Positions 1 to 64,000 of a stretch of DNA of 64,000 nt are shown here, piece by piece; position 1 is the first letter of the stretch, and the number at the start of each line of letters is the position of its first letter. Source of the DNA: Bacteroidaceae bacterium (GTDB lineage Bacteria > Bacteroidota > Bacteroidia > Bacteroidales > Bacteroidaceae); NCBI GenBank assembly GCA_017557635.1, contig JAFYYH010000022.1, positions 186,001 to 250,000 of the forward strand, given 5' to 3'. A program made the position numbers and the translations under genes. The notes below the pieces were generated by a model that did no database searches, was not told where the DNA came from, and saw only the letters and a program-made list of their open reading frames with translations.

Positions 1-512
1 CCGCCGGCATCGGCAATATCATACATAGGAATCTTGGCATCCTCGCCGGTGCGGTCGGCTGTGCGTTTGGCTTTTAGCCAGGCTTTGTCGTGCGACAGGT
101 CTGAGAGGTCGAATGGCTCCATGTCGCGCAGACGGGCTATGCATTCGTCAATTACGCGGACATCGGACTTGGACAGTTCGTCCATATCGGGTTCCTGGGC
201 AGCCAGCACGATCTGATGACCGTCGCGGAGTTCCACTTTCACTGCTTTAAGGTAATCCTGCATCTCCTGCTGGTCAAAACTCTGCCCACTCTCTGATGCC
301 TTGAGCACCTTATAAGTCAATGTGGGCACCGGGCCGTGCTTGCGGGCGCAGAATGTGTCTTCCATCAGGGGCATTCCATAAGTTACAAGATGCTTTTGCT
401 GAGCAAAGTACAGGATCTTGAACAGATGGATATAATCCATCCCCTGCGGCATCTGCCCCAATATATACAGGACAGTTGCCTTGATTTTTAAAATTTGGTC
501 TGTGGTTTTCAT
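1..512 (-). CDS. Panacea/SocA-like (DUF4065) antitoxin-domain protein, 3' end cut by window edge
   Basis: The reading frame opens at an ATG on the minus strand (complement of 510-512) and stays open for about 170 codons to the window edge, so the C-terminus is missing. The N-terminus contains LYILGQMPQGMDYIHLFKIL, then LYFAQQKHL, then a KHGPVP motif followed by a helix. This is the layout of the Panacea domain (SocA, DUF4065, GepA), which is known as an antitoxin domain that neutralises many unrelated toxins. It is the most downstream visible gene of a three-gene minus-strand run with the 100-aa and 57-aa ORFs to its right. A toxin partner could be one of those or could lie beyond the edge. 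The domain call is fairly firm; the toxin-antitoxin role is inferred from family knowledge. Confidence 0.7.
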   Translation of the reverse strand, partial: MKTTDQILKIKATVLYILGQMPQGMDYIHLFKILYFAQQKHLVTYGMPLMEDTFCARKHGPVPTLTYKVLKASESGQSFDQQEMQDYLKAVKVELRDGHQIVLAAQEPDMDELSKSDVRVIDECIARLRDMEPFDLSDLSHDKAWLKAKRTADRTGEDAKIPMYDIADAG

Positions 513-543
513 TGTTTTTAATTTTGATTTTGAACTTTACAAT

Positions 544-846
544 TTACAGCCATTTGGCAAAACGCTTTCGGAACATCTCCTGATTGAGGCATCGGCCCTC
601 TTCCAAACTCTTTTGTGCTTTGTTCAGAGAGTTCTTCATTCGCTCGGTAAGTATTATTCTGCCTCTTTCATCAGTTTTTATATCTTCCTGAACAAGACCG
701 CTGTGTGCAGCCTCAAGCATTTCAACCTGCTTTATGGCTTGCTTTCGCGTTGCACATGATGACGGGCGTCCCAAAGAACGCAATGATTCCTCTTGGGTCT
801 CATTCATGCTCTGCGCTATTCTGTTCAGGAAATCTTGTTCATCCAT
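544..846 (-). CDS. hypothetical small helical protein upstream of the Panacea gene
   Basis: A 100-residue, strongly charged and probably all-helical protein (MDEQDFLNRIAQSMNE start, ends RKRFAKWL). I recognise no domain and no catalytic motif, signal peptide or membrane segment. It lies 31 bp upstream of the Panacea-domain gene and 10 bp downstream of a 57-aa ORF, all on the minus strand, so co-transcription is likely. Its position makes it a candidate partner (toxin or accessory) of the Panacea antitoxin, but nothing in the protein itself shows this. Confidence 0.55.
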   Translation of the reverse strand: MDEQDFLNRIAQSMNETQEESLRSLGRPSSCATRKQAIKQVEMLEAAHSGLVQEDIKTDERGRIILTERMKNSLNKAQKSLEEGRCLNQEMFRKRFAKWL

Positions 847-856
847 ACTTTAGATG

Positions 857-1030
857 TTACTTGTAAATAGGAGATAACTCACCGTCTTCCGTTATGATTC
901 CGGCCGACATTAAGAATGCCTTAGCCGACGAAAACGTTCTGGAAGACTTTCTGGAAGCCTCTAAAATCTTCTGCTCACGAGTCTGTGCGGTTTCATTACC
1001 GCCGTTTTGTTCTTTCTTTTTTATAGTCAT
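857..1030 (-). CDS. hypothetical 57-aa protein
   Basis: A short frame begins at the ATG complementary to 1028-1030 and ends with TAA at 857-859. It encodes 57 residues: a lysine/glutamine-rich start (MTIKKKEQNGG), a Ser/Arg helix, and an ending SAGIITEDGELSPIYK. The ending resembles small Bacteroidetes proteins that finish with an 'AGIxxENGEL..YR' pattern, which I know only as hypothetical. It follows rfbC by 21 bp and precedes the 100-aa ORF by 10 bp, so it may be co-transcribed with the rhamnose genes and the Panacea gene. Coding status rests on spacing and the family-like C-terminus. Confidence 0.5.
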   Translation of the reverse strand: MTIKKKEQNGGNETAQTREQKILEASRKSSRTFSSAKAFLMSAGIITEDGELSPIYK

Positions 1031-1051
1031 TAAAGTTTAAAATGGTTTAGG

Positions 1052-1627
1052 TTATTTGTAGTAATCTTGGTTATAGTCAAACAGGTCTTTGCAGTCAGCG
1101 AGCAACGGATGATGCTTATCTTTCTCTGACAGGATTACATCCGATGCCGGGATCTGCCAGTCAATGCCCAGGGTTGGATCATTCCAGGCTATAGCACCCT
1201 CGCTCTCGGGGGCGTACAGGTTGTCGCATTTGTACTGGAAGAGGGCCTCGTCACTCAGTACCACAAAGCCGTGGGCAAAGCCGCGGGGGATGAATATCTG
1301 GCGGTGGTTATCGGCCGTAAGTTCCACCTTGACGTGCTTGCCAAAAGTGGGTGAGCCTTTGCGGATATCCACAGCCACATCCAGCACGCGGCCCTTGATA
1401 ACCCTTACCAGCTTGCTCTGGGAGTGCTCTCCCTTTTGGAAATGGAGGCCGCGCAGCACGCCGTAGCGGCTTTTGCTCTCGTTGTCCTGGACAAACTGTA
1501 TAGGTCTTACCTGGGCATCGAAGTCGCGCTGGGACCAGGTCTCCATAAAGTATCCACGCTCATCACCGAACACGCGGGGCTCGATGATTACAACTCCCTC
1601 AATATCTGTTTTGATTACGTTTATCAT
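1052..1627 (-). CDS. rfbC: dTDP-4-dehydrorhamnose 3,5-epimerase RfbC
   Basis: This 191-residue protein matches the length and cupin fold of RfbC/RmlC, which epimerises dTDP-4-keto-6-deoxyglucose at C3 and C5 in dTDP-L-rhamnose synthesis. Visible signatures are the FGDERGYFMETW opening, RGLHFQKGEHSQSKLV containing the catalytic-region His, the RKGSPTFGKH segment, and FIPRGFAHGF. Its ATG overlaps the rfbD stop by four bases (ATGA), so the two are translationally coupled. rfbA and rfbB lie further right on the same strand, separated by a divergent gene. Cytoplasmic enzyme feeding cell-surface polysaccharide. Confidence 0.95.
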   Translation of the reverse strand: MINVIKTDIEGVVIIEPRVFGDERGYFMETWSQRDFDAQVRPIQFVQDNESKSRYGVLRGLHFQKGEHSQSKLVRVIKGRVLDVAVDIRKGSPTFGKHVKVELTADNHRQIFIPRGFAHGFVVLSDEALFQYKCDNLYAPESEGAIAWNDPTLGIDWQIPASDVILSEKDKHHPLLADCKDLFDYNQDYYK

Positions 1628-2496
1628 AATAAGTTTTTAATGCACTTGCGCAATGAATCGGTCCAGTAGGGTATCTGTAGACCGAATGTCTCTTTGATTT
1701 TTGTCTTATCCAGCACCGAGAATGACGGGCGCTTGACCGGGCTTGGGAACTCATCGCTATGGCACGGCTGTATGTTGCACTGCGTCTGCCCGCTGTACTC
1801 CGCTATCATCTTTGTAAAATCGTACCATGAGCAAACACCCTCGTTGCTGTAATGGTAGATACCTTCAACCGGCTTCTCAATAATCCTAACTATTGCCTCT
1901 GCCAGATCATACGCATATGTGGGAGTGCCAACCTGATCAAACACAACCTTAAGCTCCGGCTTGGTTGCGGTCAGGTTCAGCATGGTCTTAACAAAGTTCT
2001 TACCGAACTCGCTGTACAACCACGCAGTACGGATAATCACATACCTGCAGCCTGATGCCAGAATGTTCTGCTCACCATGCAATTTGGTCAACCCGTAAAC
2101 ACCCGTAGGTGTGCCAACCATATCTTCACGGCAGGGAGTATTGTATGGCTCCTTACCAAAAACATAGTCAGTAGAGATATGCACCAGCAGCCCCCCAGCC
2201 TCCTTCATCACAATGGCCAGGTTCTCAGGGGCCTTGGCGTTCAGCAGTTCGGCAAGTTCAGAATCGCTTTCTGCCTTATCAACATTGGTGTATGCGGCGC
2301 AATTCACAATCACATCAATCCCCTCAGCCTTTACCAGCGCACGCACAGCCTCAATGTCAGTGATGTCAAGGTGCAAAGTCTTCTGCCCCTCCACCTCAAC
2401 TACATCAGAAAAAACGTATTTATGAGCAGAGCCCCGAGCTACAATCCTAAGCTCGTTACCCAACTGTCCGTTTGCTCCTGTAACTAATATGTTCAT
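1624..2496 (-). CDS. rfbD: dTDP-4-dehydrorhamnose reductase RfbD
   Basis: A 290-residue extended SDR enzyme that reduces dTDP-4-keto-L-rhamnose with NAD(P)H, the last step of dTDP-rhamnose synthesis. The start was set at the ATG complementary to 2494-2496 because MNILVTGANGQLGNEL is the canonical N-terminus with the GxxGxxG nucleotide motif; an upstream in-frame ATG would add 20 unrelated residues. The substrate-binding region shows ISTDYVFG and the catalytic YGLTKLHGE (YxxxK). It is upstream of and overlaps rfbC. About 290 bp of noncoding DNA separates it from the divergent lipoprotein gene on the right. Confidence 0.95.
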   Translation of the reverse strand: MNILVTGANGQLGNELRIVARGSAHKYVFSDVVEVEGQKTLHLDITDIEAVRALVKAEGIDVIVNCAAYTNVDKAESDSELAELLNAKAPENLAIVMKEAGGLLVHISTDYVFGKEPYNTPCREDMVGTPTGVYGLTKLHGEQNILASGCRYVIIRTAWLYSEFGKNFVKTMLNLTATKPELKVVFDQVGTPTYAYDLAEAIVRIIEKPVEGIYHYSNEGVCSWYDFTKMIAEYSGQTQCNIQPCHSDEFPSPVKRPSFSVLDKTKIKETFGLQIPYWTDSLRKCIKNLL

Positions 2497-2756
2497 TTTG
2501 ATATTCTTAGGCTCTAGAAAACACAGACAAACCCACCTCTCCCCCGCCACCAGCAAGCAAAGCCGCAGGGCGGGTGAAAGTCCAGTCTTGCTCGGCTCTG
2601 TCTGACGGTAAGCCGATACGTTCCGCTCCTATCCAGGAGGGTTGCGCAGACTGTGGTTTTTAATACGATTCTATAGAATCGTTTTAAATCACAAATATAC
2701 CACAACCGTGCGGCATTTGCAAACATTTATTAACAAAAGAAATATTTGTTATCCAA
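2497..2756. other. intergenic region between divergent rfbD and lipoprotein gene
   Basis: No convincing gene. The left part (about 2560-2640) is GC-rich and contains CGGGTGAAAGTCC, a phrase also seen near the 5' region of group II introns, but no intron boundaries or reverse transcriptase are present. The right part is AT-rich and holds an 18-bp perfect palindrome (listed separately) and probable promoters for the flanking divergent genes. Confidence 0.4.
2665..2682. repeat. 18-bp perfect palindrome
   Basis: ACGATTCTATAGAATCGT reads the same on both strands with no loop. It sits in the spacer between the divergent rfbD and lipoprotein genes, about 170 bp from rfbD and 108 bp from the lipoprotein start. 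A loop-free palindrome fits a dimeric repressor site better than a terminator; no regulator is identified. Confidence 0.45.
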
Positions 2757-2760
2757 TTGT

Positions 2761-2768
2761 TATATTTG
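2761..2768 (+). promoter_or_regulatory. Bacteroidetes -7 box upstream of the lipoprotein gene
   Basis: TATATTTG matches the TAnnTTTG consensus and lies 21 bases before the ATG at 2790, giving a short leader. Confidence 0.5.
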
Positions 2769-2789
2769 CACATCCTTTTTGCCAGTAAT

Positions 2790-4007
2790 ATGAAAAAAGA
2801 AACCTGTTTGCGCTTGGATGAGATAGCTAATGCTCTCTCCAAAGCCGATGCGGGCCGAATGAGCCCGGAGTTGTCCCCAGAGGACAGAGTGATAATGGAA
2901 AAGGCGTGCGTAACACTCCGTGAAGCGGAACGCAGCGCCATAGTAGATGTTGAGAGCGGCCTTGTCGAGAAATTCACCGACAGTGCCGGCAGTATCAATC
3001 TGCAAGCCAAGAAGATACGCGCTCTCGTCACCAAGATGAACCGCATTCCCCGCACACTTGACATCACCGAGACAGTCATCAAAGAGTGCGTAAAGGTACT
3101 CAAGGCCATAGCCTTATGGTGTACCATGCTGTTCATCTTAGTTTACATGTCAGGTTGCTCATCCATGACCAAGGCACAACTCAAACGCGTAAACTCGCTG
3201 GCCGTGGTGTCAGACTCGGCCATAACCGGTCCCGGAAGCGTTCTGCGCACACTTGATCAGGTCCGCCTGGACCGCGGCCTGATGTACGCCGCCTCATTGC
3301 AGGGAACAGACAACCGCATCCGGGAACTAAACGGCCTGGCCGATGCCACCGCCCAGATGTCCCGCCTGGCCGATAAGTCCGATGTCTGCATCAATATCCT
3401 TAACAGCTATGTCCGGGCACTACGCTCAGTAAGCAGTGAGACCCGCTGGAAACAGAACGGCACAGAACTGAGAGGCATTGGCCGCAACCTGGACTCGCTT
3501 GCCATAGCCTACAACAAACTTGACTGGGGTACCCTGTATGAGCCGGGCATAGCCAAGCAGATTGGCCGCACGAGCGGTTACCTGGCCGAGCAGTACGGCA
3601 AACGCCACCAGCGCAAGACCGTTCAGGGCATGCTTACGCATGGTGATAAACTGGTTGATGAATGTGTCCAAGCCATGGTATCGGTACTCAAGTCTGATGA
3701 TTTCAAATCACTCATTCAAAATGAGCGCACGGGCCTGGAGAACAACTACCGCGCCTATCTGAACGCAGCATCACTGAACGGCATCACACCCAATACGGAT
3801 TTTGACCGTCTGTACATAGACTGCCGCCTAAGAATAGATATGGCCGAGCAGACGCGCCGCCGTTGCATAACCATGCTTCAAAGTTTTGGCCGCGCCCACT
3901 CAGCGCTTGTAAAAGAGATGCAGAACCGCCGTACTTACGACGAGTTCATGGATGAACTGTTTGAACTGAACCGTCAGATTATAGCATATTCTTCTGGTCG
4001 TCAATGA
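2790..4007 (+). CDS. lipoprotein-like protein with a 100-residue segment before its hydrophobic/lipobox region
   Basis: The start was placed at [11 protein letters not shown] (2790), behind a good -7 box; an ATG at 2757 would lie upstream of that box. About 100 charged, helical residues come first. They are followed by a hydrophobic stretch ([19 protein letters not shown]) ending in SGCSS, which looks like a lipobox. The rest is mostly helical and rich in Asn, Arg and Leu, with no enzyme motif I recognise. A lipobox after roughly 115 residues is abnormal, so either the protein is a bitopic membrane protein with a cytoplasmic N-terminus or two units have been fused. The 3' end overlaps the convergent rfbA by 29 bp. 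Function unknown. Confidence 0.6.
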
Positions 4008-4869
4008 CCTTGAGCAGGTACTGACCGTACTGGTTCTTGAGCATGGGCTGGGCAAGTTCACGCATACGTTCCTCGGTAATCCAACCGCGGCTGTATGCTA
4101 TTCCCTCCAGGCAGGCCACCTTGAGTCCGGTACGTTTCTCTATCACCTCGACAAATGTGCTGGCCTCGCTCAGTGAGTCATGCGTGCCGGTATCCAGCCA
4201 GGCAAAACCGCGGCTCAGAGTCTGCACCTTGAGTTCACCGTCCTTTAGGAACTCCTGGTTTACGGTTGTAATCTCCAACTCGCCACGGGCGCTAGGCTTG
4301 ATATGCGCAGCCACGTCAACAACCTTGTTGGGGTAAAAATAGAGTCCCACCACGGCGTAGTTGCTCTTGGGTTTGGCAGGCTTCTCCTCAATGCTCAGGC
4401 AGTTGCCGTCCTTGTCAAATTCGGCCACGCCGTAACGCTCGGGGTCACTTACCCAGTAACCAAAAACGGTTGCCTTATTATCCTCCTGGGCGGTGCGGAC
4501 AGCCTCCTTGAGCAGTTTGGTCAAACCGTTGCCGTAGAATATGTTATCGCCCAGAACCAGGCAAGCGCAGTCATCACCTATGAATTCGCGGCCTATGATG
4601 AAGGCCTGTGCCAGACCGTCGGGACTGGGCTGCTCAGCATACTCAAAGTGTACGCCGTAATCTGATCCGTCACCCAGCAGGCGCTTGAATCCCGGCAGGT
4701 CATACGGGGTGGAAATAATCAGTATGTCACGAATCCCGGCCAGCATAAGGACGCTGATGGGATAATAAACCATGGGCTTGTCATAAATGGGCAGCATCTG
4801 CTTGCTCACGCCCTTGGTTATGGGATACAATCTGGTGCCGGAGCCTCCGGCCAAAACAATTCCTTTCAT
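3979..4869 (-). CDS. rfbA: glucose-1-phosphate thymidylyltransferase RfbA
   Basis: At 296 residues this is full length for RfbA/RmlA, which makes dTDP-glucose from dTTP and glucose-1-phosphate, the first step of the dTDP-rhamnose pathway. The N-terminal [18 protein letters not shown] is the nucleotidyltransferase signature, followed by [26 protein letters not shown] and the C-terminal [14 protein letters not shown]. It lies 7 bp downstream of the NusG-like gene and about 480 bp downstream of rfbB on the same strand, so these form one operon. The end overlaps the convergent lipoprotein gene. Confidence 0.96.
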
Positions 4870-4876
4870 AATATTT

Positions 4877-5347
4877 TCAGACTTTTTCCAGATAATTCAT
4901 TGGGATATGACTTATGGCCACAACCGCTACTCCCGGTATTGATACCAACAGTTTGCGGTCTTTGCGGATACGCTTTACTGTGCCTATAGCGCCTTTATAG
5001 ACACCCTCGGTTACACGCACCTTTTCACCCAAAGTGTATTTGACATCAGGTTCAAGCACTTCAATTGCTGGATGCTCGTATTGAACAGATGTAATCAGAA
5101 TAAAGTTTTCCATATCCTGGTCACGTATAGGTGCGGGTTCTTTTTTTGTGGTATCTGCGTAAATCAGAAAATCCTCCAAGTGGCTATGCTTGAATTCCTT
5201 GAGCCACTCAATGGGACATTTGACAAAAAAAATATTTGACAGACAGCTTGCATAAAAGACGCGATGGCCAGCCTCCTGAACAGTCTGCATCAGGGGTTGC
5301 GTCCGGTTACGGAACGCACGCAGGGCATACCATCGGCAATCATCCAT
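4877..5347 (-). CDS. NusG/UpxY-family transcription antiterminator
   Basis: A 156-residue protein with an N-terminal NGN-like part ([17 protein letters not shown], then [15 protein letters not shown]) and a C-terminal KOW motif ([20 protein letters not shown]). This is the layout of specialised NusG paralogues such as UpxY, which promote read-through of surface-polysaccharide operons in Bacteroides. The start was set at MDDCRWYAL because its ATG overlaps the rfbB stop (TGATG); an upstream in-frame ATG would lie inside rfbB. Its place inside the operon, between rfbB and rfbA rather than at the head, is unusual for UpxY. The role as an operon-specific elongation factor is inferred. Confidence 0.85.
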
Positions 5348-6477
5348 CAGCGGTTCTTGTACATGGAGTCGTAATACTTCTGATACTCGCCACTGGTTAC
5401 ATTGTCCACCCACTCCTGGTGGTCCAGATACCAGCGTACGGTACGCTCTATACCCTCCTCAAACTGCAGGCTTGGCTCCCACCCCAATTCACGCTGCAAC
5501 TTGGTTGAGTCAATTGCGTAACGCAGATCATGTCCGGCGCGGTCAGTCACGTATGTTATCAGGTCCATATCGGCTCCCTCGGGGCGTCCAAGCAGACGGT
5601 CAACGGTATTAATCAAGACCTTTATAATGTCAATATTTTTCCACTCGTTAAAACCGCCAATATTGTAAGTCTCAGCAATCTTGCCTTTATGGAAAATTAT
5701 ATCAATTGCACGGGCGTGATCCTCAACAAACAGCCAGTCACGGACATTCTCACCCTTGCCGTAAACGGGCAGTGGTTTGCGGTGACGGATATTGTTAATG
5801 AACAGCGGAATCAGTTTCTCGGGGAACTGATAGGGGCCGTAGTTATTTGAGCAGTTGGTCACAATTGTAGGCATTCCGTATGTATCATGGAATGCACGTA
5901 CAAAATGATCTGATGATGCTTTTGACGCACTGTACGGGCTGTGGGGCTGATACTTTAAATCCTCAGTAAAGAATTTTGAGCCATATGCCAGATGATGCTC
6001 TCCACTGGATGCCTTAGTGGTAAACGGAGGCTTGATTCCCTCAGGATTTGTCATCTCAAGAGCACCGTAAACCTCATCAGTGGAAATATGATAGAAGCGT
6101 TTGCCTTCCCAATTACCATCCCAATAGCACTTAGCAGCCTGAAGCAGGCTCAAAGTGCCCATTACGTTAGTCTGGGCAAAGGTAAATGGATCCTTAATTG
6201 AGCGGTCTACGTGAGATTCTGCGGCAAGATGAATTATTCCATCCACCTTCTCATCCTGCATTAGTTTGAGCACGCCATCAAAATCACAGATATCCATTTT
6301 GACAAACTTATAGTTTGGCTTATCCTGAATATCCTTAAGGTTATCAAGATTGCCGGCATAAGTCAGTTTGTCAAGATTTATTACTTTATAATCCGGGTAT
6401 TTATTAACAAAAAGGCGGACCACATGGCTACCTATAAAGCCTGCTCCGCCGGTTATAATAATTGAACGCTTCATCAT
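5347..6477 (-). CDS. rfbB: dTDP-glucose 4,6-dehydratase RfbB
   Basis: A 376-residue extended SDR that converts dTDP-glucose to dTDP-4-keto-6-deoxyglucose with bound NAD. Signatures: IIITGGAGFIGSHVVR near the N-terminus, HISTDEVYG, and the catalytic YSASKASSDHFVRAF. The C-terminal DRAGHDLRYAIDSTKL is typical of RfbB. Its ATG overlaps the stop of the upstream CapD-like gene (ATGA), and its stop overlaps the start of the NusG-like gene, so translation is tightly coupled across the operon. A second in-frame ATG three bases inside is equally plausible. Confidence 0.96.
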   Translation of the reverse strand: MMKRSIIITGGAGFIGSHVVRLFVNKYPDYKVINLDKLTYAGNLDNLKDIQDKPNYKFVKMDICDFDGVLKLMQDEKVDGIIHLAAESHVDRSIKDPFTFAQTNVMGTLSLLQAAKCYWDGNWEGKRFYHISTDEVYGALEMTNPEGIKPPFTTKASSGEHHLAYGSKFFTEDLKYQPHSPYSASKASSDHFVRAFHDTYGMPTIVTNCSNNYGPYQFPEKLIPLFINNIRHRKPLPVYGKGENVRDWLFVEDHARAIDIIFHKGKIAETYNIGGFNEWKNIDIIKVLINTVDRLLGRPEGADMDLITYVTDRAGHDLRYAIDSTKLQRELGWEPSLQFEEGIERTVRWYLDHQEWVDNVTSGEYQKYYDSMYKNR

Positions 6478-8402
6478 TTCTTGGAATCCAATACTTCGTA
6501 TTTAGAGTTATTGCTCTTAAACTCAGGAACAATCTCCTTCATTATTCGCACAATCTCCATATCATCGAACGTGTATGACTGCTTAAGCAGACGCTCCTCA
6601 TTCTCCACAGCGGCCTCATAGTCATACTCACGCACCTTTGCTATCATAATCTTGGGATGGTCTGTAGGCAAGGTATTCTCAGCTGATGCAAGGACCTCTT
6701 CATACAGTTTCTCACCATCACGCAGACCAGTAAATACTATATCAATATTCTTGGCACCGCTCAACTTAATCATACGTTTAGCAAGGTTTACAATCTTGAC
6801 CGGTTTACCCATATCAAATACGTAAATCTCACCGCCCTTGCCCATTGTACCGGCCTCAAGAACTAACTTACAAGCCTCCGGGATAAGCATAAAGTAGCGC
6901 ACCATCTCAGGGTCTGTAACCGTTATAGGACCACCATTCTTAATCTGTTCACGGAAGATAGGAATAACACTACCGTTTGAACCCAGCACGTTTCCAAAAC
7001 GTGTTGTTACAAACTGCGTAATACCATCCACCTTGCCATCCACAATGGCCTGGTTCAATGACTGGCAATATATCTCACAGATACGCTTAGAGCAACCCAT
7101 AACATTAGTCGGATTCACAGCCTTATCTGTAGAAATCATCACAAACTTAGAAGTCCTGTATTTAACTGCAAGATCGGCTATTACTCGCGTACCAGCAATG
7201 TTATTCTGAACCGCCATAGCCGGATTATCCTCCATCATAGGAACATGCTTATAAGCAGCAGCATGGAGTACATAATCAGGCTTGTGGCTCTCAAAAATTG
7301 TCTCCATGAACTTCTTATTGGTAATGCTACCCACAATGGTATAGCACTTAATCTTAGGATGATGCTCAGCCATGTACAGACGTACATCATGCATAGGAGT
7401 CTCAGCCTGGTCAATCAGTACCATCTCGGCGGGATTGTACTTGGCAATCTGACGTACCATCTCGCTACCTATTGAGCCGGCGGCACCGGTAATCAGGATT
7501 CGCTTTTTGCGCAGGTTCTGACCTATGGCATCCATATCCACCTCTATCTTGTCACGCGGCAGAAGATCCTCAATCTCAATGTCGCGCATTCGCTCGTGGC
7601 TCAGAGGAGACTTACCATCCCACTCCTCACTCTGGTTCATGACCATTATCTTGATGCCGGCGTCGGTCAGGGCGGTTATTAGTTCCTGGCGCTCGCGGAA
7701 GTGGTCGGTCTGGAGCGGGCTGACCATTATGGCGTGGATATCGTTCTCCTCCATTATGGAGATCAGGTTCAGGTTCTCGGGGTAAACGCGTACTCCAAGC
7801 AGACGCTGACCTACAAAGTCTCCGTTGGGGCTTACAAAGCCTTTAAGGGTGTATTTGTTGACGTCCTGGTTGAACAGACTCTTGGCCAGGCTGACGCCTC
7901 CTTCAAGTACACCGTATATGAATATGTTGGTGGTGCGGGTATCGGTCCTGGATATCTCGAACATGAACTTTACGATTACTCGCATTATGAACATGCCTAA
8001 GGTTACCATGACAAACATTATGAACTCGCCGTAGAAGTTGGGCAGAGCCACAGCGGTTACTCCTAAGTAGCGCAGCAGCTTGGATACTCCGTAAGCTACT
8101 ATTGAGGCGCTTAGCGTGGATGATGTAATGTTGGCTAAGTCATGGAAGGACGAGTAACGTATTATGCCATGGTAAGTGTGGAATATCTTGAAGAATACGG
8201 CGTAGATGAATACGTTTATCAGGATGCCCCAGGTGTTGGATAACAGCAGGGCGTTGTTGGTGAATGCGTACTGACGCGTCAGGAATAGTGCTATGTATGC
8301 CGCCAAGAGCACAAGGAATGAATCCAGGAACAGGATGAACCAATAAGGTGCGGCCTTTTTACTAAAATACCAGTCGGTTATGTTTTTGAAAAAACGCTTC
8401 AT
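6474..8402 (-). CDS. membrane-bound nucleotide-sugar epimerase/4,6-dehydratase (CapD/FlaA1/WbpM family)
   Basis: A 642-residue protein. The N-terminal third has about four membrane spans (WFILFLDSFLVLLAAYIALFL onward), then a CoA-binding-like fold, then a cytoplasmic SDR domain with RILITGAAGSIGSEMVRQIA, HAAAYKHVPMMEDNP and STDKAVNPTNVMG. This is the full-length layout of WbpM/PglF-type UDP-GlcNAc 4,6-dehydratases that start deoxy-sugar synthesis for surface glycans or glycoproteins. The start at MKRFFKN (ATG complementary to 8400-8402) is supported by a -7 box at 8441-8448; an upstream in-frame ATG would extend through that box. It heads the operon with rfbB, the NusG-like gene and rfbA. Confidence 0.92.
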   Translation of the reverse strand: MKRFFKNITDWYFSKKAAPYWFILFLDSFLVLLAAYIALFLTRQYAFTNNALLLSNTWGILINVFIYAVFFKIFHTYHGIIRYSSFHDLANITSSTLSASIVAYGVSKLLRYLGVTAVALPNFYGEFIMFVMVTLGMFIMRVIVKFMFEISRTDTRTTNIFIYGVLEGGVSLAKSLFNQDVNKYTLKGFVSPNGDFVGQRLLGVRVYPENLNLISIMEENDIHAIMVSPLQTDHFRERQELITALTDAGIKIMVMNQSEEWDGKSPLSHERMRDIEIEDLLPRDKIEVDMDAIGQNLRKKRILITGAAGSIGSEMVRQIAKYNPAEMVLIDQAETPMHDVRLYMAEHHPKIKCYTIVGSITNKKFMETIFESHKPDYVLHAAAYKHVPMMEDNPAMAVQNNIAGTRVIADLAVKYRTSKFVMISTDKAVNPTNVMGCSKRICEIYCQSLNQAIVDGKVDGITQFVTTRFGNVLGSNGSVIPIFREQIKNGGPITVTDPEMVRYFMLIPEACKLVLEAGTMGKGGEIYVFDMGKPVKIVNLAKRMIKLSGAKNIDIVFTGLRDGEKLYEEVLASAENTLPTDHPKIMIAKVREYDYEAAVENEERLLKQSYTFDDMEIVRIMKEIVPEFKSNNSKYEVLDSKK

Positions 8403-8440
8403 CTTCACCGAGTTAGAATGAAATGTATGGAAAATTTTTA

Positions 8441-8448
8441 CAAATGTA
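8441..8448 (-). promoter_or_regulatory. -7 box of the CapD-rfbB-rfbA operon
   Basis: On the minus strand this reads TACATTTG, matching TAnnTTTG, and lies 38 bases upstream of the chosen CapD start. Confidence 0.5.
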
Positions 8449-8543
8449 AACATTTCTGTGCGTTCATATGCTATCTCAGGGCGGTTTTTTATGCACGGAC
8501 GCATATTTAACTAAATAAGGTGTGGGGTATGCCTTAAAAGTTG

Positions 8544-8551
8544 TAAATTTG
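8544..8551 (+). promoter_or_regulatory. -7 box of the CotH gene, close to the ATG
   Basis: TAAATTTG lies eight bases before the ATG at 8560. A start of transcription 5-7 bases downstream would leave almost no leader. Confidence 0.45.
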
Positions 8552-8559
8552 GGGCCGCT

Positions 8560-10902
8560 ATGAAGAAATCATTACTGACACCAATTAGACAGCTGTTGAT
8601 AGCAGCACTTACGGCAGGCGCTCTCTGGTCCTGTCAGGACGAAAAACCGGAGATTCATTTTCCTGATCCCATAATTCCGCAAAAGGAATTCAAACACGTG
8701 GAGACCATTACACCAGACACTCTTACGTTCAATGAGGGTGACTCGGCTGTATTCCGTATTCGTACCATTCCTGTTGGACTTCTGTCAAGGGAGGGCGTTA
8801 CCGTTCAGGTTAGTGACACTGCAGGTGCAAAGTATAAGTTTGCTGAGATAAAATCTTACAAACTGGGCAAGGACAGCATCTGGAACGTTGTAATGAACAT
8901 GACTTACGGAATGAAGACGGGTGACATAATCTCTATCATGGTTGCGGATGCTGATACGGTCATCTACTCTGATGAGACTGTGCTCAATATGATTCCGCGC
9001 AAGGCTCCCACTTACTATGACCTTAAGATTGCAAACCGTGACTCTATTGCCGCATTTATTACCGGCGGTCAGTTGACGCTGCATCTGCGTACTGCTCCTT
9101 GGGACCTTATGTTCAATGACAGTACAGTTGTTCTGACTGACTCACTGGGCAATCCTGTTGACAGCAAGTACAGCGTTGACAGCGTGTTCTTCCAGCCTAA
9201 GGACAGCACTTGGACGGTTATGGCAAACATTCTGGACAAGAGCATCACAAAGGATTCTCTGTATGTACAGTATGCTGCTCCTGACACATTGCTGACTGCG
9301 GGTCCGGCTCTTGTAAGACTTGTCAACCTTAAGATATCGGCCGTCAAGACCGGAAGCAACACTGTGATGAAGTATGATCAGGCTTCTAACACCTATTATT
9401 ACTGCTTCCCCACTCAGACGGATTTCTCGGCCCAGAGGTTCCTGTTCAGTCATAACGGTGACAAGACTACCATTGGTGACAGCGTGCTGGCTCTTAAGAC
9501 TTACAACCTTCTGGATGCAAGGGAGCGTTTCACCATATCGGTATGGTGCTATGACGCACATATTGATTTCAATGTAAGGGTTTACAATACAGGTCTGCCT
9601 GTTGTTAAGATTACCACAAACGCAGTTACCAGACGTGACACATGGGTTCCGGGCGGTACAATGCGCATTGAACTTCCGGACGGTACGGTTGATTATGAGG
9701 GCTCGCTGAGTCTTAAGGGTCGCGGTAACGGTACCTGGACTGAGAGTAACAAGAAGCCGTATGCCATTAAACTGGATGAGAAATCCAAGATATTGGGCAT
9801 GCACAAGCAGAAACGCTGGTGCCTGCTGGCCAACTATAAGGACCGCACTCTGCTGCGTAATGATATCTCGCTGTGGATAGCACGTCAGACTGAGATGCCT
9901 TATACCGTGAGCGGACGTTTTGTGGAGTTGGTTTGGAACGGCAAGCATATGGGTAACTACTACCTTTGCGAGCATATAAGAATTGACAACCACCGCGTTG
10001 ACATTGCCAATCCCGACTTGAACGATCCTGCGAACGGCGGTATGCTGATACTGATTGATGACTTCCTGGATTACACATCAAGTGACAGAGCTGACAAGAG
10101 CCCCAGCGTGGGATTCCGCAGTACCGGTGCAAGCGGCCGTTATGACCTGCCTTACATCCTTAAGGATCCTGAGGAGGATGAAAACGGTGTTCCTTTGACT
10201 TCAAGTTCACCCACGTTCACTTATCTGAAGAACTATGTCAAGAACATGGAGGATGCCATTTACGGATTGAAGACAAACTCCAACAATTCAAAGGTCAAGC
10301 AGTATCTGGATTATGACAGAGCCGTCGATTACGTTCTTGTTCAGGAGCTTACCATGAATCATGACTCTTACAACACATGGCCCAAGCACGGACCTCACAG
10401 CGCTTATATGTACAAGGATTCATGCGGTCTGTTGTGCTATGGCCCTGTCTGGGACTTTGACTACCACACCTTTACGCTGTACAATGATTACAGCAACGGC
10501 TGGGGCGGCTGGAGCAGCAATGAGAACTCCAGACTCAGACAGTGGGAGCTCCTTAAGATGGATGCCAAGGGAAACAACAAGTACTACTTTGCTGACCTGG
10601 CCAAGTATGATCCTGAATTCAGGTCACTTCTGGTAGAGCGTTGGAATCAGTACAAGAACACCTGGAAGAATGAGTTCCCCAAGTACGTTGACATGATGGC
10701 GGATTCCATACGGCTGTCGGAATCATACAACCGTCAGATATGGCCGCAGGGCGGATATATTGACGTGAACAGTTCATATAAGAACTACCAGCAGAACGGT
10801 GACTGGGATCTGACTTTCCAGCAGGCCGTGAATGCCGTCAAGACCGCATTCCAGAAGCGCTGGGATTGGATTGACGCCAATATCACCAAGTTAGGAAACT
10901 GA
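8560..10902 (+). CDS. CotH-kinase-domain lipoprotein
   Basis: A 780-residue secreted protein with a lipoprotein signal ending AGALWSC. Residues about 50-370 look like repeated beta-sandwich modules. Residues about 380-660 form a CotH domain: SLKGRGNGTWTESNKKPYAI, KRWCLLANYKDRTLLRNDI, the ELVWNGKHMGNYYLCEHI segment, and GPVWDFDYHTFT. CotH proteins are kinase-like folds; spore-coat CotH is a protein kinase, and Bacteroidetes members are surface lipoproteins of unknown substrate, often near carbohydrate-use genes. The next gene is trpB-like in the same direction after 49 bp, so no specific pathway is indicated. Confidence 0.88.
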   Translation: MKKSLLTPIRQLLIAALTAGALWSCQDEKPEIHFPDPIIPQKEFKHVETITPDTLTFNEGDSAVFRIRTIPVGLLSREGVTVQVSDTAGAKYKFAEIKSYKLGKDSIWNVVMNMTYGMKTGDIISIMVADADTVIYSDETVLNMIPRKAPTYYDLKIANRDSIAAFITGGQLTLHLRTAPWDLMFNDSTVVLTDSLGNPVDSKYSVDSVFFQPKDSTWTVMANILDKSITKDSLYVQYAAPDTLLTAGPALVRLVNLKISAVKTGSNTVMKYDQASNTYYYCFPTQTDFSAQRFLFSHNGDKTTIGDSVLALKTYNLLDARERFTISVWCYDAHIDFNVRVYNTGLPVVKITTNAVTRRDTWVPGGTMRIELPDGTVDYEGSLSLKGRGNGTWTESNKKPYAIKLDEKSKILGMHKQKRWCLLANYKDRTLLRNDISLWIARQTEMPYTVSGRFVELVWNGKHMGNYYLCEHIRIDNHRVDIANPDLNDPANGGMLILIDDFLDYTSSDRADKSPSVGFRSTGASGRYDLPYILKDPEEDENGVPLTSSSPTFTYLKNYVKNMEDAIYGLKTNSNNSKVKQYLDYDRAVDYVLVQELTMNHDSYNTWPKHGPHSAYMYKDSCGLLCYGPVWDFDYHTFTLYNDYSNGWGGWSSNENSRLRQWELLKMDAKGNNKYYFADLAKYDPEFRSLLVERWNQYKNTWKNEFPKYVDMMADSIRLSESYNRQIWPQGGYIDVNSSYKNYQQNGDWDLTFQQAVNAVKTAFQKRWDWIDANITKLGN

Positions 10903-10951
10903 GTTACTCAATAGATCATGAATATTAACCTTAATAATTAAATTACTTACT

Positions 10952-12316
10952 ATGAGACAGAAAAAGTATTTGCTTGCTGAGAGTGAAATTCCGACTGCCT
11001 GGTTCAACATCCAGGCCATTATGCCCAACAAACCTCTGCCTTTCCTGCACCCTGGAACACGTCAGCCTTTGAAGCCTGAGGATCTGTACCCCATCTTTGT
11101 TGAGGAGTGCGCCAATCAGGAGCTTAACCAGAAGGATGAGTGGATTGAGATCCCTGAGGAGATCCGTCAGCAGTATGCATCATACCGCTGCACTCCGCTG
11201 GTTCGTGCTTACGAACTTGAGGAGGCTCTGGGTACTCCTGCACACATATATTTCAAGAATGAGAGCGTATCGCCCGCAGGTTCACACAAGCTGAACTCTG
11301 CCCTTGCTCAGGCCTACTATGCCAAGAAGCAGGGTATTACCAACCTGACCACCGAGACCGGTGCAGGTCAGTGGGGCGGTGCTTTGTCATATGCTACCAA
11401 GAAGTTCGGCATTGAGTGCGCCGTTTATATGGTTAAGGCCAGTTACAACCAGAAGCCTTACCGCCGTTCAATCATGCAGACTTTCGGTGCTGCCATCACT
11501 CCTTCACCCTCTATGTCAACACGTGCGGGTAAGGATATCCTGACTGCCAATCCTAACGATCAGGGTTCACTGGGTTGCGCCATCTCTGAGGCTATCGAGC
11601 TGGCTGTTACCACCAAGAACTGCAAGTACGCTCTGGGTTCTGTTCTGAACCACGTATGCATGCACCAGACTGTCATCGGCCTTGAGGCTGAGAAGCAGAT
11701 GGCTCTTACTGGTGAGTATCCTGATATCGTGATTGCCTGCTTTGGTGGCGGTTCAAACTTCTGCGGTCTGGCTCTGCCGTTCATGCGTCACACTATCAAG
11801 GAGGGTAAGAAGACCCGTTACATTGCTGCTGAGCCGGCTTCATGCCCCAAGCTGACACGCGGTAAGTTTGAGTATGACTTTGGTGATGAGTCAGGTCTGA
11901 CTCCGCTGCTGCCTATGTACACTCTGGGCCACACTTTCAAGCCCGCTACCATCCATGCCGGCGGTCTTCGTTATCACGGTGCAGGTGTTGTTCTGAGTCA
12001 GTTGATGAAGGACGGCTTTATGGAGGCTGTTGACATTGAGCAGAACGAGTCATTCAAGGCTGGTGTTCTGTTTGCCCAGACTGAGGGTATCATCCCCGCT
12101 CCTGAGTCTTGCCACGCTATTGCCGCTACCGTTCGTGAGGCACTCAAGTGCAAGGAAACCGGTGAGCAGAAGACCATCCTGTTTAACCTCTCCGGTCACG
12201 GCTTTGTAGATATGTCAGCCTACGACCAGTACATCTCTGGCGAGCTCCAGGACTTCCACGTAAGTGAGGAGGATCTGGCCAAGTACATTGCCAGCGCTGA
12301 TGCACTGAACAAGTGA
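10952..12316 (+). CDS. trpB: tryptophan synthase beta chain, TrpB2-type
   Basis: At 454 residues with the N-terminal extension PTAWFNIQAIMPNKPLPFLHP, this is the TrpB2 subfamily rather than canonical TrpB1 (about 395 residues). It should condense indole and serine with PLP. The PLP lysine lies in NESVSPAGSHKLNSAL; the phosphate-binding glycine loop is ACFGGGSNFCG. No trpA is near, in keeping with TrpB2 genes that stand alone and may salvage free indole. The stop codon overlaps the long palindrome at 12315. Codon choice looks like a well-expressed gene. Motifs are unambiguous for the family. Confidence 0.92.
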   Translation: MRQKKYLLAESEIPTAWFNIQAIMPNKPLPFLHPGTRQPLKPEDLYPIFVEECANQELNQKDEWIEIPEEIRQQYASYRCTPLVRAYELEEALGTPAHIYFKNESVSPAGSHKLNSALAQAYYAKKQGITNLTTETGAGQWGGALSYATKKFGIECAVYMVKASYNQKPYRRSIMQTFGAAITPSPSMSTRAGKDILTANPNDQGSLGCAISEAIELAVTTKNCKYALGSVLNHVCMHQTVIGLEAEKQMALTGEYPDIVIACFGGGSNFCGLALPFMRHTIKEGKKTRYIAAEPASCPKLTRGKFEYDFGDESGLTPLLPMYTLGHTFKPATIHAGGLRYHGAGVVLSQLMKDGFMEAVDIEQNESFKAGVLFAQTEGIIPAPESCHAIAATVREALKCKETGEQKTILFNLSGHGFVDMSAYDQYISGELQDFHVSEEDLAKYIASADALNK

Positions 12317-12381
12317 ACAATTAGGGACGGTTCTGTTTTGCTCACATAAAGCGAGCAAAACAGAACCGTCCCTAATTGTTC
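12315..12381. repeat. family-A2 palindromic repeat overlapping the trpB stop codon
   Basis: Two perfectly complementary 29-base arms flank a 9-base loop. The head GGGACGGTTCTGTTTTGCTC is a variant of the family-A head (GGGGACGGTTCTCTTTGGC) found eight times further right. It starts on the second base of the trpB TGA. There is no U-run after the stem, so it is not a standard intrinsic terminator, though it would form a very stable RNA hairpin. Confidence 0.85.
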
Positions 12382-12418
12382 GCCACACCGAGGCTTTAAT
12401 TAGCCACAAATGCTATTG

Positions 12419-12456
12419 AAATAGCCCTTCGGGAGACCTCGGAGGGCTATTTTTGT
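12419..12456 (+). terminator. Rho-independent terminator after trpB
   Basis: A perfect 10-bp stem (AAATAGCCCT with AGGGCTATTT) around a 14-base loop, running into a short T-rich tract (TTTTT). It follows the trpB stop by about 100 bp and precedes the acyl-ligase gene. Confidence 0.75.
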
Positions 12457-12515
12457 GTTGCGCTTGAGGCCAGGCTGCCTGGTCGGGGCGTAACGTTTAA
12501 TTCAATAGTTTTTTT

Positions 12516-14171
12516 ATGTACGACATTACTTTTATCAAGAAATTCGAGCAGACCGTCCGCAAGCACTGGAACGACGCTGCGCTGAATGACTACAAGCATC
12601 CGGTTGCAACCTACGGTCAGTTGGCTGCACAGATTGAGGCTGACCAGTTGATGTGGAAGGCCGCAGGTATAAACAAAGGTGACAAGATTGCCCTGAACGC
12701 AAAGAGTTGCGCCGGCTGGGCCAAGACCTTTATGGGTATCATGACCGGTGGCTATGTAGGTGTCCAGTTGTTTGACGGATATACTCCCACTGACACAATG
12801 AGTCTGGTTAACCACTCCGACAGCGTGCTGCTTTACACCGAGAAGCGCCTGATGGACAAGATGGACTTTGAGCAGATGCCCAATCTAAAGGGCGCCATCG
12901 ATGTCCACACAGGTGAACTCCTGGCCAGTCGCGGAGAGTTTGCACAGATATACAACAACCGTGAAAGCATAATGAAAGATGCTCACCCAGGCGGCTTCAG
13001 GCTGGCAGACTTTGCCGGTTATGAAGACCGTCCTGCCGATGAGCTGTGCGGATTGAACTACACATCGGGCTCTACGGGTAATCCCAAGGGCGTTATGCTG
13101 ACTGTACGCAACTTCAGCGTAAACGTTTACCTGATTCCACGCCACTTCCCCTACCGTGAGGGTCAGACCTACCTTAGCGTACTGCCGTTTGCTCACATCT
13201 TTGGCCTGCTGTATGACGCAGTTGAGCCGCTTTGCATAGGCATGCACCTTACAGTTCTTGGCATGCCCCCTATCCCGGCCTATCTGAAGCCCGCGCTGAA
13301 CGAGGTCAAGCCCAACGTATTCTTTGCCGTTCCGCTTATCCTGGTCAAGATGCTGGACAACACCATCGGCGAGTTCATAAGCAGCAAGTCAGGCAAGCAG
13401 AAACTGGCTGATTATAAGAATAACCTGGACTACTGCATTGCACTGCGTACCATATTTATGTCAGCATTCGGTGAGAACATTGAGCTGCTGGTTACCGGCG
13501 GTGCTGCAATGGCGTTTGACCTTGAGGACCTGATGGCCCAGAAACTGCAGATCCCGTTCGTAACGGGTTACGGCATGACCGAGGCCTGCCCCACCATCGC
13601 CATCGGCGAGAAGGGCAAGTACAAGATGAAGTCTGTTGGTGAAATAGTGGCTGAGGGTATTGAGTGCCGCATAGAATCATCGGACCCCGAGCATATTCCG
13701 GGTGAACTTATAATAAGAGGTGACTGCGTGTTCACAGGCTACTACAAGAACCCTGAGGCTACGGCTGAGGTTCTGGATAAGGACGGCTGGTTCCGCACAG
13801 GTGATATGGGAACCATTGATAAGGATACTACCGTATTCCTGGCCGGCCGATGCAAGAACATGTTGTTATCGGCCAACGGTCAGAACATTTTCCCTGAGGA
13901 GATTGAAGTGGTTCTGAATACCCTATCTTACGTTCAGGAGTCTATCATTGTGGACCGCAAGGGTCATCTGACGGCTTTGATTGTGCCTAATCTGGATCAG
14001 GTGGGTGCTAGCGGAATGGACAACGATGCGCTTAACGCCGTTATGGCCGGAAACATTGCAAAACTCAATCAGGAGATTCCCGCCTACTCTCATGTGGACG
14101 GTTTTGAACTCAAATTTGAGCCATTTGTGAAGACTCCCAAAGGAAGCATCCGCCGTTTCATGTACAAATAA
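12516..14171 (+). CDS. AMP-dependent acyl ligase (long-chain acyl-CoA/acyl-ACP synthetase-like)
   Basis: A 551-residue member of the ANL superfamily that activates a carboxylic acid as an acyl-adenylate. The P-loop LNYTSGSTGNPKGVML is present near residue 180, VTGYGMTEACPTIA around 350, and WFRTGDMGTIDKD in the hinge region. The final KTPKGSIRRFMYK supplies the expected C-terminal lysine region. Only 23 bp separate it from fabF, and fabZ follows, so the trio probably activates an acid and feeds it to ACP-dependent elongation. The substrate cannot be read from sequence. Confidence 0.88.
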   Translation: MYDITFIKKFEQTVRKHWNDAALNDYKHPVATYGQLAAQIEADQLMWKAAGINKGDKIALNAKSCAGWAKTFMGIMTGGYVGVQLFDGYTPTDTMSLVNHSDSVLLYTEKRLMDKMDFEQMPNLKGAIDVHTGELLASRGEFAQIYNNRESIMKDAHPGGFRLADFAGYEDRPADELCGLNYTSGSTGNPKGVMLTVRNFSVNVYLIPRHFPYREGQTYLSVLPFAHIFGLLYDAVEPLCIGMHLTVLGMPPIPAYLKPALNEVKPNVFFAVPLILVKMLDNTIGEFISSKSGKQKLADYKNNLDYCIALRTIFMSAFGENIELLVTGGAAMAFDLEDLMAQKLQIPFVTGYGMTEACPTIAIGEKGKYKMKSVGEIVAEGIECRIESSDPEHIPGELIIRGDCVFTGYYKNPEATAEVLDKDGWFRTGDMGTIDKDTTVFLAGRCKNMLLSANGQNIFPEEIEVVLNTLSYVQESIIVDRKGHLTALIVPNLDQVGASGMDNDALNAVMAGNIAKLNQEIPAYSHVDGFELKFEPFVKTPKGSIRRFMYK

Positions 14172-14182
14172 GGAGTAAACAG

Positions 14183-14190
14183 TAATTTTG
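14183..14190 (+). promoter_or_regulatory. -7 box directly before fabF
   Basis: TAATTTTG ends four bases before the fabF ATG at 14195. It may be an internal promoter giving a leaderless transcript. AAGGAG at 14170-14175 lies 19 bases upstream of the ATG, too far for usual ribosome binding. Confidence 0.35.
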
Positions 14191-14194
14191 CGAT

Positions 14195-15448
14195 ATGGAA
14201 ACAAAAAGAGTAGTAATTACCGGTATGGGTGTGGTTACATCCATCGGTAAGAACATAAGTGAGTTCAAGGAGAGTCTGGAGAACGGCCGTCTGGGTATTT
14301 CTGAGATCGAAGGGCTGGACCGTTATGGTGAGCTGACCGTTCATGTAGCCGGTCAGGTAAAGGATTTCAAGCCTACCGAGATGGGTATGGACGCTGGCAG
14401 TGTTCGCCGCAGTGACCGTTTCAGCCAGTTTGGCATATGCGCTGCAATTCAGGCTATGGAGCAGAGCGGACTTGTGGCCGGTCAGAATATTGAACCGGGC
14501 CGTCTGGGTTGCTACGTTGGCTCAGGCATTGGCGGTATGCAGACTTTCATTGACCAGTCTATACTGATGAAGGAGGAGGGCGCCAAGCGTGTTTCACCTC
14601 TGTTCATCCCCATGATGATAGGTAATCTGGGTGCCGGCAACATTGCCATCAAGTTTAACGCCCAGGGTCCCTGTTTGCCCGTAGTTTCTGCCTGCGCCAC
14701 CAGCACACATGCTGTCGGTGAGGCATTCCGAGCCATAAAGTTCGGTCTGGCCGATGCCATCATAACCGGTGGTACCGAGGCCGCTGTTAACGAGCTGGCT
14801 ATTGGCGGTTTTGCAAACATGAAGGCACTTACAACTGCACAGAACCCTGCTGAGGCCTGCCTGCCGTTCGACGCACGTCGCGGCGGTTTCGTTATGGCCG
14901 AGGGTGCCGGCATCATGATTCTTGAGGAGTATGAGCACGCCGTTAAGCGCGGAGCCCACATCATAGCCGAGGTTGTAGGTTACGGAAACACCTGCGATGC
15001 ATATCACTACACCGCTCCCCGTCCCGACGGTACCACAACCGCTGCAGCTCTGAGTCAGTCACTCTCTGAGGCCGGTTATACAAATGATAACCTTCTCTAT
15101 ATCAACGCCCACGGTACAGGTACCCATATGAACGATGCCTGCGAGACCAAGGCCATCAAGATTGCTCTTGGTGAGGAGCAGGCACGTAAGGTGATGATAA
15201 GCTCAACCAAGTCTATGCACGGTCATATGCTGGGTGCTACAGGTGCTGTAGAACTTATTGCTTCGGCAATCGCTCTGGAGAGCGGCGTTCTGCCTCCTAC
15301 AATCGGCTATAAGGAGCCGGATCCTGAGTGTGATCTGGATTACATTCCCAATACTGCACGTAAGGTGCAGGCTGAGTATGCTCTCTCCTGCTCTCTTGGT
15401 TTTGGCGGTCACAATGCAGCAGTAACTCTTAAGCGTTACAAGGACTGA
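14195..15448 (+). CDS. fabF: beta-ketoacyl-ACP synthase II FabF
   Basis: A full-length 417-residue KAS II that condenses malonyl-ACP with a growing acyl-ACP. The Cys-His-His triad is visible: VSACATSTHAVGEAF (Cys around 165), INAHGTGTHMNDACE (His around 305) and GFGGHNAAVTL (His around 405). The N-terminus VVITGMGVVTSIGKN is typical. It sits between the acyl ligase and fabZ, with one base separating it from fabZ, so at least fabF-fabZ are one transcript. Confidence 0.94.
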   Translation: METKRVVITGMGVVTSIGKNISEFKESLENGRLGISEIEGLDRYGELTVHVAGQVKDFKPTEMGMDAGSVRRSDRFSQFGICAAIQAMEQSGLVAGQNIEPGRLGCYVGSGIGGMQTFIDQSILMKEEGAKRVSPLFIPMMIGNLGAGNIAIKFNAQGPCLPVVSACATSTHAVGEAFRAIKFGLADAIITGGTEAAVNELAIGGFANMKALTTAQNPAEACLPFDARRGGFVMAEGAGIMILEEYEHAVKRGAHIIAEVVGYGNTCDAYHYTAPRPDGTTTAAALSQSLSEAGYTNDNLLYINAHGTGTHMNDACETKAIKIALGEEQARKVMISSTKSMHGHMLGATGAVELIASAIALESGVLPPTIGYKEPDPECDLDYIPNTARKVQAEYALSCSLGFGGHNAAVTLKRYKD

Positions 15449-15449
15449 T

Positions 15450-15869
15450 ATGGAGATGAACAAGGAAGAGTTGGCGCAGATAATGCCCCACAGGGATCCT
15501 ATGCTTCTTGTGGACCATTCTGAGACAACTGCAGAAGGCGTGGAGTCTGAGTACAACGTACCGCAGGCCCCCTACTACACTCAAGGTCATTTTCCCGGCA
15601 ATCCCATTGTTCCCGGAGTGATTCTTTGTGAGATTATGGCCCAGGGCAGCGTTCTGCTCTTTAGCGAGCAACTGACTGACCATCTGGCTCTCTATGCCGG
15701 TATGGACAAGGTTCGCTTCAAGAAGCAGGTTCACCCTGGTGATAAAGTAACTGTCCGCTCAACCCTTGGCAGGTGTCGCGGACAGTTCATACAAGTAAAT
15801 TCGACGGCTTATGTTGGCGATGAGGTTTGCGCCCAGGGCCAGCTGTCGTTCATGCTTACTCAGAAATAA
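15450..15869 (+). CDS. fabZ: 3-hydroxyacyl-ACP dehydratase, FabZ-type hotdog protein
   Basis: A 139-residue single-hotdog protein. It carries IMPHRDPMLLVD, the catalytic-His segment GHFPGNPIVPGVI and the Glu-bearing CEIMAQGS helix of FabZ. It should dehydrate 3-hydroxyacyl-ACP after FabF and a reductase. It begins one base after the fabF stop. The 3' end overlaps the convergent phosphatase gene by 14 bp. Confidence 0.9.
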   Translation: MEMNKEELAQIMPHRDPMLLVDHSETTAEGVESEYNVPQAPYYTQGHFPGNPIVPGVILCEIMAQGSVLLFSEQLTDHLALYAGMDKVRFKKQVHPGDKVTVRSTLGRCRGQFIQVNSTAYVGDEVCAQGQLSFMLTQK

Positions 15870-17967
15870 GCACTTTCTTACCGCCGATTATCTTAAGGCC
15901 GCGGGTGTTGCTCTCAACCTCGCGGCCGTTTATATCATATGACTTGGCGTAAGCCGGTGTGGTTTTTATAGTCTCTACTACGCTGTAGCCTGACGGTACT
16001 TCAAGCTCTGCAAGATAGAAGTTATCAAAGCAGGTGTTGTTGCCGTCCTGGCTCAGGTGTGTGAACAGGATGCGCAGACGGTTGGCCTGTGCGGTGAACA
16101 CGTACTGAACCTCCTTCCAGTTGCCGTCATATGAGGGCTTTCCCAGAACTACGGCCGATGCATCGTTGTCGCCCAGGGTGTTCTTGATCATGAAGACCTT
16201 GAGGTTCTCATTCTCTGTAGTTACCTTATCGGTTGAGTTCTTTACCCGGTAGCCGAACACGTAGGTCTTGCCTCTGGTGATTGTCCACTCGCCGCGAATT
16301 GAAGCCTCGGATGTGGCGTCACCGTCGGCCTTTGACTCAAGATATACGCCATCGGAGGCGTACGGCTTCAGGTCAAAGTACTGCTTTGAGAGTGATGTTC
16401 CGGTGGCGTTCTTCCAGTTGGCCAGGGTCATGTACTCGAATGAGCCGTCTTTGATCTTGTTCTCTCCGGTAACTGAGAAAGTCTGGTTATCGTAGTTGAC
16501 TGATGCGGGCAGCGTGGACTCCATGAGAGGTATGCTGATAGGCACTGTCTTTACAAAGTTGCCGGCCTTTATCAGTACCTTGGTGTCACCGCGGCCTACT
16601 GCGGTTACGGTTCCGTCAGCGCTTACCTTAACGACGTTGGTATCGGCCGAAACGTATGTGAGCGTCTGCTCTGTGGCGTTGGCAGGTGATACCTGGGCGT
16701 TGAGGTTGAGTGACTGGCCGTACTCCATGTTGAGGATCAGGTCATAATCTAAGGTGGTGATGTCCTTAACCATCACGTAATCAACCATGTACTTGATGAA
16801 CCAGTCAAGGTCGGCCTCTGAGATCTTTGAGCCGCCTACTCCGTTCTTGAAGAAGTTGTAGATCTTCTCCTGGGTTGATGAGCCTGCCTTTTTGTCCAGG
16901 TTATCCTCAAATATGGGAGCGAACATGTAATCTTTGGGGTTGCTGCTGGCGTCAACGGAGCCTTTCTTGCCCTCGTGGTTGCGCAGACGTGCAAATCCTA
17001 CCTCGGTGGGATCAAACTCCACTGCTGCTACCTGACAGAAGGTGGTGAGCTCATAATCCTTGGCAAGGTCACTGTCACTCATTCCAAGCAGGGCACCAAT
17101 CAGGAAACCGACTGTTCCGGTACGGTCAGCACCGTTCTGGCAGTGGTAGAACACTGGCTTGCCGGCCTTGAGTTCATTGATAATCCACTGAACGGCACGT
17201 ATGTTGGAGCCATCGGCATCAAACTTCCACATACGGGAACTGGTGGTCTCGATGTTGATGAAATCAGCGTCCAACTTATTGTTGGCATCCTTCTTGGCTA
17301 TGCATGTGGTGGAATAATGTGCCTGACTGCTGCTGCGCAGGTCAAGTTCGGCACGAATTCCGGCATTACGCATGGCCTCGATTCCGGCATCGGTCAGGAG
17401 CACGTTATACGGGCTCTTGGGGTTGGTCAGCTGACCGCCGCGGAATATCTGACCGTACTTGATGGGATGTCCGCCCAGGCCGGTCCAACCGCCCATGTCA
17501 CGAACGTTCCAGGTACCTTCGGCATAGATCCAGCGCAGCATGCCCTCTGGAGCAAGCAGTCCGGTGCTTACTGTGGTCTCTACATCGGCCTTGACCGATA
17601 CTACCCTGTAGTAGTACTCAACACCGGGTATGAGGTTATAGAGGTTATAACCGGCGCTGTCCTTGTGGACGGTAAAGACGAGTGAGTCTGCGTAAGTGCT
17701 TGACTGGCTTACCTCCACACGCTGGGCATCGGCACCGTCGGCATGATTCCATGTGAGTCTGACCGGTTTGGGTGCGTCCAATCGGCCGTCATGGGGCCTG
17801 TTGTAATAGTCCATGATGTATGACGCCTCCCAGTCCATTCCTTCATAACTGAAGTCATTCAGGAATCCGTGGGTGTTGTCATTCTCAACGGAATATGCTA
17901 CTGGTGTCTGTGCGCTCATTCCCCCGACTAGCAGGGGAAGAGCCAACAGAATGCAGAGCCTCTTCAT
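15856..17967 (-). CDS. secreted tyrosine-phosphatase-like protein with BIG2 and C-terminal binding module (copy 1)
   Basis: A 703-residue protein starting at MKRLCILLALPLLVGGMSAQ, a Sec signal peptide. After an N-terminal fibronectin-like segment comes a PF13350-type phosphatase: NVRDMGGWTGLGG and the CX5R signature HCQNGADRTGTVGF. Around residues 410-490 is a BIG2 domain (LTYVSADTNVVKVSADGTV). A jelly-roll-like module follows from about 510 to 670, and the tail YDINGREV...KKVLI resembles surface-sorting C-termini. The paralogue at 18530-20674 has an almost identical C-terminal module. The start lies one base after the stop of the intervening lipoprotein gene. Its substrate, protein or sugar phosphate, is unknown. 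Confidence 0.82.
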   Translation of the reverse strand: MKRLCILLALPLLVGGMSAQTPVAYSVENDNTHGFLNDFSYEGMDWEASYIMDYYNRPHDGRLDAPKPVRLTWNHADGADAQRVEVSQSSTYADSLVFTVHKDSAGYNLYNLIPGVEYYYRVVSVKADVETTVSTGLLAPEGMLRWIYAEGTWNVRDMGGWTGLGGHPIKYGQIFRGGQLTNPKSPYNVLLTDAGIEAMRNAGIRAELDLRSSSQAHYSTTCIAKKDANNKLDADFINIETTSSRMWKFDADGSNIRAVQWIINELKAGKPVFYHCQNGADRTGTVGFLIGALLGMSDSDLAKDYELTTFCQVAAVEFDPTEVGFARLRNHEGKKGSVDASSNPKDYMFAPIFEDNLDKKAGSSTQEKIYNFFKNGVGGSKISEADLDWFIKYMVDYVMVKDITTLDYDLILNMEYGQSLNLNAQVSPANATEQTLTYVSADTNVVKVSADGTVTAVGRGDTKVLIKAGNFVKTVPISIPLMESTLPASVNYDNQTFSVTGENKIKDGSFEYMTLANWKNATGTSLSKQYFDLKPYASDGVYLESKADGDATSEASIRGEWTITRGKTYVFGYRVKNSTDKVTTENENLKVFMIKNTLGDNDASAVVLGKPSYDGNWKEVQYVFTAQANRLRILFTHLSQDGNNTCFDNFYLAELEVPSGYSVVETIKTTPAYAKSYDINGREVESNTRGLKIIGGKKVLISE

Positions 17968-17968
17968 A

Positions 17969-18505
17969 TTATCTGTCCTTGAGGGTGATGTCAATGAAGA
18001 TGTAGTAGTTGCTGCCGAATGAAACCTCATCCTGGAAGCTCTGGTCGCTTCTCTTCTCCTTTGAGTCTCTCAGATAAGGCATCAGGTCAACGAACTCTCT
18101 CAGACGCTTACGTCTGTTAGCGATGCGGATGCTCTTTACTCTTGACATCTGGATCTCCTCAGGATGTGAGAAGTTACCCTGATGCAGCCAGTCTGATGAG
18201 TTATGCAGGTAGTAGTAAATGCTGTAAGACTCCCACTGCTTGCCGTCGGTTGAGATAGGAGCGTTTGACTTTGAGAGGTAGCCCATTACGTCGGTCTGGT
18301 AGAAATCCATATCCTCGGCGGTCTGAGCCTCGGGCAATGTGATTGTGGTGAAATCCTCATCAACCTCGAGAGTGGCCTTGTCGCCCTCCTGAAGGATAAT
18401 GGTCTGCTTCTCTTTCTTTGTAGCACCGGTTGAACCGCATGATACGAGCACTGCACCCATCATAAGTGACAGGAACATCATTGAATAGAATCTAATCTGT
18501 TTCAT
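17969..18505 (-). CDS. hypothetical lipoprotein between phosphatase paralogues
   Basis: A 178-residue protein with a lipoprotein signal (FLSLMMGAVLVSCGST). The mature part is hydrophilic, with a basic segment (RIANRRKRLREFVD) and no domain I recognise. It lies 24 bp downstream of one phosphatase gene and directly upstream of the other (stop and next ATG nearly abut), so the three genes form one minus-strand operon. It probably works with the phosphatases at the cell surface, but that is inference from position. Confidence 0.7.
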   Translation of the reverse strand: MKQIRFYSMMFLSLMMGAVLVSCGSTGATKKEKQTIILQEGDKATLEVDEDFTTITLPEAQTAEDMDFYQTDVMGYLSKSNAPISTDGKQWESYSIYYYLHNSSDWLHQGNFSHPEEIQMSRVKSIRIANRRKRLREFVDLMPYLRDSKEKRSDQSFQDEVSFGSNYYIFIDITLKDR

Positions 18506-18529
18506 AGTTAGTAAGTAAAAGGTTATTTA

Positions 18530-20674
18530 TTATTTGATTATGTATTTCTTTCCGTTGCGGATGTAAACGCCCTTGCCCGGGTTCACTACCTCCTGGCCTG
18601 ACAGGTTGAAGATGCGGTCATCGGCGGGTTTGGCGGGTTCGATTATGGGCTCTACTGCGTTGTAGCCTGAAGGAACGTCAAGCTCTGCCAGATAGAAGTT
18701 GTCGAAGCAGGTGTTGTTGCCGTCCTGGCTCAGGTGTGTGAACAGGATGCGCAGACGGTTGGCCTGTGCGGTGAATACGTACTGTACTTCCTTCCAGTTG
18801 CCGTCATATGAGGGCTTGCCCAGAACTACGGCCGATGCGTCGTTGTCGCCCAGGGTGTTCTTGATCATGAAGACCTTGAGGTTCTCATTCTCAGTAGTTA
18901 CCTTATCGGTTGAGTTCTTTACGCGGTAGCCGAATACGTAGGTCTTGTTCTTGGTGATTACCCACTCGCCGCGTATTGAGGCCTCGGATGTGGCGTCGCC
19001 ATCGGCTTTTGACTCCAGATAAACGCCGTCGGCTGCCTGCGGATAGGCCTTGAGCTCGAAGTTGTCCTTTGAGAGGGCTGTGCCGGCTGCGTTCTTCCAG
19101 TTGGTCAGGGTCATGTACTCGAATGAACCGTCCTTGATCTTGCTGGTCTCGGCCTTTACGTTGTATGTTTCCTCTAAGAACTTAACTGATGTGGGCAGCG
19201 TAGCCTCCTTAAGAGGTATGCTTATGGGAACTACCTTTACAAAGTTGCCCGCCATTACAGAAACCTTGGTGTCGCCGCGACCTACTGCGGTAACTGTTCC
19301 GTCAGCGCTAACCTTAACGATATTGGTATCGGCCGATACATATGTCAGAGTGGTCTCTGTGGCGTTTGCGGGTGTTACCTGAGCGTTCAGGTTGACTGAC
19401 TGGCCGTACTCCATCTCGAGGATGAGGTCGTAGTCGATGGTGGTGATGTCCTTTACGCAGGTGTAGTCTACCAGGTACTTGATGAGCCAATCCAGATCTG
19501 ATGCGGGGATTGATCTGGCGAGTGTTCCGCCGTTATTGGGTTTTGCGCCGGTGCTCAGGTGGTAGTAAACTTTCTGCTGCATGGTCTCGCCGGGGAATGA
19601 CTTTACCTTATCAATCATGCTGGCGAACTTGTAGCTGTTGTTGTTGTCGTTGGGGTCAAGACGGCCGGTGTAGTCTCTCTGACGGATCAGACGCTCGGGG
19701 TTGCCCGGATCACGCTCGTTCTCAATCCAGTCGCCTGAGAATGATGTGAGCTCGAACTCCTTGCACAGGGCGTCCTCACTCATACCGCAAAGGGCACCTA
19801 CAAGGAATGCGACGGTTCCGGTACGGTCAGCACCTACTGAGCAGTGCATGTAAACGGTCCTGCCCTCCTTGAGCCACTTGATGAGCTGCTGCATTCCCTC
19901 GATACTCTGGGGAGCGTCACCGAATGTGGCGATACGGCTGTTGTATGCGTTCTCTACGTTGTAGATTGGAATGTCAGAGCCAAGGAATGATGAAGTTGCG
20001 TTGGCTGCGTTGCTCTTGTTACGCATGTCAAGCTCTGCAGTTACGCCGATGCGACGGAGCTCGGCGATACCTGCGGGGGTGATGATCTTGGTTGATGAGT
20101 TGTTGACGTTAAGACGTGAACCGCGAATGATGGCTCCGTATCTGATCTTATGACCGCCAAGTCCTTCCCAACCGCCCATGTCACGAACATTGTAGATGCC
20201 GTCGATATTGAGCATACGCAATGTTCCGGTGGTCTGGAATCGGCCTGACTCGGCAACTGTCTTTACTCCTGCGTTGTCATACTCCAGCTTCCAGTTGTAG
20301 GTTCTGCCGGGGATAAGGTTCCATACGTTGACCGAATCAACACCGGCTGCTACGGCAACGACAACTGAATCGGTGAATTCCTCGTTCTCGCTGACGTAAA
20401 GCAGAGCGTCAGTTCCAAGAGCGTTTGTCAGCTTGAGGCCCACGGGAGCCGGCTTGTCAAGACGTACACCGTTTCCTTCACCCTGCCAGTCCCAAGGCAT
20501 GTCGTAGCAGTAGTTCCTGATGAGCGAATAATTGTAATTCGCGGGATCATACTGCACCTCAGTCAGATAGCGGTGAACAGTCTCGTTCTCCAGACAGTAA
20601 GCCGGAAGACCGGATTGGGAGAATGCCTGCAAACCAAACAGGCTCAAAACAATCAAAGAGTAGATTTTTCTCAT
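18530..20674 (-). CDS. secreted tyrosine-phosphatase-like protein with BIG2 and C-terminal binding module (copy 2)
   Basis: A 714-residue paralogue of the product of 15856-17967. It has a signal peptide (MRKIYSLIVLSLFGLQAFSQ), a phosphatase domain with NVRDMGGWEGLGGHKIRYG and HCSVGADRTGTVAF (CX5R intact), a BIG2 domain and a C-terminal jelly-roll-like module. The tail NLSGQEVVNPGKGVYIRNGK is a common Bacteroidales extracellular C-terminus. The phosphatase halves of the two paralogues have diverged strongly, while long stretches of the C-terminal module are identical. This is the first gene of the operon with the lipoprotein and copy 1. Confidence 0.82.
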   Translation of the reverse strand: MRKIYSLIVLSLFGLQAFSQSGLPAYCLENETVHRYLTEVQYDPANYNYSLIRNYCYDMPWDWQGEGNGVRLDKPAPVGLKLTNALGTDALLYVSENEEFTDSVVVAVAAGVDSVNVWNLIPGRTYNWKLEYDNAGVKTVAESGRFQTTGTLRMLNIDGIYNVRDMGGWEGLGGHKIRYGAIIRGSRLNVNNSSTKIITPAGIAELRRIGVTAELDMRNKSNAANATSSFLGSDIPIYNVENAYNSRIATFGDAPQSIEGMQQLIKWLKEGRTVYMHCSVGADRTGTVAFLVGALCGMSEDALCKEFELTSFSGDWIENERDPGNPERLIRQRDYTGRLDPNDNNNSYKFASMIDKVKSFPGETMQQKVYYHLSTGAKPNNGGTLARSIPASDLDWLIKYLVDYTCVKDITTIDYDLILEMEYGQSVNLNAQVTPANATETTLTYVSADTNIVKVSADGTVTAVGRGDTKVSVMAGNFVKVVPISIPLKEATLPTSVKFLEETYNVKAETSKIKDGSFEYMTLTNWKNAAGTALSKDNFELKAYPQAADGVYLESKADGDATSEASIRGEWVITKNKTYVFGYRVKNSTDKVTTENENLKVFMIKNTLGDNDASAVVLGKPSYDGNWKEVQYVFTAQANRLRILFTHLSQDGNNTCFDNFYLAELDVPSGYNAVEPIIEPAKPADDRIFNLSGQEVVNPGKGVYIRNGKKYIIK

Positions 20675-20806
20675 ACGCGTTATTTTATTTTTGCTAAATT
20701 GGTGTAAAAATAGTGCAATTAATATTTACTACCAAAATTAATCCCCACAAAAAAGCCGCGCTGTGCGGTTCTCTCTGCGGGCTCTCTGGGTTGTAAGGAT
20801 TTTTTT

Positions 20807-20946
20807 GCCAAAGTGTCCCACAATGATGTGCGTTCTGCGCGCTGTGAGGCCGGTGCGCGTGTTACACCCCCTCAAGATGAGCAAGTGTCCCACAACAACC
20901 CGCGAGAGAACGTATTCTCGATTGGGTGCGTGTGGGACACTTTGGC
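20807..20946. repeat. family-C composite palindromic element, copy 1 (140 bp)
   Basis: The element is bounded by inverted termini GCCAAAGTGTCCCACA and TGTGGGACACTTTGGC. Inside are GTGTTACACCCCCTC, an internal AAGTGTCCCACAACAACCC and a hairpin containing CGCGAGAGAACGTATTCTCG. Copies of the same length and order occur at 22643 and, with its inner part inverted, at 56740. It fills most of the 330-bp gap between phosphatase copy 2 and msrA. Confidence 0.8.
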
Positions 20947-20951
20947 GGAAA

Positions 20952-21003
20952 TGGGCCGATTCGCGCGGCCGATTCGCGCGGGGCCGATTCGCGCGGGGCC
21001 GAT
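20952..21003. repeat. short tandem repeat, about 15 bp x 3.5
   Basis: GGGCCGATTCGCGCG recurs head to tail about three and a half times with small length differences, ending just before the msrA stop. The unit contains the heptamer GGCCGAT that is frequent across the window. The same phrase, slightly changed, follows the half element at 21568. Confidence 0.7.
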
Positions 21004-21005
21004 GC

Positions 21006-21524
21006 TCAGTTCGATTCGGCAGCCAGGCGGAAGAGCGCCGGAGTTAGGTGACAGTAACCGGTGGGGTTCTTGTCCAGGTAGTCCTGGTGGTACTCCTCGG
21101 CGCGGTAGAAGTTCTTCAGCGGGAGTAACTCTACTGCGAGTTTCTGGCCGGGAGCGAGTGCCTGCTGCTGCTCGTCAAACACTTTCTGCAAGAGTTCAAC
21201 CGTTGCCGCGTCAGTATCGGCCGCATAATAAACACCTGTGCGATAGCGTGTTCCCTCATCCTCGCCCTGCTTGTTCAGGCTGGTGGGATCGATCGCCTTG
21301 AAATATATCCGTGTCAGCTTATCAATAGCAATAACCTGCGGGTCATAAGTTACGTGAACGCACTCGGCATAGCCGGTTGTATCGGTGTAAACCTCCTTGT
21401 AAGTGGGGTTCTGCGTATTTCCATTAGCAAAGCCCACCTCGGTGCTGATCACGCCCCGAACGAGCTTGAGGTACTTCTCGGCCCCCCAAAAGCAACCCGC
21501 CGCAAAATAGATTTCCTTATTCAT
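21006..21524 (-). CDS. msrA: peptide-methionine (S)-S-oxide reductase MsrA
   Basis: A 172-residue cytoplasmic repair enzyme reducing methionine-S-sulfoxide. The start was set at MNKEIYFAAGCFWGAEKY because the GCFWG motif with catalytic Cys normally lies near the N-terminus, and a TATCTTTG box (complement of 21544-21551) lies 19 bases upstream. VTYDPQVIAIDKL and EYHQDYLDKNPTGYC are further MsrA signatures. It is an orthodox gene placed between two family-C repeat copies. Confidence 0.94.
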   Translation of the reverse strand: MNKEIYFAAGCFWGAEKYLKLVRGVISTEVGFANGNTQNPTYKEVYTDTTGYAECVHVTYDPQVIAIDKLTRIYFKAIDPTSLNKQGEDEGTRYRTGVYYAADTDAATVELLQKVFDEQQQALAPGQKLAVELLPLKNFYRAEEYHQDYLDKNPTGYCHLTPALFRLAAESN

Positions 21525-21567
21525 GATAATCTTTTGTTTGCGCAAAGATAGCAATTCTCCGCGAGCG

Positions 21568-21581
21568 CGGGACACTTTGGC
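21568..21581. repeat. family-C half element
   Basis: GGGACACTTTGGC is one terminus of the family-C element, followed as in copy 1 by GGGAATGGGCCGAT. It lies between the msrA promoter and the stop of the transposase-like gene at 21610, so that gene has family-C sequence on both sides. Confidence 0.6.
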
Positions 21582-21609
21582 GGGAATGGGCCGATACGCG
21601 CGGAGGCGG

Positions 21610-22509
21610 TTACCGGACGTACTTGCGGATTTCGGTCTCGGGGAGGCGGCAGAGCGTGGAGAGCTGACGGAACGAAAGATAGTATTGTGCGCGGAGTTCC
21701 TTGGCCAGGGTCAGCCGCTGATTGGTGTCGAGCCAGCGCGCGTCGTGTTTTCGGAAAAATGAATAGCACACCGCCTGACTGATCTTGCGGGCCTCGATAT
21801 CCTCGATCATCATGCCTCGGACCTTGGACATTTTGGTCATCACGGTGTCATCCTTTTTCTTACTGTTGGCCAGGAATACGCGATAACAGTTGTGGGTCTG
21901 ATAAATGGACTCAAACAGCTCAATATCAACATAATTCTGCGGCAGCAGAAAGCCGTTGCACACCAGCCAGTCATCAGGAACGGGCTTGCGCGAATGCAGC
22001 ATCGCCTCCTTCTCGCGCGACGTGAGAGTGCCTATCGGAACCGGTTCGTGTGCCCGCCCATCGGCATCGACCATCCATATGGGTATCCATTTTTCGGGTC
22101 TGAAATAGAGCGAACCGCTGCCCCAAATGTAGTCATACGGCATCACTTTCTTGCCGTCTTTTGTGGCCTGGAGGATGGTATAAACCGCCACATTCTTGAG
22201 GTAATCCTCTGATTTTACGGGATATAGCTCATAATTGAGGATCACGTCATACAGGCTCCCACGATTGGCCGCGATATACCGCAAAGTGGACAGCAGGTAA
22301 GCGTTTTTGAACTGGACGCAGTCGTGCTCTGTGCCGTACAGCAGCACATGCGGGTGCGTGTCCTCGATCGAAAACGAGACCACCCGGGCCGATGAGTTCG
22401 CAGCGCAAACTCCGATCCTGTTGAAAGCAGCGAAAAAATCAGTTGTTGAGATGATGAAATTACGGGCATCATCGCCGTTCGCAAACATGTGGTAAAAGAG
22501 GTTTTCCAT
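21610..22509 (-). CDS. HUH/Y1 transposase-like protein associated with family-C repeats (RAYT-like)
   Basis: A 299-residue protein whose plan follows the Y1 (IS200/REP-associated) transposase fold in divergent form. DDARNFIISTTDFFAAFNR comes first, then an HxH motif in DTHPHVLLYG around residue 50, then a helix with a candidate catalytic tyrosine (VAVYTILQAT), and a C-terminal helical region ending LCRLPETEIRKYVR. Order and several short phrases match the product of 25258-26226, so they look like distant paralogues. No IS-type ends flank it. Instead a half and a full family-C element lie on either side, as REP sequences flank RAYT genes. Activity is unproven; the HPH form of the motif is atypical. 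Confidence 0.62.
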   Translation of the reverse strand: MENLFYHMFANGDDARNFIISTTDFFAAFNRIGVCAANSSARVVSFSIEDTHPHVLLYGTEHDCVQFKNAYLLSTLRYIAANRGSLYDVILNYELYPVKSEDYLKNVAVYTILQATKDGKKVMPYDYIWGSGSLYFRPEKWIPIWMVDADGRAHEPVPIGTLTSREKEAMLHSRKPVPDDWLVCNGFLLPQNYVDIELFESIYQTHNCYRVFLANSKKKDDTVMTKMSKVRGMMIEDIEARKISQAVCYSFFRKHDARWLDTNQRLTLAKELRAQYYLSFRQLSTLCRLPETEIRKYVR

Positions 22510-22642
22510 TACATCGGTTTTTAGGTTATTAGGTTTTGTGTGTCATGGTCGGGCATCGGCCCTTGCGTTCGCAAAGATGGGGGTTGCGGGGGAGTTTTGC
22601 AAGCGTTTGTGCGTATTTTTTTGCTCCCTCCCCGCTCCCTCC

Positions 22643-22783
22643 GCCAAAGTGTCCCACACGCACCCCTTCCCTGCGCCCTCCTGCCCCGCCTCCCTGTGTT
22701 ACACACCCTCCAAATGAGCACATGTCCCACAGCAACCCGCGAGAGAACGTATTCTTGGGCCGATGAGCGCGGGACACTTTGGC
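22643..22783. repeat. family-C composite palindromic element, copy 2 (141 bp)
   Basis: It has the same termini as copy 1 (GCCAAAGTGTCCCACA and GGGACACTTTGGC) and the same internal order: GTGTTACACACCCTC, ATGTCCCACAGCAACCC, CGCGAGAGAACGTATTCT. It lies between the start of the transposase-like gene and the dnaK terminator. Confidence 0.82.
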
Positions 22784-22793
22784 AAAAAAGCAC

Positions 22794-22830
22794 AAAAAAA
22801 ACCGCGTGACCCGGAATGAGCCACGCGGTT
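22794..22830 (-). terminator. Rho-independent terminator of dnaK
   Basis: On the minus strand a perfect 9-bp stem (AACCGCGTG with CACGCGGTT, 13-base loop) runs into seven or more U residues, 23 bases past the dnaK stop codon. Confidence 0.85.
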
Positions 22831-22852
22831 GATTGTTTGCGAGTTGAGCTAA

Positions 22853-24778
22853 TTACTTAACCTCCTCGAAGTCAGCGTCCTGGACGTTGTCGCCGGTGTT
22901 GCTGGATGAGCTGCTCTGACCGGCGTCCTGGGGTCCGCTCTGGGCGCCTGCGCCTGCGCCGGGCTGTGCGCCGCTCTGCTGGTACATCTGGGCGCTGGCG
23001 GCCTGGAAGGCGGTGTTGAGCTCGGCCATTGCTTTGTCGATGGCTGCTATGTCCTGGGCCTTGTGGGCATCCTTCAGGGCGCTCAAAGCTGATTCAATAG
23101 GAGCCTTCTTGTCAGCGGGAATCTTGTCGCCGAGCTCCTGGAGCTGCTGCTCGGTCTGGAAGATCATTGAGTCGGCCTGGTTGAGCTTGTCGACCTTCTC
23201 GCGCTCCTTCTTGTCGGCATCGGCGTTGGCTTCGGCCTCGGCCTTCATGCGCTCGATTTCCTCCTTGCTCAGACCTGAGCTGGCCTCGATGCGGATGGCC
23301 TGCTCCTTGCCTGTGGCCTTATCCTTGGCCGATACCTTCAGGATACCGTTGGCGTCGATATCGAATGTTACCTCGATCTGAGGAACACCGCGGCGTGCGG
23401 GTGCGATTCCCTCCAGGTTGAACTGGCCGATGGACTTGTTCTGTGATGCCATGGGGCGCTCGCCCTGCAGCACGTGTATGGTAACGGCGGTCTGGTTATC
23501 GGCCGCGGTTGAGAATACTTCGCTCTTCTTGCACGGGATGGTGGTGTTGGCGTCGATCAGCTTGGTCATTACGCCGCCCAGGGTCTCGATACCCATGGTC
23601 AGCGGGGTTACGTCCAGAAGTACGATGTCACCTACGCCGCCCTCCTTGTTCAGGATGGCACCCTGGATTGAAGCACCTACTGCAACTACCTCATCGGGGT
23701 TAACGCCCTTTGAAGGAACCTTGCCGAAGAAGTCCTCAACAAGCTTCTGGACAGCGGGGATACGGCTTGAACCACCTACCAGGATTACCTCGTCGATATC
23801 TGAGTTGCTCAGACCGGCGTCGGACATAGCCTTGCGGCAGGGCTCCAGACATGCCTGGATCAGACCGTTGGCAAGCTGCTCGAACTTGGCACGTGTAAGA
23901 GTTTTTACAAGGTGACGCGGTACACCTGCTACCGGCATGATGTACGGCAGGTTGATCTCGGTGCTGGTTGATGATGAGAGCTCGATCTTGGCCTTCTCGG
24001 CAGCCTCCTTAAGACGCTGCAGTGCCATGGGATCGGCGGTCAGATCGGCACCCTCGTCCTTCTTGAACTCCTCGACCAGCCAGTTGATGATTACCTGGTC
24101 AAAGTCATCACCGCCCAGGTGTGTGTCACCGTTGGTGGCGAGAACCTCGAATACGCCGCCGCCGAACTCCAGGATTGAGATATCGAATGTACCACCGCCA
24201 AGGTCGAACACTGCAATCTTCATATCCTTGTTGGCCTTGTCAACGCCGTATGCCAGAGCAGCGGCGGTAGGCTCGTTCACGATACGCTTTACATCCAGAC
24301 CGGCAATCTGACCAGCCTCCTTGGTGGCCTGACGCTGTGAGTCGCTGAAGTATGCCGGAACGGTGATTACGGCCTCAGTCACCTCCTGGCCCAGATAATC
24401 CTCGGCGGTCTTCTTCATCTTCTGAAGAATCATGGCCGATATCTCCTGAGCGGTGTACAGACGACCGTCGATGTCCACACGCGGCATGTTGTTGTCACCC
24501 TTGACTACCTTGTAAGGTACGCGGGCAATCTCTTTCTGAACCTGATCCCAGTTCTCACCCATGAAACGCTTGATTGAGAACACGGTACGCTGAGGATTGG
24601 TGATAGCCTGACGCTTGGCGGGGTCACCCACCTTACGCTCACCACCGTCAACGAATGCTACGATTGAAGGAGTTGTGCGCTTGCCCTCGCTGTTGGCGAT
24701 TACGACAGGCTCGTTACCTTCAAATACTGAAACGCACGAGTTTGTGGTTCCAAGGTCAATTCCAATAATTTTTCCCAT
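22853..24778 (-). CDS. dnaK: molecular chaperone DnaK (Hsp70)
   Basis: A full-length 641-residue Hsp70. The ATPase domain has [20 protein letters not shown] at the N-terminus, [16 protein letters not shown] near 200 and [16 protein letters not shown] near 340. The substrate-binding domain has [16 protein letters not shown], and the lid ends in a Gly/Gln/Ser-rich tail with the usual acidic end DADFEEVK. It stands alone, without grpE or dnaJ nearby, between family-C and family-B repeat regions, and has its own terminator. No heat-shock operator was recognised upstream. Confidence 0.97.
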
Positions 24779-24930
24779 AGTTGTATGTTTTTATTTGTTT
24801 GAACTCAAAAAATGTGACACTGACAATGGTACAAAAGCAGTGCCAGAATGGTTTTATGCATTGCTCGAGCCGCATTTGCACCCCGCGGCATGACATTTCT
24901 GCCGTTTTGGCAGAGTTTCCCCGCCACCCA

Positions 24931-25257
24931 CCGACCTTAGGGAGCCATAACGCGTCTAGGCAACATTTCCTCCCCAAGGTACGCAGTAAATACGTTTTCT
25001 CGCGGGCTACCCCTGCACCTTAGGGAGTCACAACGCAGGTGCGAACGATTTCATCCCTAAGGTGAGCAGGAAATACGCCAGAACCTGCGTCACCCCCTGA
25101 CCTTAGGGAAGTGTAGCGCACGTAGGACCATTTTCATCCCTAAAGTGAGCAGAAAATACGCTATCACCTGCGTCCCCCCCTGACCTTAGGGAGCCAGAAC
25201 GCTGGTGCAGCCATTTCTCTCCCTAAGGTCAGCAGGAAAAATGCGTTCCCTTGCCCT
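24931..25257. repeat. family-B palindromic repeat array, four units, 83-bp period (left array)
   Basis: The element ACCTTAGGGA begins at 24934, 25017, 25100 and 25183, each exactly 83 bp apart. In each unit this arm pairs with a copy of TCCCTAAGGT about 27 bases further on; some copies carry one or two changes. Between arms is a variable AACGCnGGTGC segment, and after them AGCAGGAAATACGC and often TCTCGCGGGC. The array runs to the stop codon of the transposase-like gene at 25258. The matching three-unit array lies on the gene's other side. This accounts for nearly all of the noncoding DNA between dnaK and that gene. Confidence 0.88.
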
Positions 25258-26226
25258 CTAGTATGAGCGGAACTTCTTGGGACGGTACTCTTCGGGCAAG
25301 AAGGAGACGGGGAGCGCGACGCAGCGTGCTGCCTGAATCGCATTGATGTGACAATCGTGAATGAGTTCCAGAGCGATTTGGCATCGGCGCTTATCATTCA
25401 ATTGGTAGACGCTCTTGCTCTTGTATCGGCCAAGAATATCGTTGTCGACCACGGAGCAAACCTCCATGTCATTCATGTTCACCACCGAAGCCCGGCCACC
25501 CATCTCATTCTTAAGCATATCGGCCTCCGAGTCAAACTGCACGCCTTTCTCTATGATTTTCAACGTGATAGGATCGGCCGTTACATCGTCCTTCTCCTGC
25601 TCCTTTATCCAATCTTCGGTCGTGCGGCGGTTCATGTTATAAATGTAATTGGTGGGCGTTCCGAACCAGGACTCGGTAATTCTGATTTCCTGAAATGTCT
25701 TTCTCGATATAACGCCCTGACTATCAATGCCAAAATTATCCGGGAAGTAAGCGTTTTTGGGCAGGTACGATTGAATCTCGGCCCGATTAAATGACAGGTT
25801 CGAGTCCTGAATTCCTCTGGCGCGGGAGAAAATGTAGTTGCAGGTGCTGAACGGGTACGCGAAAGCGGTCTCACTCTGCCCGTGGTGCAGGCCATTCCGG
25901 AGGCAATAGTTTATGGCCATCTGAATATGCTTCGTCCCCTCCAACTTCTTGATAAACACTCTTTTATCAAAGAGCCTGCCGGTTCTTCCGTAAACGTAGT
26001 TGAAATGTTTGGTCACCGAATACCTGAGTGAGAGCGCAAATTTATGCGGCGACTCGGACAGTACGATAAAGTGGACGTGGTTAGACATCACGGAGTCCGC
26101 AAGAATGCTGGTGTCATTTCTGAACGCAGCCAAAGCCATAAGATTTGTGAAATCGCGAGCGTCATCAGAATTTCTCGTCATGACCTCCTTGTGCGCGGTC
26201 ATGCAAACATGGAAAAGATCTTTCAT
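25258..26226 (-). CDS. HUH/Y1 transposase (RAYT-like) flanked by family-B arrays
   Basis: A 322-residue Y1-transposase-fold protein. It opens MKDLFHVCMTAHKEVMTRN, has SDDARDFTNLM, the HUH motif in MSNHVHFIVLS around residue 50, KRVFIKKLEG, and a candidate catalytic Tyr in INYCLRNGLHHG. A C-terminal extension (about 190 to 322) ends with a helix-turn-helix-like stretch, RCVALPVSFLPEEYRP. Single-domain Y1 proteins bordered by palindromic repeats rather than IS ends are REP-associated transposases, which cut and join REP hairpins. Arrays with an 83-bp period abut both sides. A TATATTTG box (complement of 26282-26289) precedes the start. The family call is good; the link to the arrays is inferred from placement. 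Confidence 0.78.
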   Translation of the reverse strand: MKDLFHVCMTAHKEVMTRNSDDARDFTNLMALAAFRNDTSILADSVMSNHVHFIVLSESPHKFALSLRYSVTKHFNYVYGRTGRLFDKRVFIKKLEGTKHIQMAINYCLRNGLHHGQSETAFAYPFSTCNYIFSRARGIQDSNLSFNRAEIQSYLPKNAYFPDNFGIDSQGVISRKTFQEIRITESWFGTPTNYIYNMNRRTTEDWIKEQEKDDVTADPITLKIIEKGVQFDSEADMLKNEMGGRASVVNMNDMEVCSVVDNDILGRYKSKSVYQLNDKRRCQIALELIHDCHINAIQAARCVALPVSFLPEEYRPKKFRSY

Positions 26227-26345
26227 TGTAATTATGGTTTAGGTTTATTCGCAAACAATGGTGTTAGACACTTATCATCCGCAAATATAGTTCTTTAGTC
26301 CGATACCCGATACCTCCGCAAAAAAAATACGTTTCCCCGCGGGGT

Positions 26346-26580
26346 CCCCCCCCTGCCCTTAGGGATCTGTAGTGCACGTAGCCCCATTTCCGTCCCTAAG
26401 GTGAGCCGAAAATACGCTATCCCGCGGGCTGCCCCTGCACCTTAGGGAGCAAGAACGCAGGTGGAGCCATTTTCATCCCTAACATCAGTAGGAAATACGC
26501 TTTCTCGCGGGCCACCCCTGCACCTTAGGGAAATATAACGTAGGTGCAAGCGATTTCATCCCTAAGGTGCAGCTGCAGGG
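26346..26580. repeat. family-B palindromic repeat array, three units, 83-bp period (right array)
   Basis: Units start at 26356 (GCCCTTAGGGA variant), 26439 and 26522, again exactly 83 bp apart, with the same palindromic arms, internal AACGCAGGTG-like segment and AAATACGC plus CTCGCGGGC tail as the left array. It lies between the transposase-like gene and the recA terminator and explains most of this 400-bp gap. Confidence 0.88.
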
Positions 26581-26583
26581 CGC

Positions 26584-26613
26584 AAAAAAAGCGACCCGAG
26601 AAGGATCGCTTTA
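26584..26613 (-). terminator. Rho-independent terminator of recA
   Basis: On the minus strand AAAGCGATCC and GGGTCGCTTT form a stem (one G-T pair) with a short loop, followed by a run of U residues. It lies 22 bases beyond the recA stop. Confidence 0.8.
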
Positions 26614-26634
26614 GAAAAATGAGTTAGTCCCCAA

Positions 26635-27714
26635 TTAATCGTTCATCATTTCGGAGTCTGCGTCGGGTTCCGGAGCCTGCGGGTTGCCCAGGATGGCAGC
26701 CATGATCTTCTGCTCCAGCTCCTCGGCCAGTTCAGGATTGTCCATCATGAGCTGCTTGGTGGCATCGCGGCCCTGTGCCAGGCGGGTGTCACCGTAACTG
26801 AACCATGAGCCGCTCTTCTTGAGGATGCCGTACTCAACGCCAAGGTCAACAATCTCACCTGACTTGCTGATACCCTCGCCGAACATGATGTCAAACTCGG
26901 CCTTACGGAAAGGAGGAGCCACCTTGTTCTTAACGACCTTTACGCGAACCTGGTTGCCGACAACGCTGTCACCGTCCTTGAGCTGGGTTACGCGGCGGAT
27001 ATCCAGACGGACCGATGCGTAGAACTTGAGCGCGTTACCGCCGGTGGTTGTCTCGGGATTACCGAACATGATGCCGATCTTTTCACGCAACTGGTTGATA
27101 AAGATGCAGGTAGTATTGGTCTTGTTGATGGTCGATGTCAGCTTGCGCAGAGCCTGGCTCATCAGACGAGCCTGCAGACCTACCTTGTTGTCACCCATAT
27201 CGCCCTCGATTTCGGCCTTGGGAGTAAGTGCTGCAACGCTATCGATTACGATAATGTCGATGGCACTCGAACGGATCAGCTGCTCGGCAATCTCCAGTGC
27301 CTGCTCGCCGTTATCGGGCTGTGAAATCCACAGGTTGTCGATATCGACCCCAAGTTTAGCGGCGTAGAATCGGTCGAAAGCATGCTCGGCATCAATGAAC
27401 GCAGCAATGCCGCCGGCTTTCTGGGCCTCGGCAATGGCGTGAATGGCCAGAGTGGTCTTACCTGATGATTCGGGACCGTAAATCTCGATTATTCGGCCGC
27501 GCGGATAACCGCCCACACCAAGTGCGGCGTTAAGGCCGATGGAACCGGTGGGGATGACCTCGACGTTCTCAACGCTCTCGTCACCCAGTTTCATGATGGA
27601 GCCCTTACCAAAGCTCTTCTCAATCTTGTCAGTTGCTGCCTGCAGCGCCTTCAGCTTTTCGCTAAGACCTGCATTCTGAAGGCCTGACACGCCCTCAATC
27701 TCTTTCTTAGCCAT
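26635..27714 (-). CDS. recA: recombinase RecA
   Basis: A 359-residue full-length RecA. The Walker A motif is [13 protein letters not shown], Walker [11 protein letters not shown], and [37 protein letters not shown]-region motifs of loops L1/L2 are intact. It ends with the usual acidic tail ([10 protein letters not shown]). It catalyses strand exchange and supports SOS cleavage. A TATCTTTG box on the minus strand (27803-27810) gives a leader of about 85 bases. I did not find a clear LexA box. The divergent gene on the right is tex. Confidence 0.98.
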
Positions 27715-27851
27715 AATATTAATGGTTTTAATTGTTCAATCCCGAAGAGTGTCTTCCAAGGTATCTTCTCTCCAGCAGGGTCCCATTTTGAGACTCCGTA
27801 AGCAAAGATATGAAAAATCAATTGTATCTTTACAAAACCAACGGAATAGTT

Positions 27852-29987
27852 ATGAACACCGAATATATACAGATTATAGTACGCGAGACCGGCCTCAAGG
27901 AGCACCAGGTGGAGAACACTCTGAAGCTGCTTGAGAACGGCGCGACAATACCTTTTATAAGCCGATACCGCAAGGAATCCACGGGCGGAATGGACGAGGT
28001 TCAGGTGACCGAAGTGAGCAATGCTTTGGAGCGCCTGGAGACTCTGGCCAAGCGTAAGGAGACTATCCTGGGCACAATTGAGGGGCTGGATAAACTGACT
28101 CCGGAGCTTAAGGGCCGAATAGAACACTGCTGGGATTCAACCGAACTGGAGGACATCTATGCCCCCTACAAGCCGCACCGTAAGACAAGGGCCGATGCCG
28201 CCCGCGAGAAGGGTCTGGAGCCGCTGGCGGAGTTCGTGATGAAGCAGAATCCTTATGTTCCGCTTGATAAGGAGGCCGGCAAGTATGTGGATAAGAAAAA
28301 GGGTGTTGCATCAGTTGACGAGGCCCTGCAGGGAGCGATGGACATCATAGCCGAGCAGGTTTCGCTTGACGAGGGCGCCCGCAACATGGTCCGAAACGGT
28401 TACCGCCGCGAGGCCCGAATCTACAGCAAGGTGGTAAAAAGCAAGGAGGCCGATGCACAGAAGTACCGCGACTGGTTTGACTTTAATGAATCTTTGAAAC
28501 ACTGCGCTTCACACAGGTTGCTTGCAATGCGTCGCGGTGAGGCCGAAGGGTTCTTGCGCGTATCCATTGAGATAGATGATGACAAGGCGTCCGAGGCCCT
28601 GTCACACAAGTTCGTGCGCGGCAAATCCGAGGTGTCACAACTGGTGGATGAGGCGGTGCAGGATTCGTATTACAGGCTGCTGCAGCCATCGGTCGAAAAC
28701 GAGTTTGCGGCATCGTCGAAGGAATCGGCCGACGCCGAAGCTATAAGGATATTCGCACGCAACCTTGAACAGCTGCTGATGGCCTCTCCATTGGGTCAGA
28801 AGGCCGTTATGGGCATAGATCCGGGTTTCAGGACGGGCTGTAAGGTGGTCTGCCTGGATGCTCAGGGCACGCTGCTGCATAACGAGGCAATTTACCCCCA
28901 CCCGCCCCACAATGAGGCGCGTCAGGCGGCTGCCAAAATACAGACTCTGGTGGAGCAGTATAAGATTGAGGCTATCGCTATCGGCAACGGTACTGCGGGA
29001 CGCGAGACCAAGGAGTTTGTGGAGCATTTGAGACTGCCTGCCGGCGTTCAGATTTTCAGCGTTAATGAGGACGGCGCTTCGATTTATTCGGCCTCAAAGA
29101 CGGCGCGCGACGAGTTCCCGGATTATGACGTTACGGTTCGCGGTGCGGTTTCGATTGGAAGGCGATTGATGGATCCTCTGGCTGAGCTTGTTAAGATTGA
29201 TCCGTCGTCAATCGGCGTTGGTCAGTACCAGAAGGATGTGAATCAGACGGAGCTTAAGCACTCGCTGGATCAGACGGTGATCAGTTGCGTGAACCGCGTG
29301 GGCGTGAATGTGAATACCGCGAGCACGCACCTTCTTACATATATCAGCGGTCTGGGGCCTCAGCTGGCGCAGAATATTGTCGATTATCGGACCGAAAACG
29401 GGCCGTTCAAGTCGCGCAAGGAGCTTATGAAGGTACCGCGCATGGGTGCTAAGGCGTTTGAGCAGTCGGCGGGATTTTTGCGCGTTCCCGGCGGCAAGCA
29501 GCCGTTGGATAATTCGGCCGTGCATCCTGAGAGTTATGCTATTGTGGAGAAAATGGCGGCGGATTTGAAGTGCTCAGTTGAGGATCTGATGAAATCGGCG
29601 GAACTCCGTGCTAAAATCGACATCAACAAATATGTGAGCGGTGACGTTGGTCTCCCCACTCTGACCGACATTATGGCCGAGCTCGAAAAGCCCGGACGCG
29701 ATCCGCGCGGTCCGCTGCGCAAGTTCGAGTTCTCAAACGAGGTTCATTCCATTGAGGATGTAAAGGCCGGAATGGAACTGCCCGGAATCATCAGCAACAT
29801 AACCAACTTTGGAGCTTTCGTAGATATAGGAGTCCACGTAAAAGGTCTCATCCACATCTCCCAACTATCCCCCGGCAAGTTCATCAAAGATCCCACCCAA
29901 GTAGTCTCCCTCCAGCAGCAGGTCATGGTAAAAGTCCTGAGCGTTGACCTTGAGCGCCAGCGCATTAGCCTGGCTATGTCAGTTTGA
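27852..29987 (+). CDS. tex: Tex family S1 RNA-binding transcription accessory protein
   Basis: A 711-residue protein with the full Tex plan: N-terminal helical region (GLKEHQVENTLKLLENGATI), YqgF/RNase H-like domain starting MGIDPGFRTGCKVVCLD near residue 330, helix-hairpin-helix motifs (SGLGPQLAQNIVDYR) near 500, and a C-terminal S1 domain (PGIISNITNFGAFVDIGVHV). Tex binds nucleic acid and influences transcription and toxin expression in other bacteria. The start at 27852 is preferred because MNTEYIQIIVRE is the usual N-terminus and a TATCTTTA-like promoter box lies between it and an upstream ATG at 27810. Overlaps convergent pgeF by 14 bp. Confidence 0.93.
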   Translation: MNTEYIQIIVRETGLKEHQVENTLKLLENGATIPFISRYRKESTGGMDEVQVTEVSNALERLETLAKRKETILGTIEGLDKLTPELKGRIEHCWDSTELEDIYAPYKPHRKTRADAAREKGLEPLAEFVMKQNPYVPLDKEAGKYVDKKKGVASVDEALQGAMDIIAEQVSLDEGARNMVRNGYRREARIYSKVVKSKEADAQKYRDWFDFNESLKHCASHRLLAMRRGEAEGFLRVSIEIDDDKASEALSHKFVRGKSEVSQLVDEAVQDSYYRLLQPSVENEFAASSKESADAEAIRIFARNLEQLLMASPLGQKAVMGIDPGFRTGCKVVCLDAQGTLLHNEAIYPHPPHNEARQAAAKIQTLVEQYKIEAIAIGNGTAGRETKEFVEHLRLPAGVQIFSVNEDGASIYSASKTARDEFPDYDVTVRGAVSIGRRLMDPLAELVKIDPSSIGVGQYQKDVNQTELKHSLDQTVISCVNRVGVNVNTASTHLLTYISGLGPQLAQNIVDYRTENGPFKSRKELMKVPRMGAKAFEQSAGFLRVPGGKQPLDNSAVHPESYAIVEKMAADLKCSVEDLMKSAELRAKIDINKYVSGDVGLPTLTDIMAELEKPGRDPRGPLRKFEFSNEVHSIEDVKAGMELPGIISNITNFGAFVDIGVHVKGLIHISQLSPGKFIKDPTQVVSLQQQVMVKVLSVDLERQRISLAMSV

Positions 29988-30642
29988 TGCAGTTAATTAT
30001 ACGACCGCACTTTGTCCCCTCCCTGCGAGCGGAGAAGTAGCGGTCGTTTTTTATGTACGTGCAGATGCCTGCCACTTGAATATCTGAAACGCCAGCCTCC
30101 TCTAACAGCCACTCATTTGCACGCCACAAATCTATATGGAGGCCGCCTTCCATGGGGTTTTCCTCTGTGGGAGATTTGGGACCGCAGTCTTTCAGGATCT
30201 GGTCCATTGGGAATCCGGCGGCAGCAAACGCATCAACTACCTCCAGTCCTACCTGAAAGCTTTCGGGGCCGATACCCGGGCCGATGACCGCTTTGAGATC
30301 GGCTGGATTGGTTCCGTATCGGCGCGACATTTCGGCAACAACCTTCTGGCTGAGGCGCTGGACTGTGCCGCGCCATCCGTCATGGACCGCTGCAATGGCC
30401 TTGTTCACAGGGTCATACAGGAGCACCGGAATGCAATCGGCCGTACGTACAGATATGGCCACGCCGGGGACGTTGGTGATGAGTGCATCGACCCCTTCCA
30501 ATTGCTCGCGTGTGGTCATCGGATCCGTAACTTCTTTAATTACAGTGCCGTGGACCTGATGGGGCTGGACCACGTAGAACGGGAGCTGCTCATCACGCTC
30601 GGTGCTGAATGCGGTTACATTGTCGGCGATATTGTATTTCAT
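29974..30642 (-). CDS. pgeF: laccase-domain purine nucleoside phosphorylase PgeF (YfiH)
   Basis: A 222-residue member of the YfiH/PgeF (DUF152) family, zinc-dependent purine nucleoside phosphorylase/adenosine deaminase and peptidoglycan-editing factor. The three metal ligands are visible: His in QPHQVHG, Cys in RTADCIPVLL and His in AAVHDGWRGT. IGPGIGPESFQVG is a further signature. A TACATTTG box on the minus strand (30647-30654) ends only four bases before the ATG, so the mRNA may be leaderless. Its 3' end overlaps tex. Confidence 0.9.
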   Translation of the reverse strand: MKYNIADNVTAFSTERDEQLPFYVVQPHQVHGTVIKEVTDPMTTREQLEGVDALITNVPGVAISVRTADCIPVLLYDPVNKAIAAVHDGWRGTVQRLSQKVVAEMSRRYGTNPADLKAVIGPGIGPESFQVGLEVVDAFAAAGFPMDQILKDCGPKSPTEENPMEGGLHIDLWRANEWLLEEAGVSDIQVAGICTYIKNDRYFSARREGTKCGRIINCIKLT

Positions 30643-30716
30643 GCTGCAAATGTACAGAAAGGCCGACTAATGCCGGCCTTTCCACGAATCAAACTTTAAT
30701 AAATATATTCTGAATA

Positions 30717-31733
30717 TCAGATTTTTATCTCGTTACCTACCTTGCGGGCGCGGTTGGGGTGATCAAGATCCATGCCGGTAGCGATACCAATCTCTACCAG
30801 GACGTTCCAACCTGCGCACAGATATACGTAGGGGTTGAAATCGCCGGCGGCGGGAGTCTTGATTGTGGGGAACGGGGTGTCGTGATCGGCAATTGCTACG
30901 ACCTTGACGCCGGCGCCCTTGATGAGGCACTCCTGGATCTTCTCGTACTCATCGGCGATGGGATCAACCCAGAAGATGATGTCGCCCTCCTTCATTACCT
31001 CCTCGATTCCGTGCAGTGCGTATGTGCCCTCCAGGAAATCGCTCTTGCGGCGGGTAATCTCGTTGGTCTTGAGGGTGAGCTCCTCGGCAACACCGTCGTT
31101 GTAACCGGCAAAGTAGATGGTCTCGGCCTTCTTTACCCAGTCAACGATCTCGGCGGGAACCTGCAGTGTCAGAGCCTTCTCAATCTGGGCGGGAAGTGCA
31201 GCCAGACCGGCTTTTACGTCCTTGCCAGACATGTTCCACAGAACTGACTCGTAGTAGAGTGCCTGCTCAACAACGCTCTTGGTTGCGGCTACGGCCTGCT
31301 CCCATCCGCAGTTGAGGACGTGAGTCTCGGCACAGAATGTAGAAAGGATGGTGTCCTCATTGGCTGTGAGGCCGAAACGCAGTGCGTTACCCTCCTCTTT
31401 CAGCTTCTTGGCCAGAAGTGTAACCTCCTTGGTGCGGCCTGAATTTGAAGCCAAGAATACGGCGAACTTGCTCAGGTCATATTCACGTGACTGCCATGAA
31501 CCGTCGGTCTGGGCGTTAAGGTCGATGCCCCAACGCTTGGTCTTGCGCAGTGCGTTCTTTGCGGGGAAAATTCGGCTTGAACCCTCACCGGTGAAATATG
31601 CCTTACCGGCCTTCTTTACCTTCTCGGCAATCTGCTTTGTGCATGCGGGATCAAACTTCTTTACTGTCTCAACAGTGTCCATCATCTCCTGTACGAGTGC
31701 GTACTGAGAATACTTTTTGTCTGTCAGATTCAT
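30717..31733 (-). CDS. double-SIS-domain sugar isomerase/deglycase-like protein
   Basis: A 338-residue protein made of two SIS domains, like the isomerase half of GlmS, AgaS and FrlB. The first has TGEGSSRIFPAKNAL and FLASNSGRTKEVTLLAKKL (sugar-phosphate-binding Ser/Thr loop); the second has IYFAGYNDGVAEELTLKTNEITRR. There is no glutaminase domain, so it is not GlmS. It likely isomerises or deaminates a phospho-amino-sugar in the cytoplasm; the substrate is not defined. A family-A repeat lies upstream of its start. Confidence 0.8.
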   Translation of the reverse strand: MNLTDKKYSQYALVQEMMDTVETVKKFDPACTKQIAEKVKKAGKAYFTGEGSSRIFPAKNALRKTKRWGIDLNAQTDGSWQSREYDLSKFAVFLASNSGRTKEVTLLAKKLKEEGNALRFGLTANEDTILSTFCAETHVLNCGWEQAVAATKSVVEQALYYESVLWNMSGKDVKAGLAALPAQIEKALTLQVPAEIVDWVKKAETIYFAGYNDGVAEELTLKTNEITRRKSDFLEGTYALHGIEEVMKEGDIIFWVDPIADEYEKIQECLIKGAGVKVVAIADHDTPFPTIKTPAAGDFNPYVYLCAGWNVLVEIGIATGMDLDHPNRARKVGNEIKI

Positions 31734-31764
31734 ATAATTTGTTTTAAGGTTGTTTCAAACAGGT

Positions 31765-31822
31765 CCATTGGGGACGGTTCTCTTTGGCCTCTTTTGGTGC
31801 CAAAGAGAACCGTCCCCAATGG
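31765..31822. repeat. family-A element, two heads inverted (58 bp)
   Basis: Perfect 24-base complementary arms with a 10-base loop. The head is GGGGACGGTTCTCTTTGGC bounded by CCATT. It ends two bases before the stop codon of the DUF4954 gene. Confidence 0.9.
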
Positions 31823-31824
31823 TA

Positions 31825-34038
31825 TCATTTCTGGATTAAGCGTTTGCGGACATTCTGGACGCGCTCGGTGAACTCCTTGAGCTCCTTGCGCTGGTTCAGG
31901 ATGAAGCTGTTCTCATCAAGTTTGCCCCAAGCGGCTATCATCTCCTCCTCGCTCAGGAAGGTTGCCTGACGGAACTTGTTCTGATAGTCCTTCTTGCGGG
32001 TCTCATAAACCTGGTCATAGATGTACTGCTGCAGGTCAATACCCTTGTTGAGGGCGTTGTTCCAGTCCTCGACGGTAAGTGTCTCGACACCAAGCATATG
32101 CTTGAGCGACATATAAGCGTGACGCAGCTTGTCTATGGGGTATTTCTTCCAAATCTCGTTGTAGCGGTGGTGAATCTCCTTCCAGGTGTTGAGCGTGCCG
32201 TCCTTGATATCGGAACGCAGCTGGTCAACATCCTCCATTGACATGAGCTGACCGCCCAGGTTGAACCAAACGCGGGCACGGTCACCGTCAAACATCTGGC
32301 TGATACTCTGGAATGTAGCGTCCTCATTGGCCTCCAGATAAGCCACGATGTTCTTGACAGCGTAGTAAACCAGCATGTCGCCGTAAGCGTGATAGGCCTT
32401 GTAAGGATGCAGAATGACAACCTTGCGCTTTGACTTCTCCATATCCTCGCCCAGAACCTCCAGGTCCTTGATCTTATCGGGATCTCCGTTCAAGAGTTTA
32501 CGGCCGATTTCCAGGAGTTCGTCATCGGACACAGAGGCAACATCCTTGCCCTCTTTGCGCAGCCAGGCCTTTGCGGTCCACTTGTCGAGCAGTTTGCGGG
32601 CGGCGATGGCCTCCTCCATCGTATCGGGTGCGTAGGCATCGAACTCAATGTTCTGCACCTTGAATACGCGGGTGTCGCGTGTGGCGTACTTCCAGTTGTT
32701 GCGGGCCATTGCGAACATGTTGTAAAGCCATGAGAATGCGGGCATTACGTGCAGCTCGCCGTGAACCTCGTCGTTGCTGATGAGTGCGAACGGGAACGGG
32801 TTGATCATCTCGGCGGGATAAGCGCCCTTGGCCAGCATCGTGAAGCTGGCAAATTTGCATGAGTGCTTTACGCTCACGCAAAGACCCGGCCAGAATCCGC
32901 GTCCTGCCTCAATCTCGTTATCATTTGTACGAGAATTGTGGTTTGAGCCGATGGTCGCGCCGGCAGCCAGGTTTGACTGTCCCTTAACTACGCTGGCAAT
33001 CAGGAACGAGTTGTTGTGATGCTGCTCGTGAGCCGGGAAAATCAGGTTGTGGAGCACCTCACAGCATGATATTGTGGAGTTGTCGCCCATGAATGAGTTC
33101 ATGAGGCGGGCACCATATTTCAGGTTTGAGTGGCTGCCCAGCACAAAGCGGACAGCGATTACGGAGTAGAATATGCGGCATCCGTAGCCGATGATTCCGT
33201 TCACCAGAACGACGTTCTCACCTATCTGGGTGGGATCAACCTCCGATGAGTTGATGGTTATGTTCTTGAGCTTGCTGGCACCCTTGATGTAGCAGCAGTT
33301 GCCGATCTTTACGTCCTTGATGATCCAGCAGTTCTTGATGACGTTGCCGTAGCCGATGGTTCCGTAGAATCCGCGGCGGCTGTCAAACGAGTTCTGCGTG
33401 ATGGCCTTGAGGCGGTCCTGCAGGCGTTTATCGTCAATAAACTTACCCCACATGTAGGCATCGGCCGCAATCATTCCGTCAAACGGGAGCACCTTGCGGC
33501 AGCCGGTCTCGTTCATGAGCTCCAGCCAGATGCGGACGTCCTCGTCCTCACCCTCCTTGACAATGCCGTTGCCGAACTTTGCGTGGTCGGTGCAGGACAT
33601 TTCCTGGATGTTGAAGAGCATGCATCGGTCACCTATTATATAATGTGACAGGTAGTGCACGTTGTGGATGGCGCAGTCGTCGCCGATGTCGCACGAGTGG
33701 ATGGAGCTGTTTGTGATACCGATCGAGAGGCGCAGATCGTGGTACTGAAGTCCGTTTGATGTTACTCGGCCGATGCGTACGAATCCGTAGAACTTGTTGT
33801 TCTTGATCATCATGGGGTCGAACTCATCGGTCACAAGAATGTTGTCCCAGCTCATTGCTGTGTTGTCATTCTTAACCAGAGTCTCAATCTCATTGCTGGT
33901 CAAGTGGCGCCAACCGTTCTTGGGGGCGCAAACCTGAGTGTTGCGTAAATAGTACTTGTTCTGACCTGCGGGAATAAACTTAGGATCCAGAAAACTGTTA
34001 TACAGCTGGTCCGATGTCAATACTGTTACCTTTTCCAT
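31825..34038 (-). CDS. DUF4954 left-handed beta-helix protein
   Basis: A 737-residue protein of the Bacteroidetes DUF4954 family. Middle residues (about 90-360) show hexapeptide-like repeats typical of acyltransferase beta-helices (IGDDCAIHNVHYLSHYIIGD, IGNCCYIKGASKLKNITINS, IGENVVLVNGIIGYGCRI). The C-terminal 250 residues are helical and charged. The family is presumed related to sugar acyl- or nucleotidyltransferases, but I know of no established reaction. A TATCTTTG box (complement of 34074-34081) lies about 35 bases before the start. Family-A repeats lie on both sides. Confidence 0.82.
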   Translation of the reverse strand: MEKVTVLTSDQLYNSFLDPKFIPAGQNKYYLRNTQVCAPKNGWRHLTSNEIETLVKNDNTAMSWDNILVTDEFDPMMIKNNKFYGFVRIGRVTSNGLQYHDLRLSIGITNSSIHSCDIGDDCAIHNVHYLSHYIIGDRCMLFNIQEMSCTDHAKFGNGIVKEGEDEDVRIWLELMNETGCRKVLPFDGMIAADAYMWGKFIDDKRLQDRLKAITQNSFDSRRGFYGTIGYGNVIKNCWIIKDVKIGNCCYIKGASKLKNITINSSEVDPTQIGENVVLVNGIIGYGCRIFYSVIAVRFVLGSHSNLKYGARLMNSFMGDNSTISCCEVLHNLIFPAHEQHHNNSFLIASVVKGQSNLAAGATIGSNHNSRTNDNEIEAGRGFWPGLCVSVKHSCKFASFTMLAKGAYPAEMINPFPFALISNDEVHGELHVMPAFSWLYNMFAMARNNWKYATRDTRVFKVQNIEFDAYAPDTMEEAIAARKLLDKWTAKAWLRKEGKDVASVSDDELLEIGRKLLNGDPDKIKDLEVLGEDMEKSKRKVVILHPYKAYHAYGDMLVYYAVKNIVAYLEANEDATFQSISQMFDGDRARVWFNLGGQLMSMEDVDQLRSDIKDGTLNTWKEIHHRYNEIWKKYPIDKLRHAYMSLKHMLGVETLTVEDWNNALNKGIDLQQYIYDQVYETRKKDYQNKFRQATFLSEEEMIAAWGKLDENSFILNQRKELKEFTERVQNVRKRLIQK

Positions 34039-34148
34039 TTATTGTCCTTTTAGTTTACAAGGAGTTGCGCCTGCAAAGATATTGCATAATTATCAAACCA
34101 CCAAGAAATCCGCCATATAAAATATTATTTTATATGAGCAGAAAAGGG

Positions 34149-34241
34149 CCATTGGGGACGGTTCTCTTTGGCCCTATTAGATGACAAAGGGGACGGTTCT
34201 CTTTGGCACCAAAAGTGGCCAAAGAGAACCGTCCCCAATGG
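34149..34241. repeat. family-A element, three heads (93 bp)
   Basis: Two direct heads 35 bp apart (GGGGACGG at 34154 and 34189) are followed by one inverted head. It ends 10 bases before the stop codon of the DUF5606 gene. Confidence 0.9.
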
Positions 34242-34251
34242 ATCGATTTGC

Positions 34252-34671
34252 TCACTCAGCAGGCTCTTCCTGCTTGGGCTCGCTGAAGTCGTTCTCGTTG
34301 TACTTTACCAGGAGGTCGTACCAGCCGGCGATTTTCTTGATGTGGCTGGGATATACGCGGTCGCGGTCAAAGTCGGGAATGATCTCGCCGAAGAACTTGA
34401 GGAGCTGGTCGTTTGAAGCCTTGCGCCAGTCAAAGGTGATCTCCTTCTTGTCATACTTGGCCTCGATTGCCAGGAATACCTCGCGCAGAGGCATCTCCTT
34501 CTCATCGGTGAAGATTGAAATGTCACCAAGTGATACGACCTTGTCGGTGCCCTGGATAGGCATACGTTTCTTGGTCTCGTCAATGTTCTCTACAATCAGC
34601 GCACCGCGTCCGCGGGTGAGCAGCTTATACAGGCTCGGTTTGCCTGAAATAGTCAGAATTTCGTTCAGCAT
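34252..34671 (-). CDS. DUF5606 family protein
   Basis: A 139-residue protein beginning MLNEILTISGKPSLYKLL, with ILTISGKPGLYKL-type start and VSLGDISIFTDEKEMPLREVF as seen in the conserved Bacteroidetes DUF5606 family. The first 50 residues form a small beta domain; the rest is helical with an acidic tail. It is normally found close to coaE, ybbR and yajC in Bacteroidales, as here (16 bp from coaE). Cytoplasmic, function unknown. Confidence 0.82.
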   Translation of the reverse strand: MLNEILTISGKPSLYKLLTRGRGALIVENIDETKKRMPIQGTDKVVSLGDISIFTDEKEMPLREVFLAIEAKYDKKEITFDWRKASNDQLLKFFGEIIPDFDRDRVYPSHIKKIAGWYDLLVKYNENDFSEPKQEEPAE

Positions 34672-34687
34672 AATATTAATTAATGTT

Positions 34688-35281
34688 TTAAAGTTTTCTT
34701 ACATTGTCTATGAGCGCATCAATCTGGGGAGCCAGATCCTGCACGTCGTCATTCACTATCACAAAGTCAGCCAGCCGGCACTTCTCCTCCTGATCCATCT
34801 GGCTGTTGATTCGGACCACAACAGACTGCTCGTTGGTATTATCGCGCTTTACGCAACGCTTTATGCGCAACGGCAGCGGAGCATCCACGCAGACCGTATA
34901 ATCAACCTCCCTATCAAATCCGGACTCAAAGAGTATGGCCGATTCAAGTATGCAAAATTCCTTACTTTCATGGCCGATGCACCATCGCTTGAAATCCTCA
35001 CGTACACGGGGATGGATGATTGCATTCACCTTAGACATATTTTCCGCATTCCCGAAGATAAACTTGGCCAAAACCTCCTTCTGAAGAACGCCGCAGCCAC
35101 AAGGGCAATAGAGCGTGGGACCTACCAGTTCGGTCAGCGCATCCTTGATTGCAGGATCGGTTGCAGTGAGCAGTTTGGCACGCGAATCGGAATCATACAC
35201 GGGAATGCCGCGCAACTGCATTTTGGCCGATACGTAACTCTTGCCGCACCCTATTCCGCCTGTCATTCCGATTACCTTCAT
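34688..35281 (-). CDS. coaE: dephospho-CoA kinase CoaE
   Basis: A 197-residue P-loop kinase performing the last step of CoA synthesis. MKVIGMTGGIGCGKSYVS carries the Walker A motif at the N-terminus; VYDSDSRAK and IIHPRVREDF are CoaE signatures. The start was chosen at that motif because upstream in-frame sequence is part of the YbbR-like gene in another frame. Start lies one base after the ybbR-like stop, so these are coupled. A CPCGCG insertion near residue 60 adds three cysteines, which is slightly unusual. Confidence 0.93.
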   Translation of the reverse strand: MKVIGMTGGIGCGKSYVSAKMQLRGIPVYDSDSRAKLLTATDPAIKDALTELVGPTLYCPCGCGVLQKEVLAKFIFGNAENMSKVNAIIHPRVREDFKRWCIGHESKEFCILESAILFESGFDREVDYTVCVDAPLPLRIKRCVKRDNTNEQSVVVRINSQMDQEEKCRLADFVIVNDDVQDLAPQIDALIDNVRKL

Positions 35282-35282
35282 A

Positions 35283-36284
35283 TCAATAGACGGTGCGTTC
35301 CATGAGATAGTCAACGGTGCGCGTCTGAAGGCGGACGTTTCGCACGTTGGCGGGTTGTGTATAGATGCGCAGACGGGCCTTGGAGGCATCGCTGCCGATG
35401 ATATCGTTGTAATCGACCACGACCTGGAAATCGGCCGCAGTGACACGGTCATACTCTGACATCTTTACCCAAACGGTCACGACGGCCCTCGCGGGGAACG
35501 ACTTAAGTGACACGAATTCAGGGAAATTGACGCCGGTAATGGGAACTTCCAGGCTCTTCTCAGTGTACTGCTGTGACAGGACCGTCATGGTTACCTCATC
35601 CTGGCTGTAGATGACTCCCGGCTCGCGTTTGAGGGTCACGATCTTTGTGATCGTATCGGCCGTCAAAAGGATCTGTCCGGCTTCGGCAAGCACGCGGTGT
35701 GCGGTGGTATCGGACTCCAAAACCTTTACCTGAATGCTGTCAGGGATGAATTCGATGCGTTCCAGAAAGAACTGGTCCTGACTCTCGGTGGTGCCGTCAA
35801 ACTCCACGGGGAGCGTCAGGCTGCGCTGCATAGCGTACTGATACACAAGCGAATCTGGTGATATCGAGTGGACCGATACGGACGGCGGGAGCATGGCTGC
35901 GATCGAGTCACGCAGACGTGCGGTGGAGAGCGATGCGTGTCCGTGTGACATCACGAAGGCGGAGTTGCTCACGCGCAGCACGTTGCGGCTGCCTCGCCTG
36001 CCCGATTTCTTGAGCGACGAGCCTTTGCCGCTGAGCGAGACGGTCAGCTGGCGGGCGGGCTGGCGGGTGATACGCACGTTTTCGGGGACATCGGACACAA
36101 TTACAGGGAGTTTCATCTGGGTGTCGTAATTCTGGTTCATGGTCTGTGACCACCAGAAGAACAATGTGATGCCCAGGAAAAGCAAAAAAACGGAGAAATC
36201 CCCTCTGAAGAGTTTCAGAAGGGCTTCTCCGATTTTCTTAAATGTTTCTGCAAATCGGGATTTTGGCCTACCTTGCTCCCGCAT
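35283..36284 (-). CDS. YbbR/CdaR-like domain membrane-anchored protein
   Basis: A 333-residue protein with one N-terminal membrane span (FSVFLLFLGITLFFWW) and an extracytoplasmic part with YbbR-like repeats (NVRITRQPARQLTVSLSGKG, PVEFDGTTE, VPITGVNFPEFVSLKSFPARAVVTVWV). In other bacteria YbbR (CdaR) proteins regulate a diadenylate cyclase; in Bacteroidetes the role is not established. It follows yajC by 12 bp and precedes coaE by one base, a typical Bacteroidales order (nusB-yajC-ybbR-coaE). Confidence 0.85.
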   Translation of the reverse strand: MREQGRPKSRFAETFKKIGEALLKLFRGDFSVFLLFLGITLFFWWSQTMNQNYDTQMKLPVIVSDVPENVRITRQPARQLTVSLSGKGSSLKKSGRRGSRNVLRVSNSAFVMSHGHASLSTARLRDSIAAMLPPSVSVHSISPDSLVYQYAMQRSLTLPVEFDGTTESQDQFFLERIEFIPDSIQVKVLESDTTAHRVLAEAGQILLTADTITKIVTLKREPGVIYSQDEVTMTVLSQQYTEKSLEVPITGVNFPEFVSLKSFPARAVVTVWVKMSEYDRVTAADFQVVVDYNDIIGSDASKARLRIYTQPANVRNVRLQTRTVDYLMERTVY

Positions 36285-36296
36285 GCGACAGAATTT

Positions 36297-36752
36297 TTAT
36301 GCCTTTTCGTCCTTGCTGGGATCCTTCTTGCGACGTGAAGGCTTCTCGGGCTTGGCGGGCTGAGGTGTGGGAATGGGGTTGACATAACGCTTGTCAACCT
36401 TGATCTTCATGCCCTGAGCAATCTCAAGGGTTACTGAAACCTCGTCAATGTCCTTAACCTTACCGAAGATACCGGTGCTGGTTACTACGTCCTGCTCTTT
36501 CTGCAGTGCGTTGCGGAATTTCTCACCCTCCTTGTCCTGACGGGGACGCATAACGATCATCATCAGTGCAAGTATAACGATGATCCAGATGAAACCGCCC
36601 ATGGGGCCGAATGCACCGCCCTGAGCCTGGCCGCCCTCAGCAGCTGATGATGCGGGAGCGTCAAGGTTTACGTCCTGGATGAAGTTCACTGTGTGTACGC
36701 TGACTTCCTGATATGACATCTGGAAGGGGTTGAGTAAAAGCATGTTAGCCAT
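36297..36752 (-). CDS. yajC: preprotein translocase subunit YajC
   Basis: A 151-residue protein with one membrane span (GGFIWIIVILALMMIVMRPRQ) preceded by about 50 residues rich in Ala/Gln and followed by the conserved RNALQKEQDVVTSTGIFGKV segment. YajC is an accessory of SecDF-SecYEG. The N-terminal extension before the span is longer than in E. coli but usual for Bacteroidetes; the C-terminus is Lys-rich. It is 21 bp downstream of nusB. Confidence 0.92.
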   Translation of the reverse strand: MANMLLLNPFQMSYQEVSVHTVNFIQDVNLDAPASSAAEGGQAQGGAFGPMGGFIWIIVILALMMIVMRPRQDKEGEKFRNALQKEQDVVTSTGIFGKVKDIDEVSVTLEIAQGMKIKVDKRYVNPIPTPQPAKPEKPSRRKKDPSKDEKA

Positions 36753-36773
36753 AATAGTTTATTTGTTTTTTGT

Positions 36774-37694
36774 TTATAATTCCTTATTGATACGTCCCTG
36801 GGCGGTCATGTCCTTGACGATGGTGTCAAGCATTCCGTTCACGAAACTGCCGCTGGCGGGGGTGCTGAGCAGCTTGGCCAGTTCAACGTACTCGTTGATG
36901 GTGACCTTGAGCGGGATCTGCGGGAAGCCTATCATCTCGGCCATCGCAACCTGAATGATGATGACGTCCAGGAAGGCCAGACGGCTGGGATCCCAGCGGC
37001 GGCAGTTGGCCGATACAACCTGCTCGCGCTCGGCTGCCATTTCAAGGCCGCGGTGCAGCAGATCGATTGCGAACTGGCGGTCCTCATCGTCCTTGAACTC
37101 GGTCTTGAGGGGCTGCTCGCCTATCTTTCCGTCCTCAAAGGCCTTGATGGTCTTGAGTACGAACGAATCTATGAGTTCCTTGTCGCCGTTCCAGTAGATG
37201 TTCTGCTCTTCAAGGAGGGTGTCAAGGTCCTCGCTCTCCTCGATGAACTGCTTGTAGAGCTTGCGGACGAGTTCCTTATCGGCCTCAAAATCAAACTTTT
37301 CGGCCAGGATGTACTCCTCCATTGCATCGGACTCGAGTATGGCGGCGCAGGTGTTCTGCATCCAGTCGGACTCAAAGAGCCACTCGAAATCGTTGCTCTG
37401 TACGTAGGCGTCCAGTTCGGGGTTGCTCTCCATCTGCGCGAGGAGGAGGTTATCGGCCAACAACAACTCGCGGCGTGATACGTGCTCGTTCATGCGCTGC
37501 AGTTTGGCGACGGATTTGCGGATCTGGCGTGCCCACGCTACCGGAATAAACAAGAGGGTTTTGTAAAGAGAATACGCGCTGTCAATGCTCTGGGCGAGCT
37601 CACGGTCGGCATCGGCAGTCTTCTGCCCGCCGTTCTGGTAGTACGCGTAGATTACCTGAACTACTTTCAGTCTGATGAGAACTCTGTTTATCAT
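36774..37694 (-). CDS. nusB: transcription antitermination protein NusB (long Bacteroidetes form)
   Basis: A 306-residue protein whose C-terminal half is a typical NusB fold (AILESDAMEEYILAEKF, then RWDPSRLAFLDVIIIQVAMAE and FVNGMLDTIVKDM). NusB binds boxA RNA with S10 in rRNA antitermination. The start at MINRVLIRLKVVQVIYAYYQ is chosen because this is the conserved NusB N-terminus and a TACTTTTG box (complement of 37721-37728) lies just upstream. Roughly twice the length of E. coli NusB, with the extra sequence in the middle, as usual in this phylum. Confidence 0.92.
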   Translation of the reverse strand: MINRVLIRLKVVQVIYAYYQNGGQKTADADRELAQSIDSAYSLYKTLLFIPVAWARQIRKSVAKLQRMNEHVSRRELLLADNLLLAQMESNPELDAYVQSNDFEWLFESDWMQNTCAAILESDAMEEYILAEKFDFEADKELVRKLYKQFIEESEDLDTLLEEQNIYWNGDKELIDSFVLKTIKAFEDGKIGEQPLKTEFKDDEDRQFAIDLLHRGLEMAAEREQVVSANCRRWDPSRLAFLDVIIIQVAMAEMIGFPQIPLKVTINEYVELAKLLSTPASGSFVNGMLDTIVKDMTAQGRINKEL

Positions 37695-37816
37695 TTGTGT
37701 TCGAACCGTTAAGCGGCCTGCAAAAGTACAAATTTTTTGCTCACAAACCCCAATTACGTGCGCTATTTCTTGGATAGATAGAATCATTTCACCATATTTG
37801 TGGAAATTTAGTTTTT

Positions 37817-38209
37817 ATGGAGGAATTCAGGAAGAAGACGGCCGACGAGATTGAGAAGGATGTGATATTCTCGCACGCAATCAAGGCAGGCAAGCGCATC
37901 TACTACATGGATGTGCGCAAGACCCGCAAGGACGAGATGTATCTGTCCATCACGGAAAGCAAGAAAATCGTCAGCGGTGAGGGCGATGACCAGCAGGTTA
38001 GTTTTGAGAAGCATAAGATTTTCCTGTATCGCGAGGATTTCGGGAATTTCATTGACGGATTGACCAAGACTATCAAATTCATTCATGAGGCCGAGAAGGC
38101 TTCACCGGGGGTTTCCGGCGGGGTTTCTGTCGGGGCCGATGAGCCCGCGGTGGAGGCATCGGACGAAAATGCCGGTGATGGGGCATCGGACTTCAAGATT
38201 GAGTTCTGA
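37817..38209 (+). CDS. DUF3276 / Pur-alpha-like nucleic-acid-binding protein
   Basis: A 130-residue protein. Residues 1-90 (FSHAIKAGKRIYYMDVRKTR, LSITESKKIV, HKIFLYREDFGNFIDGL) form one PUR repeat as in bacterial Pur-alpha proteins, which bind single-stranded DNA and RNA. The last 40 residues are Gly/Ser/acidic and probably disordered. A CATATTTG-like box lies about 20 bases before the ATG. Divergent from nusB. Confidence 0.85.
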   Translation: MEEFRKKTADEIEKDVIFSHAIKAGKRIYYMDVRKTRKDEMYLSITESKKIVSGEGDDQQVSFEKHKIFLYREDFGNFIDGLTKTIKFIHEAEKASPGVSGGVSVGADEPAVEASDENAGDGASDFKIEF

Positions 38210-38236
38210 AGATTTGTTTTTATAAAATAATTGCAC

Positions 38237-38275
38237 TACCTTTGCGCCGCTTTTACAGGAAGCATGCCGTAAAAG
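38237..38275 (+). promoter_or_regulatory. rplY promoter box and leader stem-loop
   Basis: TACCTTTG at 38237-38244 matches the -7 consensus, about 88 bases before the rplY ATG. Just behind it CTTTTAC and GTAAAAG (38250-38256, 38269-38275) can pair around a 12-base loop, AGGAAGCATGCC. A structured leader before a ribosomal-protein gene could be an autoregulatory site; this is not shown. Confidence 0.4.
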
Positions 38276-38332
38276 GTAGTGTTTTGTGTGATGGTGAATT
38301 GAGTAATAACAATTTAGAGTAACACGTTTAAA

Positions 38333-38980
38333 ATGAAATCAATTGACGTAAAGGGCACAGCCCGCAACGAGTTCGGTAAGAAAGGTGCTAAGGCACTCCG
38401 TAAGCAGAATTTTATTCCTTGCAACCTCTACGGTGTAGAGCGCGACGCTAAGGGTCTTCCCGTAGCAAAGGCTTTCAGCGTAACTTTTGAGGAGGTTCGC
38501 AAGCTTGTATATTCACCCGATATTTTCTCAGTTAACCTGACCATCGACGGCAACACCGTTCTGGCAGTTATGCGTGAGATCCAGTTCCACCCCGTAAAGG
38601 ACAACATCCTGCACATTGACTTCTATCAGGTTGATCCTCAGAAGCCTATCGTTATGGCAGTTCCCGTTAAGCTGAACGGTCTTGCAGCCGGTGTTAAGGC
38701 TGGTGGTAAGCTGGAGCAGATCCTGCGCCGCGTTAAGGCTAAGGCTCTCTACACTGCAATTCCTGAGAAGGTTGAGATCGACGTTACCCCGCTGGGTATC
38801 GGTAAGTCATTCAAGGTTGGCGACCTCAAGGTTGACGGCATTGACTTTGTAAGTCCTAAGGACGCTGTGATCTGCACAGTTATGTCAACTCGTTCAGCTG
38901 CTGCCGCTGCTGACAACGCTGAGGAGGCACCTGCTGCTGAGGCTCCCGCCGCTGCTGCTGAGGCTCCCGCCGCTGAGTAA
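38333..38980 (+). CDS. rplY: 50S ribosomal protein L25/general stress protein Ctc
   Basis: A 215-residue CTC-type L25: N-terminal 5S-rRNA-binding L25 domain ([20 protein letters not shown]), then the TL5/CTC beta domain ([36 protein letters not shown]), and an Ala/Pro/Glu-rich tail. It precedes pth by five bases, the common rplY-pth pair. Codon use looks like a highly expressed gene. Confidence 0.95.
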
Positions 38981-38985
38981 TTTGT

Positions 38986-39549
38986 ATGAAATATCTGATT
39001 GTGGGGCTGGGTAATCCGGGCGACGAATACCAAGATACCCGCCACAACATAGGATTTATGGTATTGGACGCCCTCGCAAAGGCGTCCAATGCTGTTTTTG
39101 AGGACAAGCGTTACGGTTTTGTCGCTTCTATGCGCATCAAGAACCGCGAGCTTGTGCTCTTAAAGCCTACTACCTTCATGAACCTGAGCGGAAACGCCGT
39201 CCGCTACTGGATGAACAAGGAGAACATCCAGCCCGAGAATTTATTGGTTGTGGCCGATGACCTCGCCCTACCCCTTGGAAAGATCCGTCTTAAGAAGCAG
39301 GGCAGCGGCGGCGGACACAACGGTCTGGGCAACATCATTCAGGTTCTTTGCTCCGAGCAGTTTGCACGTTTGCGTTTTGGTATCGGAAATGATTTTCCCA
39401 TGGGCGCTCAGATCAAGTTTGTGCTGGATCCTTTTAATGAGGAGGAGCGCAAGGTTCTGGATGAGCGGATTCCTGTGGCAGTCGAGGCGGTTAAGAACTT
39501 TTGCCTGGCTGGGGTTGATGATACTATGTGCAAGTTTAATAATAAGTAA
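38986..39549 (+). CDS. pth: peptidyl-tRNA hydrolase
   Basis: A 187-residue Pth that recycles tRNA from peptidyl-tRNA. Signatures: [20 protein letters not shown] containing the catalytic His, [30 protein letters not shown] and [13 protein letters not shown]. It begins five bases after the rplY stop and is followed by hslR. Confidence 0.96.
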
Positions 39550-39571
39550 TTAGGTAGTTGGTAGTTGGCTT

Positions 39572-39961
39572 ATGGCTGAGGCTCGTATTGACAAGTGGCT
39601 CTGGTCTGTTAGAATCTTTAAAACACGCACCATTGCCTCCGAAGCCTGCAAGAAGGGCCGCATCACCGTTAACGACATTCAGGTCAAACCATCCAAAATG
39701 GTGCACGAGGGCGATATCGTCCAGGTCCGCAAGCCGCCCGTAACCTACTCCTTCCGCGTTCTGCAATGCATCGAAAACCGCGTCGGCGCCAAACTGGTCC
39801 CCGACATGATGCAGAACATCACCCCCCAAGACCAATACGATCTCCTGGAAATGAACCGCATAGCCGGCTTCGTCAAGCGCGACGCCGGCCTGGGCCGTCC
39901 CACCAAGAAGGACCGCCGCGACATGCAGGACTTCCTCAACGACCTCGACTTCGACGAGTGA
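39572..39961 (+). CDS. hslR: S4-domain ribosome-associated heat-shock protein HslR
   Basis: A 129-residue protein with an N-terminal S4 RNA-binding domain (ARIDKWLWSVRIFKTRTIAS, GRITVNDIQVKPSKMV) and a C-terminal basic region (GLGRPTKKDRRDMQDFLND) as in Hsp15/HslR, which rescues stalled 50S-nascent-chain-tRNA complexes. MAEARIDKW is the usual start; an upstream alternative in another frame was rejected. A family-A repeat begins one base after its stop. Confidence 0.92.
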   Translation: MAEARIDKWLWSVRIFKTRTIASEACKKGRITVNDIQVKPSKMVHEGDIVQVRKPPVTYSFRVLQCIENRVGAKLVPDMMQNITPQDQYDLLEMNRIAGFVKRDAGLGRPTKKDRRDMQDFLNDLDFDE

Positions 39962-39962
39962 T

Positions 39963-40055
39963 CCATTGGGGACGGTTCTCTTTGGCACTTTTTGGTGACA
40001 CTGGGGACGGTTCTCTTTGGCACCAAATAGGGCCAAAGAGAACCGTCCCCAATGG
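39963..40055. repeat. family-A element, three heads (93 bp)
   Basis: Direct heads at 39968 and 40003 (35 bp apart) and one inverted head. It starts one base after the hslR stop and ends 11 bases before the promoter box of the next gene. Confidence 0.9.
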
Positions 40056-40066
40056 CATCTTTTTGC

Positions 40067-40074
40067 TATATTTG
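40067..40074 (+). promoter_or_regulatory. -7 box of the SDR gene, close to the ATG
   Basis: TATATTTG ends four bases before the ATG at 40079. The ATG cannot be moved downstream because the Rossmann motif follows at once, so the transcript is probably leaderless. Confidence 0.5.
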
Positions 40075-40078
40075 CAGT

Positions 40079-40912
40079 ATGACAAAACAAAAGAAGGTAA
40101 TACTGATAACCGGTGCCAGCAGCGGAATCGGTTATGATGCAGCGCTGATCCTGGCCGGTCAGGGCCACAAGGTATACGGTGCAGCCCGTCGAGTCGAACT
40201 CATGGACGCACTCCGCGACAAAGGCGTCATACCTATTAAAATGGATGTGACCGATGAGCAGTCAATGGCTGATGGAATTAAGACAATCATCGAGGCCGAT
40301 GGCCGAATCGACGTGCTCGTAAACAACGCCGGCTACGGCTATATGGGTGCTATTGAGAACGTTACGATCGCAGAGGCCAAACGCCAGCTCGAGGTGAACG
40401 TATTCGGACTGGCACGACTCACGCAACTGGTTCTGCCGCATATGCGTGCTCAGAAATCGGGCCGAATCATCAACACCTCATCGGTTGCAGGCAAGGCCGT
40501 CATCCCGTTCGGAGGCTGGTACAACGTCTCCAAATACTCTGTCGAGGCACTTAGCGACGCTCTGCGCATCGAAGTTAAACCCTTTGGAATCAATGTCATA
40601 CTCATCGAACCCGGCGGCATAAAAACCGATTGGGGTATCATTGCGGCCGATAACCTATCGGCCTCATCAAAAGACACGGCATACGAGGATGCGGGCATGA
40701 GAATGGCGCGTCTGCTTAAGTTCGGATACACTTCAAGACTGTTGAGCAACCCCCAAAGAGTGGCTAAGGCCATTACCCGCGCCGCGAATTCCCGCTGCCC
40801 GAAAGTGCGTTACCGCCTGGGTGCAGGTTCCGGTCTGATAGTGTTTTTCCATACGATTCTGCCCGCTCGCTGGTGGGATGGAATCATGCGTAAAGTCTGC
40901 AAAATGAAATAA
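40079..40912 (+). CDS. short-chain dehydrogenase/reductase
   Basis: A 277-residue classical SDR: ILITGASSGIGYDAALIL at the N-terminus (TGxxxGIG), NNAGYGYMG, and the catalytic Ser and YNVSKYSVEAL (YxxxK) near 150. Start set at MTKQKKVILITG; an upstream in-frame ATG lies inside the family-A repeat. NAD(P)-dependent oxidoreductase, substrate unknown. It is followed after eight bases by the TSCPD-domain gene. Confidence 0.88.
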   Translation: MTKQKKVILITGASSGIGYDAALILAGQGHKVYGAARRVELMDALRDKGVIPIKMDVTDEQSMADGIKTIIEADGRIDVLVNNAGYGYMGAIENVTIAEAKRQLEVNVFGLARLTQLVLPHMRAQKSGRIINTSSVAGKAVIPFGGWYNVSKYSVEALSDALRIEVKPFGINVILIEPGGIKTDWGIIAADNLSASSKDTAYEDAGMRMARLLKFGYTSRLLSNPQRVAKAITRAANSRCPKVRYRLGAGSGLIVFFHTILPARWWDGIMRKVCKMK

Positions 40913-40920
40913 TTAGCCAT

Positions 40921-41208
40921 ATGTTTGACGTAACTCTCATAAAGGACGATACCGTAAACGGCGTCCGCAAAACAACGTTCATGACCTGCCCCGAGGTTTG
41001 CTCGGAACTCATAAACATCGAGACCAAAGGCGACACGATCCGCTCGGTCCAGTACGTCAAAGGCTGTCACGGCAACACGCAGGGCATCGGCTCACTTTGC
41101 GCCGGAATGAAGGTGGCCGATGTCATCGCCCGCCTGGACGGCATCGACTGCCACGGCTGCGGCACCTCCTGCCCAGACCAGCTGGCCCGCGCCCTCAAAC
41201 AGCTCTAA
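40921..41208 (+). CDS. TSCPD-domain protein (TIGR03905-like)
   Basis: A 95-residue protein ending in GIDCHGCGTSCPDQLARAL; the TSCPD motif names this family. Four conserved Cys residues (CPEVC, HGCGTSCP) suggest metal binding. The domain also occurs at the end of some ribonucleotide reductases; stand-alone members are of unknown function. Likely co-transcribed with the SDR gene. A family-A element begins five bases after its stop. Confidence 0.88.
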   Translation: MFDVTLIKDDTVNGVRKTTFMTCPEVCSELINIETKGDTIRSVQYVKGCHGNTQGIGSLCAGMKVADVIARLDGIDCHGCGTSCPDQLARALKQL

Positions 41209-41213
41209 CAGGT

Positions 41214-41271
41214 CCATTGGGGACGGTTCTCTTTGGCACTTTTTGGTGCCAAAGAGAACCGTCCCCAATGG
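41214..41271. repeat. family-A element, two heads inverted (58 bp), beside the transposase gene
   Basis: Perfect 26-base arms around a 6-base loop. It fills the gap between the TSCPD gene stop (41208) and the REP-transposase stop (41274), touching both within five bases. Confidence 0.92.
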
Positions 41272-41273
41272 CA

Positions 41274-42071
41274 TCATTCTTTCAACTTGCTTATTACTCC
41301 GCGACTTACTCCTGTCACTCTTGAGGTCTGACGTATAGTGGCGCCGTATTCCAGAATCAGTTTGAGCACCTCATTTCGCCTATTACGTGGCATCTGTTGC
41401 AGATCGGAAATCGTTTCAATGTGACATGCCAGTTGAATGAACTCACGAACCTCATCATCATCCAGACTGCCATTGGTTTTTCGGTCGATATCCAGAATAC
41501 GTTGAGTTTTTGGAAGCGGATCATTCACCATCTCCTCCAGCACATCAAAAGAAAACTTTTCAAATACCGATTTTGTATTGCAAACTGGCACATAACACCT
41601 TAAGCGGTTATCAAATTCGCACCAGCTACTCCATTGATAATCTTTCACTTCACTCACTAAAGCGCTCGCTACAGGATTCTGATGAATGTATCGGATCAGA
41701 GTTGTAAAATACTCCATATCATTCACCGTTTCACTCCTGAACCGATCCTGAAACAGGTGCCCAGAACGATCATATTTTACGTTGAAATAGTGAGCGTAAG
41801 AAATTGATATACTTTTAATTGGGTCCGATATCCCATTACTCCGTTCCCTCACAAGCAGATGCACGTGATTGGGCATCAGACAATAAGCATAAAAAATCAG
41901 ATTCGGGGGCATCGGCCTACCCTCTTCATCCTTGGGAAACGCTTCACGCTCCATCAAATACAGGAACTTGAGATAATCTTTGTCACTCTCGAAAATGTCC
42001 TGGCGGTTTACGCCGCGCAGCATCACGTGATAAATGCCAGATTGGCTGGCTTCTCGTGGTAATCTAGCCAT
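41274..42071 (-). CDS. REP-associated tyrosine transposase (RAYT, Y1 family)
   Basis: A 265-residue Y1 transposase of the REP-associated group. MARLPREASQSGIYHVMLRG is a typical opening; the HUH motif is in YCLMPNHVHLLVRE near residue 70, RYDRSGHLFQDRFRSE-type central motif follows, and TLIRYIHQNPVASAL carries the candidate catalytic tyrosine near 120. The C-terminus holds a helix-turn-helix-like RQTSRVTGVSRGVISKLKE. RAYTs cleave and join REP hairpins and are thought to spread them. Here family-A elements flank the gene on both sides, with others clustered within 10 kb on either side. Promoter box TATCTTTG on the minus strand at 42108-42115. Confidence 0.9.
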   Translation of the reverse strand: MARLPREASQSGIYHVMLRGVNRQDIFESDKDYLKFLYLMEREAFPKDEEGRPMPPNLIFYAYCLMPNHVHLLVRERSNGISDPIKSISISYAHYFNVKYDRSGHLFQDRFRSETVNDMEYFTTLIRYIHQNPVASALVSEVKDYQWSSWCEFDNRLRCYVPVCNTKSVFEKFSFDVLEEMVNDPLPKTQRILDIDRKTNGSLDDDEVREFIQLACHIETISDLQQMPRNRRNEVLKLILEYGATIRQTSRVTGVSRGVISKLKE

Positions 42072-42142
42072 TGTATTAGAATTATTAGGTTATTAGATTT
42101 GTATTGGCAAAGATAGTAAAAATTCAGGGATGCCAAGGGATG

Positions 42143-42200
42143 CCAAAGGGGACGGTTCTCTTTGGCACCAAAAAGGGCCAAAGAGAACCGTCCCCAATGG
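42143..42200. repeat. family-A element, two heads inverted (58 bp)
   Basis: It lies between the RAYT promoter and the pepT stop (42209). The left outer end is CCAAAG instead of CCATTG; otherwise it is the same 58-bp form. Confidence 0.9.
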
Positions 42201-42208
42201 CTCCTTTG

Positions 42209-43438
42209 TCACCAGCTTCGCTGTGCGACGAGCTCGATGATGCGGACAACCGTCATCATGGCTTTCTCCATGCTCTGGACGGGCACCCACTCGTAGCGGC
42301 CGTGGAAGTTCATGCCGCCGGCAAAGAGGTTGGGACAAGGCAGACCCTTGAATGAGAGCTGAGCGCCGTCTGTGCCGCCTCGGATGGGAACCTTGACGGG
42401 ATTGACGCCGGCCAGTTTCATTGCATCGCAGGCAATGTCAACCACGAACGGAACCTTGTCAATCTGCTCCTTCATGTTGTAATACTGGTCCGATACCTCA
42501 GCGACAACGGTTCCTGCGCCATATTTTGCGTTCATCTTATCGGCCACGCTCTTGGCAAATTCCTTGCGGGCCTCAAACTTTGTGCGGTCATGATCGCGGA
42601 TAATGAATACGGCCGATGCATGATCAACCTCACCGGACAGACCAACCAGGTGATAGAAGCCTTCGTAACCCTCGGTGGTGCCCGGAGTCTCAGAAGCCGG
42701 GAACATCTGGATTAATTCTGCTGCAAGAAGTGAAGCATTCACCATTTTACCCTTGGCATAACCCGGATGAACCTCAAGTCCCTGTATCTTGAACACAGCC
42801 TTTGCGGCGTTGAAATTTTCGTACTCCATCTCACCAACCTCACCGCCATCGACGGTGTAGCCGAACTCGCAGCCGAAGCGCTTTACGTCAAAGTGGGCGG
42901 CACCCATGCCGATCTCCTCGTCGGGATTGAATCCTACGCGTACCTTGCCGTGCTTAATCTCGGGATGCTGCTGCAGGTACTCTACGGCGGTGATTATCTC
43001 AGCGATGCCTGCTTTGTCATCGGCCCCTAAAAGGGTGGTGCCATCAGTCACGATCAGATCCTCGCCCTTGTGTGCGAGCAGTTCGGGGAAGAGGCTCGGT
43101 GAAAGGACGATGTTCTGCTCCTTGTTCAGGATGATGTCGCCACCGTCATAATTCTTTACAATTCTGGGCTTGACATCCTTACCGCTCATTGAGGGGCTGG
43201 TGTCCATGTGTGAGATGAAACCGATGGTGGGAATCTTCTTGTCGGTGTTGGCGGGAAGCGATGCGTAAACGTATCCCATGTCGTCCATGAAGACCTCCTC
43301 GAGCCCCATGCCCTCCAGTTCGGCCTTGAGCTGGCGCGCCAGATTCATCTGCTTGGCGGTGCTGGGAACGGTCTGGGAGTTCTCATCGGACTGTGTATCA
43401 ACGGCTGTGTAGCCTAAAAATCTCTTGATCAGATCCAT
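42209..43438 (-). CDS. pepT: peptidase T (tripeptide aminopeptidase)
   Basis: A full-length 409-residue M20 zinc aminopeptidase that removes the N-terminal residue from tripeptides. Metal and catalytic residues are visible in [14 protein letters not shown] (His, Asp), [13 protein letters not shown] (Asp), [14 protein letters not shown] (Glu-Glu) and [18 protein letters not shown]. The C-terminal [16 protein letters not shown] is typical. A TAAGTTTG box (complement of 43467-43474) gives a short leader. Single-gene unit. Confidence 0.95.
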
Positions 43439-43494
43439 ATTTTTGCGTTTTAGTTTTGTCTTACTGCAAACTTACATAAAATTGAAAAAAACGC

Positions 43495-43502
43495 TACTTT
43501 TG
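43495..43502 (+). promoter_or_regulatory. -7 box of the nitroreductase gene
   Basis: TACTTTTG matches TAnnTTTG and lies 33 bases before the ATG at 43536. Confidence 0.45.
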
Positions 43503-43535
43503 CTATTGCTGATTATTAATTAAAACCTCATAAAT

Positions 43536-44111
43536 ATGAAAAGATTCCGTTTCCTGACCGTTCTCATGGCGGTTGCTTTGCTTGCCGGCTGCAAAAGCCA
43601 GCCTCAGGAGCCGACAGCCCTTGACGTCATTATGACCCGAACCAGTATCCGCAGTTTTACCGGCGATCCCGTCAGCCGTGAGCAGTTGGAGACCATCCTC
43701 AAAGCCGGAATGGCGGCACCATCGGCCATCAACATTCAGCCTTGGAGGTTCGTGGTTATGACCGATAAAGAAAAGATAGCCAGCACTTTCGGTAATAATC
43801 CCCGTGGGGCCGATATGTACACAAAGGCTGGCGCCGTGATTGTTGTTTGCGGTGACATTTCCAGCATGTTCTGGTTCGAGGACTGCTCCGCCGCAGCCGA
43901 AAACATCCTCCTGGCAGCCAAAGCCATCGGCCTTGGAGCTGTCTGGACCGCCGGATATCCTGCAAACGACCGAATCGAACCCGTATCGGAAGCACTTGAA
44001 CTCCCCGAAAACGTCAAGCCGCTCTGCATCATCCCCGTTGGCGTTCCCGCCGAGGATCCGGAGCCCAAGGACAAGTGGAAGCCCGAGAACATCCACTGGG
44101 AGAAGTGGTGA
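43536..44111 (+). CDS. nitroreductase-family lipoprotein
   Basis: A 191-residue FMN-dependent nitroreductase-fold protein with a lipoprotein signal peptide (TVLMAVALLAGCKSQ). The fold shows TRTSIRSFTGDPVSREQLE, GMAAPSAINIQPWRFVV and the C-terminal PVGVPAEDPEPKDKW. Most family members are cytoplasmic; a lipidated, exported one is unusual, since FMN would have to be loaded outside or retained through export. A family-A repeat begins five bases after its stop. Confidence 0.87.
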   Translation: MKRFRFLTVLMAVALLAGCKSQPQEPTALDVIMTRTSIRSFTGDPVSREQLETILKAGMAAPSAINIQPWRFVVMTDKEKIASTFGNNPRGADMYTKAGAVIVVCGDISSMFWFEDCSAAAENILLAAKAIGLGAVWTAGYPANDRIEPVSEALELPENVKPLCIIPVGVPAEDPEPKDKWKPENIHWEKW

Positions 44112-44116
44112 TAGAG

Positions 44117-44209
44117 CCATTGGGGACGGTTCTCTTTGGCACCAAAAAGGGCCAAAGAGAACCGTCCCCAGTGTCACCAAAAGTGGCCAAAGAGAACCGT
44201 CCCCAATGG
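44117..44209. repeat. family-A element, three heads (93 bp)
   Basis: One head is followed by two inverted heads 35 bp apart. It fills the gap between the convergent nitroreductase (stop 44111) and phosphatase (stop 44215), five bases from each. Confidence 0.9.
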
Positions 44210-44214
44210 CCTTG

Positions 44215-45060
44215 TCACGCGAGGTAGCGGGAGCGGAGGGTTTGGAGATCTTGCTCGGTGAGGGACATGGGGCCTAGGAGGTAGGCCTTGAGGGAGCCGT
44301 ATTGCTGCTCGATTGAATCCAGCGCTTTGATGAAGTTTTCCTTGTTGGCGCCGATGAACGATTTCACGACGGCAACTTCCTCGTCATGGCCGCCGAACAA
44401 GCGGACGCGGCGGGTGAACTTGCGGACATCGCGGGCGTAGATCTGGTTGGTGACGTCAAAATCGTGAACGATGGTGTCCCTATCGGCCCCAAGGGCGGCC
44501 AGAAGTAAGGCCGATGCAATACCGGTGCGGTCCTTGCCCTGGGTGCAGTGGAACAGGATGGGCACATCACCGGCATCGACCACAAGCCTGAGGAATGCTG
44601 CCATCTGGCGCATGCAGGCGGGGAATGTGAGAATGGTGGGATAAAGGTTTCGGGCGATGATTTTGGCGCGGTCGTTGAAGGCGGCCTTCATAATGACTTT
44701 TTTCATGTCAAACCGCTTGTGGCGGGCAAATATGTGACGCTCGTCGTCGCTGGCTTTTGCGGCTTCGGAACCGCTGGCATCGAGGGGCAGCGAGATATAC
44801 TCGGCACCGTTAATGGGCTTATCCTCAACACCTTGCTTCTCATGCTCGGTCCTGAAATCAACCACTTTTGCAAGTTTCAGATCCTCAAGATACGCCAGAT
44901 CGGCCCTGGTCGCATAGGCCAGGTGAGCGCTCCTGATGAGCATGCCTTTACGCACGTGCGCATCGGCCCCGATGGCATAACCGCCCAGGTCACGGGCATT
45001 GACGATTCCCTTGACCGGCAGCAGTTGCCACACCTCTACTCTTTTCCTGAAATTCAACAT
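44215..45060 (-). CDS. tyrosine-protein phosphatase, PF13350 family, cytoplasmic
   Basis: A 281-residue protein. GIVNARDLGGYAIGADAHVR resembles the N-terminal signature of the family, and the CX5R loop is FHCTQGKDRTGIASAL. It has no signal peptide, unlike the two relatives at 15.9-20.7 kb. The start was placed at MLNFRKRVEV because a TACCTTTG box on the minus strand (45067-45074) overlaps the ATG three codons upstream, which therefore cannot be translated from that promoter. Substrate unknown. Confidence 0.86.
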   Translation of the reverse strand: MLNFRKRVEVWQLLPVKGIVNARDLGGYAIGADAHVRKGMLIRSAHLAYATRADLAYLEDLKLAKVVDFRTEHEKQGVEDKPINGAEYISLPLDASGSEAAKASDDERHIFARHKRFDMKKVIMKAAFNDRAKIIARNLYPTILTFPACMRQMAAFLRLVVDAGDVPILFHCTQGKDRTGIASALLLAALGADRDTIVHDFDVTNQIYARDVRKFTRRVRLFGGHDEEVAVVKSFIGANKENFIKALDSIEQQYGSLKAYLLGPMSLTEQDLQTLRSRYLA

Positions 45061-45151
45061 CTCTGACAAAGGTAATCATGTTTTTGATTAACTTCGCGCC
45101 AAATTTGATAGACTTTTCTATTACCAAACCTTCCAAAACATACCAAGCCAT

Positions 45152-45466
45152 ATGAGCCTGAACGGAATAATCGTAGGAGCAGCCGTGTTCCTGATCATCG
45201 GGATATGCCATCCGATAGTCATTAAACTGGAGTATTACTGGGGCAAAAAGAGCTGGTGGGTCATGGCTCTGGCCGGCGTTATATTCTCCGCATTGTCATT
45301 ATTCATCAGCAATCTTGTGGTATCGACAATCCTCGGCGCAGCCGCATTCTCCTGTTTCTGGGGCATTCACGAGATCATCTGCCAGGAAAAACGGGTATTG
45401 CGCGGCTGGTTTCCCGAGAACCCCAAGCGCCACGACTACTACGAGCGGATTCGCTCAAACAAGTGA
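45152..45466 (+). CDS. DUF4491 family small membrane protein
   Basis: A 104-residue protein with three hydrophobic spans (IIVGAAVFLIIGICHPIVI, WVMALAGVIFSALSLFI, VVSTILGAAAFSCFWGIHEI) and a basic C-terminus (RVLRGWFPENPKRHDYY). This matches the DUF4491 family of Firmicutes and Bacteroidetes, function unknown. Its last 12 bases overlap the convergent MATE gene. Confidence 0.82.
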   Translation: MSLNGIIVGAAVFLIIGICHPIVIKLEYYWGKKSWWVMALAGVIFSALSLFISNLVVSTILGAAAFSCFWGIHEIICQEKRVLRGWFPENPKRHDYYERIRSNK

Positions 45467-46789
45467 TTTGGTAGTCCACCGACGCGATTTCCATCGGCGG
45501 ATAAAGATAAGCCCGCGGATATTCTCATCCAGAATCAGGGCACACCACAGGGCAATAAGTCCTCCATGTAGGCCGATGCCCAGCACCCAGCTGCCACCCA
45601 CGGCAACCGTCCAGCACACGATCATGCCTATCGTCACGGGGTAATATATGTCACCCGATGCGCGGAGCGAATTCACGCCGAAGAAGTTGATGGCGCGGCC
45701 CACCTCGACCAGGATATCAATCCAGAGCACGATGGTTCCCATGCGTATAATATGCTCATTATCAGTCAACATAGAGAAGATGGCATGACCCAAACAAGCC
45801 GTAGTGAATGACAGTACAAACGTGACGGCAACCGAGATTCGCAGTACCCGTCGGCCCAAAGCAAACGCGGCATTGTACTTTTTCATGCCCGTCAGGTGCC
45901 CAATCACAATGGCCCCACCCTGCGCCGCGGCCAGCGAGAACAGGAACACAAATGTGGTTATGGTCTGTCCGTAAGTGCGCGTGGCCAGCTCGTCGTTGCC
46001 CAGAAAATTGATGAAATAGGTCACGACCACCATCGAAAGGCTGTACGACATCTGCTCGCCGGCCGACGGAATGCCCACCTTGAACAGTTTGCCCGCCTCC
46101 TTCCACGGGAACGGCCGGAACAGCCCCCTGGGCAGACGGCCTATATACTTGCGGTAAAGCAGGTACAGCAGCAGGGCCGATGACAACGCACGGCAAATCA
46201 CCGTCGAGATAGCCGCACCCCGCACGCCCATGGCCGGCAGTCCGAACTTACCGAATATAAGTGCATAGTTGCCCAGAATGTTTATGACATTGACCAGTCC
46301 CGATACGAACATGGGATAATGCGCCTTGTCAACACTTCTTAAAGCAGCTGCAGCCGACAGCGATACAGCCTGAAAGAAAGCGAACGCGCCCACAATCCGC
46401 ATATACGGGAATCCCTGCGCAAACAGCTCCTCGCGCGCCCCCATCATTTCCAACAGGGCCGATGCCCGACCATACAGGAACGCACTGAAACCCAGACCGA
46501 TAAGGAAATTGAACAGGACCGATATGCCCATCACCTGCAGCACGCGGTCGCGCTGCCCCGCCCCGACATACTGCGAGCAGAGGATGGATGTGGCCATCGA
46601 TATGACCTGGAATATGATGAATACGATATTGATCAGCTGGTTGACCAGTCCCACGGCTGCGACGCTCTCGTCCGAGTATCGGCTCAACATGAAAGTATCG
46701 GCCGCACCCAATGTCATGACAAGCAGAGTGTCAATGAAAATGGGCAATGCAAGAACTGTAAGCAGGCGTGTCAGGAACCCGTTTCTCAT
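45455..46789 (-). CDS. MATE family efflux transporter
   Basis: A 444-residue membrane protein with about 12 spans arranged as two homologous halves, as in NorM-type Na+ or H+ driven multidrug exporters. The first half opens with VLALPIFIDTLLVMTLGAADTFMLSRYSD. Promoter box TATCTTTG on the minus strand (46811-46818). Parts of a second, damaged copy of this gene occur at 57503-57953. Confidence 0.9.
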   Translation of the reverse strand: MRNGFLTRLLTVLALPIFIDTLLVMTLGAADTFMLSRYSDESVAAVGLVNQLINIVFIIFQVISMATSILCSQYVGAGQRDRVLQVMGISVLFNFLIGLGFSAFLYGRASALLEMMGAREELFAQGFPYMRIVGAFAFFQAVSLSAAAALRSVDKAHYPMFVSGLVNVINILGNYALIFGKFGLPAMGVRGAAISTVICRALSSALLLYLLYRKYIGRLPRGLFRPFPWKEAGKLFKVGIPSAGEQMSYSLSMVVVTYFINFLGNDELATRTYGQTITTFVFLFSLAAAQGGAIVIGHLTGMKKYNAAFALGRRVLRISVAVTFVLSFTTACLGHAIFSMLTDNEHIIRMGTIVLWIDILVEVGRAINFFGVNSLRASGDIYYPVTIGMIVCWTVAVGGSWVLGIGLHGGLIALWCALILDENIRGLIFIRRWKSRRWTTKSLV

Positions 46790-46827
46790 GTGTCAATTTG
46801 AAATCGGGCACAAAGATAAAAAAAAGG

Positions 46828-46894
46828 CCATTGGGGACGGTTCTCTTTGGCACCAAAAAGGGCCAAAGAGAACCGTCCCCGGTGGCACCAATGG
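46828..46894. repeat. family-A element, two heads inverted plus a decayed end
   Basis: The standard 58-bp form is followed by GGTGGCACCAATGG, apparently a remnant of a further unit. It ends two bases before the stop codon of the ABC permease gene. Confidence 0.88.
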
Positions 46895-46896
46895 CA

Positions 46897-49266
46897 TCAC
46901 TCCTTGGCAATGTAATCAGTAGGATTGAGGCGCATGATGCGGCGGATATTGCCAAAGACAGTGAGCGTAATGAAGAGCATCGTGAACAGGCAAGCCCCGC
47001 CCACGGGAATCCAAGCGGGAATGGAAGCCGGCTCCAGATATCCGTCGCCCATCATTATGACAGCCTTATTTATCAGTACGCCAAGCGGAGCGCTGATCAG
47101 GAAACTGATGAGCGCAATGACCATGTAAAGGCGTCCGAAAAGCAGCAGCACATCGGCCCTGCGGGCACCGTTGACCTTGCGGATTGCAACTTCCTTTCGG
47201 CGGGAACGGATGCTCAGAAGTAGCGTGCTATATATACTCATTATACAGATTACCAAGCAGATAGCAGACAGGATAAGTGCACCGCCACGCATAGCGTCAA
47301 AGATGTTGACCGATGACCCCAGAAGGTCACGCATGTTATACACTTCAACGTCAACCATTTCAGGATTTGCTTTGCTGTACAGATACCTTGCCTCGGAAAG
47401 AAGCTCCTGATACTGCCCTTTCACAGGCTCCATAATAAACTGATCATAAGCGCGGTTGCGGTCATGGGTTATCACCGCCATGCTTACAATCTCTGATTTC
47501 AGGCTGGAGTAAGGAAGCGGCGGATAGGTTCCCACAACGGGCAGCATTCGGCCGTCAAACGTACGGAGCATGCATCCGGCGCCATAACCGGCCTCCTGAA
47601 GCATTGAAAACAGTTTTTCACTGACAAGGATGTAGCTGTCATCGGGAACAGGCAGCAGCCAGTTGATCCTGGTGCCGAAGAAATCAAAGAAACCGGTATC
47701 GGGAGTGACGTAATTGCGCAATAATGCAATCTGTGCGCCTTCAATAATCTTCCTGATGGTGTCATTATCATCCGACCGGCCATAGGAGAACTCCTCGCTG
47801 AAAGGAATCACCCTGGTTGCGTATCGGCACTCCTCTAGCTCATGCCCGAGTTCCCATTTATTGTCAACCATGACGCCCCTCACCATCACGCAATGCTTGT
47901 AAAAACTGTCATTATCAGGCACATGCATCTTCTGCCGCATGGCGCCTACAAACATCAGGACCGATATCGTACCGCTTATAAACAGCATGCAAATGGTGGT
48001 CTGAAGCACCAGCATGGCCTTATGGAACAGGCTGTCAGAACTGCGCAGACTGTCCTGCAGATTGCCGTTGCTGCGGATTACACGACGCAGCGAAACTGCA
48101 ATCATGGCGGCACAGATGACAATAACAGCAAGGCCGATGCCCGATAAGTACGTGTACGCCCCACTCCATTTCCAGTTAAGTCCGTCAAGCAGGAAAAAGA
48201 GGCGGTTCTGTCCGTAAGACTTGAGCCATTGTATGAGAATCCAGGAGAAAATGGCGCTCACAAGCACTATGATGGCGTTTTCGGTCAGCAGCATGAGAAA
48301 CAGATTACGGCCCGATGCGCCATTGATAAGCCTGAGTGAGAACTCACGTCTGCGCATGCGCAACAGCTGAATCTGCATGCGGATGAAACTGATAAGCGCC
48401 ACCAGAAGAATCATGGAGCCGATAAGCCATACCAGACTGCGGGTAATCATGGAGATGTTATTGGTCTTCACGGGAGAATCCTCCAACCGTGACACTTTTG
48501 TCACCAGACCCATTGGTTTGAGGCGGCTGTCGGCCTCCTCCTTGAACTGCTCCACCGTAAATCCATTACGCAACAGCAGCTCATAATAAAGAACGTACTG
48601 GTCTGTCACCCTGTACTGGCCGGGTTCCCAGACAGAGAACTGGATATCGGCCGGCAGAGACTCGGTCCAGGAGAGGTCTTGATAGACATCGGCCAGCATG
48701 AAATCCATGTCACGGCCGTATACGTTGAATGAAACTGTTGATCCTATGTGATTTACGTCGCCGAATATCCTGCGGGCCATGGATTCGCTCATGATAATCT
48801 CATTACGGCCCAGAGCCGATACGGGCTGACCGGTTACAGCAGATGTAAACCCATGGAAGACGGGATATTCGTTGTAGATAGGCTGCAGATCCATGGCTTT
48901 GTTCCTGACAGTGCCGTCTTCCATTGTGAACGACACCCATGAACTCTCAGTGCCGTAGTTGGTCGGATAAAGCGCCTCGACACTGCTCATCGGCCCCGAT
49001 CCGCGCAGGAGGTTGTCAATATCGTCCCTTATCACCTCACAGCTGTTATAATTTACAACGTAATAAGCGGGGTTGACCACGGCGACCGAGTAGCATCGGT
49101 CCGCATAAGGCTGGGAGTATATGCCCGGCTTGCGCAACATGAACAGAACGCACTGCACCACGACCAAAGTGGTTATACCCACTGCGAGTGATGCAACGCT
49201 GATAATGTTCTGAACCTTATATTTGAGCAGATTGCGGTTGGCAATCATCAGAAAATGTCTAAGCAT
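46897..49266 (-). CDS. ABC transporter permease, FtsX/MacB type
   Basis: A 789-residue permease with two copies of the FtsX unit: an N-terminal span (NIISVASLAVGITTLVVVQCV), a large extracytoplasmic MacB-like domain, three spans near 270-400, a second periplasmic part and three final spans (LILSAICLVICIMSIYSTLLL to the C-terminus). SIRSRRKEVAIRKVNGARR is the conserved cytoplasmic loop. No ATPase gene is adjacent. The start at MLRHFLMIANRN follows a TACTTTTG box (complement of 49294-49301). Bacteroidetes relatives are often linked to antimicrobial-peptide resistance or lipoprotein export. Confidence 0.88.
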   Translation of the reverse strand: MLRHFLMIANRNLLKYKVQNIISVASLAVGITTLVVVQCVLFMLRKPGIYSQPYADRCYSVAVVNPAYYVVNYNSCEVIRDDIDNLLRGSGPMSSVEALYPTNYGTESSWVSFTMEDGTVRNKAMDLQPIYNEYPVFHGFTSAVTGQPVSALGRNEIIMSESMARRIFGDVNHIGSTVSFNVYGRDMDFMLADVYQDLSWTESLPADIQFSVWEPGQYRVTDQYVLYYELLLRNGFTVEQFKEEADSRLKPMGLVTKVSRLEDSPVKTNNISMITRSLVWLIGSMILLVALISFIRMQIQLLRMRRREFSLRLINGASGRNLFLMLLTENAIIVLVSAIFSWILIQWLKSYGQNRLFFLLDGLNWKWSGAYTYLSGIGLAVIVICAAMIAVSLRRVIRSNGNLQDSLRSSDSLFHKAMLVLQTTICMLFISGTISVLMFVGAMRQKMHVPDNDSFYKHCVMVRGVMVDNKWELGHELEECRYATRVIPFSEEFSYGRSDDNDTIRKIIEGAQIALLRNYVTPDTGFFDFFGTRINWLLPVPDDSYILVSEKLFSMLQEAGYGAGCMLRTFDGRMLPVVGTYPPLPYSSLKSEIVSMAVITHDRNRAYDQFIMEPVKGQYQELLSEARYLYSKANPEMVDVEVYNMRDLLGSSVNIFDAMRGGALILSAICLVICIMSIYSTLLLSIRSRRKEVAIRKVNGARRADVLLLFGRLYMVIALISFLISAPLGVLINKAVIMMGDGYLEPASIPAWIPVGGACLFTMLFITLTVFGNIRRIMRLNPTDYIAKE

Positions 49267-49490
49267 AACAGGGACTGATTGATTTTTCAGGCTCAAAAGT
49301 AAGCCATCGGCCCCGCTCATTCAAGAAAAAAGTGAAAAGACCCCGTTTTTGGCCCAAAAGTGTCAAATTTTTGGACAATGCCGGCAGAATAACAGTATCG
49401 GGCCGATATTAAGATAATGTTACAATCGTTTTCAGCTCTTTCAAAGATGAAGGATTAATCATATATTTGTGCTGAAAACGAAAGTAAAAG
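49267..49490. other. divergent promoter region of ABC permease and Na/Pi fusion gene
   Basis: No gene seen. On the minus strand TACTTTTG (49294-49301) precedes the ABC permease; on the plus strand TATATTTG (49462-49469) lies 21 bases before the Na/Pi gene ATG. If the fusion protein binds DNA, this spacer is a natural candidate target. Confidence 0.4.
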
Positions 49491-51455
49491 ATGTTAGTTG
49501 TATTGAAACTATTGGGCTCTATCGCCCTGCTCATTTACGGTATGAAGGTCATGAGCGAGGCGTTGCAGAAGATGGCAGGCCCGCAATTGCGTCACCTGTT
49601 GGGCGCAATGACCACAAACCGTTTCTCTGGAGTGGCAACAGGAGCACTTGTAACAGTAGCAGTTCAATCATCAGCCGCAACCACCGTAATGACGGTGTCA
49701 TTCGTCAACGCGGCACTGCTCACACTCAGCCAGGCAATATCCGTCATCATGGGTGCCAACATCGGTACCACACTCAGCGCCTGGATCATGTCGGCCGGAT
49801 TCTCGTTCAACATTGCGAACTTGGTCTGGCCCGCTTTTTTAATAGGTATCATCTTAATTCAGATTGGCAAGCACCGCTATGTGGGAGATTTCCTGTTCGG
49901 TATCAGCTTCCTGCTCTTTGCGCTGGGCATGCTCAACCAGACCGGCCGCGAGATGGATCTGGCCAGCAACCCCGCAGTGGTGGATTTCTTCGCGTCATTT
50001 GATTCCGGCAGTTACTGGACAATCCTGCTGTTCCTGCTCATCGGCGCCATTCTGACGTGCATCGCGCAGTCATCGGCCGCACTTATGGCCATCACAATGG
50101 TGCTCTGCTCTACCGGCGCAATCTCAATCTTCCAGGGTATCGCGCTGGTTATGGGTGAGAACATCGGCACCACACTGACTGCAAACCTGGCTGCCATGTC
50201 GGCCAACACACAGGCCCGCCGCGCTGCTATGGCCCACCTGCTGTTCAACGTATTCGGTGTGATCTGGGTTCTGATACTGTTCTTCCCGTTTGTACGCATG
50301 GTCTGCCGCTTTGTCGGAATTGACGTTACGGCCGATGCCATTGACCCGGCAAGACTCACATTCGCCCTGGCAACGTTCCACACGGCATTCAACGTGATAA
50401 ATACATCCGTGCTAATTGGTTTCATTCCTCAACTGGAGAAACTTGTATGTTATATCATCAAGCCCCGTAAGACCGATGAGGAGGACGAGTTCCGTCTGCA
50501 GTTCATTCGCGGCGGTATCATGAAGACCCCGGAAATATCTGTTCTGCAGGCCCAGAAGGAGATTGTGATCTTTGGCGAGAAGATGCAGCACATGTTCCAC
50601 ATGACCAAGGACCTCTACTCCATTACCGATGAGGATGAGTTCAAGAAGCTGTTTGAGCGCATCGAGAAGACCGAGGACGTGAGCGACCGCATGGAACAGG
50701 AGATCGGCAAATACCTGGGCGATGTAGGTGACGCACACCTTTCAGACGACACCAAGGAGAAGATCCGCGCCATGCTGCGTCAGATCGGTGAGTTGGAGTC
50801 AATCGGCGACAGCTGCTTCGGTCTGGCCCGCATAATGCGCCGCAAGCGTGACAACCAGATTGTGTTCAACGATGAGCAGCAGGCCGGCGTTGAGCAGATG
50901 TTCACTCTGGTTGACCAGGCTCTGACTCGTATGAACGAGCTGCTGGCCGGACGTCGTGAGGACTATGACCTGACCGCTTCCGAGGAGATTGAGAACAGCA
51001 TTAACGGTTGCCGCAACCGCCTGAAACAGTGGAACATAAGCAACCTTGACCAGCATGTCTACAGCTATGACAACGGTACCGTATTCTCAGACCTGATAAA
51101 TGAGTTTGAGAAGAACGGAGACTATATAATCAACGTAGTTGAATCACGTCTGCGTGCAACGCGCACAGGTATCCGTTTCAAGGGTATTTACATAGATACA
51201 GACGCCAAGACCGTATCTGTTGACGGAGAGCCCGTTGCATTCACAAAGACCGAATACGAACTTCTCAAGATGTTCATGATGAATCGCGGCATGGTTTATT
51301 CTCGTGAGGATCTGCTCCAGGCCATCTGGCCCGATGACGTGGTCGTTAACGCCCGCACCGTCGATGTCAACATCACCCGCATCCGCAAGAAGATAGAACC
51401 CTACGCCGACCACCTGACCACCCGCGCCGGCTTCGGCTACTCCTTCCAGGAGTGA
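49491..51455 (+). CDS. Na/Pi cotransporter with PhoU-like domain fused to a PhoB/OmpR-type winged-helix DNA-binding domain
   Basis: One uninterrupted 654-residue frame with three parts. Residues 1 to about 335 are a type II Na/Pi transporter with its two QSSAATTVM / QSSAALMAI repeats and GANIGTT / GENIGTT motifs in membrane helices. Residues about 345-555 are a helical PhoU-like cytoplasmic domain, usual in bacterial members. Residues 561-654 are a winged helix: FKGIYIDTDAKTVSVDGEPV, TKTEYELLKMFMMNRGMVYS, REDLLQAIWP, and the recognition helix region ARTVDVNITRIRKKI, then TRAGFGYSF. That is a response-regulator output domain, with no receiver domain. The family normally ends after the PhoU part. 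It suggests a phosphate transporter that acts as a membrane-tethered regulator. A family-A repeat starts five bases after the stop. Confidence 0.93.
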   Translation: MLVVLKLLGSIALLIYGMKVMSEALQKMAGPQLRHLLGAMTTNRFSGVATGALVTVAVQSSAATTVMTVSFVNAALLTLSQAISVIMGANIGTTLSAWIMSAGFSFNIANLVWPAFLIGIILIQIGKHRYVGDFLFGISFLLFALGMLNQTGREMDLASNPAVVDFFASFDSGSYWTILLFLLIGAILTCIAQSSAALMAITMVLCSTGAISIFQGIALVMGENIGTTLTANLAAMSANTQARRAAMAHLLFNVFGVIWVLILFFPFVRMVCRFVGIDVTADAIDPARLTFALATFHTAFNVINTSVLIGFIPQLEKLVCYIIKPRKTDEEDEFRLQFIRGGIMKTPEISVLQAQKEIVIFGEKMQHMFHMTKDLYSITDEDEFKKLFERIEKTEDVSDRMEQEIGKYLGDVGDAHLSDDTKEKIRAMLRQIGELESIGDSCFGLARIMRRKRDNQIVFNDEQQAGVEQMFTLVDQALTRMNELLAGRREDYDLTASEEIENSINGCRNRLKQWNISNLDQHVYSYDNGTVFSDLINEFEKNGDYIINVVESRLRATRTGIRFKGIYIDTDAKTVSVDGEPVAFTKTEYELLKMFMMNRGMVYSREDLLQAIWPDDVVVNARTVDVNITRIRKKIEPYADHLTTRAGFGYSFQE

Positions 51456-51460
51456 AAAGG

Positions 51461-51524
51461 TGCCAGAGGGGACGGTTCTCTTTGGCCCTATTTGGTGCCA
51501 GAGGGGACGGTTCTCTTTGGCACC
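51461..51524. repeat. family-A element, two heads in direct orientation
   Basis: Two heads in the same direction, starting TGCCAGAGGGGACGG at 51461 and 51496 (35 bp apart), with no inverted partner. The first begins five bases after the Na/Pi fusion stop. Confidence 0.88.
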
Positions 51525-51537
51525 TCCCAGAATTGAT

Positions 51538-51545
51538 TAACTTTG
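51538..51545 (+). promoter_or_regulatory. -7 box of the CE15-like esterase gene
   Basis: TAACTTTG matches TAnnTTTG, 31 bases before the ATG at 51577. Confidence 0.5.
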
Positions 51546-51576
51546 CGAAGCAATTAACCCAAATTACTATACAATT

Positions 51577-52803
51577 ATGAAGAGTATCAGATCATTCGTA
51601 ACTGCTGCCTTTGTCCTGGCAGTTGTTCCTGCAATGGCACAGAAATCAATTCCTCTGGTTTATGACCAGGAATTCACGGGAGCCAAGTATGCCGAGCCGG
51701 CTTATCCTTCAGTGGATGAGGCTAAAACCTTAGAGACTCTGCCCAACCCATTTGAGTTCTCAGACGGCAAGAAGCAGGTCAAGAAATTCAAGGATTGGGA
51801 GAAGCGCCGTGCTGAGATTATCCATGAACTCTATCACTATGAGGTTGGTGAGAAGCCTATGGTTGACAAGAAGGATATCAAGGCTACCCTGATAGACAAC
51901 ACTCTGACAGTTGTTGTTTACCGTAACGGTGACTCTCTTACCATCACTTCAAAGATCACATATCCCGAGGGTGACGGTCCGTTCCCTCTCATGATCGGTA
52001 TGTCAGGTATCAGTCTGCCGCGTAATTTCTTCCCCGAGCGTAACATCGCCACCATGAACTTCAACATGAGCCAGGTAATGGCACATCAGCAGAAACGCGG
52101 AAGCGAGCCCATCAACAAGATCTATCCCGAACTGGTTGAGAACGGTGCCTATGCCATGTGGCCTTGGGGCGTAAGCCGTATCATCGACGGTCTGGAGATT
52201 GTAGGCGCAGCCAGCAAGATCGATATGAAGCACATCGGCGTAACCGGTTGCTCATACGCAGGTAAGATGGCCCTCTGGTCAGGTGCTTTTGATGAGCGTA
52301 TCGCTCTGACAATCGCTCAGGAGCCGGGTGGCGGCGGTGCTGCAGCATGGCGCGTATCAGAGACTCTGGGTCACGTTGAGACCCTTGGTAACACTGATCC
52401 CCACTGGTTCAAGGAGTCAATGTGGGACTGGAAGGATGAGAACGTATCAAAACTCCCCATGGATCACCACGAGCTTTGCGCACTGGTTTGCCCGCGTGCC
52501 CTTCTGGTACTGGGTAACACCGACTATGAGTGGTTGGCCGATGAGGCCGGTTACGTTTCATGCGTAGCTGCCCGCGAGGTATGGAAGAAGTTCGGTATCG
52601 AGGACCGCATGGGATTCTCAGTTCAAGGCAAGCACGGTCACTGCCAGCTCCCCAAGAGCCAGTATCCCGAGGTTGAGGCCTTCATCGACAAGTTCCTGCT
52701 CGGCAAGGAGGACGCCAACACCATCATCCAGTATGTTGACGAAACTCTGATTGACAAAGAGGTACAGAAGTGGATCCCCTGGGCAGATGTAGATTTCAAA
52801 TAA
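51577..52803 (+). CDS. secreted glucuronoyl esterase-like protein (CE15 family)
   Basis: A 408-residue alpha/beta hydrolase with a Sec signal peptide (FVTAAFVLAVVPAMAQ). The nucleophile elbow GVTGCSYAGKMALWSGAFDE and ALTIAQEPGGGGAAAWR closely follow the CE15 pattern (GCSxxGK, E near the second strand). GKHGHCQLP supplies the catalytic His. CE15 enzymes split ester links between lignin and the 4-O-methyl-glucuronate of xylan. The GCSYAGK variant is slightly different from the usual GCSRxGK. No xylan locus is visible around it. A strong terminator follows. Confidence 0.85.
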   Translation: MKSIRSFVTAAFVLAVVPAMAQKSIPLVYDQEFTGAKYAEPAYPSVDEAKTLETLPNPFEFSDGKKQVKKFKDWEKRRAEIIHELYHYEVGEKPMVDKKDIKATLIDNTLTVVVYRNGDSLTITSKITYPEGDGPFPLMIGMSGISLPRNFFPERNIATMNFNMSQVMAHQQKRGSEPINKIYPELVENGAYAMWPWGVSRIIDGLEIVGAASKIDMKHIGVTGCSYAGKMALWSGAFDERIALTIAQEPGGGGAAAWRVSETLGHVETLGNTDPHWFKESMWDWKDENVSKLPMDHHELCALVCPRALLVLGNTDYEWLADEAGYVSCVAAREVWKKFGIEDRMGFSVQGKHGHCQLPKSQYPEVEAFIDKFLLGKEDANTIIQYVDETLIDKEVQKWIPWADVDFK

Positions 52804-52832
52804 TCATCCTGATCCAGGTAAATAACAAAAAG

Positions 52833-52868
52833 TCAAGTCGGCCTCAGATAAGCCGACTTGATTTTTTT
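52833..52868 (+). terminator. Rho-independent terminator after the CE15 gene
   Basis: A perfect 10-bp stem (TCAAGTCGGC with GCCGACTTGA, 9-base loop) runs into seven T residues. Confidence 0.88.
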
Positions 52869-52870
52869 AA

Positions 52871-52897
52871 ACGCAAAGGGGTCGTTTCCCTTTGCGT
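52871..52897. repeat. family-A3 palindrome at the AraC-gene stop codon
   Basis: ACGCAAAGGG and CCCTTTGCGT pair across GTCGTTT. The half GGGGTCGTTTCCCTTTGCG agrees at about three quarters of positions with the family-A head. It touches the stop codon of the AraC-type regulator (52897-52899) and could act as its terminator. Same palindrome at 56050. Confidence 0.7.
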
Positions 52898-53787
52898 CAC
52901 TTTGTGAATTGGCGGGGTGTGATGCCGGTAATTATCTTGAACAGCCGTGTAAAATGCTGGGGGTAGTCAAACCCCAGCAGGTGGGCCGTCTCGTTGATGT
53001 TATGGCCGTTCATCAGAAGGTTCTTGCCCTGCTCAATTACGAATGAATGTATGTAGCCGATGGCCGTGCCGCCGGTGGCCTTATGCACCACATCGCCCAG
53101 GTATCGGGCCGAATACGCCAGCTGGTCGGCACAGTACTGTACCGATGGCACTCCCATATCCAATTGACGCTGCTGAAAGTAGTAATCACGTAACAAGCTG
53201 TTGAACCTTTTAAGCAGGTCCGATGAGCTCTTGTCCTCCTTGGAAAGCTGACGCAGGTATATACGGTTGCAGTATTCCAGAATAAGGCGGATGTATCCTA
53301 GTATTACTGTACGCAGCGCAGGTGAATCCGTATTCTCCTGTAACTCATGTCTTAACTGAGTGAGTAACTGGGTTATCCTGCCCCACTCCGATGTCTCCAT
53401 CACCAGCGTCTCGGTGGCAAAATATGAGAAGAAACGGTAATCCTTCATCCTGGGCTCCAGGTCCGTGCCGTGAATGAGTTGTGGCGAGAACAGCAATGCC
53501 CACCCGCTCAGGTAAAGCTCCTCGCCGTTATCCTCACGCCCGCCTATCTGACCCGGCTCCACGGCTATGATGGAACCGTCAGGGGCATCGAACATCTTCA
53601 TGCCGTAGGTAAGGTTCTTGGGGAAACTGCGCTGGATAAAGAGGCCGTAAACGCCGTACCGGTTCAGGCTGGAGTGTATGGGCGACACCTCGTCATAATG
53701 TACGATACTTACCAACGGATGCAATACGGGAGCGTTCACGTATCGGCCGTAAACATTAGGATCTGATACCTGCAGAATATTCTTCAT
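52897..53787 (-). CDS. AraC-family transcriptional regulator
   Basis: A 296-residue protein with an N-terminal cupin-like sensing domain (VSPIHSSLNRYGVYGLF, GSIIAVEPGQIGGREDNGEE) and a C-terminal AraC helix-turn-helix pair (SYARYLGDVVHKATGGTAIG-like first helix region and INETAHLLGFDYPQHFTRLF). The start was placed at MKNILQVSDPN by homology of the N-terminus. It is divergent from the flavoprotein-hydrolase-flavodoxin operon, the likely regulated target, with 130 bp between them. Confidence 0.9.
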   Translation of the reverse strand: MKNILQVSDPNVYGRYVNAPVLHPLVSIVHYDEVSPIHSSLNRYGVYGLFIQRSFPKNLTYGMKMFDAPDGSIIAVEPGQIGGREDNGEELYLSGWALLFSPQLIHGTDLEPRMKDYRFFSYFATETLVMETSEWGRITQLLTQLRHELQENTDSPALRTVILGYIRLILEYCNRIYLRQLSKEDKSSSDLLKRFNSLLRDYYFQQRQLDMGVPSVQYCADQLAYSARYLGDVVHKATGGTAIGYIHSFVIEQGKNLLMNGHNINETAHLLGFDYPQHFTRLFKIITGITPRQFTK

Positions 53788-53887
53788 AACGCCCGTAAAG
53801 GTAGAAAATTTGTGCAAAATACGCAATAATCTGCGAAATTGGTAGATATCGGGCAAAAATCGGTAAATTACTCTCTTTCTTGTCCGT

Positions 53888-53895
53888 TACCTTTG
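53888..53895 (+). promoter_or_regulatory. -7 box of the flavoprotein operon
   Basis: TACCTTTG lies 23 bases before the ATG at 53919, in the spacer shared with the AraC-type gene. Confidence 0.5.
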
Positions 53896-53918
53896 CATCG
53901 GTAATAAAAACTGACAGA

Positions 53919-54455
53919 ATGAAAAAGGTAATAGTAATCTCCACAAGCCTGCGCACCGGCTCCAACAGCGATATGCTGGCCGACAGATTTATTGATGGCG
54001 CCAAGTCCGCCGGAAACAATGCAGAGAAGATCTCTCTGGTGGGCAAGAACATACAGTTCTGCAAAGGTTGTTTCGGCTGCCAGAAGTTGGGCCGATGCGT
54101 GATCAAGGACGATGTTAACGACATCATGGCCAAGGTTCTCAAGGCCGATGTCATCTGCTGGGCCACCCCTATCTACTATTATGAGATGAGCGGCCAGATG
54201 AAGACTCTGATAGACCGCATGAACGCAATGTATCCGCTGGACTATCAGTTCCGCGACGTCTATCTGCTTACAACCGCAGCCGAGAATGAGGAGCAGACTC
54301 CCAAGCGGGCCGAATCGGGCCTGATGGGCTGGATAGAGTGCTTCCCCAAGAGCCGTCTGGCCGGAACGCTTTTCTGCGGCGATGTCAACGACGCCCGCGA
54401 GATTGAGGGCAACCCCAAGCTTGATGAGGCTTTTGAATTAGGCAAGAAGGTATGA
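53919..54455 (+). CDS. flavodoxin-like NAD(P)H/FMN oxidoreductase
   Basis: A 178-residue flavodoxin-fold protein: VIVISTSLRTGSNSDMLAD at the FMN phosphate loop, CKGCFGCQKLGRCVIKDD (four Cys, as in iron-sulfur flavoproteins) and ATPIYYYEMSGQMKTLIDRM. Start at MKKVIVIST, because the -7 box lies between it and an upstream ATG. Its stop overlaps the hydrolase start by four bases. First gene of an AraC-linked operon. Confidence 0.85.
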   Translation: MKKVIVISTSLRTGSNSDMLADRFIDGAKSAGNNAEKISLVGKNIQFCKGCFGCQKLGRCVIKDDVNDIMAKVLKADVICWATPIYYYEMSGQMKTLIDRMNAMYPLDYQFRDVYLLTTAAENEEQTPKRAESGLMGWIECFPKSRLAGTLFCGDVNDAREIEGNPKLDEAFELGKKV

Positions 54456-55543
54456 AAAAGATAATTTTAGCAGCAGCACTGATGGGCTGGATGCTCACGG
54501 GCTGCACAAGAAACGGACAAACAAAAACAGACAATAATATGACAACACTACAATTGACACAGGAATGGGACAAGACGTTCCCCAAGAGTGATAAGGTTGA
54601 CCACAGGAAGGTTACTTTCCGCAACCGCTACGGCATTGAGCTGGCGGCCGATATGTACACACCCAAGAATGCCAAGGGCAAGCTGGCAGCGATTGCCGTG
54701 ACCGGCCCGTTCGGCGCCGTTAAGGAGCAGTCAAGCGGTCTGTACGCACAGCACATGGCCGAGCGCGGATTCCTGACTATTGCCTTTGACCCCTCTTTTA
54801 CCGGTGAGAGCGGCGGCGAGCCCCGCCGTATGGCATCGCCCGATATCAACACCGAGGATTTCCTGGCAGCGGTTGATTTCCTGTCCGTTCAGGATAACGT
54901 TGATGCCGAGCGCATCGGAATAATCGGCATATGCGGATTTGGAGGTATGGGCGTGAATGCGGCAGCACTTGATCCGCGCATCAAGGCTACCGTGGCATCC
55001 ACCATGTATGATATGAGCAAGGTGAACGTGGAGGGCTATTTTGCCAGCGAGGATACCCCGGCTCAGCGTATGGAAAAGCGCAAGGCCATTGCGGCACAGC
55101 GCACAGAGGATTACAAGTCAGGCACTTACAAGCGCGCAGGCGGCGTTATTGATCCCCTGCCCGACGATGCGCCCTGGTTTGTAAAGGATTACCACGCATA
55201 CTACAAGACTCCGCGCGGTTACCACAAGCGCAGCGGCAACTCCAACGATGGCTGGAACGTAATTGGCTGCCAGAGTTTCATGAACCAGCCTCTGCTGGCA
55301 TGGGCTCAGGAGATTGAGAATCCGGTGCTGCTTATCCACGGTGAGAAGGCCCACTCACGCTATTTCTCGGAGTACGCCTTTGAGCGCATGACCGGAAGGC
55401 ATGTGGAGGGTGTATCGGCCGTAGAGGGAAACAAGGAGCTCATGATTATTCCGGGCGCATCGCACGTGGACCTTTACGATGACGTAGCCGGAGTAATCCC
55501 CTATGACAAGATTGAATCATTCTTTAAAGACAACTTAAAATGA
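54452..55543 (+). CDS. alpha/beta hydrolase lipoprotein with a cysteine in the nucleophile position
   Basis: A 363-residue exported protein with a lipoprotein signal (LAAALMGWMLTGCTRN). The hydrolase fold follows the YcjY/COG1073 pattern: TFRNRYGIELAADMYTP, TIAFDPSFTGESGGEP and the elbow IGIICGFGGMGVNAAAL. The residue normally Ser in GxSxG is Cys here (GICGFG), as in dienelactone hydrolases. HVEGVSAVEGNK and PGASHVDLYDD supply the likely catalytic His. It overlaps both neighbours by four bases, so the three genes are coupled. Confidence 0.82.
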   Translation: MKKIILAAALMGWMLTGCTRNGQTKTDNNMTTLQLTQEWDKTFPKSDKVDHRKVTFRNRYGIELAADMYTPKNAKGKLAAIAVTGPFGAVKEQSSGLYAQHMAERGFLTIAFDPSFTGESGGEPRRMASPDINTEDFLAAVDFLSVQDNVDAERIGIIGICGFGGMGVNAAALDPRIKATVASTMYDMSKVNVEGYFASEDTPAQRMEKRKAIAAQRTEDYKSGTYKRAGGVIDPLPDDAPWFVKDYHAYYKTPRGYHKRSGNSNDGWNVIGCQSFMNQPLLAWAQEIENPVLLIHGEKAHSRYFSEYAFERMTGRHVEGVSAVEGNKELMIIPGASHVDLYDDVAGVIPYDKIESFFKDNLK

Positions 55544-56043
55544 GTAAGTCAATTGTAATATTCTTTTCACACGCCGGCGATAACTACAGCGTTGGAAACG
55601 TAGAGGTTGGCAACACAAAGATCGTGGCCGATTACATAACCGATATAATCGGCGCCGACCAGTTTGAGATAGTAACCCACAAGTATGACGGCATGGCATA
55701 CACTCCGCTGATAGAACTGGCCAAGAAGGAGGCGGCCGATGGCGAACTCCCCCCGTACGAGGGCAAGGCTCCTGACCTGACTGCATACGATACGGTATTC
55801 ATAGGCGGTCCGGTATGGTGGGGCACCTACCCTCAGGTTATGTTCACACTGTTCAAGGACATCAATCTGGACGGAAAGACCGTAATCCCGTTCTCCACCC
55901 ACGAGGGCAGCGGCCTGGCATCATGTGCAAGCGATGTAAAGAAACAATTCCCCAAGGCCAAAGTAACTCAGGGATTCAGCATCTACGGCCACGAGGTCCG
56001 CTCCGGCAAAGCCAAAGTCGAGAAGTGGTTAAAATCTCTCTAA
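55540..56043 (+). CDS. flavodoxin
   Basis: A 167-residue flavodoxin: IVIFFSHAGDNYSVGNVEVG FMN-binding start, VFIGGPVWWGTYPQVM, and PFSTHEGSGLASC near residue 130. It should carry electrons with bound FMN, probably to or from the first-gene flavoprotein. Last gene of the operon; a family-A3 palindrome follows the stop. Confidence 0.88.
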   Translation: MSKSIVIFFSHAGDNYSVGNVEVGNTKIVADYITDIIGADQFEIVTHKYDGMAYTPLIELAKKEAADGELPPYEGKAPDLTAYDTVFIGGPVWWGTYPQVMFTLFKDINLDGKTVIPFSTHEGSGLASCASDVKKQFPKAKVTQGFSIYGHEVRSGKAKVEKWLKSL

Positions 56044-56046
56044 AAA

Positions 56047-56076
56047 TGACGCAAAGGGAAACGACCCCTTTGCGGC
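56047..56076. repeat. family-A3 palindrome between convergent genes
   Basis: CGCAAAGGG and CCCTTTGCG (56050-56058, 56066-56074) pair around AAACGAC. Same sequence as at 52871, opposite orientation. Flavodoxin stop is at 56043 and the next gene's stop at 56080. Confidence 0.7.
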
Positions 56077-56079
56077 GTT

Positions 56080-56697
56080 TTATCTGACAAAGTGCATGGG
56101 AGTCCAGGGTTCATCGCCGCGTCCGGGCGCAGGTTTGCCGCCGGTGGCCTTAAGCAGCCAGGCCATGTTGTGCGCCAAGGCACGCATGGTCTGCAGCCCC
56201 TCCTGATCCTGAGCGGCCTGACCGGGTTCGCGGCCATAAACTATATTCCAGTACTGCGATGTTACCACAGGCATATTGAGCATCTGGAACGGCATATTCA
56301 GGGTCTCGAATACGGCCGATGCCCCTCCCCTGCGACACACGGCAACCACGGCCGCGGGCTTGCCGGCGATGGCGATGCTGTTTGAATAGAATGCTCTCTG
56401 CAAGACAGCCAGCAGAGCGCCGTTGGGCTGTCCGTAATAGACCGGTGATCCCACGATGAGGGCATCGGCCTCACTGAACTTGGTGCCGATGACATTGCAT
56501 ATATCATCGTTGAATGCGCAGGCACCAGACAACTCCCGGCATTTGCCACAGGCGATACAGCCTCTTACCGGTTTGTTTCCAATCCAGACAATCTCACTTT
56601 CAATGCCATCGGACTCAAGAGTACGCGCAATCTCCGTAAGCGCCACGTTCGTATTGCCCTTTTGACGGGGGCTGCCGTTTATCATCAGTACTTTCAT
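56080..56697 (-). CDS. NADPH-dependent FMN reductase / iron-sulfur flavoprotein-like
   Basis: A 205-residue flavodoxin-like protein. MKVLMINGSPRQKGNTNVAL is the FMN loop; GCIACGKCRELSGACAFND supplies clustered Cys as in iron-sulfur flavoproteins; GSPVYYGQPNGALLAVLQR follows. The start was chosen at this ATG because a TACCTTTG box (complement of 56723-56730) lies upstream and the further upstream frame runs through a family-C repeat. Convergent with the flavodoxin operon. Confidence 0.86.
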   Translation of the reverse strand: MKVLMINGSPRQKGNTNVALTEIARTLESDGIESEIVWIGNKPVRGCIACGKCRELSGACAFNDDICNVIGTKFSEADALIVGSPVYYGQPNGALLAVLQRAFYSNSIAIAGKPAAVVAVCRRGGASAVFETLNMPFQMLNMPVVTSQYWNIVYGREPGQAAQDQEGLQTMRALAHNMAWLLKATGGKPAPGRGDEPWTPMHFVR

Positions 56698-56739
56698 GTT
56701 AGTACAATATTTCAGTATGCTGCAAAGGTAAGGTTTTTC

Positions 56740-56879
56740 GCCAAAGTGTCCCACACCTACCCGCGTTAGAGCGTATTCTCGCTGCGGTGAGTGTGGGACA
56801 TAGCCCCGAAATGAGGGTGTGTAACACAGTGAGCGGCTCCACGAGCGCTGTGAGCGGGGATGTTGTGTGACACTTTGGC
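56740..56879. repeat. family-C composite palindromic element, copy 3 (140 bp)
   Basis: Termini GCCAAAGTGTCCCACA and GTGACACTTTGGC, with internal GTGTGGGACAT, GAGGGTGTGTAACACA and the GAGCGTATTCTCGC hairpin: the same parts as copies 1 and 2 with the inner part reversed. It lies 34 kb from the transposase-like gene and abuts the truncated thioesterase gene at 56886. Confidence 0.78.
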
Positions 56880-56885
56880 AAAAAA

Positions 56886-57494
56886 ATGCCCGCGCCACCC
56901 ACCATGTGGACCGAGGACATTGAGGTCCAGGTATGGGTAAGCGAGATGTCATCACTCCGCATCTGGATGGAATTTACCATGAAAGAAGTGCATTCCGGCG
57001 TTCTGGCGGCACGCGGCAACAGCTGCTGGTCAGTCATTTCCATGTCCGAAAGGAAACTGCTGTCATGTGAAGGCCTTATTCCCGATGCAGAACTCATCCC
57101 TGAGCTCGCAACCGGACCACACAAGAAACGCGCTGTCATAAAATTTCAGAATGGGCCGATAAACACACTGCAGCATTCGGTAAACCTTATCGATCTGGAT
57201 TTCAACGGACACACCACCAATCGCAGATATGTCCAGCTGGCTCTGGCCTGCTTTGAGCCGTCATTCCTTGAGGCTTACAGGCCCGACTCGCTTAACATCC
57301 GCTTTATCCATGAGTCCCGTATGGGCGATGAACTTGTTTGCCAGACACATCCTGCCGATGCCCCACAAACATTCGTAGGCAGAATCATAAACGGTTGCGA
57401 TCAAGAGATTTGCAAGGTAAGCAGCCAGTGGGTAAAAAGGGAACCCCTCCCAGATATCGCATCGGTCAACCTTATCCGCCATCCCCAAAAGTGA
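56886..57494 (+). pseudogene. acyl-ACP thioesterase, 5' truncated by a family-C element
   Basis: The open frame gives 202 residues, and the alignment-like features begin mid-domain: WTEDIEVQVWVSEMSSLRIW, then a second hotdog with LIDLDFNGHTTNRRYVQLAL and RFIHESRMGDELVC. This order is the acyl-ACP thioesterase (FatA-like, PF01643) pattern. Intact Bacteroidetes relatives are about 245 residues and start some 50 residues earlier. The missing 5' part coincides with the end of the family-C repeat, so the first ATG is accidental. The stop is followed directly by TGACGCAAAG, a half of the A3 palindrome, and then by a MATE fragment. Confidence 0.6.
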
Positions 57495-57502
57495 CGCAAA
57501 GA

Positions 57503-57953
57503 GCGCTCGGCCCACCTCTACCATGATATCAATCCAGAGCACTATGGTTCCCATGCGTATTATATTCTCGTTATCGGTCAGCATGGAGAATATGGTATGA
57601 CCAAAACAGGCCGTGGTGAATGACAGCACAAAAGTGACGGCAACCGAAATGCGCAGTACACGTCGGCCCAGGGCAAACGCGGCGTTATACTTTTTCATAC
57701 CTGTAAGATGCCCAATAACAATGGCCCCACCCTGTGCCGCAGCCAGTGAGAACAGGAATACAAATGTGGTTATGGTCTGTCCGTATGTGCGCGTGGCCAG
57801 TTCATCGTTTCCCAGGAAATTGATGAAATAGGTCACAACTACCATTGAGAGACTGTAAGTATCGGCCGCACCCAATGTCATGACAAGCAGAGTGTCAATG
57901 AAAATGGGCAATGCAAGAACAGTCAGAAGGCGTGTAAGTGACCCGTATTTCAT
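57503..57953 (-). pseudogene. MATE transporter remnant with internal deletion and lost C-terminus
   Basis: From the ATG complementary to 57951-57953 the frame reads the first 30 or so residues of the MATE protein encoded at 45455-46789 (TRLLTVLALPIFIDTLLVMT), then jumps to its middle (YSLSMVVVTYFINFLGNDEL) and stops matching after WIDIMVEVGRA. About 640 bp of the intact gene is missing in frame, and the C-terminal third is lost. The frame then continues antisense through the thioesterase remnant to 57261, which is not real coding. Still has a TATCTTTG promoter box (57975-57982). Confidence 0.8.
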
Positions 57954-57992
57954 GCGTTGGTTTGAAATCGGCTGCAAAGATAAGAATTTGAT

Positions 57993-58000
57993 TACCTTTG
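57993..58000 (+). promoter_or_regulatory. -7 box of the Dabb-family gene
   Basis: TACCTTTG lies 21 bases before the ATG at 58022; it follows ATTTGAT. Confidence 0.45.
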
Positions 58001-58021
58001 CGGGGAAATTAAAAAACAAAT

Positions 58022-58327
58022 ATGGTTAAGCATATCATTCTTTGGACATTGAATCCGGAGTTATCCGATGATCAGAAAAAGGCCGTAAAGGCAGGTATAA
58101 AAGAGGGCCTGGAGGGCCTTGTAGGCAAGGTTCCCGGACTGATTGACGTAAAAGTACAGATTGACGGCCGCCTGGCTTCATCAAACGCCGATGTCATGCT
58201 GGACAGCACCCTTGAGAGCGAGGAGGCGCTCAAAGCCTACGCCAAACACCCCGCACACGTAGCCGTGGCCGATACCAAAGTCCGCCCCTACACCATCCAG
58301 CGCTCCTGCCTGGACTTTGAAATCTGA
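58022..58327 (+). CDS. Dabb (stress-responsive A/B barrel) family protein
   Basis: A 101-residue dimeric alpha/beta barrel protein: MVKHIILWTLNPELSDDQKK, KVPGLIDVKVQIDGRLASSN and AYAKHPAHVAVADTKVRPY. Such proteins range from small-molecule monooxygenases or cyclases to unknown stress proteins; nothing here separates these. It precedes the GNAT gene by five bases. Confidence 0.87.
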   Translation: MVKHIILWTLNPELSDDQKKAVKAGIKEGLEGLVGKVPGLIDVKVQIDGRLASSNADVMLDSTLESEEALKAYAKHPAHVAVADTKVRPYTIQRSCLDFEI

Positions 58328-58332
58328 CAAAT

Positions 58333-58797
58333 ATGAAAATACGCAGAGCGGTAAAAGATGACTTGGAGGCAGTAAACAGTCTGCTCAGACAGGTACTGAA
58401 AGTACACCATGATGGCCGTCCGGACCTGTTCCGTGCCGAGGGTAAGAAATACACTGATGCTGAACTCCTTGAGATATTCTCCAACCCTGATACTCCCGTA
58501 TTCGTTTATGAGGAAGACGGAAAGGTTCTGGGATATGCTTTCTGTGCCCTCCAGCATCAGGAGAGCGGCAGCCTGATGCCGGTCAGCACCCTTTACATTG
58601 ATGACATCTGCGTGGATGAAAACGCCCGCGGCAAACACATCGGAAGCAAACTGTTCGAGTATGTCAAAGCGTTTGCCCGCGAGAAAGGCTGCCACAACAT
58701 CACGCTCCACGTCTGGGAGTGCAACCCCGGTGCCGCCTCATTCTACCAGGCTCTTGGCATGGAACCCCAATACACCTCAATGGAATTGTTGCTTTAA
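58333..58797 (+). CDS. GNAT family N-acetyltransferase
   Basis: A 154-residue acetyltransferase with the acetyl-CoA loop in IDDICVDENARGKHIGSKLF and the C-terminal WECNPGAASFYQALGM typical of RimI-like members. Likely co-transcribed with the Dabb gene. Substrate unknown. Confidence 0.87.
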   Translation: MKIRRAVKDDLEAVNSLLRQVLKVHHDGRPDLFRAEGKKYTDAELLEIFSNPDTPVFVYEEDGKVLGYAFCALQHQESGSLMPVSTLYIDDICVDENARGKHIGSKLFEYVKAFAREKGCHNITLHVWECNPGAASFYQALGMEPQYTSMELLL

Positions 58798-58843
58798 ACC
58801 TTTGCACTTTCTTTATGTCAGATTTATAGATAAATGCTGACAT

Positions 58844-60610
58844 ATGAGAAAGGGACTTTATGCACTGGGATTCATACTGATCTTAAGTTTGGGTTGTTCA
58901 CCGGATAGCCTCTCAACTGTTATAGAATTTCCAAGCAACACAGGCAGTGTTACTGATACCACAACCGTAGCGCCACAATATAATCTGGCCCGATTTGCCG
59001 ACGACAGCATATCACAAACAGTATTTGACCGAACAATACAGATTGTTTTTGCCGATGACCGCGTACAGATAACCGGCGATGACAACAACACCATTTCTGC
59101 CACTGGCTGCCATGTGACCGTGAACAACACCACCGATGAGAAGGTGATGTATGAGCTCAAGGGCACTGCTGAGGACGGTTCAATAAAACTATACAGTTCC
59201 AGAAAACAGGCATTGGTTCTGGATGGTCTTGATTTGACCAGCACAAAAGGAGCTGCCATAAACAATCAGAGCAAGAAAAAGTGCTTTGTGGTTGTGAAAG
59301 GTTCTAACAGTCTGAAAGATGCCACAACCTACTCCTCCACTCCTGCTGATGAGGATGAGAAAGCAGTTCTGTTCAGCGAGGGACAACTGGTATTCAGCGG
59401 TGACGGAACACTCACAGTGACAGCACAGGGCAAGGCAGGAATAACCAGTGACAATTATGTGCATTTCATGGAATCACCGGTCATAAATGTGACCTCCAGC
59501 ACCGGCCACGGAATTCGCGGCAAGGAAGCGGTGATAATATCGAACGGAACTGTCAGCGTGAGTGTATCGGCCGACATGAAGAAAGGTATCACGTCCGATT
59601 CAGTTGTATGCATCAATGGCGGAGAAACGATGATAAACATCTCAGGCTCAGCAGCATATGATGATGAAGATGCTGAATACAAAGGCACTGCGGGCATTAA
59701 GGCGGACTATCTGTTCCTGATGAACGCAGGCACACTGAGTGTTATCAATTCAGGAAAAGGAGGAAAAGGCATAAGCGGTGACATGACCGGCTGTTTTAAC
59801 GGCGGTACGGTTAGAGTTGCAACAACGGGAACAAACTACGGAAATTCATCTGGAGGCAACCGTTGGGGGCAATCTTCATCCGGTAACAGTGTATCGGCCA
59901 AAGGCATAAAGTTCGACGGCAATCTGTTCTTTAACGGCGGAACTGTAACGGTCAACTGCACAGCACATGAGGGCATTGAATCCAAGGGCAATATCATAGT
60001 GACTGATGGCGTGGTTTACAGTTACTCCGCGGCCGATGACGCTATCAATTCTTCGGGTACATTCACAGTTGAAGGCGGATATCTGTGCGGTCATGCTGTC
60101 AGGAATGACGGCCTTGACGCCAACGGTAACTTCTACATCAAGGGCGGCATGGTTTATGCAATTGGAACATCGGCTCCGGAGGTTGGTATCGATGCCAATA
60201 CTGAAGGCGGATGCAAACTTTATGTGACAGGTGGTACTATTATTGCCATTGGCGGTCTTGAATCAGGTTCAAGTCTTACGCAGAGTTGCTATCAGGCATC
60301 CTGGAGCAAGAGCACATGGTATTCAATGGCTGTTGGCAATGATGAATTTGCCTTCAAGACTCCAGCAAGCGGCGGAACAACCCTTGTAGTATCCGGCAGT
60401 TCCCAGCCGGTATTGAAGTCCGGTGTTACAGTTCAGGACGGTACGGAAATGTTTGAAGGACTGCTTAATACAGGCGGCTCCATTAGCGGTGGCACGGATG
60501 TTACACTGTCATCCTATTCCGGCGGTGATGGATTCGGCCCTGGACCCGGCGGAGGTGGTTTCAGACCCGGACCCGGTGGAGGTTTCAGCGGACGCCCCGG
60601 CGGATGGTAA
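58844..60610 (+). CDS. carbohydrate-binding beta-helix lipoprotein (DUF4353/Cthe_2159-like)
   Basis: A 588-residue lipoprotein (signal LYALGFILILSLGCSPD). The mature part is a long series of short beta repeats, with KQALVLDGLDLTSTKGAAIN, GHGIRGKEAVIISNGTVSVS, KGGKGISGDMTGCFNGGTV and AHEGIESKGNIIVTDGVV, as in the Ca2+-binding polygalacturonate-binding Cthe_2159 family. The C-terminal 30 residues are almost only Gly, Pro, Phe and Arg. That tail is coded by DNA that also encodes, antisense, the end of the protein at 60509-61951. Confidence 0.82.
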   Translation: MRKGLYALGFILILSLGCSPDSLSTVIEFPSNTGSVTDTTTVAPQYNLARFADDSISQTVFDRTIQIVFADDRVQITGDDNNTISATGCHVTVNNTTDEKVMYELKGTAEDGSIKLYSSRKQALVLDGLDLTSTKGAAINNQSKKKCFVVVKGSNSLKDATTYSSTPADEDEKAVLFSEGQLVFSGDGTLTVTAQGKAGITSDNYVHFMESPVINVTSSTGHGIRGKEAVIISNGTVSVSVSADMKKGITSDSVVCINGGETMINISGSAAYDDEDAEYKGTAGIKADYLFLMNAGTLSVINSGKGGKGISGDMTGCFNGGTVRVATTGTNYGNSSGGNRWGQSSSGNSVSAKGIKFDGNLFFNGGTVTVNCTAHEGIESKGNIIVTDGVVYSYSAADDAINSSGTFTVEGGYLCGHAVRNDGLDANGNFYIKGGMVYAIGTSAPEVGIDANTEGGCKLYVTGGTIIAIGGLESGSSLTQSCYQASWSKSTWYSMAVGNDEFAFKTPASGGTTLVVSGSSQPVLKSGVTVQDGTEMFEGLLNTGGSISGGTDVTLSSYSGGDGFGPGPGGGGFRPGPGGGFSGRPGGW

Positions 60611-61951
60611 CAATTTGTAACAGACACATTCTGAGTCCCGATAGAACTCGGTGGCTCCCCAACGCTGCCAGTATGTGTGGGTTTTGAGCCGATGCATGAC
60701 CGGTATGAATATATAGTCATAACGGGACTTGAGTTCCGGCATGATTGACATGAGCATATCGTAGTTCAGGCGTGTGCCGCAATAGTCTGGAGCTACTATG
60801 AATGAGAATACGGCGGTGTAACGCTGGGCGTTCAGGCTGGCCAGAAGTTCCGGCGCATCTTTAAGAATCTGCTCTGTCTCCTCTTCTATGCGGTAATCAC
60901 TCATATTCAGTAGGCCGATAACCTTACCATCATTATCTATGGCCTTGACACTAAGCGGCCAGTTAAAGTGCAGGTCACGCACCCAGGTTTCAACCTCTGC
61001 GCGGTCAAAGCCGTACTGACGCACCATCCAGTCTACGGTGAGAGGTGCATCGGCCGGAGTCATTCTGTGCAATGTGTACGGCATTGAAATGCGTACCACA
61101 TTAAAACTCAACAGTATTTCAGGGTGATATGACAACTTGGATTTTCTAAGGCCTGGTAACCCCATATCATCCTCACGGTTCACATAGATGTATTGCTCTG
61201 GCAGATGGCTGGCAAACTGTTGGTTGATGGTGGCAAATGCGCCCTCAATGTTGCGGTCGGCCTTTTCTACACAAATATCAAAAGTATCATTTGTAACAGC
61301 AGCGCCATAACTGAATGCAACCATACGGCCGTTTACAAATATGCTGCCGCCTATCATACCCAGTGATTCCCAATTGCTGAAGATGGTCTCCATGACCTGC
61401 CTCTCAACATCTATGGTTTCACTGGAACCTTTTTCCCCCTGCCATATCTCTGTGAGCCTGCGGCATTCATCAAACAGTTCCGGTGTGAGCGGACGGTATT
61501 CAAAGTCGGGGTTATCGGCCCTGAAACGGTTTACGTGATTGCGCTTGGCCTGCAGATGTCCGCCTTGCAGCATGGCCAGATCCGTGCGGCGGTATATGTA
61601 ATCAAACAGGTAAGGCAAGGACTCAACTTCATATTTGAATGATGAGAAGGCCGATACCTGAGAATCCTCGAGGGCATAGATAATCAGTTTCCCGCCACTG
61701 TCTGCCAGTAATGCTTTGATCAGTTCTTCGGTCAGATTATCGGCCGTACATACAGAATAGGCATGTTCCCCCTCATAAATGTAACGCAACACTACAGTAT
61801 CCTGTAGCACACACACCTCGGTTTTATACAAAAACTGCCAGCCTAAAAGGTTTGCAAAGGTATAATTGCAGTTGCGACGCCCCGAATTTAGCGTCACAGC
61901 CTGAATCGTCTCCCGGTCAGAGAGCGTCAACTGATGAAAAGACAATTGCAT
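60509..61951 (-). CDS. DUF2156-plus-GNAT acyltransferase-like protein
   Basis: A 480-residue protein. Residues 1 to about 285 match the DUF2156 layout (LGWQFLYKTEVCVLQDTVVL, LAMLQGGHLQAKRNHVNRF, EGAFATINQQFASHLPEQYI, NREDDMGLPGLRKSKLSYHP), a GNAT-like fold shared with phosphatidylglycerol lysyltransferases. Residues about 290-445 form a second GNAT-like domain. The last 30 residues (Ser, Gly, Thr, Ala) come from the antisense strand of the neighbour's Gly/Pro tail. Its ATG overlaps the vanX-like stop (TAATG), so the two genes are coupled and may act together on envelope peptides or lipids. Confidence 0.83.
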   Translation of the reverse strand: MQLSFHQLTLSDRETIQAVTLNSGRRNCNYTFANLLGWQFLYKTEVCVLQDTVVLRYIYEGEHAYSVCTADNLTEELIKALLADSGGKLIIYALEDSQVSAFSSFKYEVESLPYLFDYIYRRTDLAMLQGGHLQAKRNHVNRFRADNPDFEYRPLTPELFDECRRLTEIWQGEKGSSETIDVERQVMETIFSNWESLGMIGGSIFVNGRMVAFSYGAAVTNDTFDICVEKADRNIEGAFATINQQFASHLPEQYIYVNREDDMGLPGLRKSKLSYHPEILLSFNVVRISMPYTLHRMTPADAPLTVDWMVRQYGFDRAEVETWVRDLHFNWPLSVKAIDNDGKVIGLLNMSDYRIEEETEQILKDAPELLASLNAQRYTAVFSFIVAPDYCGTRLNYDMLMSIMPELKSRYDYIFIPVMHRLKTHTYWQRWGATEFYRDSECVCYKLLPSAGASAETSTGSGSETTSAGSRAESITAGIG

Positions 61952-62643
61952 TATTCTACCGGGAAGGTAAAGTATGTATCCGGATAGGGTTCATCTTTCA
62001 GGGTGAAGTGCCACCACTCTGAATCCAACGGTTTGAAACCGTGACGCAGCATGGCATCGCGCAGTATCATACGGTTGGCAAACTGAACATCAGTAATGCC
62101 GCGGTAATCAGGATGGCTCTCTGTTCCGAACCAGTCAAATGTACCGCCCATGTCAACCTCTTTCTCGGTTGTCATGTCAAACAGAGTCAAATCAACTGTT
62201 GATCCGCGTGTATGGCCGGACTTGGCCATGATGTAGTCAAGTTCAAACAGGCGGCTTTTATCCACATCTGGATAGAAGTAGCGTCGCATGGTGGTGTCAG
62301 CCACATCGGCCGCCCATCGGACAAAATGATCTACTGCACACTGCGGGCGGTAGGCATCATAAATCTTGAGTCTGTAACCGAGGCTGATTACGTCATCACT
62401 GACAGCCTTGAGGCTATCGGCGGCCTGGCGTGTAAGCAAAGCGGTAGGCGCCAGGTATCCGTCTATGCGGGTGCCCACAAAGTTGTATGTGCCGTAGTAA
62501 CGTATTTCAAGGATAACATCGGGAACCACATCCGTAATGGCTACAAAATCACTTGAATCCTGCTCCTTAACCGTGCCTTCAGACTGTTTGCAGGCTGCAA
62601 GCGTTAAGCAGAATGCTATAAAAAAAACTGAATACTTTCTCAT
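61951..62643 (-). CDS. D-Ala-D-Ala dipeptidase, VanX/DdpX family lipoprotein
   Basis: A 230-residue peptidase M15D member with a lipoprotein signal (FFIAFCLTLAACKQS). Zinc ligands and catalytic residues are visible: SGHTRGSTVDLTLFD (His, Asp) and SEWWHFTL (Glu, His); YDAYRPQCAVDHF holds the Arg. VanX-type enzymes split D-alanyl-D-alanine; in non-resistant bacteria they serve peptidoglycan turnover. No vanH, vanA or vanRS genes are nearby, so resistance is not implied. Start at MRKYSVFF follows a TACATTTG box (complement of 62664-62671). Confidence 0.9.
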   Translation of the reverse strand: MRKYSVFFIAFCLTLAACKQSEGTVKEQDSSDFVAITDVVPDVILEIRYYGTYNFVGTRIDGYLAPTALLTRQAADSLKAVSDDVISLGYRLKIYDAYRPQCAVDHFVRWAADVADTTMRRYFYPDVDKSRLFELDYIMAKSGHTRGSTVDLTLFDMTTEKEVDMGGTFDWFGTESHPDYRGITDVQFANRMILRDAMLRHGFKPLDSEWWHFTLKDEPYPDTYFTFPVE

Positions 62644-62715
62644 AATATGTCCTTTTACGTCCCCAAATGTATAAAAATAGTACAAAAGGGGACTTTCCTT
62701 AATGTGTCATTTCAC

Positions 62716-62723
62716 TATATTTG
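62716..62723 (+). promoter_or_regulatory. -7 box of the secreted hypothetical gene
   Basis: TATATTTG lies 23 bases before the ATG at 62747 and fixes that start over an in-frame ATG at 62702, which lies upstream of the box. Confidence 0.5.
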
Positions 62724-62746
62724 CAAAAAGGACTAATTATCACATT

Positions 62747-63304
62747 ATGAGAAAATCATTATTTACGGTAGTAGCAGCTATGATGATGGCTACTTATGTA
62801 ATTGCACAGGACATTCCTACCGACATGCGTATGGAGATTATCGAGAGTGAGGATGACAGCCATGACCAGTACACCATCTTCAAGTACAAGGAGAAGAACG
62901 GCAACACCGGTTATTGGATGGGTGTAGGCAACAAGACTGAACTCCTAAGCCTGGTTCGTGACGATATTACAGACATGTCCATTTCACATATGGATGAGGT
63001 TTGTCTGCCTATGGGCAGCACCCGACAGGAGGTTCTTGACAACCTGGATTCTTACCTGGAACTGCTTGACAAGCCCGCAGGCACTACCGTTGAATTCCCT
63101 TGCAGGATAGACAACTACGCCGGATTGGGCGATGAGTCAAAAACCACATGTATAGTAACCAAGCGCTTCCTGCAAGGCAAGCGTCTCTGCTTCCAATTTA
63201 CCAGCGGCAAGCGTACAGCCGAGGCCGACCTTCGCAAATCATCCATCAAATCCATGAAGGTTAGCGTAAAGCTTGACATGAAGCTCCACCCCAACAAGGA
63301 TTGA
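62747..63304 (+). CDS. hypothetical secreted protein
   Basis: A 185-residue protein with a Sec signal peptide (SLFTVVAAMMMATYVIAQ). The mature part is mixed alpha/beta with YTIFKYKEKNGNTGYWMG, LPMGSTRQEVLDNLDSYLEL and a basic C-terminus. I recognise no family. The stop codon is immediately followed by CCGTCCCCTTTGGC, a decayed family-A head. Confidence 0.7.
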   Translation: MRKSLFTVVAAMMMATYVIAQDIPTDMRMEIIESEDDSHDQYTIFKYKEKNGNTGYWMGVGNKTELLSLVRDDITDMSISHMDEVCLPMGSTRQEVLDNLDSYLELLDKPAGTTVEFPCRIDNYAGLGDESKTTCIVTKRFLQGKRLCFQFTSGKRTAEADLRKSSIKSMKVSVKLDMKLHPNKD

Positions 63305-63327
63305 CCGTCCCCTTTGGCTTTAAATGG
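63303..63327. repeat. family-A remnant after a stop codon
   Basis: GACCGTCCCCTTTGGC resembles a collapsed family-A head and tail, and AAATGG follows. It begins within the stop codon at 63302-63304. Too short to be certain. Confidence 0.45.
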
Positions 63328-63374
63328 AAGACGTAGAGTCAGCCGTCGCCCAAGCCCTCGTCCCCGCGAAATAA

Positions 63375-63947
63375 ATGATTGTAACCAACCTGCTGGACAT
63401 ACATACACGCGCCGAACTCTACCAGTGGTATCTGGAAAACCATGACAAGGTGGATGATTTCTGGCTACGCATTAACCGTGCGGAGGCCGATTGCCCCGGC
63501 GTAGTGCGTTACGTGGATGCAGTTGAGGTGGCACTCTGCTTTGGCTGGATTGACAGCACCATGAAACGAATCGATGACGGCAAACCGATCCAGCATTTCA
63601 CCCCGCGCCGCAAGCGCAGCAACTGGTGCGAGCATAATCTGGTACGATGCCGCCGGCTTGTAGAACAAGGCGAAATGACGCCCGCCGGCCTTGCCGTAGC
63701 CCCCGATCTGGACCCCTCAAAGTTTATCTATGAAGATTGGGTAATCAATGCCATCAAAGCCGATAAGCAAACCTGGACCAATTGGCTCTCATTCCCTGAA
63801 AACTACCGCCGCATCAAGGTTGACCGCATCCAGCACTACCAACACACCAACCGTCCCGAGTACGCGCAAAAGACCCTCCAAAAGCTAATCCAAGACACCC
63901 ACAACGGCAAACTCCAACCCGGCTGGAGTGATTTTGGTCGCAACTAA
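63375..63947 (+). CDS. YdeI/OmpD-associated family protein
   Basis: A 190-residue protein of the YdeI/OmpD-associated family: RAELYQWYLENHDKVDDFWL, VRYVDAVEVALCFGWIDSTM, HFTPRRKRSNWCEHNLVRCR and a C-terminal region WLSFPENYRRIKVDRIQHYQ. Family members are linked to peptide resistance and stress in enteric bacteria, with no established reaction. No signal peptide. About 50 bases of noncoding sequence follow to the window end with nothing recognisable. Confidence 0.85.
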   Translation: MIVTNLLDIHTRAELYQWYLENHDKVDDFWLRINRAEADCPGVVRYVDAVEVALCFGWIDSTMKRIDDGKPIQHFTPRRKRSNWCEHNLVRCRRLVEQGEMTPAGLAVAPDLDPSKFIYEDWVINAIKADKQTWTNWLSFPENYRRIKVDRIQHYQHTNRPEYAQKTLQKLIQDTHNGKLQPGWSDFGRN

Positions 63948-64000
63948 ATGTCAGCTTTTCCAGTGCTCCAGTTGTGAGAGGTGAAAGCGATGCTTACTAG

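Follow-up and report, generated by a model that had tools for sequence, protein, structure and literature searches.

A Na/Pi symporter with a PhoU domain and a PhoB-type winged helix in one chain: a candidate regulator of its own gene in Bacteroidaceae

The window analysed here is a stretch of 64,000 nucleotides from the genome of a Bacteroidaceae bacterium. On its forward strand, positions 49491-51455 contain one intact open reading frame (654 amino acids plus stop) in which, as the initial annotation had proposed, a transporter, a PhoU domain and a winged helix are joined. The transporter part (approximately residues 1-330; 49491-50480) was identified by Pfam, hydropathy, motifs and a match to the sequences of SLC34A2 chains. 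It contains the two Na_Pi_cotrans repeats of the Na/Pi symporter family (PF02690, TIGR00704), with QSSA motifs at residues 59 and 193, and judged by its sequence the fused protein would be a sodium-coupled phosphate symporter. The PhoU domain (residues 347-554; 50529-51152) consists of two three-helix bundles, and its three pairs E395/D399, E436/D440 and E540/D544, which correspond to the E(D)xxxD motif of PhoU (PMC5686610), are invariant in an alignment of 50 sequences. A short linker (residues 555-559; 51153-51167), with pLDDT below 50 at residues 557-559, leads to a winged helix of the PhoB/OmpR type (residues 560-654; 51168-51452), whose predicted recognition helix (residues 621-634; 51351-51392) is overlapped by the motif RTVDVNITRIRKK; all of these parts lie on the forward strand. 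A winged helix of the response-regulator output type had been suggested at residues 561-654, and the domain and fold comparisons indeed placed a PhoB-type domain at residues 560-654. The absence of a receiver was also borne out: no Response_reg match, and hence no receiver domain with a phospho-acceptor, was obtained in the 654-residue protein by Pfam search, and the PhoB model aligned to it solely from model position 128. The winged helix is located after many hydrophobic segments, so that membrane segments and a DNA-binding domain are combined in a single chain, as in transmembrane one-component regulators in the broad sense.

Upstream of the gene, the divergent spacer (49267-49490) contains a direct repeat with an 11-bp period, TGTAACATTATCTTAAT, which is read on the reverse strand at 49408-49424 and is the only site in the 64-kb window that agrees at 12 or more of 13 defined positions. 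The sequence TATATTTG, of the TAnnTTTG type and taken here to be a -7 promoter element, follows 37 bp after this repeat on the forward strand (49462-49469).

The fusion is not restricted to this genome. Among 80 loci fetched from named genomes, 36 carried it in one frame, many of them in assemblies that are titled as ruminant-gut Bacteroidales and Prevotella; a further copy (L017) was broken. Within the genus, 20 of 37 genomes had the fusion, 17 matching over the full length and three from residue 7, 10 or 18, and one more genome had a broken copy (G489, locus L194). In an even sample of 199 genomes of the family, it was found in at least 14, a lower bound given weaker matches outside the listing, and these were distributed across five genera; in an even sample of the order (295 genomes), our genome was the sole carrier among the matches listed. 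In the alignment of 50 sequences, Trans_reg_C matched 34, equal to the number of fused sequences entered. Because one-frame fusions recur across independent assemblies, an assembly or frameshift artefact could be ruled out. The orthologues with the same fusion that the initial annotation had proposed to look for therefore exist, and the described departure from the usual family is real; it is not a one-off, being present in at least five genera and absent again in many close relatives. It should be noted that several loci were dropped before counting, namely L017 and L080 (the latter broken and unfused) from the 80 loci, as well as L109 and L110, in which the transporter part is missing or cut. 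G489 was excluded from the genus test; of 30 further genus loci, no frame could be read for L185, L194, L198, L199 and L203, and the upstream region of L186 was unusable. In L110 (4157-5020, genome G338), a frame of 288 amino acids encodes most of PhoU and the winged helix, and no transporter part was found upstream; it is a truncated fusion, a pseudogene, the effect of an assembly edge or a soluble PhoU-winged-helix protein.

The initial annotation had also suggested a signalling chain that needs no kinase, and the gene content of our genome (2.44 Mb, 89% complete) agrees with this. The only other Trans_reg_C gene that we found is presumably RprY and adjoins its kinase; neither a separate PhoB nor a partner kinase for the fused protein was seen in the genome as assembled. 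PhoU was found solely in two Na/Pi transporters, the second of which is unfused (595 amino acids; L086, 3033-4820, contig C20) and has no Pho box at threshold. No PstB reached the cut-off of the profile search (best score 139.9 versus 343.2 bits). Several congeners (G328, G343, G378, G387, G396 and others) contain ABC ATPases in frames of approximately 360-400 or 890-930 amino acids, with PstB-model scores of approximately 215-245 bits, whereas our genome has none above 140 bits; these are perhaps of another ABC type. In the family sample, a separate PhoB-type match was lacking in 12 of 14 fused genomes versus 43 of 185 others (p 4e-6), and in the genus in all 20 fused genomes versus 11 of 16 others (p 0.012), both comparisons being uncorrected for relatedness and based mostly on draft genomes. 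The 142 other genomes of the family test were counted as PhoB-positive on a match alone, and for one of them, G338, the match is really the truncated fusion of L110. Two of the 14 fused genomes in the family sample also keep a PhoB. PstB was present in four of the 14 (E 1e-90 or better, with two of these scoring under the model cut-off) versus 80 of 199 in the whole set, an association with lack of PstB too weak to be used. Control of Pst by the fusion was rejected, as no intergenic box was found at the pst loci of these four genomes.

Comparison of the promoters helped to define the upstream repeat and its probable role. Within our own lineage, the sequences upstream of the fusions were divergent between several genomes save for a block starting approximately 80 bp before the start codon. 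Across the fusions, the consensus of the repeat is TGTAAC-N5-KTAAY, and its orientation is one way in our own lineage and the opposite in the Prevotella-type fusions. The distance from the repeat to the TAnnTTTG element was 37 bp in 12 of 14 promoters of the former orientation (no perfect element being present in the other two), and in 18 of 19 of the latter it was 32-33 bp (34 bp in the remaining one), so that 30 of 33 boxed fusions have the element at one of these fixed distances. The spacing of 32-33 bp was also observed in five of six transporters that adjoin phoB and have a box, and in two pho/pst loci (L136 and L142); it was absent at L102 and at the boxes in pst regions of the Bacteroides type (L133, L145 and L146). 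In the pst regions of four relatives with a classical PhoB, five exact 6-mer repeats occurred at a spacing of 11, versus 0.53 expected, and four of the five repeat units were TGTAAC-like on either strand; the pst region of L136 had no such exact repeat. In B. fragilis, where pstS and pstC are arranged head to head, PhoB binds a fragment of the pstC promoter in gel shifts, and a phoB mutant shows a mere trace of pstC expression (PMC3547664). Because the same repeats occur in pst regions and PhoB binds at pstC in B. fragilis, the repeat upstream of the fused gene is very probably a Pho box. Genome G340 (L121 and L142) has a run of three TGTAA repeats with 11-bp spacing upstream of a predicted gene that has two phoB-phoR pairs and a pst locus in its neighbourhood.

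We then compared the occurrence of the box, called when at least 12 of 14 positions matched within 200 bp upstream, with the state of the recognition helix, which was PhoB-like in 35 of 50 fusions and changed in 15; for the 80 loci, adjacency to phoB was scored at the locus itself. The box was present in 33 of the 35 fusions with a PhoB-like helix (exceptions L050 and L068) and in none of the 15 with a changed helix. It was found in 6 of 7 transporters beside phoB and in only one of 42 unfused transporters without an adjoining phoB (L076, a weak box), and shuffled sequences reached the threshold in 39 of 2970 cases. Fisher tests of this split gave p values of 6e-11 and 3e-18, uncorrected for relatedness. 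Among phylogenetically independent pairs (n=9), a median of seven changed in the same direction and none in the opposite, with two ties (median p 0.016, range 0.008-0.063); the fusions alone provided four pairs (approximately three same and one tie), too few for significance. As some of the promoters scored had also been used to define the first box pattern, that pattern may be set beside one derived from pst regions (at least 9 of 12 positions), which matched 33 of 35 PhoB-like fusions, 0 of 15 changed ones, 6 of 7 phoB-adjacent transporters and 8 of 42 unfused ones, the last at about the same rate as shuffles (349 of 1980). Further members of the genus, which are close relatives of the first set and serve as a check rather than an independent test, had the box in eight of nine fusions with a readable upstream region (exception L181, whose helix is PhoB-like) and in none of five unfused genes. 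A sixth unfused gene, L201, has a box without the fixed spacing, and a PhoB-type gene lies divergently beside it. The simplest cause of these observations would be that the fused winged helix reads the box. The suggestion that the divergent spacer is a plausible target is thus supported, since the spacer contains a Pho box whose presence tracks an intact recognition helix. It could also be narrowed to the promoter of the transporter itself as the most likely target, because several genomes differ in the sequence beyond the box yet keep the box, the -7 element and the start codon as a unit.

On the basis of these results, we consider it reasonably probable that the Na/Pi symporter acts as its own transcription factor through the fused PhoB winged helix, with PhoU replacing receiver and kinase. 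According to this model, the DNA-binding half of PhoB would have been joined to the upstream transporter gene in a transporter-phoB-phoR set, with loss of receiver and kinase, and PhoU, its three E-xxx-D sites intact, would occupy the former place of the receiver. Held under the membrane by the transporter and PhoU, the winged helix would bind the Pho box upstream of its own promoter and most likely activate its own gene; we infer both DNA binding and the positive sign from sequence comparison. When phosphate is ample, PhoU would be expected to keep the winged helix in a position where it is inactive, and when phosphate is scarce to release it; such control through PhoU is likewise an assumption of the model. 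Activation is favoured because the box lies upstream of the promoter at a fixed spacing, as in phoB-adjacent transporters. The opposite sign, in which the winged helix would bind the same box and block transcription, the transporter thereby restricting its own production, appears unlikely. Negative feedback would suit an abundant transporter, the co-occurrence of box and helix is silent on sign, and the two main groups of fusions carry the box in opposite orientations; however, its fixed position 32-37 bp upstream of the -7 element, the sharing of the 32-33 bp form with most boxed phoB-adjacent transporters and two pho/pst loci, and the loss of pstC expression to a trace in the B. fragilis phoB mutant (PMC3547664) all argue against a repressor.

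Selection on the winged helix bears on whether the domain is still in use. Its dN/dS values were 0.024, 0.046, 0.095, 0.030, 0.106 and 0.107 against the six nearest of ten relatives, 0.174, 0.273 and 0.175 against three more distant ones, and 0.463 against the most distant, and the motif RTVDVNITRIRKK was unaltered in all nine rows of our own lineage. The winged helix is under purifying selection in this lineage. In the more distant comparisons it evolves faster than the transporter part and, because fused and unfused forms are interspersed and 15 of 50 fusions have an altered recognition helix, it is dispensable in many lineages. These points, together with its absence in many close relatives, might indicate a decaying remnant that no longer binds DNA, the transporter being otherwise controlled or constitutive. 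For our own lineage this is quite improbable in view of the low dN/dS, the unchanged motif and the disappearance of the box where the winged helix is missing or its recognition helix changed; it may hold for lineages such as L044-L056. In seven fusions (L044, L048, L049, L051, L054, L055 and L056), the winged helix is kept at full length although its recognition helix is strongly altered and a Pho box is absent; they possibly have a new DNA target or are in decay. The overall interpretation given initially is supported in part: the winged helix is real, selected and of the PhoB type, no separate PhoB was found in the genome as assembled, and the spacer contains a Pho box, the target being changed to the transporter's own promoter; that phosphate flux or PhoU alters DNA binding would be a hypothetical further step.

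We also searched whole genomes for other targets. The perfect box pattern occurred once in our genome, at the promoter of the fused gene; of ten sites with one mismatch, nine were viewed, eight lying inside predicted frames and one being intergenic. Five fused genomes of the genus together had 18 sites with at most one mismatch versus 16 for the control. A looser pattern applied to 23 genomes gave no clear excess over control (11 versus 8 in our genome, and 26 versus 48 in G388, which has a classical PhoB). A wide regulon was therefore not recovered by pattern scan, and because an excess is missing even in classical-PhoB genomes, such a scan can neither show nor exclude other targets. The single perfect match fits a regulon of one gene, on a scan that is equally powerless for PhoB regulons. 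Some membrane-bound regulators are known to be cleaved from the membrane, and a winged helix released in this way could serve a wider gene set in soluble form, a role for which the PhoU-winged-helix frame of L110 would be a candidate example. We give this little chance: the linker comprises only about five residues, nearly all one-mismatch sites viewed lie within frames, and the sole perfect match, for what a scan powerless for wide regulons can tell, is at the own promoter. Use of the box by another regulator, with the fused domain irrelevant to it, is very improbable: RprY is present and our assembly is incomplete, which leaves room for an unseen PhoB, but weak matches of RprY length (putative RprY) occur in fused and unfused congeners alike, the box tracks the fused helix or a neighbouring phoB, and no separate PhoB-type match was found in any of the 20 fused congeners.

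The proposed self-regulating symporter resembles several known systems in part. NptA-type Na/Pi symporters with a PhoU tail (PF02690 and PF01895) have the same transporter repeats and PhoU domain; their chain stops with PhoU and they influence a separate two-component system, whereas the fused protein adds the DNA-binding domain in the same chain. In S. aureus, the PhoU tail of NptA has been reported to modulate PhoPR (PMC13170248). With the PhoB of Bacteroidota, the fused protein has the winged helix, the recognition-helix motif and the probable Pho box in common, but it is membrane-bound, has no partner kinase that we could see and, because it lacks a receiver, is not a PhoB response regulator. 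Regulators of the ToxR/CadC type likewise act from the membrane by a winged helix within one protein; in them, the DNA-binding domain is N-terminal and is followed by one membrane helix and a periplasmic sensor. The fused protein starts with a polytopic transporter, continues with a sensor-like domain in the cytoplasm and ends in the winged helix, so that domain order and topology exclude it from this type. CbrA, a transporter-fused sensor kinase, signals through its kinase and a separate regulator; kinases of this kind also join a transporter-like part to a signalling part, but unlike the fused protein they need that separate regulator. Transmembrane regulators are widespread and numerous in Bacteroidia, and the available part of the corresponding survey mentions no transporter as the membrane part (PMC10269533). 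No earlier description of a Na/Pi-PhoU-winged-helix chain was found in the literature searched (supplements and subscription journals lay outside the search), and we file the protein with the membrane-bound one-component regulators as a variant new to that literature.

How a phosphate transporter and PhoU report phosphate is a long-standing question, and the many separate parts make it hard to study. With transporter, PhoU and DNA-binding domain in one chain and one obvious target, it could be addressed with one protein and one promoter, with natural controls provided by the lineages in which the box is missing together with the winged helix or its DNA-reading surface. The fusion further illustrates how a two-component system may shrink to a one-protein switch. 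A broader proposal, which we regard as plausible if slightly doubtful, is that a two-component pathway collapsed into its transporter, perhaps repeatedly, by in-frame joining inside transporter-phoB-phoR sets, leaving a regulon of essentially one gene; reading of that gene would pull it to the membrane and so perhaps within reach of the new protein during its insertion there.

The origin of the fusion was examined in trees. Separate genes in a row, transporter-phoB-phoR with a full PhoB, were found at L078, L111 and L117, and this is likely the ancestral layout. In the transporter tree (99 rows, a quick method, some rows being near-identical and from one species or very close ones), these three join rows that are fusions or contain them, by starred branches (97, 99 and 98); the branches of L078 and L117 are long. 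The winged-helix tree nests the PhoBs of L078 and L111 within one fused group and, with weak support, puts the PhoB of L117 beside another; it splits the fusions into separate groups, with a single clade not rejected (p 0.15, 96 columns). The natural reading would be one to several fusion events from transporter-phoB-phoR sets. Fused and unfused forms are interspersed on the transporter tree and need 9 to 13 changes, a count that does not distinguish loss from gain; repeated loss of the winged helix would be the simpler reading. Profile search found no convincing winged-helix remnants downstream of unfused genes; at L023, a tblastn match reaches residue 598, past the end of its own frame near residue 558. 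Finally, at L102 and L103 (G485 and G457) a full PhoB comes after the transporter and no PhoR adjoins, a layout that is possibly an in-between stage.
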